24,508 bases of DNA from a virus, in IMG/VR virus record IMGVR_UViG_3300023297_000085, positions 1 through 24,508 of that record, one strand, 5' to 3'. The position numbers and the translations under genes were made by a program. This document shows positions 1 through 24,508 of the stretch, in pieces. Within the stretch, counting starts at the first letter, position 1; every line of letters begins with the position of its first letter. The notes beneath the pieces are model-generated. The model was not told the DNA's origin, did no database searches, and was given only the letters and a program-made list of their open reading frames with translations.

Positions 1-800
1 CAGGCGCTGGCTATGACGGTTTCATCAAGACATTCAGCATAGACGGAAGCTACGACATTACAGAGATAGACAGCCTTGAACATGATACTGTTAATGGGTC
101 CTTCAACTCTCTCGTAATGATCGACGCCACCCACTTCATCCTGGCATATACAGGCGCTGGCACCGACGGTTTCATCAAGACATTCAGCATAGACGGAAGC
201 TACGACATTACAGAGATAGACAGCCTTGAACATGATACTGTTAATGGGTCCTTCAACTCTCTCGTAATGATCGACGCCACCCACTTCATCCTGGCATATA
301 CAGGCGCTGACAATGACGGCTTCATCAAGACATTCAGCATAGACGGAAGCTACAACATTACAGAGATAGACAGCATTGAACATGATACTGTTAATGGAGG
401 CTACAACTCCCTAGTAATGATTGACGCCACCCACTTCATCCTGGCATATACAGGCGCTGACAATGGCGGTTTCATCAAGACATTCAGCATAGACGGAAGC
501 TACGACAATATTACGCAGATAGACAGCCTTGAACATGATGCTGCTTACGTGTTCTACAGCTCTCTCGTAATGATCGACGCCACCCACTTCATCCTGGCAT
601 ATGCAGGCGATGGCGGTTTCATCAAGACATTCAGCATAGACGGAAGCTACAACATTACAGAGATAGACAGCATTGAACATGATACTGTTAATGGAGGCTA
701 CAACTCCCTAGTAATGATTGACGCCACCCACTTCATCCTGGCATATACAGGCGCTGACAATGACGGCTTCATCAAGACATTCAGCGTTGAAGAGCCAATA
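1..800 (+). repeat. Tandem direct repeats of about 150 bp
   Basis: Repeat starts at 117, 267, 417, 570 and 714 give spacings of 150, 150, 153 and 144 bp, with a partial unit before 117 and another after 714. All length changes are multiples of three, so the frame is kept. Long stretches are identical at DNA level, for example the units at 267 and 714, which points to recent duplication or gene conversion. The array is coding and has no spacers. Confidence 0.95.
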
Positions 801-911
801 ACCTCTAGCATCAAATCAATCAACGGAGTAGCAATCGCAGACATCAAGTCAATCAACGGAGTAGTAATCGGAGACATCAAGCAATTCAATGGAGTATCGA
901 ACGTCTCATAA
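1..911 (+). CDS. Partial beta-propeller-like tandem-repeat virion protein (5' end outside window)
   Basis: The reading frame is open from position 3, so the gene begins upstream and only about 302 C-terminal codons are visible. It consists of about 50-residue repeats that restart at Met-Ile-Asp-Ala-Thr-His at 117, 267, 417, 570 and 714. Each carries an aromatic-rich core (HFILAYTG), a GFIKTFSIDGSY strand and an acidic IDSLEHD turn. Period, strand-like hydrophobic spacing and G/D turns suggest propeller blades or a related beta-repeat fold; this is inference. The C-terminus changes to three 11-residue units with the core IKSINGV, a pattern common near the ends of phage surface proteins. It precedes other fibre-like genes, so a virion surface or host-contact role is likely. 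No catalytic motif was seen. Confidence 0.7.
   Translation, partial: GAGYDGFIKTFSIDGSYDITEIDSLEHDTVNGSFNSLVMIDATHFILAYTGAGTDGFIKTFSIDGSYDITEIDSLEHDTVNGSFNSLVMIDATHFILAYTGADNDGFIKTFSIDGSYNITEIDSIEHDTVNGGYNSLVMIDATHFILAYTGADNGGFIKTFSIDGSYDNITQIDSLEHDAAYVFYSSLVMIDATHFILAYAGDGGFIKTFSIDGSYNITEIDSIEHDTVNGGYNSLVMIDATHFILAYTGADNDGFIKTFSVEEPITSSIKSINGVAIADIKSINGVVIGDIKQFNGVSNVS
810..905 (+). repeat. Three 11-residue IKSINGV-type repeats
   Basis: The end of the propeller-like protein holds three consecutive 33-bp units encoding IKSINGVAIAD, IKSINGVVIGD and IKQFNGVSNVS. The first two are nearly identical at nucleotide level. Similar IKxxNGV strings occur in many phage structural proteins of unknown fold. 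Confidence 0.8.
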
Positions 912-932
912 TGCAAGATAAAAGGAAATAAT

Positions 933-3647
933 ATGTACGGATCTAATTTATACGGAGAGACAGTCTATGCTGGTGAAGGAACAGCGGCGTTCACTAAAGA
1001 ACTGCCTGAGACGATCAGCGCGGCTGCGGCTATCGCCAAAGCCGTTGCAGTAATATATGCCGACACGATAAGTCAGTCTGATGCAATGCAAAAAGCCATT
1101 GGGGCTATTTATTCAGAGACTGTTAACAAATCCGATGATATTTCAAGAGATATTGGAGTAACTTACTCGGAAGAAATCGACAAATCTGACACAATCTCCA
1201 AGGCTGTCGGCGTTAGCTACGTAGAGAGCATGGGAGTTACCGGCTCACCGGGCAAAGGTGCTGGCAAATCTGCTCCAGAAACAGTGAATATCTCTGGAGA
1301 TAAGAGTATTGTCAAGTCATTTGTTCGTGAGTACACAGATACGCTAGGACTATCTGACGGAGATATTGCTCATATTATTAGAATCTTTGAGGAAGACCTT
1401 GATTTATCAACGTCAGTGTCTGAGGCCATTTCTACGATCTTCTCTAACACGATAAGCATAACCGCTTCGCCAACCTCTTCGATAATATTAGATCTTCTAA
1501 CCGAGGAATTGACTTTTGACGATACGTATCATATCGGTGTATTGCTGCATAAGATATTTACAGACGACATCAATATCTCAGACGATGAACAGAATGCGAT
1601 TTCAAGAGCGTTGATTGAGAATCTTGGATTGTCGTACACAATTGCTAGCGCTATTTCAAAAGCTCTGTCAGCTAGTTTAACAATATCTGACGAAGAATAC
1701 AGCTCAACATCAAAGCCCTTCTCTGACAGTTTAGGAATATCTGACGACATTACCAAAGGGATAGCATCAACGTATTCTGACACGATAAACATCGACGCTT
1801 TGGCCGAAGAAATATACGACCTGTTTATCACTAAGACTGAAGAATTGAATGTGTCGGACTCTTCAAGATACTCTATGGCGAGGTCTATTGCCGAAGAAAT
1901 CAGTTTGGCTGATACAATAGATAAATCATGCGGAAGAATATTCGCAGAGACTATAGACCTATCTGACGCGATTGTGAAGGCCGTAACTTCTTTCCTCGAA
2001 GAAGAGTTAGGATTATCTGACGCAATTGTCAAAGATGTTGCGCGTTTGCTCGAAGATGAGTTAAGCATATTGGATGCCTTCTCTTTGAGAAGAGAACTTA
2101 ACGTTGATGAAACAATTTCGTTAGACGCTGGATTCTCTAGAATTATCGATATTGTCAAAATGGTGACAGAAGAGCTAAATCTATCTGACGGGGATGCGGC
2201 GAATCTATATCGGATATTTATCGAGACGATGAATCTTTCCGGTTTGGCTTCTCAAGGTGGAGCATATACGTATTCAGATGCGTTGAATTTATCTGACTCG
2301 ATTTCTTCAGAGATTTCTAGAAGTATAATAGAAGCGATTAGTATCGCTAGCGATGTATTGAATGGCGTTGATATTACGAAAACAGAGACGCTGTCGCTGT
2401 TAGGATCTTTTGTTAAAGCGATGTCTTTCATCAAGGGAGAGGTTCTTTCTATTGATGATGGTAAGTCGTTTGATGTCGCGAGAGATATTTCAGAGGTGAT
2501 AAATGCATCTGATGGGGTATCATCTAATATCAGCCTCGCTAATAAAGCGGAAGGGCTATCACTCTCAGATTCGATCATTAGAGCTACTTCTCTTATAAAG
2601 GAAGAATCTGTCTCCATTGATGACAACAAGCTATTTGATGCTGCAAAAAATACTTCTGAAACGGTTTCATTAGACGCAGCCTATACTAGAGTTATCGATA
2701 TCGTTAAAATATTAACAGATGAATTGACTCTCTCAGACGGTGACGCGGCAAATATTCACAGGCTTTTCATTGAAACGATAAATCTTCTAGGCGTAGTTTC
2801 TCAAGGAGGAGCATACACGTATTCAGATGCAGTCAATTTATCTGATTCAGTCTCTTCTGGCATTGCTAGAAGTATAATCGATGCAATTAGTATTTCTGGC
2901 AATATGCTGTTTGGCACAGATATTACTAGAGCAGAAACGCTCTCGCTATTGGCTTCTTTTACCAGAATAATATCTCTTATCATTATCAAAGAGGAAACTC
3001 TTTCTGTAGATGATAGCAAACTATTCGACATAGTAAGAGGCATCTCAGAGACGATGACTATCTCTGAGCAAGCAGCATTTATTATCTTGCTGCAAAAGTC
3101 AGAGACTCTATCAATCTCTGATGAATTGACGGAGAGTATTGGTTTAGCGGCAGCTGAGGAGATGCAGATTGCATCTGCACTTGTAGCCGCTATAGAGAAG
3201 AAGATGTCTGAAACACTTAACTTCAATGACATCTTGTACTTCGACATAGCTATGGCTTTCGGAGAAATACTTAACATAGATGATAGTTTCTTAACAGGGG
3301 TTCTTCTCGATGTCGCAGAAGAACTTGCTTTTACAGACGGCGTGTCGTTTGACGCTGTAAAATTATTCACAGAAGTCCTTTCTCTCGCTGCTTATGCTGG
3401 AAAGGCATTACCTCCACTAGATATTTCAGAAATTATCCAAATCGCTGAAGCTGTTGTCAAATCAATAGATTCGATAAAAGAAGAGGCGCTTGGATTATCC
3501 GGTGATGCATTATTTGGCATAGCTAGGATATTGACAGATACGATTGTGCTTTCTGAAAGAGCAAAGTTCAGCGGATTAGTGTACTCTCCAGAAACAAACA
3601 TAGCTGTTTCAATCTTAAAGGCAGCGATTAAGGCATACAAAAACTAG
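933..3647 (+). CDS. Repeat-rich fibre-like structural protein, 904 aa
   Basis: The ATG at 933 follows a purine-rich AAAGGAA site about 8 bases upstream, 21 bp after the previous stop. The protein opens with MYGSNLYGETVYAGEG, a short Gly/Tyr-rich leader. The rest is an irregular array of 18-residue units of the form (S/E)-E-(T/L)-hydrophobic-x-hydrophobic-S-D-x-hydrophobic-x-K-x-hydrophobic; TDDINISDDEQNAISRAL is one example. Hydrophobic spacing fits either a short beta-plus-helix repeat or a trimeric fibre shaft. A larger duplication lies in the C-terminal half: the segment from about residue 406 returns at about residue 589. Acidic residues, Ser and Ile are abundant and there is no Cys cluster. 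It sits among other surface-type genes, so an elongated virion protein is likely; the exact role is unknown. Confidence 0.75.
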   Translation: MYGSNLYGETVYAGEGTAAFTKELPETISAAAAIAKAVAVIYADTISQSDAMQKAIGAIYSETVNKSDDISRDIGVTYSEEIDKSDTISKAVGVSYVESMGVTGSPGKGAGKSAPETVNISGDKSIVKSFVREYTDTLGLSDGDIAHIIRIFEEDLDLSTSVSEAISTIFSNTISITASPTSSIILDLLTEELTFDDTYHIGVLLHKIFTDDINISDDEQNAISRALIENLGLSYTIASAISKALSASLTISDEEYSSTSKPFSDSLGISDDITKGIASTYSDTINIDALAEEIYDLFITKTEELNVSDSSRYSMARSIAEEISLADTIDKSCGRIFAETIDLSDAIVKAVTSFLEEELGLSDAIVKDVARLLEDELSILDAFSLRRELNVDETISLDAGFSRIIDIVKMVTEELNLSDGDAANLYRIFIETMNLSGLASQGGAYTYSDALNLSDSISSEISRSIIEAISIASDVLNGVDITKTETLSLLGSFVKAMSFIKGEVLSIDDGKSFDVARDISEVINASDGVSSNISLANKAEGLSLSDSIIRATSLIKEESVSIDDNKLFDAAKNTSETVSLDAAYTRVIDIVKILTDELTLSDGDAANIHRLFIETINLLGVVSQGGAYTYSDAVNLSDSVSSGIARSIIDAISISGNMLFGTDITRAETLSLLASFTRIISLIIIKEETLSVDDSKLFDIVRGISETMTISEQAAFIILLQKSETLSISDELTESIGLAAAEEMQIASALVAAIEKKMSETLNFNDILYFDIAMAFGEILNIDDSFLTGVLLDVAEELAFTDGVSFDAVKLFTEVLSLAAYAGKALPPLDISEIIQIAEAVVKSIDSIKEEALGLSGDALFGIARILTDTIVLSERAKFSGLVYSPETNIAVSILKAAIKAYKN
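2148..3060 (+). repeat. Internal duplication about 549 bp apart in the 904-aa gene
   Basis: The segment starting at 2148 (DIVKMVTEELNLSDGDAAN) is repeated from 2697 (DIVKILTDELTLSDGDAAN). Similarity continues through the SQGGAYTYSDA motif and on to the SIDD/SVDD core, giving copies of roughly 120 residues separated by 183 residues. Substitutions are spread along the copies, so this duplication is older than the 150-bp repeats at the left edge. Confidence 0.85.
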
Positions 3648-3655
3648 GAGTAAAA

Positions 3656-3964
3656 ATGATTAAGATTGATAGTGTGAATGCCGGTTCTTCAGTTAGGTTT
3701 AGAGTGAGTACTTATGATGCAGATGACTGTATCGCTAATGCAGACTCAGTCCCAAGCATTACAGTTTATTCAGGAGAGCCTGCGTTTGACACTGTTGTTC
3801 TAGCTGAAGTGGTCATGGTCCAGACAGGTCTTGGTGTTTATGATTATTGGTGGGACACTACAGGAATGGAGACTGATACGTATTTGGCTGTCGCTCCTAG
3901 TGTTGTGGATGCTCATAAGAACAACAACAGGATTCAGATTCGTGTTCTTTCTGCGACTGTGTAG
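3656..3964 (+). CDS. Small beta-rich structural protein, 102 aa
   Basis: The ATG at 3656 follows an AGGAG site that overlaps the upstream stop codon. The product alternates polar and hydrophobic residues in a way that suggests one Ig-like beta-sandwich: RFRVSTYDADD, ITVYSGE, GVYDYWWDTTG, and a final IQIRVLSATV strand. There is no signal peptide or membrane segment. Its place directly after a fibre-like gene and before other small virion genes suggests a minor structural or attachment protein. The family was not recognised. The HNH gene follows after 15 bp. Confidence 0.7.
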   Translation: MIKIDSVNAGSSVRFRVSTYDADDCIANADSVPSITVYSGEPAFDTVVLAEVVMVQTGLGVYDYWWDTTGMETDTYLAVAPSVVDAHKNNNRIQIRVLSATV

Positions 3965-3979
3965 AGGGAGCGATAATTG

Positions 3980-4672
3980 ATGGACAGTAGGATACTTGAC
4001 TTGACAGGACAAAGATTCGGGAAGTTAATTGTCGTTAATCTTACAGAAAAAAGAAATTCTTCCGGCAATGTTGTTTGGAGATGCCAGTGTGATTGTGGGA
4101 ATTTTGTCTATGTTGCTAGCAGCGACCTTATTAGGGGGCAAAAATCTTGCGGATGTGAAAAAGCTAGAGATATAACTGGAATCAGGTCTGGCAGGCTTGT
4201 TGCGGTTAAACCAACCGAAAGAAGAAATTCTTGTTCAGAGGTAATATGGTTAGCAAAGTGCGATTGCGGGAATTTTGTGTATGTTGCAGGAAGAGACTTA
4301 ACTAGAAAACACACGAAGTCTTGTGGCTGTCTTAGTAAAGATATTATGAGTGCTAAAAAAGGCCATCTTAACAATAACTGGAACCCTAAATTGACTGATG
4401 AAGAAAGAGTACATGGTCGTTGTGTTCCTGGCTACTCAAAATGGCGATTTGAAGTTTTTGAACGTGACGGCTTTACGTGCCAAAAATGCGGAGATAGCAC
4501 TGGCGGGAATCTTAACGCTCATCATATTGATAGTTATGCTGACAATCCAGAATCTCGCGTTGAGATTAGTAACGGGGTAACTCTTTGCGAGGAATGCCAC
4601 AAAGACTTCCATCATATTTACGGCAATCATTCAACAAGAGAAAAAGTAGAAGAATGGTTAGATTCAACGTAA
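3980..4672 (+). CDS. Free-standing HNH homing endonuclease with two N-terminal zinc modules
   Basis: The 230-residue protein has two similar N-terminal modules, residues about 7-60 and 65-118. Each has a (R)FGKL/SGRL beta start, a Trp, a CxCxC or CDCG cluster and a closing SCGC, as expected for small DNA-binding zinc modules. The C-terminal nuclease is a complete treble-clef HNH: C167 and C170, catalytic-type H181-H182, N198, then C203, C206, H207 and H211. This domain class cuts DNA site-specifically and, when free-standing in phages, promotes spread of its own gene. The ATG at 3980 is preferred, with GAGGGAG 9 bases upstream; a TTG at 3977 is also possible. A paralogue lies at 14570. It sits between genes, not inside one. 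Confidence 0.88.
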   Translation: MDSRILDLTGQRFGKLIVVNLTEKRNSSGNVVWRCQCDCGNFVYVASSDLIRGQKSCGCEKARDITGIRSGRLVAVKPTERRNSCSEVIWLAKCDCGNFVYVAGRDLTRKHTKSCGCLSKDIMSAKKGHLNNNWNPKLTDEERVHGRCVPGYSKWRFEVFERDGFTCQKCGDSTGGNLNAHHIDSYADNPESRVEISNGVTLCEECHKDFHHIYGNHSTREKVEEWLDST

Positions 4673-4723
4673 TTCGTGTCATTGTATTCACAAATAAGGA
4701 TTATATATAGAGAGGCAAATCTT

Positions 4724-4921
4724 ATGCAAATGGAAATGACTAAGAAGAATTCAGAAGGCGAAACTGTTGATAAGCGTGGAAAGCGCCGCACTGTTGTCGA
4801 TGGAGTTCTTAAGAATCAAGAGGTAAGTCTTAAAACTGGGGAGTGGGCGGACTTATCTACTATTAAAATAGAGGTTAAAGAAGCCGCAGATCTTGCGGCG
4901 AGTACTAAAGAAACAAGTTAA
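4724..4921 (+). CDS. Small charged hypothetical protein, 65 aa
   Basis: The ATG at 4724 has an AGAGAGG site about 8 bases upstream. A longer frame from a GTG at 4676 lacks a ribosome site and is not favoured. The product is rich in Lys, Glu and Thr (MTKKNSEGETVDKRGKRR) and has no Cys or membrane segment. It is followed after about 24 bp by the next structural gene. Small charged proteins of this kind are common between phage tail genes. No function can be assigned. The HNH gene probably entered just upstream, separating it from the 3656 gene. Confidence 0.6.
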   Translation: MQMEMTKKNSEGETVDKRGKRRTVVDGVLKNQEVSLKTGEWADLSTIKIEVKEAADLAASTKETS

Positions 4922-4945
4922 AGCTCGCTTGCTATGGAGGACAGA

Positions 4946-5413
4946 ATGAAAAAAAAGGACAACCTAGGCCTTCACGGAGAGTTTGAACTGGTTGCCGCAC
5001 ACTCAGATGGTGAGGTATTTGCTACTAGAGAAATACTAAACATCATCACAACGATGGGTCTTACAGAAGTCGCAAAAATGCTTATCGGAGCAGAGTCTGT
5101 TGGTTTTACTTTTGTTGCGATAGGTCTTGGAACTACGACACCTGTACTTGGCGACACAACGCTTGAGTCAGAGATTACCACGGCTGGCGGCGCACGCATT
5201 GATTCTACAAGCGAATCCACGGCTGCCGCAGTAGCGACTATCCCTGTGACGTTTAATTTCACGGCTGGTGCTTCATTCGCTATCACAGAAGTTGGACTGC
5301 TCAATGCGTCGTCAGCAGGAGACTTGTTGGCTCATCAGACCTTCGCAGCTATTAACGTAGCCGAAGGCGATAGTCTTACAGCAACGTGGACCATCACATC
5401 TGCCGGTGTGTAG
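4946..5413 (+). CDS. Phage tail-fibre-like structural protein, 155 aa
   Basis: Start at 4946 is chosen because a GGAGG lies 5-6 bases upstream; an ATG at 4934 lies at the 5' edge of that site. The N-terminus is charged, then comes a conserved phage pattern: FVAIGLGTTTPVLGDTTLESE, GGARID, a Thr/Ala-rich beta region, FAITEVGLLNASSAGDLLAHQTF and a final GDSLTATWTIT strand. This order (an AIGxGT motif, then an ITExGLxNA strand, then an LAxQTF and GDSLxxTWxIT end) recurs in small phage virion proteins annotated as tail or fibre components. A beta-sandwich fold is likely. It is the last gene before a strong terminator at 5439, so it probably closes the surface-protein unit. Confidence 0.7.
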   Translation: MKKKDNLGLHGEFELVAAHSDGEVFATREILNIITTMGLTEVAKMLIGAESVGFTFVAIGLGTTTPVLGDTTLESEITTAGGARIDSTSESTAAAVATIPVTFNFTAGASFAITEVGLLNASSAGDLLAHQTFAAINVAEGDSLTATWTITSAGV

Positions 5414-5438
5414 TGTAGCATAGCAAACGAAATACTAC

Positions 5439-5466
5439 GGCGGGGCTAACTACCCCGCCATTTTTT
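5439..5466 (+). terminator. Rho-independent terminator after the fibre-like block
   Basis: A perfect 7-bp GC stem, GGCGGGG (5439-5445) with CCCCGCC (5453-5459), closes a 7-base loop. It is followed at once by A and six T (5461-5466). It lies 26 bp after the stop at 5413 and just before the tmRNA promoter, separating two transcription units. Confidence 0.92.
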
Positions 5467-5472
5467 AACGAC

Positions 5473-5501
5473 TTGACGGATTGGGATTTTTGTGGTATGA
5501 T
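5473..5501 (+). promoter_or_regulatory. Consensus sigma70 promoter for the tmRNA unit
   Basis: TTGACG at 5473-5478 and TATGAT at 5496-5501 are separated by exactly 17 bp. A start near 5508 would lie a few bases before the mature tmRNA 5' end at 5513, leaving a short leader for RNase P to remove. The upstream CGACTTGACG and the T-rich spacer closely match the promoter at 14184. Confidence 0.88.
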
Positions 5502-5512
5502 GTAACAAACAT

Positions 5513-5837
5513 GTGGGTGACATGGTATCGATTGGTGCGAGAAATGTTCAGGTGCTAGGCAACATTAACAATAACCGAGAACAATCAAACAAACGTTATT
5601 TACGACGAGTATTTAACTGCTTTCTCTGCGGGGATAGTTACCTTCGAGAAAAGTATCGACTATAGCTATATCAACTAGCAAGCTTCGCAATAACCTAGCT
5701 GATTAACAACCGCGAATAGCAGGCGGCGAACTTTGCCAGTCCTAGTAACCGGCTGCGACTTAAAGACTGGAGATTCCTAGTGGCATCCTGCCAAAGAACG
5801 CAACAACACGCGGGTTCGAATCCCGCCACCTACACCA
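5513..5837 (+). ncRNA. ssrA: Phage-encoded transfer-messenger RNA (tmRNA)
   Basis: tmRNA rescues ribosomes stalled on broken mRNA: it is charged with alanine, then supplies a short reading frame ending in a stop. The 5' end GTGGGTG (5513-5519) pairs perfectly with CACCTAC (5827-5833), including the G3-U70 pair recognised by alanyl-tRNA synthetase. Discriminator A5834 and an encoded CCA (5835-5837) follow. The T-arm is perfect: GCGGG, loop TTCGAAT, CCCGC (5810-5826). The D-like loop follows the 5' strand, with TATCGATTGG in the usual GG-TTCGA region. Helix H2 is supported by TTGGTGCG (5532-5539) pairing with CGCAACAA (5799-5806), one mismatch. A hairpin with stem ATGTT/AACAT (5544-5548, 5561-5565) fits the pseudoknot-1 position. 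At 325 nt it is near bacterial size. The tag frame is unclear and is treated in the findings. Confidence 0.93.
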
Positions 5838-5839
5838 CA

Positions 5840-5912
5840 GGGCTATAGCATGGGCTACACGGCAACTCGCGAGAAAGGCTGTGTTGTCGTGGGTTCAATT
5901 CCCACTAGCCCG
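5840..5912 (+). other. tRNA-like element without a recognisable anticodon arm
   Basis: A perfect T-arm, GTGGG, TTCAATT, CCCAC (5889-5905), is followed by TAGCCC (5906-5911), which pairs with GGGCTA. Two GGGCTA copies exist upstream, at 5840-5845 and 5852-5857, so the acceptor stem can form in two ways. No 5-bp stem with a 7-base loop fits where an anticodon arm should be. The middle can instead form a long stem, either ACACGGC/GCTGTGT (5857-5863, 5878-5884) or CGGCAAC/GTTGTCG (5860-5866, 5883-5889). No CCA is encoded; TCA follows. It begins two bases after the tmRNA CCA, so both could share a transcript. It is either a decayed tRNA or a compact tRNA mimic. Confidence 0.55.
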
Positions 5913-5935
5913 TCAGAGAAGAAAAGGGAGACAAC

Positions 5936-6037
5936 ATGAACAAAAGAAACAGAGACGGTAAAGGCCCAGCAGGCAAAGGCCCGAAGACTGGAAGAGGCTT
6001 GGGTAATTGCCAGCCGACCACTACTCACAAGGTGTAA
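5936..6037 (+). CDS. 33-aa Gly/Lys/Pro-rich small protein (RDGKGP-TGRGLGNC motif)
   Basis: The ATG at 5936 follows an AAGGGAG site. The product is MNKRNRDGKGPAGKGPKTGR, then GLGNC and a short polar tail, ending TAA. The motif order D-G-x-G-P-x-G-x-G-P-x-T-G-R-G-x-G-x-C is shared with short DUF5320-like proteins of bacteria and phages whose function is unknown; this match is from memory. The protein is basic, with no membrane segment and one Cys. It lies inside the tmRNA unit, downstream of the tRNA-like element and before a series of hairpins. Confidence 0.72.
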   Translation: MNKRNRDGKGPAGKGPKTGRGLGNCQPTTTHKV

Positions 6038-6047
6038 ATAAGCTTTC

Positions 6048-6126
6048 AGGCTTATAGTCACGCATTATAAGCCTACAGCACTATAAAGATTTTAGCCCTC
6101 GGCTAAAAGGCCAGTGAAATTCTGGC
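6048..6126 (+). other. Three consecutive RNA hairpins
   Basis: Three hairpins lie between the 33-aa gene and the terminator-like hairpin. First, AGGCTTATA/TATAAGCCT (6048-6056, 6066-6074): 9 bp, 9-base loop. Second, TTTTAGCC/GGCTAAAA (6090-6097, 6101-6108): 8 bp, loop CTC. Third, GCCAG/CTGGC (6110-6114, 6122-6126). None carries a U-run. They could be a structured RNA domain, processing sites, or 3'-end protection for the upstream RNAs. Confidence 0.6.
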
Positions 6127-6141
6127 AACTTCCCTCCCCGC

Positions 6142-6178
6142 GAGAAAAAGGGCGGAGATGTTTTCTGCCCTTTTTCTC
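6142..6178 (+). terminator. Terminator-like long hairpin ending the tmRNA unit
   Basis: GAGAAAAAGGGC (6142-6153) pairs perfectly with GCCCTTTTTCTC (6167-6178). The stem extends inward through GGAGA/TTTCT with G-U pairs, leaving only a TGT loop. Read as an intrinsic terminator, the GC core GGGC...GCCC is followed by five T (6171-6175). The matching five A on the other side would allow action on the opposite strand too. The next gene starts 30 bp later, so it depends on read-through or an unseen promoter. Confidence 0.7.
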
Positions 6179-6207
6179 CAATATATCAAAACAGGAGATA
6201 TTAAATT

Positions 6208-6669
6208 ATGCAAAAGACAATTCCTTTCAAGGGTGATGGGAAATACTTCCTTACGCACTTCATTGATGCTGACCTAGATGCTGCGGAAGTTGCAGCTATC
6301 GTTATTACTACTCCGGACACAGCTGTGCGATGTCACGCTACCTTTTCGGTTAACGCTACTCTAGCTGTAAAGGTCCAGTTGTTTGAGAATCCTACATTGA
6401 CTGGCGTTGGCACAGCACTAGCAGAACTAAACACCGATAGGAATAGCGCAGCTGTTACGACTGTTGTCGCTACACACACGCCTACAATCGGTAGCAACGG
6501 TACTGCCTTGAGCGAAGGCTTCATCGGTCCATCGTCTGGTGTTGGAATGGCGACTGGCCCAATTGGTTCTGGAGAATTCGTTCTTAAACAAAATGAGCAA
6601 TATCTGTTACTTGTCACAAGTCAGACAGCTAACACGCAAGTTTCATTGTCTGCTGAGTGGTTCGAGTAA
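6208..6669 (+). CDS. Small beta-rich phage virion protein, 153 aa
   Basis: The ATG at 6208 follows an AGGAGA site about 10 bases upstream. The protein has a beta-sandwich-like pattern: TIPFKGDGKYFL, a central VKVQLFENPTLTGVGTALAE strand-turn-strand, NTDRNSAAVTTVVATHTP, a Gly/Ser loop and LKQNEQYLLLVTSQTAN ending in EWFE. The order (LxExPxxTxxGT, then NxxRNS, then LKxNxxYLLxVTS, then WxE) recurs in small phage structural proteins found near tail or head genes. The precise role is unknown. It is the first gene after the tmRNA unit and lies just upstream of the packaging genes. Confidence 0.68.
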   Translation: MQKTIPFKGDGKYFLTHFIDADLDAAEVAAIVITTPDTAVRCHATFSVNATLAVKVQLFENPTLTGVGTALAELNTDRNSAAVTTVVATHTPTIGSNGTALSEGFIGPSSGVGMATGPIGSGEFVLKQNEQYLLLVTSQTANTQVSLSAEWFE

Positions 6670-6670
6670 C

Positions 6671-6904
6671 ATGACGGGGAAGAGGAAGAAACCAAAGAAA
6701 CCGTTCATTAAGAAGAGATTTACTTGGAGAGATAGAACTTTTTTGGTAGTTCATTACATTAACAAGAAACAAACGGCACAGCAAATAGCTGACTTCGTTG
6801 GATGTTCTCAGAACACCATACTTAACTGGCTTCATAAATACAATCTACCGATACGAGAACAAGGCTGGGCAGGACATAATGAACCAAATCGAACAAGCAG
6901 CTAA
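6671..6904 (+). CDS. Small HTH DNA-binding protein, candidate terminase small subunit, 77 aa
   Basis: The ATG at 6671 begins one base after the previous stop; the in-frame extension upstream lies inside the 6208 gene and is not credible. Residues 1-20 are very basic (KRKKPKK, IKKR). Residues about 34-60, TAQQIADFVGCSQNTILNWLHKY, form a clear helix-turn-helix of the type that reads DNA. The gene overlaps the terminase large subunit start by 26 bp, a position where small terminase subunits usually lie. At 77 residues it lacks the oligomerisation core of typical small terminases, so it may be a minimal version or a regulator of the packaging operon. Confidence 0.7.
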   Translation: MTGKRKKPKKPFIKKRFTWRDRTFLVVHYINKKQTAQQIADFVGCSQNTILNWLHKYNLPIREQGWAGHNEPNRTSS

Positions 6905-8345
6905 GTTACTCCACCAGCTAGACCTACCTAACTATCCCGAAAGATTAGTAACGGACATCCTAGAAGAACAAGTATGGGACAAACAAGTTGAAATTCTTCA
7001 GTCAGCTTTCGAGTATGACGAAACTCTAGTTTACACAGGAAACGCAGTCGGAAAGACGTTCATTGGCGGAAGATTAATACTTGCTTTCTTGCTTGCACAC
7101 TCACCTCTGTATGGATATGCCGAAGGAAGCACTAAAGTGGTTGTAGTCGGGCCGAAGTTCGAGCAGATCCGCAAGCAAATTTGGGGTGAATTACAGGCGG
7201 CGTGGTATAAGTTAGGACAAAAGATACCTTTAGGCGAAGGAAAGTTACAAGCGCATGACCTTATCTTAGGCCCAGGTTGGTATGCCGGGATTTTTGCCGT
7301 TGATAAAGAGAATCCAGAGAAGATTCAGGGATACCACGCACCTAACTTCCTTGCGATTATCGAAGAAGCTACTGGAGTACCGGATGTAGTAAGAGAAGCA
7401 ATCCAAGGCTGTGCTACTTCAAGCAACTCGCACATTGTTGCATTCACAAACCCAATGAGACTGTCCGGATGGATGTATGAAGCCTGCACGGATGCTAAGA
7501 ATCTTGACCTTGAGTCTAAGAAGATCAGGAAGGTCATCCAGGTTTCATGCCTAGACACACCTAACTACTTGCTTAAGGAAGATATTCTTCCTGGCATCAT
7601 GTCCTACAAAGTGGTGAAAAATCGGCAAATTGAGTGGGGAGTAGAATCCCCAATGTATCAAGCTAGAATTGAAGGCCGGTGGCCTACAGCTTCTGACGAT
7701 GCACTTATCCCATATGAATGGGTCGAAGCAGCATGCACTGAAGACAGACTAGCCAAATGTATGAGAGATGAAGATAGGCGCGTATGCGCCATGGATATTG
7801 CAAGAGCGGGTGACGATCTAACAGTAATGATGCTGTTAGACGGTGACGTTGTTAGCAATATCAGAGCAGGAAGAACGCCAAACGTTATGAAAGCGGCTTT
7901 GATGTTTAAGGAAGCCTACTCAGATTGGGGTGGCTTTGCCGTAATAGATGAAAACGGACTAGGCGGCGGTCCATATGATAAACTTAAGTATGAGCTACAC
8001 GTACCTGTTCGTGGATGGATATCACAACGCAAACCAGATGAGAATGTAAAAGAAAGATTTACTAACCTCAAAGCACAGATCGGGTGGGAGTTAAGAGAAA
8101 GATTTAGAGAAGGAACTATCGCAATAGCCAAAGGGCCACATCGCGACCAGTTGAAGAATGACCTGATTGGATATCGCGTCGAACCAGACATGAAGGGCAA
8201 AACTAAGATCATCGATCCGGACAGGTCGCCAGATTTTGGAGACGCGCTAATCATGGCTCATTGGCTACAGAAAAGAGGCGCATCCAACGACGAAGTTGTC
8301 TCTGGAAAGAAGGCAATGTCTCATAGCATAAAAAGGGTATACTAA
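6879..8345 (+). CDS. terL: Terminase large subunit (ATPase-nuclease DNA packaging motor)
   Basis: The product is 488 residues from ATG 6879, which has GCAGGA upstream. The N-terminal ATPase shows Walker A GNAVGKT (residues 54-60), Walker B LAIIEE (158-163) and a coupling motif AFTNPM (188-193). The C-terminal RNase H-like nuclease shows three acidic positions: D306 in AMDIARAGDD, D357 in FAVIDENGLGGG and D455 in PDFGDALIMA. Together these translocate phage DNA into the prohead and cut it. The length is normal for the family. An upstream in-frame ATG at 6798 lies deep in the HTH gene and is rejected. The stop and the portal start share one base (TAATG), so translation is coupled. Confidence 0.95.
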   Translation: MNQIEQAAKLLHQLDLPNYPERLVTDILEEQVWDKQVEILQSAFEYDETLVYTGNAVGKTFIGGRLILAFLLAHSPLYGYAEGSTKVVVVGPKFEQIRKQIWGELQAAWYKLGQKIPLGEGKLQAHDLILGPGWYAGIFAVDKENPEKIQGYHAPNFLAIIEEATGVPDVVREAIQGCATSSNSHIVAFTNPMRLSGWMYEACTDAKNLDLESKKIRKVIQVSCLDTPNYLLKEDILPGIMSYKVVKNRQIEWGVESPMYQARIEGRWPTASDDALIPYEWVEAACTEDRLAKCMRDEDRRVCAMDIARAGDDLTVMMLLDGDVVSNIRAGRTPNVMKAALMFKEAYSDWGGFAVIDENGLGGGPYDKLKYELHVPVRGWISQRKPDENVKERFTNLKAQIGWELRERFREGTIAIAKGPHRDQLKNDLIGYRVEPDMKGKTKIIDPDRSPDFGDALIMAHWLQKRGASNDEVVSGKKAMSHSIKRVY

Positions 8346-10525
8346 TGGCTGTCAAAAAACTAACGATACAAAAACCAAAGATGTCTATTATGGGTGTTGC
8401 TGGTTCTGATATTTCAGGCGGAGAAGTACAGCGTCCATTTATCCCTACACAACCGCTAGGAGAAGACTACAATACAAAATTTACCATTGACATGATCGAT
8501 AAAATGGTCAACGGTGATGGTCAGGTCTTTGCTGTGTGGAATGCGATTAGCCTAGCCATCCAACAAGCTGACTGGGACATGGTGCCCTTCAGTGATGATA
8601 AAAAAGATAAAGAGATTGCAGAGTTTTTAGAAACAATGATTCGTCCGATGTGGCCTGACATTTTACGTCAAGCCTTGAACTGTTTATTGTATGGCTTCAT
8701 GTTATTCGAACCTATTTACGAAGTTGTTGATGGGAAAGTCATCTGGTCTAGGTTAGCCCCTCGCTTACCATGGACTGTACAGGATTGGATTCCAGATGAC
8801 GGCTATCTTAAAGAAGTCGTCCAATATGCATGGGATTACAAAGCTGACAAGTACAAAGAGTACAAGATACCTGGAACCAAGATTCTTAGATTCACTAACT
8901 GGCAGAATGGATATAACTTCGAAGGACAATCAATTCTACGTGGTGCTTATAAGCATTGGGACCATAAGAATACTCTCTACAATGTCCTTATCATCAGACA
9001 CGAGCGATACGGAATAGGTGTACCAGTCGGAACGCTAGACTCAATGGCTACAGACGAGCAGATGAAAGCGCTTGCTGAGTCAATGAAGAATATGCGTTCG
9101 AATGAACTGGGATACTTGTTGCTTCCTAGAGGAACGGACATTGATAAAGCTATCAAGATTCTCGTTCCGGAAGGTGGAGAGGCTGGCGCTACAGGACTCA
9201 TCGAAGCTATCGAACATCACAATGTTCAGATTGCACGATCAGTACTAGCTCAATTCATCAACTTAGGAGATACAAAGACAGGCGCAAGGGCCGTAGCAGA
9301 GGACATGTCTTCACTGTTCCTTATGTCTCTAGGTGCCTTTGTAAGATACATCAGCCAGGTAATCTCATTCGGAAACTTCGGAGAGAACGAAGGCCTTAAG
9401 TATCTAGTCGATGTTAACTTTGGCGAGGTTGAAGGTTATCCTGTATGGAAGTGTGAGAAGATTAAGAAAGACAACTCCTCAGCAGTTCTTGCTACGATTG
9501 CACAACTCGTACAGTCAGGCGCACTAATCCATGATGAGTCGCTAGAGAAGCATACTAGGAGACTGGTTGGCGTACCTACTGAGAATCTTGTTCCTACTGA
9601 ACCGCTAGAGACTGAGGTTAATCAAGACAACAACGGTGTTCCTGATAACAAGGGCTTGCCAGCTGAAAAGCCTGCAACTCCTGAAACTCCTGCAAAGCCT
9701 GAAGACACCAAACTTGAACAGCCGCTACTCGGAGAGAATGCAATTCAACGCCTACCTTGGGAAGAAAATGTGGACTTTGCGAGAATAGAGTCAGTCCTAG
9801 ACACAGCTACTTCTGAATGGAAAGTTATTTGGAGAAAGTATCTCAAGCAACAGCTTGATGCACTAGGTGATTTTGTTGGCGGAACGGTTACAGGTTCTGA
9901 AGCTAAACAATTATCGTTGCTGAAGATGCCTTTCATCGAAGAGATGTCAGGAGAATTTCTTGAGATAATGAATGATGTTTATGTAGAAGGAAGAGCGTCT
10001 GTCCGGAGAGAATTTATCAAACAGACTGACACTTCCTTAGCAGAATATCCGGATGAAGAAGAGCAAGAGGATGAAGATCGAATGATCCTCCTTGCGATAG
10101 CTGCATCGTCAGCTGCGTCTTCACTGTCAGAGATAGTCCACAGAAGCATTATAGATAGCGTAACTACAGAGATTGCATCTAAAGGTGAAGCAAGATGGGA
10201 CGATGTCTCAAGACGAGCATGGTCGATCAGCGACACTCATGTAGATAAAGAGGCTCAATCCATTAACTGGGCATTTGGTTTTGGAAGAGAAGGATACGCG
10301 AATGAGTACGTGAATCTAATCTCTGTCTCATATTACAGCGCAGTACTTGACATGAACACATGTTACGTATGTTCTGACATGCACGGCAGAAGTTCTGAGG
10401 AAGGTTTCTTCACGACGCCTAACCCAGATTGCTTAGGAAATCAATACGGTTCTGGTGGCAATCCTTGCAGATGTATTACGATATGGGTACTAAGACAAGG
10501 CGTAAGCGTGTCACAGTTCATGTAA
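8345..10525 (+). CDS. Mu gp29-type portal protein fused to a gpF-type minor head domain
   Basis: The 726-residue product has two parts. Residues about 20-415 match the DUF935 (Mu gp29) portal family: WNAISLAIQQADWDMVPF, LNCLLYGFMLFEPIYE, ILRFTNWQNGYNFEG and SVLAQFINLGDTKTGARAVAEDM are typical. The portal is the dodecameric DNA channel at one capsid vertex. A Pro/Glu/Lys-rich linker covers about 416-465. Residues about 475-726 resemble Mu gpF / SPP1 gp7 minor head proteins: helical, then a zinc-type end with CYVC (673-676), PDC (694-696) and CRC (708-710). In Mu these are separate genes, so this is a fusion. Start overlaps the terminase stop. An acidic run lies near 570-578. Confidence 0.9.
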   Translation: MAVKKLTIQKPKMSIMGVAGSDISGGEVQRPFIPTQPLGEDYNTKFTIDMIDKMVNGDGQVFAVWNAISLAIQQADWDMVPFSDDKKDKEIAEFLETMIRPMWPDILRQALNCLLYGFMLFEPIYEVVDGKVIWSRLAPRLPWTVQDWIPDDGYLKEVVQYAWDYKADKYKEYKIPGTKILRFTNWQNGYNFEGQSILRGAYKHWDHKNTLYNVLIIRHERYGIGVPVGTLDSMATDEQMKALAESMKNMRSNELGYLLLPRGTDIDKAIKILVPEGGEAGATGLIEAIEHHNVQIARSVLAQFINLGDTKTGARAVAEDMSSLFLMSLGAFVRYISQVISFGNFGENEGLKYLVDVNFGEVEGYPVWKCEKIKKDNSSAVLATIAQLVQSGALIHDESLEKHTRRLVGVPTENLVPTEPLETEVNQDNNGVPDNKGLPAEKPATPETPAKPEDTKLEQPLLGENAIQRLPWEENVDFARIESVLDTATSEWKVIWRKYLKQQLDALGDFVGGTVTGSEAKQLSLLKMPFIEEMSGEFLEIMNDVYVEGRASVRREFIKQTDTSLAEYPDEEEQEDEDRMILLAIAASSAASSLSEIVHRSIIDSVTTEIASKGEARWDDVSRRAWSISDTHVDKEAQSINWAFGFGREGYANEYVNLISVSYYSAVLDMNTCYVCSDMHGRSSEEGFFTTPNPDCLGNQYGSGGNPCRCITIWVLRQGVSVSQFM

Positions 10526-10560
10526 ATAAGGATAAAGTAATATAGGACAAATGTCACCAA

Positions 10561-10638
10561 GAAGAAAGGGACAGCCTAAACAGCCGTCCCTTCTTCCCCA
10601 AATCAAAGGAGTTGATAAGGCAATCCGTCCTTATCGAC
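10561..10638 (+). other. Two adjacent hairpins between portal and protease genes
   Basis: Hairpin 1: GAAG-A-AAGGGAC (10561-10572) pairs with GTCCCTTCTTC (10586-10596), 11 bp with one bulged A. Hairpin 2: GTTGATAAGG (10611-10620) pairs with CCTTATCGAC (10629-10638), 10 bp with one T-G pair and an 8-base loop. Neither has a following U-run, so they are not clear terminators. They fall in the 154-bp gap before the preferred protease start at 10680 and may control processing or translation of the capsid-assembly mRNA. Confidence 0.6.
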
Positions 10639-10679
10639 ACCACTATAGCACAAAACACAGAAGATGTCAAGGAGACACA

Positions 10680-11936
10680 ATGCCTTGGGATTCAAAGAAT
10701 TACCCAAATGCTTTTAAGTCTTTGGACAAAGAGGCTAGAGGGAAAGCAATTAAGCAGGCAGAGTCTATCAATCTTCAAGCCATTGAAGACGGCGCGACCG
10801 TTGAAGAAGCGGCTAGGATAGCGATAGCAGTTGCACTTAAGAACGTAGACACAAAAGCCGAAAAGCTAGTGTACGATGATGTCAAGCTTGCGAGACTAAC
10901 CAGCTTACAGGAAATGAAAGAAAACTTTGACAGCGGAATACTAGGAACAAAAGTAGCGATTGACATAACCCACACTCCATCAAAAGGAGCAGCAGGATGG
11001 ATTAAGGGATTGTCTATCAAACCATCGACGTCTAAGATAGGGAAGCAAGCATTGTTTGCTAACGTAGACTGGACCAACTTTGGAAAGGAACAAGTCCCTC
11101 GTTACGACTATATCTCGTCTGAATACGGTAAGACAACAGATCCGGAATCGCACAAACAAACCAAAAACGTACTAAAGGCAGCGACTTTAACTAACCGCCC
11201 CTTTGTTAGGGGCATGCGACCGGTAAGTGATAACCCGGATGAAATAGAGATATTAAGAGAAGGGGATTATACGCACCCTTTATTTGGTGAATTAAATATC
11301 ATCAATGAAGACGTGGAAATTTTTACAGAGGTACAAGGAGAAACTATGGACAAATTGAAAAAGTTCCTCCAGGACGCAGGAGTAAAGTTGGAAGACACCT
11401 CGAACATTGAGGATGTAGTCCTTCAGGTCATTGAGGACCAAGGCAAAGAAGTCACAACTCTAACCGAGCAGGTTGCAACACTAACCGGCAAGGTTACGGA
11501 AATGACTACACAGCTAGAAGACAAGGAACCGGACGCAGAGACAACGATTGAGTTGTCTGAACTTAACGACAAGGTTGTTAAGCTATCCGCAGACTTCGTC
11601 GCTGAACAAGCGAAGAGTGTCGCCCTTGAAGTACAGCTGTTCGATAAAGACAGAGATGTATTCCTGTCTAGCATGGTTTCTCAAGGCAAGATGCTTCCTG
11701 CCGAAATGGACAACTTCAAGCTGCTTTATAAGGCAGATCAGGCAACTACCGTTTCAGTTCTTGAAGCGCGTAGTCCAGTAGTCAATCTAGAAGAGCTAGG
11801 TGGAGAAGGCAACACAACCCTAGAATATGAGGATCGACTACACAATGAGGCCATCAAGCTACAGGACGCTGACAGCGACCTTGGCTACATGGATGCCGTT
11901 CTAAAAGCAGAATCTAGAATAGGCAAGGAGAAATAA
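10680..11936 (+). CDS. Mu gpI-type prohead protease with C-terminal scaffold region
   Basis: Start at 10680 is preferred: AAGGAG lies 5 bases upstream and MPWDSKNYP is a usual beginning for such proteins. An ATG at 10551 would add 43 residues across two hairpins. Residues 1-58 form a helical ChaB-like module. Residues about 65-185 match Mu gpI-type proteases: H98 in DITHTP, AAGW (104-107), LFANVDWTNFGKEQVP (125-140), YISSEYG (144-150) and AATLTNRPFV (167-176); H98 and a Ser of YISS are the likely catalytic pair. Residues about 223-418 are mostly coiled, with Glu/Leu/Thr heptads (TLTEQVATLTGKVTEM), as in a scaffold. It would build and then cleave the prohead core. Stop overlaps the next start. 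Confidence 0.87.
   Translation: MPWDSKNYPNAFKSLDKEARGKAIKQAESINLQAIEDGATVEEAARIAIAVALKNVDTKAEKLVYDDVKLARLTSLQEMKENFDSGILGTKVAIDITHTPSKGAAGWIKGLSIKPSTSKIGKQALFANVDWTNFGKEQVPRYDYISSEYGKTTDPESHKQTKNVLKAATLTNRPFVRGMRPVSDNPDEIEILREGDYTHPLFGELNIINEDVEIFTEVQGETMDKLKKFLQDAGVKLEDTSNIEDVVLQVIEDQGKEVTTLTEQVATLTGKVTEMTTQLEDKEPDAETTIELSELNDKVVKLSADFVAEQAKSVALEVQLFDKDRDVFLSSMVSQGKMLPAEMDNFKLLYKADQATTVSVLEARSPVVNLEELGGEGNTTLEYEDRLHNEAIKLQDADSDLGYMDAVLKAESRIGKEK
11346..11936 (+). CDS. Nested in-frame scaffolding protein, 196 aa
   Basis: An internal ATG at 11346, codon 223 of the protease gene, has a strong AAGGAG 5 bases upstream (11335-11340). Initiation here would give only the coiled C-terminal part, beginning MDKLKKFLQDAGVKLED. 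Lambda C/Nu3 and Mu I/Z use the same design: a protease-scaffold fusion plus an excess of free scaffold from a nested start. The AAGGAG spacing equals that of the full-length start. Expression is inferred, not shown. Confidence 0.72.
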   Translation: MDKLKKFLQDAGVKLEDTSNIEDVVLQVIEDQGKEVTTLTEQVATLTGKVTEMTTQLEDKEPDAETTIELSELNDKVVKLSADFVAEQAKSVALEVQLFDKDRDVFLSSMVSQGKMLPAEMDNFKLLYKADQATTVSVLEARSPVVNLEELGGEGNTTLEYEDRLHNEAIKLQDADSDLGYMDAVLKAESRIGKEK

Positions 11937-12316
11937 TGGCCCTAGAATATATAATTTATTCACATACTTGGGCATCAAGCGGCGACCTTAGCGACTACAT
12001 CGGCTACGCAGTACAGCTGAATGGAGACGAAGAGGTTGCACTCGCAGATGCAACAAGCGAAACATTGGGAATCCTACAGAATGGCCCTGACGCTCAAGGC
12101 GAAGAGGCAGAAGTTGGGATGATTGGCATTTCCATCGCCGTAGCAGGAGCAGCTATTACACTGTTTGATCATGTAGCTCCTGACTCTGCTGGAAAATTAC
12201 AGACGACTACGACAAACCTTGATGACTTTGTTGGAATCGCAATGACTGCGGCACTTGCCGACGGCGATGAGTTTGAAGTATTCTTGCGACCGTTCGGTCA
12301 GATGTCTACATCATAA
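11936..12316 (+). CDS. Head decoration / capsid cement-type protein, 126 aa
   Basis: The ATG at 11936 shares a base with the upstream stop, and AAGGAG lies 5 bases upstream. The product is acidic and beta-rich: YIGYAVQLNGDEEVALADATSE, then TLGILQNGP, EAEVGMIGISIAVAGAAITLFDHVAPDS, LQTTTT and FVGIAMTAALADGDEFEVFLRP. The order (AV...G..., LGIL...P, EVGMIGIS, G..I..GD, GIAL..A..GD...V.L.P) is that of DUF2190-type decoration proteins, which stabilise expanded capsids. It sits directly between protease/scaffold and the major capsid gene, the usual place for this family. Confidence 0.75.
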   Translation: MALEYIIYSHTWASSGDLSDYIGYAVQLNGDEEVALADATSETLGILQNGPDAQGEEAEVGMIGISIAVAGAAITLFDHVAPDSAGKLQTTTTNLDDFVGIAMTAALADGDEFEVFLRPFGQMSTS

Positions 12317-12331
12317 GGACGGTGAAATAAA

Positions 12332-13246
12332 ATGCAACCTACCAAATCACAGGTACATGTTGATAAGATTCTTACCAACATCGCCGTCGCTTACAGGAAC
12401 AAAAAGTACATCTATCGCGAACTTGCTCCGTTTATTCCGGTGAAGTTTGAAAGTGATAAGTACTACACTTTCCCTAAAGCCAGATGGTTTACTAACGAAG
12501 CAGCACTTCGTGCGCCTGGAACTAAGGCTCGCCTAAGTGGCTTCCCAGTATCAACTGATTCGTACAACTGCGATGAATTCGCACTTGCCACCAAGATTGC
12601 TGACCGTGTTCTAGCGAACACAGACAGCCCTCTTACTCTACGTTCTGCTAAGGCAGCATACGTAGCAGACAAGATTGAAATGGCTCGCGATATTGAATTG
12701 GCAACGCTTGTAAATGTTACTGGAACTTGGGGAACTGATAAGACTCTTGATACTACATGGGACAGCGATGCCTCTACGCCTATCGAAGACATTATCGATG
12801 CTCAAGATACCGTTGGTACAGCTACCGGAGAAGAACTTAACACCGGTGTTATGGGACGCTTGGTATGGTCGAAACTTCGACGCCACCCTGATATCCTTGA
12901 CATTCTTTCATCTGTTGAGCGTTCAATTGCTACACCTCAGCTTCTAGCTGCGGCGTTCGACATTGAGCGAATCCTAATTGGTCGTTCTATCAAGAACACA
13001 GCCAATCCGGCACAAACTGCTTCAATGTCCCAGATCTGGGGTAAGCATGCGTTCTTCGCATATGTTACTCCTAGTCCCGGCATCATGACTCCAACGGCGT
13101 TGTATACGTTCATGTCTCGCGATGCAAGAGTCCGAACATGGTACGATGAGCCTGAAGAGGCAACCTATATCGAATCTGGTAACGTCCTTGACTTCAAGGT
13201 CGTAGCATCCGACGTCGGATACTACATCCCCATCGCCGTAGCCTAG
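12332..13246 (+). CDS. Major capsid protein, HK97-fold expected, 304 aa
   Basis: The ATG at 12332 follows an AAGGACGGTG site. Position (after protease/scaffold and decoration), length and sequence support the major capsid protein. Recognisable parts are AVAYRNKKYIYRELAPFIPV, a KYYTFPKARWF strand, CDEFALATKIADRVLANTDSP (typical of the E-loop/spine helix region), KIEMARDIELATLV, and a C-terminal part with FFAYVTPSPG and VLDFKVVASDVGYYIPIA. It has no N-terminal delta-domain of its own, which fits scaffold being supplied by the 10680/11346 gene. Codons here look more G/C-ending than in neighbouring genes, as expected for a very highly expressed gene. It ends in TAG, with the next ribosome site overlapping. 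Confidence 0.87.
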   Translation: MQPTKSQVHVDKILTNIAVAYRNKKYIYRELAPFIPVKFESDKYYTFPKARWFTNEAALRAPGTKARLSGFPVSTDSYNCDEFALATKIADRVLANTDSPLTLRSAKAAYVADKIEMARDIELATLVNVTGTWGTDKTLDTTWDSDASTPIEDIIDAQDTVGTATGEELNTGVMGRLVWSKLRRHPDILDILSSVERSIATPQLLAAAFDIERILIGRSIKNTANPAQTASMSQIWGKHAFFAYVTPSPGIMTPTALYTFMSRDARVRTWYDEPEEATYIESGNVLDFKVVASDVGYYIPIAVA

Positions 13247-13255
13247 GAGGCGACC

Positions 13256-14137
13256 ATGAAGTTTAACAGAAAGATTCGTGGTCGATATCCTCTGTGGGCT
13301 AACACTCTAACGATGTTAGGCGTGGTGGATGACCATCACATTGATATTTCAGGTACATGGGGGACTGGTATTACCGGTGCCGCCATTGCCTTGGGTGATT
13401 ATTCAAATGCTATCGCATTTGGTGAAGTCTCTGAGCATGTAATTGGTCAGTGCATCCATATTTCTGGAAGCACTGATGATGATTCAAACATCATCCCACT
13501 TCACGTCAAGTTCACCACAACTGGTGATTCTGGCACGAATGCAGTAGCTCAGGCAGTTTATGGTCGAATTGATATTAAGCATGATTTGACTGACTCTTAT
13601 GCTATCCGTGGCGCTGTCACAATTGACGGTGCCGTAGGAAGTGAAATACCGGAAGTTAATCAGGTTTATGGTGTATTCGCAACGCTGGAAACGGCTGCTT
13701 GCAATATGGCTGAAACTGGCAACATAGCCGGTATTGGCGTAATGGTTCACGGCACAGAAGACATCACTGGAACAGGCTCACCTTTCTACGGAAAGGTAAG
13801 TGGAATCCGCATCAACTGGCGCGAAACAAACGCAATGACAGTTGATACATGTGGAATCTATCTGGGAGTGCAAGCTGGATCAAAGCTTGATACCGGTTAT
13901 CGGGTCAATGCTTCTGGCACACTAACCAGTGCTTTCCATTCTGAGAATACGACTAGTACGCCTACTAACGTGCTGGCCGTTGTTGGCGCGCACACTAACC
14001 TGTTTGCGTTGCCAGCTGCAGGAACAGCTCCAGTTGTAGCGGCGGCTACGGGTGCTGGAGTTGCAGCAGAAGGATCAGTTGTAATCACAATCGATGGGAC
14101 ACCGAAGTATCTACAATACTTTGCGGCCACAGCTTAA
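13256..14137 (+). CDS. Capsid-associated beta-rich structural protein, 293 aa
   Basis: The ATG at 13256 follows a GGAGGCG site that touches the upstream stop. The N-terminus is basic (MKFNRKIRGRYP). The body is Gly/Thr/Ala-rich with repeated strand-like segments (IALGDYSNAIAFGEVSEHVIGQ, YAIRGAVTIDGAVGSEIPEVNQVYGVFATL, IAGIGVMVHGTEDITGTG), suggesting a beta-helix or stacked beta-sandwich. The C-terminus has an Ala-rich run and ends GTPKYLQYFAATA. It directly follows the major capsid gene and precedes a terminator, so a head fibre or other capsid surface protein is most likely. The family is not recognised with certainty. Confidence 0.65.
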   Translation: MKFNRKIRGRYPLWANTLTMLGVVDDHHIDISGTWGTGITGAAIALGDYSNAIAFGEVSEHVIGQCIHISGSTDDDSNIIPLHVKFTTTGDSGTNAVAQAVYGRIDIKHDLTDSYAIRGAVTIDGAVGSEIPEVNQVYGVFATLETAACNMAETGNIAGIGVMVHGTEDITGTGSPFYGKVSGIRINWRETNAMTVDTCGIYLGVQAGSKLDTGYRVNASGTLTSAFHSENTTSTPTNVLAVVGAHTNLFALPAAGTAPVVAAATGAGVAAEGSVVITIDGTPKYLQYFAATA

Positions 14138-14145
14138 ATAATAAC

Positions 14146-14175
14146 GGGGTGAGGTTCATAGCCTCACCCCTATTT
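14146..14175 (+). terminator. Rho-independent terminator after the head genes
   Basis: A perfect 9-bp stem, GGGGTGAGG (14146-14154) with CCTCACCCC (14162-14170), has a 7-base loop and is followed by TATTTT. It starts 9 bp after the stop at 14137 and directly precedes the promoter at 14184. Confidence 0.92.
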
Positions 14176-14183
14176 TAAGTGAC

Positions 14184-14212
14184 TTGACGAACGATGCTTT
14201 TTATGTTATAAT
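14184..14212 (+). promoter_or_regulatory. Consensus sigma70 promoter for the connector/tail unit
   Basis: TTGACG (14184-14189) and TATAAT (14207-14212) are 17 bp apart. GACTTGACG, the T-rich spacer and an ATGTA just after the -10 region match the promoter at 5473 closely. The first gene starts 28 bp after the -10 element. Confidence 0.9.
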
Positions 14213-14240
14213 GTATGAAACAAAACCCCAGGAGGGAAAA

Positions 14241-14564
14241 ATGAATATTGAACTTGCAATTAAAGAGAGGATTATACTATTACAAATTCTTAAAGGCATG
14301 CAGAGTGATATTATTACAATGCGTGTTATGAAAAATGTGATGGATGATATAGGTTTCGATTCAGCCGAGCTAAAAGAGATTGGAATGGAGTACGACAGCG
14401 ATACCGGGGAAACCCATTGGAAAGAATCTTCTGAATCTACGCGAAACTTCACCATCGATGAGATTATTTTCAACAAAGTGAAACAGGTATTCGTTAAGAA
14501 GAACGAAGCGAATCAAATCACGCTTGACGATTTGGATCTTTATGAAAAGTTTGTTTCAAGCTAA
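14241..14564 (+). CDS. Small conserved phage protein of unknown function, 107 aa
   Basis: The ATG at 14241 has a strong GGAGGG 5 bases upstream; an upstream in-frame ATG overlaps the promoter and is rejected. The product is acidic and mostly helical: ELAIKERIILLQIL at the start, a middle ELKEIGMEYDSDTGETHW turn, and a helical end LDDLDLYEKFV. Similar proteins, with an LxxKERxxLLxIL start and a final helix near LYEKF, are scattered through phage genomes without assigned function. It is the first gene of the promoter at 14184, so it may be expressed more strongly than the tail genes, and it is followed at once by an HNH gene. Confidence 0.7.
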   Translation: MNIELAIKERIILLQILKGMQSDIITMRVMKNVMDDIGFDSAELKEIGMEYDSDTGETHWKESSESTRNFTIDEIIFNKVKQVFVKKNEANQITLDDLDLYEKFVSS

Positions 14565-14569
14565 TTCAT

Positions 14570-15259
14570 ATGCATCCGAGCGCTAAAGATTATACAGGGT
14601 TTAAGTGCGGAAGATTGACCGCTATTAGGCCGACAGAAAAAAGGATGGGCCACAACATTGTTTGGGAATGCTCATGTGAGTGTGGCGGTGTCGCTTACGT
14701 AGATACAAGCAGTTTGAAAACTAAAACTATTATTTCTTGTGGATGTGCAAAGAAAAAAGATCTTTCTGGATTAAGATCTGGCAGGCTTGTAGCCATAGAG
14801 GCGACTGACAGAAGAAGCAGCAATGGATCTGTCATGTGGCGGTGTTTGTGCAGTTGCGGAAATATTTGTTATATTAGATCAGACGCGTTGATTAGTGCAT
14901 CCACAAAATCTTGCGGTTGTCTTCAAGTAGAGGCTGTCACAGGCAGGAAAGGGCCGCTTAGCCCTAGCTGGAAGTTTGATAAGACTGATGAGGAAAGGCT
15001 GAACGATAGGTCTTGCTCTGAATATTCAGAATGGCATAAAGCAGTATTCGAGCGCGATGATTATACATGTCAAAAATGTGGTGAAAGAGGCGGTAAGCTG
15101 CGCACGCATCACATTCTTGGTTACGCTGACAACAAAAACGAAAGAACATTACTCAGCAACGGAATAACGTTATGTAAAAAATGCCATAAGAACTATCACC
15201 ATGTGTATGGAAATATTGCTACTGAAGAAACCTTCAACGAATGGATGGAAAAGGAGTAA
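14570..15259 (+). CDS. Second free-standing HNH homing endonuclease, paralogue of 3980-4672
   Basis: The 229-residue product is colinear with the first HNH protein. There are two N-terminal zinc modules (Cys at 34, 36, 38 with SCGC at 56-59; Cys at 92, 94, 96 with SCGC at 114-117), a linker SPSWKFDKTDEERL, and a C-terminal HNH nuclease (C167, C170, H180-H181, N197, C202, C205, H206, H210). Segments such as FERDxxTCQKCG and TDEERL are nearly identical between the two. The start follows the 107-aa stop by 5 bp without a clear ribosome site, so translation may be coupled and weak. It probably homes into intergenic sites of related phages. Confidence 0.87.
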   Translation: MHPSAKDYTGFKCGRLTAIRPTEKRMGHNIVWECSCECGGVAYVDTSSLKTKTIISCGCAKKKDLSGLRSGRLVAIEATDRRSSNGSVMWRCLCSCGNICYIRSDALISASTKSCGCLQVEAVTGRKGPLSPSWKFDKTDEERLNDRSCSEYSEWHKAVFERDDYTCQKCGERGGKLRTHHILGYADNKNERTLLSNGITLCKKCHKNYHHVYGNIATEETFNEWMEKE

Positions 15260-15262
15260 CAG

Positions 15263-15712
15263 ATGGCTGGACAATTCTTAGTTCGTAGGGACGTAGGAAG
15301 CGAGCTTTCCATAGAGTTTAGCGAGACAAGCCAGCCCTCAAGCGCCGAGGTAGAGAGCATAATTCTAGATGTGGAGTCAGAAATAAAAGGGTGTGTCAAT
15401 GTAGCAAGATTAGCTGTTCCGACGAAAACTGGACAGCCAATCTCATACTCAATTCTCCACAACATCGTGCTGAACGGCGTTTGTGCCAGGACACAAAGTT
15501 CCTACGGTGGGAACGTCTTAAATTTGTCGCCTCGCGAAGAATTGTACTACGCAAGATACAAAGAAGGCATGGATAGGATTGAAAACTCACCGCGTTTTCT
15601 TGTTGACGCGATAGATTTAACAAGCGAGGCAGACACTGACATTAGAAGCACGTTTCTTGATGGAAACCCGCTGCAACATGCGTTAAAGCATGAAATGGGG
15701 CAAGTTTACTAA
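15263..15712 (+). CDS. Head-tail connector-like protein (Mu gp36-like), 149 aa
   Basis: The ATG at 15263 follows AAGGAG, 3 bp after the HNH stop. The protein is largely helical with a conserved-looking centre: AEVESIILDVESEIKGCVNVARLAVPT, then ISYSILHNIVLNGVCARTQSSYGGN and SPREELYYARYKEGMDRI. Length, helix pattern and position (after capsid genes, before the gpG-like gene) fit the gp36-type connector or adaptor proteins that close the portal and receive the tail. Sequence-level recognition is moderate; another adaptor family is possible. Confidence 0.68.
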   Translation: MAGQFLVRRDVGSELSIEFSETSQPSSAEVESIILDVESEIKGCVNVARLAVPTKTGQPISYSILHNIVLNGVCARTQSSYGGNVLNLSPREELYYARYKEGMDRIENSPRFLVDAIDLTSEADTDIRSTFLDGNPLQHALKHEMGQVY

Positions 15713-15713
15713 C

Positions 15714-16244
15714 ATGTTTCAGCTTTCGTTTGAGATTGCTGGTGAAGACAAGATACTTAAAACGATAGATGGCATAGGCGAAAGAGTGAAAGACTTCTCT
15801 CCTGCTTTCGAAAATATTAGCCAAGACTTTTATCGTTTGATGAAGCAACAGTTTACTATTGGTGGCTATACTCCATGGCAACCATTGACCGATAAGTATG
15901 CAGCTTGGAAGGCGCGTGTTGCCCCAGGTCAGCCAATAATGGTTCTGTTCGGAGGAATGAGAGACTCTCTTACCACACAAACAGCGCGTGGAAGCATAAA
16001 TAATATCTCTCCTCGCGAATTGAAGATTGGAACCAGCACCACTAGCAAGAATGGTTATCACTATCCTTACGCTCATCAGCATGGACTTGGGAACAACCCA
16101 GTCAGGAAAGTAATCGAAGTTCCTGTTGGCACTGCGTCTAAGTGGGTTAGGATGATACGTGACTACGCAATGTGGGAGATTGGAAGACAAGAAGGCAACT
16201 GGAAGTCTGCAATGATGGAAGATTATGGTTTCGAGGAGTCATAA
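15714..16244 (+). CDS. Mu gpG-type virion morphogenesis / tail completion protein
   Basis: The preferred start is ATG 15714, one base after the upstream stop; an in-frame ATG at 15690 would lie within the upstream gene. The 176-residue product shows the usual family order: an N-terminal hydrophobic strand (MFQLSFEIAGEDKIL), an amphipathic helix (FENISQDFYRLMKQQFTIGG), then PWQPLTDKYAAWKA, LFGGMRDSL, and YPYAHQHG. These correspond to the PWxPL...R...L...G.LxxS...Y...H..G signature of phage morphogenesis (Mu gpG) and HK97 gp10-like proteins, which complete the tail terminator region. The stop overlaps the next start (ATAATG). Confidence 0.82.
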   Translation: MFQLSFEIAGEDKILKTIDGIGERVKDFSPAFENISQDFYRLMKQQFTIGGYTPWQPLTDKYAAWKARVAPGQPIMVLFGGMRDSLTTQTARGSINNISPRELKIGTSTTSKNGYHYPYAHQHGLGNNPVRKVIEVPVGTASKWVRMIRDYAMWEIGRQEGNWKSAMMEDYGFEES

Positions 16245-16732
16245 TGGAAGCAATCAAATATGAACTTGAGAGAAAGTTAAAGGTGAACTTTGATGATGTC
16301 CTTGACGACTACAGAACGAGACTAGGAGAGACTTTGGAACTTCCTGTCCCTGCTAGTTATTCGTGGGACTTTGATCCTAATTTCACAATCTATAACAAGT
16401 ATCCAGTATGTCAAATCCTCGGTGCTAAACAAGATGTTGATTCAACTCTGTCATTGGGGTGCGAGCTAGTTGCTGATAACGAGATAGCAGTAGTAATCAT
16501 AATGATTGAGCAAGATCCAACAAAGCTTGACAAAATGAAGCATAGGTATGGAGACGCACTTGTGAAATTCATGAAGAAATTCAATGCTGGCGACTACGGA
16601 AGAGAATACATAACCATGTTCGGTCCAGAATTCAGCATCAATTATACCAGAGCAACCAGAGACGAAACAGAAGCAGCTTACGTTGGTTCTGTGTGGGTTT
16701 TCACTAAAGCTAGGGTTGACACAACACTATAG
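16244..16732 (+). CDS. Tail completion / connector protein, 162 aa
   Basis: The start overlaps the previous stop at 16244, with GAGGAG upstream; a longer frame from 16172 lies inside the preceding gene. The product has mixed alpha/beta character: helix (IKYELERKLKVNFDDVLDDYRTRL), strand (YPVCQILGAK), a long hydrophobic strand (NEIAVVIIMIEQD), helix (LDKMKHRYGDALVKFMKKF) and closing strand (VGSVWVFTKARVDTTL). Its place between the gpG-like gene and the tail tube, with this helix-strand pattern, fits tail terminator proteins that cap the tail before head joining. No closer family was recognised. Confidence 0.62.
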   Translation: MEAIKYELERKLKVNFDDVLDDYRTRLGETLELPVPASYSWDFDPNFTIYNKYPVCQILGAKQDVDSTLSLGCELVADNEIAVVIIMIEQDPTKLDKMKHRYGDALVKFMKKFNAGDYGREYITMFGPEFSINYTRATRDETEAAYVGSVWVFTKARVDTTL

Positions 16733-16741
16733 GAGATAATC

Positions 16742-16873
16742 ATGGGAAAGACATTTTATGGTGGCCCACCAAAACCACCTAAGAAAGAGAAGGAACCGGT
16801 AACTGTTACAAAGACTAAAGCGCCTGTTGTGAAGACCACAGACAAGCCAGCTGAAGTAGAGGAGAACAAATAA
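16742..16873 (+). CDS. 43-aa Lys/Pro-rich small protein
   Basis: The ATG at 16742 has AGGAGA upstream, overlapping the stop of the previous gene. The product is MGKTFYGGPPKPPKKEKEPV followed by Thr/Lys/Val-rich residues and an acidic end (AEVEEN). The stop overlaps the tail tube start at 16873 (TAATG). Such short, disordered, basic proteins occur before phage tail tube genes; function is unknown. The tight stop-start overlaps on both sides are the main reason to accept it. Confidence 0.72.
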   Translation: MGKTFYGGPPKPPKKEKEPVTVTKTKAPVVKTTDKPAEVEENK

Positions 16874-17820
16874 TGCTAACTGAAAAAACTATGGTGCTGG
16901 CTAAGCTAGAAACTACGTATGGCGCTGATACCACTCCTGCAGCGGCTACAGACATGGTTGGCGCATACAACGTAAGCGTAAGTCCTAATACTGAGTGGAA
17001 TGACACTGAAACGCAGGACTGTTCTATGTCTGCAAGAGAAGGTACGTTAGGCAAGCAGTATCTCGACATTACATTCGATCATGAACTAACTGGCACAGGA
17101 GCAACTCCCGCGACTCCGTTAATCGCGCCGTGCGACGCGCTGCTTAAAGCATGCGGGTACGCATATTTAGCGGGTGCTTACACTCCGTATACAACTTATC
17201 CCGCCGGGGCAAGTTCTGTTACTTTGTGGGTGCATCTAGACGGACAGGTTTGGAAAGCGAGCGGAGCTAGAGGAGATGTTGAATTTACTCTAGAAGCTGG
17301 AAAACCCGCAAAGGCATCATTCACATTCCAATCACTCTTCACGCCTTATGCTCCTCTCGTATTCCCAGTTGGGCCTTGCGGCGGGGACATTAGCAAGCCT
17401 TTTGTCTGTATCAATCAGGCTCTTTCTTGGGGCGGCACTCTTCCAGAAGTTGAATCACTGTCGTTCGGTTTGAAGAATACACTTTATGCGCGACCAACTC
17501 TTGACTCAACTGGTGGAGCGTATGGTATCGCAGGAATTGATATTACCGCAAGAAATGCAGAAGGATCATTTAATCCTTTGTCGGCTCTTAATGCAAGTAT
17601 TCCGTTTCTGACACAATTCCAAGCTGGAACGGCTACTGCTTTGTCGTATGTAATCGCAGATGCGGTCACCACGATTACCTTCACTCTGCCTAAGTGCCAA
17701 ATTATGAATATCACACCTGGGGACAGGTCCGGAACAAGAATCTTTGATCTGCCATTCAGGGCGGCACGCTCCGGTGGCAATGACGAAATCACACTTACCT
17801 ATACGGCAACACCAGAATAG
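16873..17820 (+). CDS. Major tail tube protein, 315 aa
   Basis: The start at 16873 shares a base with the upstream stop. The N-terminus VLAKLETTYGADTTPAAATDM is typical of siphovirus tube proteins, as are the following NVSVSPNTEW, a conserved GTLGKQYLDITFDHELTGTG strand pair, CDALLKACGYA and VTLWVHLDGQVWKASGARGDVEFTLEAGKPAKASFTF. The second half continues with beta-rich segments (INQALSWGGTLPEVESLSFGL, GIDITARNAEGSFNP). Stacked rings of this protein form the channel through which DNA leaves the capsid. Position immediately before the chaperone pair and tape measure gene supports the call. Confidence 0.87.
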   Translation: MLTEKTMVLAKLETTYGADTTPAAATDMVGAYNVSVSPNTEWNDTETQDCSMSAREGTLGKQYLDITFDHELTGTGATPATPLIAPCDALLKACGYAYLAGAYTPYTTYPAGASSVTLWVHLDGQVWKASGARGDVEFTLEAGKPAKASFTFQSLFTPYAPLVFPVGPCGGDISKPFVCINQALSWGGTLPEVESLSFGLKNTLYARPTLDSTGGAYGIAGIDITARNAEGSFNPLSALNASIPFLTQFQAGTATALSYVIADAVTTITFTLPKCQIMNITPGDRSGTRIFDLPFRAARSGGNDEITLTYTATPE

Positions 17821-17841
17821 TAACCCTTAGAGGAGGGAACG

Positions 17842-18297
17842 ATGAGAGTAGTAGATAGACTAGCTGAATTTGAGTACATCCTGAAAGAAGACATCGAGTT
17901 GGTGGCAGAAGAACAAACAACGTGGGTTCTTCAAGGTCTACCATATGACATACAGCAGGCTCTAGAGGCCCGTGTATCGCCTAAGATTAACATGAAGGGT
18001 AATACGTTAGCAGATGGCGAAGAAGGCTACAGAGAAGCTTTGAACACTGCTAGTGTGTCAGTAGATGTTGCTGGTGGTCGTACTGCGCTGCAGTTTGACA
18101 TCTTGCGACAGGGTATTGTGTCTGTTTCCAATTTGTTAGACAGCGAAGGAAAAGAGGTAGCATACCCAGGACCAAAGTCACCTCCATTGAAGCTTAAGAA
18201 TTGGTTTGCTCAATGGATTGGATCTGAAGTCAGAACTGAATTAGCTAATGTCATCATTGAAGGATCAACGGTGACAGAAGAAGACGCAAAAAACTAA
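17842..18297 (+). CDS. Tail assembly chaperone, G-type (0-frame product), 151 aa
   Basis: The ATG at 17842 has GAGGAGGG upstream. The product is acidic and helix-rich: DRLAEFEYILKEDIELVAEEQTTW, then LPYDIQQALEARVSP and TALQFDILRQGIVSVSNLL, ending EGSTVTEEDAKN. It lies between tail tube and tape measure genes, the fixed position of lambda G-type chaperones, which bind the tape measure protein during tail assembly. The last codons, GCA AAA AAC TAA, contain the slippery heptamer used to make the longer G-T form. In most phages the short form is made in large excess. Confidence 0.82.
   Translation: MRVVDRLAEFEYILKEDIELVAEEQTTWVLQGLPYDIQQALEARVSPKINMKGNTLADGEEGYREALNTASVSVDVAGGRTALQFDILRQGIVSVSNLLDSEGKEVAYPGPKSPPLKLKNWFAQWIGSEVRTELANVIIEGSTVTEEDAKN
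18288..18294 (+). promoter_or_regulatory. Programmed -1 frameshift site A AAA AAC
   Basis: The heptamer at 18288-18294 is in the correct phase (GCA AAA AAC) for simultaneous P/A-site slippage by -1 and is followed directly by the TAA stop of the 0 frame. After slippage the -1 frame is open from 18294 through 18686. A hairpin follows: ATTCTG (18297-18302) with CAGAAT (18321-18326), extended by TGG/CCA (18304-18306, 18317-18319) past one mismatch, a possible stimulator. Confidence 0.88.
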
Positions 18298-18686
18298 TTC
18301 TGCTGGTTGACACTCTCCATCAGAATGATGGCAAATTTCATACATCAGAATGCATGGCGAAAGGCGGGTGTCGGAGTCTCTTCGATACCCGCCATTGCTC
18401 TACCAAATTGGAGTACAAACGTCCTTTCAAGATAGGCAGAGCAGGTGCTAATCAGCGAGTAATAGAATTAGAAATGTGTCCAGCTAATTACTTAACACAG
18501 GATCATTTCTTCTTGTACTCTCTGTACAATCATTACAAAGAAGGCTTTCTTCCTAAATCAGGTGGGATATTATCACAACCAGCAATTTATGTTCAGGCAA
18601 TGAACATAATTAAGGGAGAGATTTCTAGAATAGAACAAGAGAAACACGATAAGAAAACTAGAAAGTCTCCAGGCAGGACACGATAA
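18294..18686 (+). CDS. Tail assembly chaperone T-domain, expressed as G-T fusion by -1 frameshift
   Basis: This -1 frame adds 130 residues to the G protein, giving a G-T fusion of about 281 residues. The junction region reads LILLVDTLHQNDGKFHTSEC. Further on, GFLPKSGGILSQPAIYVQAM and CPANYLTQDHFFLYSLYNHY are typical of T-domains. Cys and His residues near the junction (TSEC, GGC, TRHC) may bind zinc. An ATG at 18354 starts in this frame but has no ribosome site, so independent initiation is unlikely. In lambda-type tails the T-domain contacts tail tube subunits while G binds the tape measure. The stop overlaps the next start (TAATG). Confidence 0.82.
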   Translation, partial: LILLVDTLHQNDGKFHTSECMAKGGCRSLFDTRHCSTKLEYKRPFKIGRAGANQRVIELEMCPANYLTQDHFFLYSLYNHYKEGFLPKSGGILSQPAIYVQAMNIIKGEISRIEQEKHDKKTRKSPGRTR

Positions 18687-18940
18687 TGGGAAGAGAATAC
18701 CATCTTGAGTATGTTCCATATAATTCATGGAACTATAGAAAAGTAAGGATATGGAAAGAACAACCTGAAGGCCTGAAAAATGTTTGGGTTAGGACTATAA
18801 AGGCAAATTGGGACGGGGCTAAGGTTGTTCTTGGGTTTTCTTTTATAGACGAAGAAGGGGTATTAAAGAGTAAAACAAAGACATTAAAGATACAGTCAAA
18901 GTTTCCAAGATTAGTCAAGCTAAGAACGAGTGTTATCTAG
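18686..18940 (+). CDS. Small basic protein before the tape measure gene, 84 aa
   Basis: The start overlaps the preceding stop at 18686. The protein is basic and strand-rich, with many Trp and Tyr (YHLEYVPYNSWNYRKVRIW, NVWVRTIKANWDG) followed by KSKTKTLKIQSKFPRLVKL. There is no Cys and no membrane segment. Translational coupling to the G-T chaperone and placement just upstream of the tape measure gene suggest a tail assembly accessory role, but the family is not recognised. Its TAG stop is overlapped by the AGGAGA ribosome site of the next gene. Confidence 0.68.
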   Translation: MGREYHLEYVPYNSWNYRKVRIWKEQPEGLKNVWVRTIKANWDGAKVVLGFSFIDEEGVLKSKTKTLKIQSKFPRLVKLRTSVI

Positions 18941-18949
18941 GAGAAAGAG

Positions 18950-21900
18950 ATGGCTCAGGAACTAACCCTTATTGTTCGCGCTGAAGATAGAGCGTCTCAA
19001 GTACTTAAAACTCTTCAAGTGAATGTAAAACAAACAGTTACCGTAACTAAGACAGCAACTGCAGCTAACAAAGCGGTCGGAAGATCTGCGCTTACAGCGA
19101 GCAAAGGCATTAACTCAATGGCAGCTAGTACCCGACGTATGATTACGGCGGTCGCTGGCGCTTCTGTCATGTACGCAATGGTTAGGGGAGTTCGTGCAGC
19201 GACTAAAGAATACGTAGAATACAACAAGCAACTCCATAACGTATGGACGTTGACTGATTACACAGGTGAGAAGCTAGGCCAACTAGGTACTAGAGTAAGA
19301 CACCTAGCAATGGATTTCAACGTTACTGCTTCAGAAAGCTTGAAGGCAATGTACCAGATTTATTCTGCTACATTCTACGGAGAATCTGCATTCTTGATTC
19401 TAGAAGAATCGCTTAAGGGTGCAGCCGCTGGACTTTCTGATGTTTTCACAGTAGCAGACATGATGACTACTGTTTTGAATGCTTACAATATGGAAGCATC
19501 CGAAGTGGCCCATATAAACGATGTACTATTCACAACAATCAAATATGGAAAAACGACGATGCACGAACTTGCAATGCAATTCGGGCGTCTTGCTGGTGTT
19601 GCAGCACCTATGGGTGCCGGGATAGAAGAATTATCAGCAGCAATAGCAACGCTTACGAAGCGTGGAATAACTACAGATTGGGCAATCACGGCTTTACGTC
19701 AGTCAATCATGCAAATCATGCGTCCTAGCACTAAATTAGAAGCAGTTATTAAAAAACTAGGATATACCACTGGAACACAGATGTTGAAAGCGCATGGTTT
19801 TGCAGAATCTCTAAACATGATCAATCAAGAAGCAAAAAAATCAGGGACTGGTTTGGAAGTATTGTTTGCTAATATACGTGCAGTTATGGCTGTGCTGCCT
19901 TTAGGAACAACAGCTGCAAAAGATTATGCAGAAAACTTGGAGAGATTTGCAGACGTTGAAGGCGCTGCTGCTGAGGCGTTTAGGAAACAGACTGAAGCTA
20001 TCTGGTTCCAGTTAGGCGTATTAAGCACAGGACTTAAAGATCTTGGCGCAATAGCTGCTGAAGTATTCATGCATGACATGGCTATCTATATCAAGGACAA
20101 CCTTGTGCCTATTGTGAAGACTCTCGCGTTCTACATAGCTATGAACAGAGAAGAGTTGAATTACTTCATAAAAGGTGCGGCGAAAGTTATTGGCGTAGTA
20201 ATGATGATCTACGGATTGTCCAAAGGTTTCTGGCTTCTAACCAAGCCGATTATCTGGTTGATTGCCGCAGCTGGACTGCTATATGCTGTGTGGGAAACAA
20301 ACCTATACGGTATCAGAGATATCGTAGACAGCGTCGGGGAATCATTAGATGCTGTAATAACCTGGGGTCTTGACATGGTCGGCTTAGGCGCAATGACTGA
20401 GTCTGTAAAAGGTTGGAGCAACGGACTCAAAGTTGCTATGCTTGCCGGTGCTGGATTAGGTCTTTCAAGGTTCTTGATAAGCGCTTTGTTCAAGGTAGGC
20501 AAAGGCGGTTTCTTCACAGGAGCTAGTGGATTAACAATGTTAAACATAGGCCTTGTCGCTGCGATGGCTTGGGACATAAAAAACAAGATTGGAAATATAG
20601 AAGAGCCTGGAGTCGCAGGAAGTTTGACTAGTGGGGTGTTCGGCGCTGTTCTTGGCGCTATATTAGGAGTGTCCGCTGCTGTAATCGCAGGGATGAGTGT
20701 AGGTTGGATCGTTCCTATTGCTGCTGCTGGATATGTATTAGGCTTAGGCGTTAAGATGTTTATGGATGTTGTATGGGATGTTGGCAATGGTCTTGGGGAT
20801 GTCGAAGGACTGCCGTCTATAGAGGCGTTAACAACTACAGAGGCTACTGTGCAGCGGATCTTGCGCGAGGGTCCAAAAATGTACAACAGCGGTGGAAGTG
20901 TCCCTGGATTCGGATCAGGCGACACAATACCAGCGATGCTTGAGCCTGGAGAATTCGTTATCCCTAAATGGATGATGGAAACAGGATTTGGCGATGAGAT
21001 AGCTAGAGTATGGTCTAATGGCAAAAAGATGGCGAGTGGTGGACCTGCTGGCTTTGCGGCTTCCGGCGGCGCTGGATCTTTCAACGCAGAAGGCGTCCAG
21101 AATCATCTAGACAAACTTATTAGCAAATTAGACACAACAACTCAGAATGTATTAGGCCCAATATCTAAATTCTTTTCAGCTAACGCACAAGACACAGGTG
21201 CGGTGTTAGAATTATTCACTAACCTTATCTCGTTGTTGTCTGCTTCTGAAGAGGCTAAGGTATACTTCGAAGATCTTATCAGAGATTTAGAGGAAATAGA
21301 TCTTGATCCATCTGTTATCACTTTCCAAGAGGCGATAGATAATTTCACAAGCACGATAAACGATCTTCTTAAAGGCGAACTTGTAACAGCGATAAGAGAT
21401 TTGCTCGGCAACATCTTTGGCATGAACGATGAAGCCGGAGAGGCTGCAAATTCATTCAACATACCTAAGCTGATGAAGCTTACACGCGCTGCTTGGGGTG
21501 CGGCTATTCCTGGACAATCATATGACGCAGGCGGCGGTGAAGAAGACACGACTGCTTGGGAGAGAATAGCCAATGGAATATTTGACGCAGTCGCGCTGTT
21601 GCTTGGAAACATTATCTGGTCTGAGGTAATAGCCAAAGTTATCTGGGCCGACTACATCAGTCCTTTACTTTCATGGATGTGGGAAACATTCATTGAAGGA
21701 CCAGCTATGTGGGTCTGGGAGAACATCCTTGAGGGACCGGCAAATTGGGTCTGGGAGAATGTTATCAAAGGCCCAGCTATGTGGGTTTGGGAAAATCTTA
21801 TCGTAGGACCGGCCATGTGGGTATGGGAAAACCTCATTGAAGGCCCGGCTATGTGGGTCTGGGAGAATGTCCTTGAAGGCCCTACACAATGGGTTTGGGA

Positions 21901-22438
21901 GAATATAATAGGTGCAGAAATACTAGACGGGATAACCGTTGGAGATGTTGCTTTATGGGCTACAGCTGTAACGCTTGGCGTAGATGCAGCAAGAGATTTT
22001 GGTTATTGGTTTGGGGAATTGATAGGCCTAAGTGAAGAGTCTACTGAATTTCTTGCCGATCTGTCCGGTATATTTGGAGGGGCATTACTTGGTGCCATGA
22101 TGGGATATTTTCTTGGCGGGAATGTCGGGGCATGGTTAGGGTTAGCCGCTGGCACAATTATTGGCGCTGTTGCGGCGCTTGAAGACGGAAGATCAGACCC
22201 GTCTGCTTATTCTTTGCCTGGGCAATTCCACTCTGTATTATCTACTGGGTCTGCTACGATACATAAAGGAGAGGTGGTTGGAACACCACCTATGACTGGT
22301 TATGGGAACACATATCAGTATTTCGTAACCCTTCCAAACGTAACAAACGCAGAAGAATTTGCTGAAGAAATGGAAAGAGTTACTCAGATGAAGAATCTAC
22401 ACGAGACTGGTAATAGATACGGTCCTTACGAGGCATAA
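18950..22438 (+). CDS. Tail tape measure protein, 1162 aa
   Basis: The ATG at 18950 has TAGGAGA upstream. The N-terminal part is the TP901-type tape measure domain: VRAEDRASQVLKTLQ, then LHNVWTLTDYTGEKLGQLG, RHLAMDFNVTASESLKAMYQ and MGAGIEELSAAIATLTKRGI. Hydrophobic stretches follow in the middle (VIGVVMMIYGLSKGFWLL, IIWLIAAAGLLYAVW), then a Gly-rich SGGSVPGFGSGDTIPAML motif and EPGEFVIPKWMM near 645-672, common in this family. Residues about 917-988 are six 12-residue Trp repeats. A Gly-zipper-like hydrophobic region (GALLGAMMGYFLGGNVGAWLG) comes next, and the C-terminus has a second ATIHKGEVVG motif. The protein sets tail length inside the tube and is injected with the DNA. Confidence 0.93.
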   Translation: MAQELTLIVRAEDRASQVLKTLQVNVKQTVTVTKTATAANKAVGRSALTASKGINSMAASTRRMITAVAGASVMYAMVRGVRAATKEYVEYNKQLHNVWTLTDYTGEKLGQLGTRVRHLAMDFNVTASESLKAMYQIYSATFYGESAFLILEESLKGAAAGLSDVFTVADMMTTVLNAYNMEASEVAHINDVLFTTIKYGKTTMHELAMQFGRLAGVAAPMGAGIEELSAAIATLTKRGITTDWAITALRQSIMQIMRPSTKLEAVIKKLGYTTGTQMLKAHGFAESLNMINQEAKKSGTGLEVLFANIRAVMAVLPLGTTAAKDYAENLERFADVEGAAAEAFRKQTEAIWFQLGVLSTGLKDLGAIAAEVFMHDMAIYIKDNLVPIVKTLAFYIAMNREELNYFIKGAAKVIGVVMMIYGLSKGFWLLTKPIIWLIAAAGLLYAVWETNLYGIRDIVDSVGESLDAVITWGLDMVGLGAMTESVKGWSNGLKVAMLAGAGLGLSRFLISALFKVGKGGFFTGASGLTMLNIGLVAAMAWDIKNKIGNIEEPGVAGSLTSGVFGAVLGAILGVSAAVIAGMSVGWIVPIAAAGYVLGLGVKMFMDVVWDVGNGLGDVEGLPSIEALTTTEATVQRILREGPKMYNSGGSVPGFGSGDTIPAMLEPGEFVIPKWMMETGFGDEIARVWSNGKKMASGGPAGFAASGGAGSFNAEGVQNHLDKLISKLDTTTQNVLGPISKFFSANAQDTGAVLELFTNLISLLSASEEAKVYFEDLIRDLEEIDLDPSVITFQEAIDNFTSTINDLLKGELVTAIRDLLGNIFGMNDEAGEAANSFNIPKLMKLTRAAWGAAIPGQSYDAGGGEEDTTAWERIANGIFDAVALLLGNIIWSEVIAKVIWADYISPLLSWMWETFIEGPAMWVWENILEGPANWVWENVIKGPAMWVWENLIVGPAMWVWENLIEGPAMWVWENVLEGPTQWVWENIIGAEILDGITVGDVALWATAVTLGVDAARDFGYWFGELIGLSEESTEFLADLSGIFGGALLGAMMGYFLGGNVGAWLGLAAGTIIGAVAALEDGRSDPSAYSLPGQFHSVLSTGSATIHKGEVVGTPPMTGYGNTYQYFVTLPNVTNAEEFAEEMERVTQMKNLHETGNRYGPYEA
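21662..21913 (+). repeat. 36-bp tandem repeats encoding GPAMWVWEN-type 12-residue units
   Basis: Six in-frame units begin at 21698, 21734, 21770, 21806, 21842 and 21878, each 36 bp. The first reads GPAMWVWENILE and all keep W-V-W-E-N. A degenerate seventh copy (PLLSWMWETFIE) precedes them at 21662. Third-position differences between units show they are not very recent copies and that the amino acid pattern is kept by selection. Confidence 0.93.
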
Positions 22439-22440
22439 CT

Positions 22441-24508
22441 ATGAGAGACACTACAGCTGGCGAACTAATATTACTGCATAATCCAATCCGCTCTGAAGGG
22501 TATAAGGTTGAGATTATCAGGAAGTCTAATGATGCAATCGTTGATATTACCGATTTGGTAATGAGCGGGTCTGTTACGCTATCATCTGATAACCGTGTTT
22601 CTACGTGCAGTATAAACATAGAAGACAAGTATCCTGTTTGCAATACAGATGGCGTATCGCCTTATCTCACTGGATCTTCGTACAATACTCCTGATCAATT
22701 GTTATGGCCTGGAAATGAAATTAAAGTATACGTTGCTGTAAATACATTAGGCTCTACGGCGAATACATTCAAGATGCTCTTCCACGGGATACTTGGCGAC
22801 GCCATTGTTCCTGGATCTTCTTCCTCTGGGAAAAAGACTGTGAGTCTAACAATTCGCGACCAAGCTAAAACATTACAAGACGCATTTATAAAAGGCGAGT
22901 TTGTGTATGGAGAGGCAGCTGGGTCACCTGTTGTAGCCGTAATCCAAGGAATACTTGACGATAATGTTACTGAGACACTGCACGTCAAACCAACTCTCGA
23001 TGGAAATTATGACATCGATGGGTGTCCATTCGTTGTTACTCCTATCAAGGTAGGTAACTGTTCTGTGTGGGATGCAATCAATAAAGTAATTGGGACGACT
23101 GCATCTGACGACATAGGATATGAGTTGAGGTATAAGTTCCTTCCTAAAAATGATACGTCAACGACAGATAATGAAGGCAATACTATCACTATTAGTGCCG
23201 ATGGATTCTACTTAACGTTGCTTGAGATTGACCAAACACAAACTGTTTCAGATGACAACATAGTAGCTGGGACTGATTCAATATCTCAGTATAAGATCAA
23301 CGTATACGATGATACAATCAGGAATGATATTTATGGAGTCTTTTACGCAAGGACTACCAAAGAAAGAACAGAGATAAATGTCCAAGACGCCACGTCAATC
23401 GCTGCTTATGGAAAAAGAACAATGGTTATCGGGCAGAAAGACTATCCATGGATAGATACGACTGCTGAAATGGAAGCGTTGATGAGTGTCGCTCTTAATG
23501 CGTTAAAAGATGTACCTGCGACGGATGCATTTTCTACTCAGCTTCTGTATCATGTAGAACCTAACGATTTGTTAGGCACTACTCTGGCTAGATTAACAAC
23601 TGGATCTGCTCAAGTGGGAATCACTAAGATTACACATAACTTTGCTACTGGCGGCGGCGCTGGGAGGAAGAAGAAATCATCGACAACATTTGTCGGAAGA
23701 AGAGACGCAGTCGTTGGCGGAACGATAAACCCCGGAGGCGGAGACGATCCTGGGACAACTGTAGCGCCGACGGTGAGTCCGACGGGATATTCTAGTTCAT
23801 TTATCCAGGATGTCGATGGTTCTTATACTAGAACAACTCTAAATGTAACTGCGTTTTCAGACGTGTTGGTTGAATATTACGACTGGAAATATTCGATAGA
23901 ATCCTCCGGCGAGTGGGTGCCTGCAACTACTTCAGAACCTAGTTACATAGTTTCAAATCAACCACCATCTACGAATATTACATGGGCCTGCAGAGTAAAG
24001 CTAGTCTCTGAGGATGGTTCAGATAGCAATTTTACTGCATGGTGTGCTGACCAAACAGCTGTCACAGCGAGTGATGGAATTGCTCCAGCTGCGCCTACGC
24101 TAGTCGCTAATGTCGGCAATCAACAATGTGTGCTGACTCTTACAAAACCAGCTACTGATTCTGATGGCAGTGCTAACACAGACTTCGATTATTTCAAGGT
24201 ATATTATGACACTAATGCTACGGTTACTACTGCAGATTCTTTCATAACGACAAAGTCAACACAGTATCCTTTTCCAGCATCTGTTAGGACTTATTTCAAA
24301 GCTGCAGCTGTAGATATTTGGGGGAATGAAGGTGTGCTGTCCTCGATAGACGACGCAATTCCTACCTCTACAAGTGCTGACGCCCTACAGGCGTTGGCAG
24401 ATGCAGCGCAGGCACAGTCAACCGCAGACGGCAAGATTGTCGGCTTCTACCAAGACGCAGAACCTGCTGCAGGCATGGCTTACGGCGACATTTGGATAGA
24501 CACTGACG
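22441..24508 (+). CDS. Tail tip / baseplate hub protein with fibronectin-like domains (3' end outside window)
   Basis: The ATG at 22441 begins 2 bp after the tape measure stop; the frame stays open for 689 codons to the window end. The N-terminal 400 residues look like a tail hub: YKVEIIRKSNDAIVDITDLV, MLFHGILGDAIVPG, TVSLTIRDQAKTLQDAF, VWDAINKVIGTT, and a later LLYHVEPNDLLGTTLARL. A basic Gly-rich linker (about 403-445) is followed by beta-sandwich modules, including a fibronectin-III-like unit with APTLVANVGNQQCVLTLTKP, DFDYFKVYYD and YFKAAAVDIWGNEG. The last visible residues, GMAYGDIWIDTD after FYQD, are a motif common in large tail tip proteins. It probably initiates tail assembly and contacts the host. 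Confidence 0.82.
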   Translation, partial: MRDTTAGELILLHNPIRSEGYKVEIIRKSNDAIVDITDLVMSGSVTLSSDNRVSTCSINIEDKYPVCNTDGVSPYLTGSSYNTPDQLLWPGNEIKVYVAVNTLGSTANTFKMLFHGILGDAIVPGSSSSGKKTVSLTIRDQAKTLQDAFIKGEFVYGEAAGSPVVAVIQGILDDNVTETLHVKPTLDGNYDIDGCPFVVTPIKVGNCSVWDAINKVIGTTASDDIGYELRYKFLPKNDTSTTDNEGNTITISADGFYLTLLEIDQTQTVSDDNIVAGTDSISQYKINVYDDTIRNDIYGVFYARTTKERTEINVQDATSIAAYGKRTMVIGQKDYPWIDTTAEMEALMSVALNALKDVPATDAFSTQLLYHVEPNDLLGTTLARLTTGSAQVGITKITHNFATGGGAGRKKKSSTTFVGRRDAVVGGTINPGGGDDPGTTVAPTVSPTGYSSSFIQDVDGSYTRTTLNVTAFSDVLVEYYDWKYSIESSGEWVPATTSEPSYIVSNQPPSTNITWACRVKLVSEDGSDSNFTAWCADQTAVTASDGIAPAAPTLVANVGNQQCVLTLTKPATDSDGSANTDFDYFKVYYDTNATVTTADSFITTKSTQYPFPASVRTYFKAAAVDIWGNEGVLSSIDDAIPTSTSADALQALADAAQAQSTADGKIVGFYQDAEPAAGMAYGDIWIDTD

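Follow-up and report, generated by a model that had tools for sequence, protein, structure and literature searches.

Genes for tmRNA are known from 402 of 18,146 phage genomes, with 133 unique structures (PMC9004378), and the view taken in the initial annotation of the present locus, that only a small number of phages carry one, is out of date in the light of that survey. Full tmRNA genes in tailed phages are described for mycobacteriophages Bxz1, Cali and Wildcat and for Bacillus phage G (PMC4131195), and phage Melnitz and some pelagimyophages are reported as aquatic phages with a tmRNA (PMC9004378). Mycobacteriophage DS6A bears a phage-borne tRNA-like domain (PMC4131195, PMC11915505). The gene analysed here, which can be likened to these systems by description, lies in the whole record of an uncultured bacterial virus, 24,508 bases in length and called the window in this text. 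The tmRNA of Melnitz and the pelagimyophages is described as a circularly permuted two-piece form (PMC9004378), whereas that of the window is in one piece and is missed by ARAGORN. DS6A is described as having little beyond the tRNA-like domain and no tag (PMC4131195, PMC11915505), whereas the tmRNA of the window has a tag and a fuller body. With E. coli ssrA, as with one-piece tmRNA generally, it shares G3.U70 and the order of acceptor stem, helix 2, resume codon, tag, helix 5, pseudoknots 2-4 and T arm. Compared to the canonical one-piece form, it is without pseudoknot 1, its stop codon lies in pseudoknot 3 instead of the helix-5 loop, and the end of its tag is polar. The resume codon is located at RNA position 65-70 in the phage sequences and at 88-97 in six controls, and the tag is 33-35 codons long compared to 9-13 codons in these controls. 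As predicted from sequence, the tmRNAs of this clade are a new structural variant without pseudoknot 1, with the frame running through pseudoknot 2 and the stop in pseudoknot 3; the other phage tmRNAs were compared by description.

The Rfam model RF00023 matched the gene over model positions 1-374 at 54.6 bits, above the cut-off of 47 (E 4.3e-19 in a search of the window). The three further variants found in related viruses, L004, L007 and L008, scored 63.2, 74.7 and 63.0 bits, respectively. Chromosomal tmRNAs of the six control genomes reached 150-213 bits, and the top sub-threshold match in the same genomes, which is tRNA-sized, reached 43.5 bits. Because its score exceeds both the cut-off and this 43.5 bits and is far under the chromosomal range, the tmRNA of the window is considered to be real but atypical. 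Among the proteins of the window are TerL (Pfam Terminase_6N), a Mu-type portal, a head protease, a head scaffolding protein, a major head protein and a tape measure protein, and the tmRNA is upstream of TerL in all four variants. The earlier claim that a tmRNA gene lies complete among phage structural genes is thus confirmed by the covariance-model check that had been proposed, by the neighbouring head and TerL proteins and by the related loci. The proposed ARAGORN check had a different outcome, since no tmRNA gene was called in the window although the chromosomal tmRNAs were recovered in 6 of 6 control loci. Likewise, none was called in seven related loci, though six of them hold a tmRNA. 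Counts of tmRNA that rest on ARAGORN are therefore lower bounds, because the program misses this form. A permuted two-piece tmRNA was also considered and rejected: RF04321 gave only 19.4 bits at 5810-5899 (cut-off 47), and the acceptor strands sit at both ends of one gene, which rules out a circularly permuted gene. The features of the locus are listed in Table 1.

Table 1. Features of the tmRNA locus, with positions in the window
Feature	Position	Strand	Remarks
Rho-independent terminator-like hairpin	5439-5459	+	7 G-C pairs, then ATTTTTTAAC; between upstream gene and promoter
sigma70-type promoter match	5473-5501	+	TTGACG-17-TATGAT; TG before -10
tmRNA gene (ssrA), one-piece	5513-5837	+	RF00023 54.6 bits
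Acceptor stem, 5' strand	5513-5519	+	7/7 pairs with 5827-5833; G3.U70 in 4/4 variants
Innermost helix 2 segment	5555-5559	+	CTAGG; pairs with 5776-5780
A-rich linker replacing pseudoknot 1	5560-5576	+	17 nt; ends UAACC, counterpart of E. coli UAGUC
Tag reading frame (predicted)	5577-5678	+	33 codons, ENNQTNVIYDEYLTAFSAGIVTFEKSIDYSYIN, then UAG
Helix 5	5595-5617	+	Within tag frame; no in-frame stop codon
Pseudoknot 2	5618-5669	+	S1 5618-5622/5651-5655; S2 5634-5640/5663-5669; within tag frame
Pseudoknot 3	5670-5716	+	S1 5670-5678/5695-5703, UAG stop in 5' strand; S2 5684-5688/5712-5716
Pseudoknot 4	5719-5770	+	S1 5719-5726/5749-5756; S2 5736-5741/5765-5770
T arm	5810-5826	+	GCGGG-UUCGAAU-CCCGC; T stem 5/5
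Encoded CCA end	5835-5837	+	Read from sequence

In the tRNA-like domain, all seven pairs of the acceptor stem are formed in each of the four variants, G3.U70 is invariant, and the acceptor pairs 2-71, 5-68, 6-67 and 7-66 each covary. The T stem is likewise complete (5/5) in all four, and CCA is encoded in three, with ACAG in L008. The initial annotation was therefore correct in reading acceptor ends with the G3-U70 alanine pair, a perfect T arm and an encoded CCA in the window. Its account of helix 2 was borne out in part: the helix is real, with its base and innermost part 100% paired across the four variants, but it is interrupted, and the 7 of 8 pairs given for it were not reproduced. The middle segments of this helix in the window overlap by at least one base and are alternatives, and the evidence is limited to the base and the innermost part.

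The distance from helix 2 (CTAGG) to the resume codon is 17 nt in the window, 20 in L004 and 16 in both L007 and L008, and the Rfam alignments of the window, L004 and L007 have a deletion at one shared place. Pseudoknot 1 is judged absent because 16-20 nt leave no room for it. In a published alignment, the only tmRNAs named as lacking this pseudoknot are those of Oenococcus oeni and a partial plastid sequence, in which helix 4 is missing (PMC1168896). The tmRNAs of Oenococcus oeni and of the Pavlova lutheri plastid are thus like those of the phages in that pseudoknot 1 is not formed (PMC1168896); they are described as being without helix 4, whereas in the phage sequences the space is too short for helix 3 and helix 4. 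Nameki, in early work on E. coli recounted in PMC3968760, found pseudoknot 1 to be required for tagging. According to later accounts, it can be swapped in E. coli for a hairpin or single-stranded RNA with tagging kept (PMC3968760, PMC4236655), and its loss in the phages is therefore compatible with function. As some natural tmRNAs do not form it (PMC1168896), pseudoknot 1 is a usual but not a defining part of tmRNA.

In E. coli, the sequence UAGUC with U85 and A86 is described as the ruler of the reading frame, in which A86 precedes the resume codon by four nucleotides (PMC2481249), and AUAG and AUAA are given as preferred upstream of that codon (PMC4236655). The phage counterpart is UAACC or UAACU; U85 and A86 are kept, and the spacing from A86 to the resume codon is also four nucleotides. 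The resume codon is GAG in the window and L004 and GCA in L007 and L008. A glutamate resume codon is rare but on record in Mycoplasma pulmonis (PMC1168896). Under the E. coli resume rule, the predicted frame stays open over 33 codons in the window and L004, 35 in L007 and 34 in L008 up to the same UAG, and both alternative frames meet an earlier stop in every variant. When the letters are shuffled, such an open frame arises with a chance of 0.09-0.22 for each sequence. Two differences in tag length occur among the variants, of 6 and 3 nt, both in-frame. Additionally, the predicted frame has the top BLOSUM62 score of the three frames in 6 of 6 pairs, which are not independent of each other. The frame passes through helix 5, and its UAG is found in S1 of pseudoknot 3 in all four variants, so that pseudoknot 2 also lies within it. 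Stop codons in the published alignment are in the helix-5 loop (PMC1168896), and this usual trait of tmRNA is found in none of the four. Recoding of UAG was considered and rejected, as, among 47 ORFs of 140 aa or more that were called mechanically in a related record of 71.6 kb, 12 end in TAG.

A single structure with pseudoknots was written on a MAFFT alignment of the four variants, and its pairs were then counted. Pairing was found in 93.3% of 268 cells, and two-sided changes with pairing kept were found in 25 of the 67 proposed pairs; neither value was reached by any of 500 shuffles. Of five covariation measures, one was less striking: further pair types came to 35, a count reached in 10 of 500 shuffles. 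When the 3' partners were slid by 1-3 columns, pairing fell to 29-43%, a comparison in which the structure, drawn from the window, is favoured over the slid versions, and the covariation has a base of four sequences only. All 7 pairs of pseudoknot 2 S2 are kept with three two-sided changes, and all 6 pairs of pseudoknot 4 S2 with four. In L004, pseudoknot 4 consists of unrelated letters in the same topology (S1 9/9, S2 7/7). Pairing is weaker in helix 5 (82% of cells), pseudoknot 3 S1 (89%) and pseudoknot 4 S1 (78%, with one pair never formed), and one pair of pseudoknot 2 S1 is at 50%. S2 of pseudoknot 3 is uninformative because it is invariant across the variants. For an inner part of pseudoknot 2 S1, 3-4 pairs are possible in every sequence, but it was left out of the count because its register is shifted. 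The initial annotation had named a fold lacking pseudoknots as an argument against the gene; pseudoknots 2, 3 and 4 are supported, and pseudoknot 1 is absent. The loss of pseudoknot 1, the tag frame and the position of the stop in pseudoknot 3 had escaped that annotation.

A working tmRNA is likely because the tRNA-like domain, the frame and the promoter are conserved. The reading preferred here, to which a probability of about 0.7 is given, is that of a functional phage-borne tmRNA of trimmed architecture, which would recycle ribosomes rather than feed ClpXP. An improbable alternative is that the RNA would mainly titrate host SmpB or occupy stalled ribosomes, damping host trans-translation as a competitor, a role suggested for molecules like the DS6A tmRNA with its tRNA-like domain only. 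A molecule with only a tRNA-like domain, like that of DS6A, is reported to inhibit tmRNA strongly (PMC4131195, PMC11915505), and the phage body is far from that of cellular tmRNA (54.6-74.7 compared to 150-213 bits). Such a decoy needs no tag frame, yet 33-35 codons stay open in the phages, and pseudoknots 2-4 covary.

The predicted tags other than that of the window are ENNQTNVIYDEYLTAFSAGVVAFENSIDYNYVS (L004), ANTKEKTVAAFNSFVTIVFENVAAISYSADFSYVS (L007) and ANEKQSATYHEFVAAGFNDGVAAAVFSADYSYVS (L008). The C-terminus of the four tags is YIN or YVS, so that N or S is the last residue in each, without an ALAA-like end. The tags of the six control tmRNAs, as read by ARAGORN, are ANNELALAA, ANDNYALAA, AEDNFEADYALAA, AKPKLALAA, AKNNTQTYAMAA and GENNSYALAA; they have 9-13 residues and end in ALAA or AMAA. 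Tags are described as mostly having a hydrophobic C-terminal residue, and one bacterial species is said to have a charged end (PMC4131195); this usual hydrophobic end is absent from the phage tags. Since known tags have 8-35 residues (PMC3968760, PMC8012679), those of the phages, with 33-35, are at the top of the known length range. The tag peptide of the window matched none of 50,697 phage records and nothing in PDB, both at E 1. Of the 34 columns at each of the three codon positions, 20, 20 and 23 are variable, an even spread that argues against strong selection on the peptide, and selection at the level of the tag would be modest. Moreover, conservation of YVS and the stop may be structural, because this end also forms pseudoknot 3.

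Ribosome recycling is considered more likely than the feeding of ClpXP because the predicted tag is without an ALAA-like end. The earlier suggestion that this RNA could direct tagged proteins differently gains support from the same feature and from the predicted tag length of 33 residues. In E. coli, resolving the stalled complex, and not degradation, is reported to ensure survival (PMC8012679), and a test phage in E. coli is reported to need ribosome release and not degradation (PMC2481249), so that a tag that is a poor degron would still serve. A host protease could recognise the phage tag. In a possible but doubtful alternative, the RNA would be simply host-like: its long tag would be a normal proteolysis signal, read by a Lon-like protease instead of ClpXP, and might match the tag of the host. 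Tags of similar length are within the published range of 8-35 residues (PMC3968760, PMC8012679), Lon and ClpAP are reported to act on tagged proteins as well (PMC8012679), and the phage tags are rich in hydrophobic and aromatic residues. Against this, the usual hydrophobic end (PMC4131195) is replaced by N or S in every variant, and all six control tags are short with ALAA or AMAA ends.

A TerL scan of IMG/VR gave a close set of seven loci. A scan with a TerL alignment gave 24 loci, comprising these seven and 17 remote loci with best segments of 22-30% identity. In the close set, a tmRNA with an RF00023 score above the cut-off is present in all six loci that span the place upstream of TerL; the seventh (L005) begins inside TerL, and its record has no tmRNA. 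Three of the six (L002, L003 and L006) are identical to the window across 851 bases. Four distinct sequences therefore make up the data, the window, L004, L007 and L008, with the window and L004 close to each other. TerL identity to the window is 96% for L004, 86% for L007 and 83% for L008 over 489 columns. RF00023 gave 0 of 17 matches at gathering score in the remote TerL relatives, which does not show that remote phages are without tmRNA because many of these loci are short. A portal-alignment scan added no new record, and no relative was detected when a genome collection of 84,980 species was scanned with the terminase. Within the collections searched, the tmRNA trait belongs to this small clade.

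The tmRNA copy of L007 had no DNA match among 50,697 phage records at E 0.01, and L008 DNA had no match among plasmids. Positions 5300-6250 of the window matched 52 records of phage DNA, and in the best 20 of these the matched part is only 3-5% of the query and lies at its T-arm end. With the chromosomal tmRNAs L078 and L076 as queries, the phage set gave 1 and 2 partial matches, respectively. An exact-pattern search for tmRNAs without pseudoknot 1 gave 5 stretches in the viral collection, of which L007 and L011 (the contig of L008) belong to the clade, and L045-L047 are without an RF00023 match. The same pattern gave 25 stretches in the genome collection, none with a T arm (as a pattern) or an ARAGORN tmRNA, and the stretches outside the clade are taken as chance sites. 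With its flanks at canonical spacing, the pattern recovered 0 of 299 and 0 of 199 genomes, in listings that share most genomes; it is therefore without sensitivity and worthless as a survey.

The four variants would be mosaic. The 5' part of the L004 tag is the same as that of the window letter for letter, the acceptor and T arm of L004 are those of L007 in the alignment, and its pseudoknot 4 is unlike that of the other three. An HNH-type gene stands just after the tmRNA in L004 and L007, assigned by Pfam HNH for L007 and by its look for L004, and none was found at this place in the ORF lists of the window or L008. HNH homing nucleases could drive the exchange of modules among these tmRNAs. 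It is very improbable that the gene is a passenger, such as a decaying host gene or the remnant of an attachment site. Genomic islands are reported often to integrate into tmRNA genes (PMC11915505), and module swapping with HNH-type genes beside two of the four copies suggests traffic of mobile elements. In opposition to this, the gene is complete in all four variants, between which changes are compensatory and indels keep the frame, its place upstream of TerL is constant, and no integrase was found among the scanned window proteins, a subset of the ORFs.

Other elements were observed in the same viruses. Free-standing HNH-type genes are located at 3977-4672 and 14570-15259 of the window, 1359-1991 of L007 and 15723-16436 of L042; Pfam HNH was matched in the three scanned genes (two of the window, one of L007), and those of L042 and L004 look alike only. 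The portal gene of L008 (5570-8746) has an in-frame insertion that brings its product to 1058 aa (726 in the window); LAGLIDADG and Hom_end were matched, and by its look the insertion is an intein. The window also has a tandem repeat of 150 bases in 5.3 copies (1-785), within a repeat protein, and 36-base repeats (21690-21904) within the tape measure gene.

The sigma70-type promoter match is 10 of 12 letters in the window, 12 in L004 and 11 in both L007 and L008, with the -35 hexamer starting 40, 41, 40 and 76 nt upstream of the RNA in the window, L004, L007 and L008. Alone, the promoter is at chance level (2 sites in 4600-7000 compared to 3.6 expected from shuffles), yet a match of 10-12 of 12 is found upstream of all four variants, in agreement with the promoter of its own that had been ascribed to the gene. 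A promoter of this type weakly favours early or constitutive expression over purely late expression. The earlier proposals that the RNA could replace or compete with host ssrA, or rescue ribosomes on cleaved mRNAs late in infection, are conjectural. A record of 71,605 bases with an identical tmRNA region has 14 tRNA genes by ARAGORN (15 by Rfam) and encodes a peptide deformylase, a TROVE-domain protein, an anaerobic ribonucleotide reductase, a deoxynucleoside kinase and DnaB. No SmpB gene was found in any of seven records, all possibly fragments, and the phage tmRNA would on this ground depend on the host for SmpB.

Several further elements were observed around the gene. The TROVE/Ro60-type protein (Pfam TROVE; L042:13640-15016, minus strand, record G001) is in the same phage as the 14 tRNA genes and the tmRNA. 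A Ro protein is also encoded by some of the mycobacteriophages that have a tmRNA. Directly after the tmRNA of the window, at 5840-5911 (+), is a tRNA-like element with a 6-bp acceptor (GGGCTA/TAGCCC), a perfect T arm, and a 6-bp stem with a 14-nt loop; by eye it has no proper anticodon arm, and it ends in GTCA, without CCA. It is below all Rfam cut-offs (tRNA-Sec 18.2 bits at 5850-5913), was not called by ARAGORN and has a folding value of -31.7 kcal/mol, and a similar element was not seen by eye after the tmRNA of L004, L007 or L008. This element is a candidate Y-RNA partner of the TROVE protein. A leader-like structured element at 6090-6178 (+), before the next gene, has counterparts in L004, L007 and L008. 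It consists of a hairpin TTTTAGCC/GGCTAAAA, a second hairpin, an invariant UUCCCUCCCC and a long hairpin leading to a U-rich UCUGCCC; its helices were drawn by eye, RNAalifold on the MAFFT alignment gives them little support, and no Rfam family matched it at gathering score. Between these two elements, at 5936-6037 (+), is a 33-aa protein with a Pfam DUF5320 match (30.9 bits, cut-off 27), and a similar reading was seen by eye in L004.

Rescue of stalled ribosomes during infection, with host SmpB and EF-Tu, is most likely the role of the phage tmRNA. It would be transcribed from the sigma70-type promoter, trimmed by host RNase P and charged by host alanyl-tRNA synthetase. Host SmpB and EF-Tu would then deliver it to ribosomes stalled on broken mRNA. 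The ribosome would switch to the phage tag, unwinding helix 5 and pseudoknot 2 during reading, and would be released at the UAG in pseudoknot 3. The tmRNA may in this way be one part of a translation-support set, together with the 14 tRNA genes and the peptide deformylase. A more speculative extension, held only tentatively, is rescue without destruction: the tmRNA would free ribosomes, and the tag of 33-35 residues, selected as a peptide, would shield or redirect the tagged and largely viral proteins from host Clp proteases. The tag frame would have been extended across helix 5 and pseudoknot 2 to end within pseudoknot 3, with pseudoknot 1 being discarded.

Evidence that the maintenance of a tmRNA does not depend on pseudoknot 1, the need for which was argued from E. 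coli mutants, comes here from natural sequences. They also imply that ribosomes may have to pass through a pseudoknot of the tmRNA while reading it. The testable question that is opened is whether phages rescue ribosomes without feeding host proteolysis.
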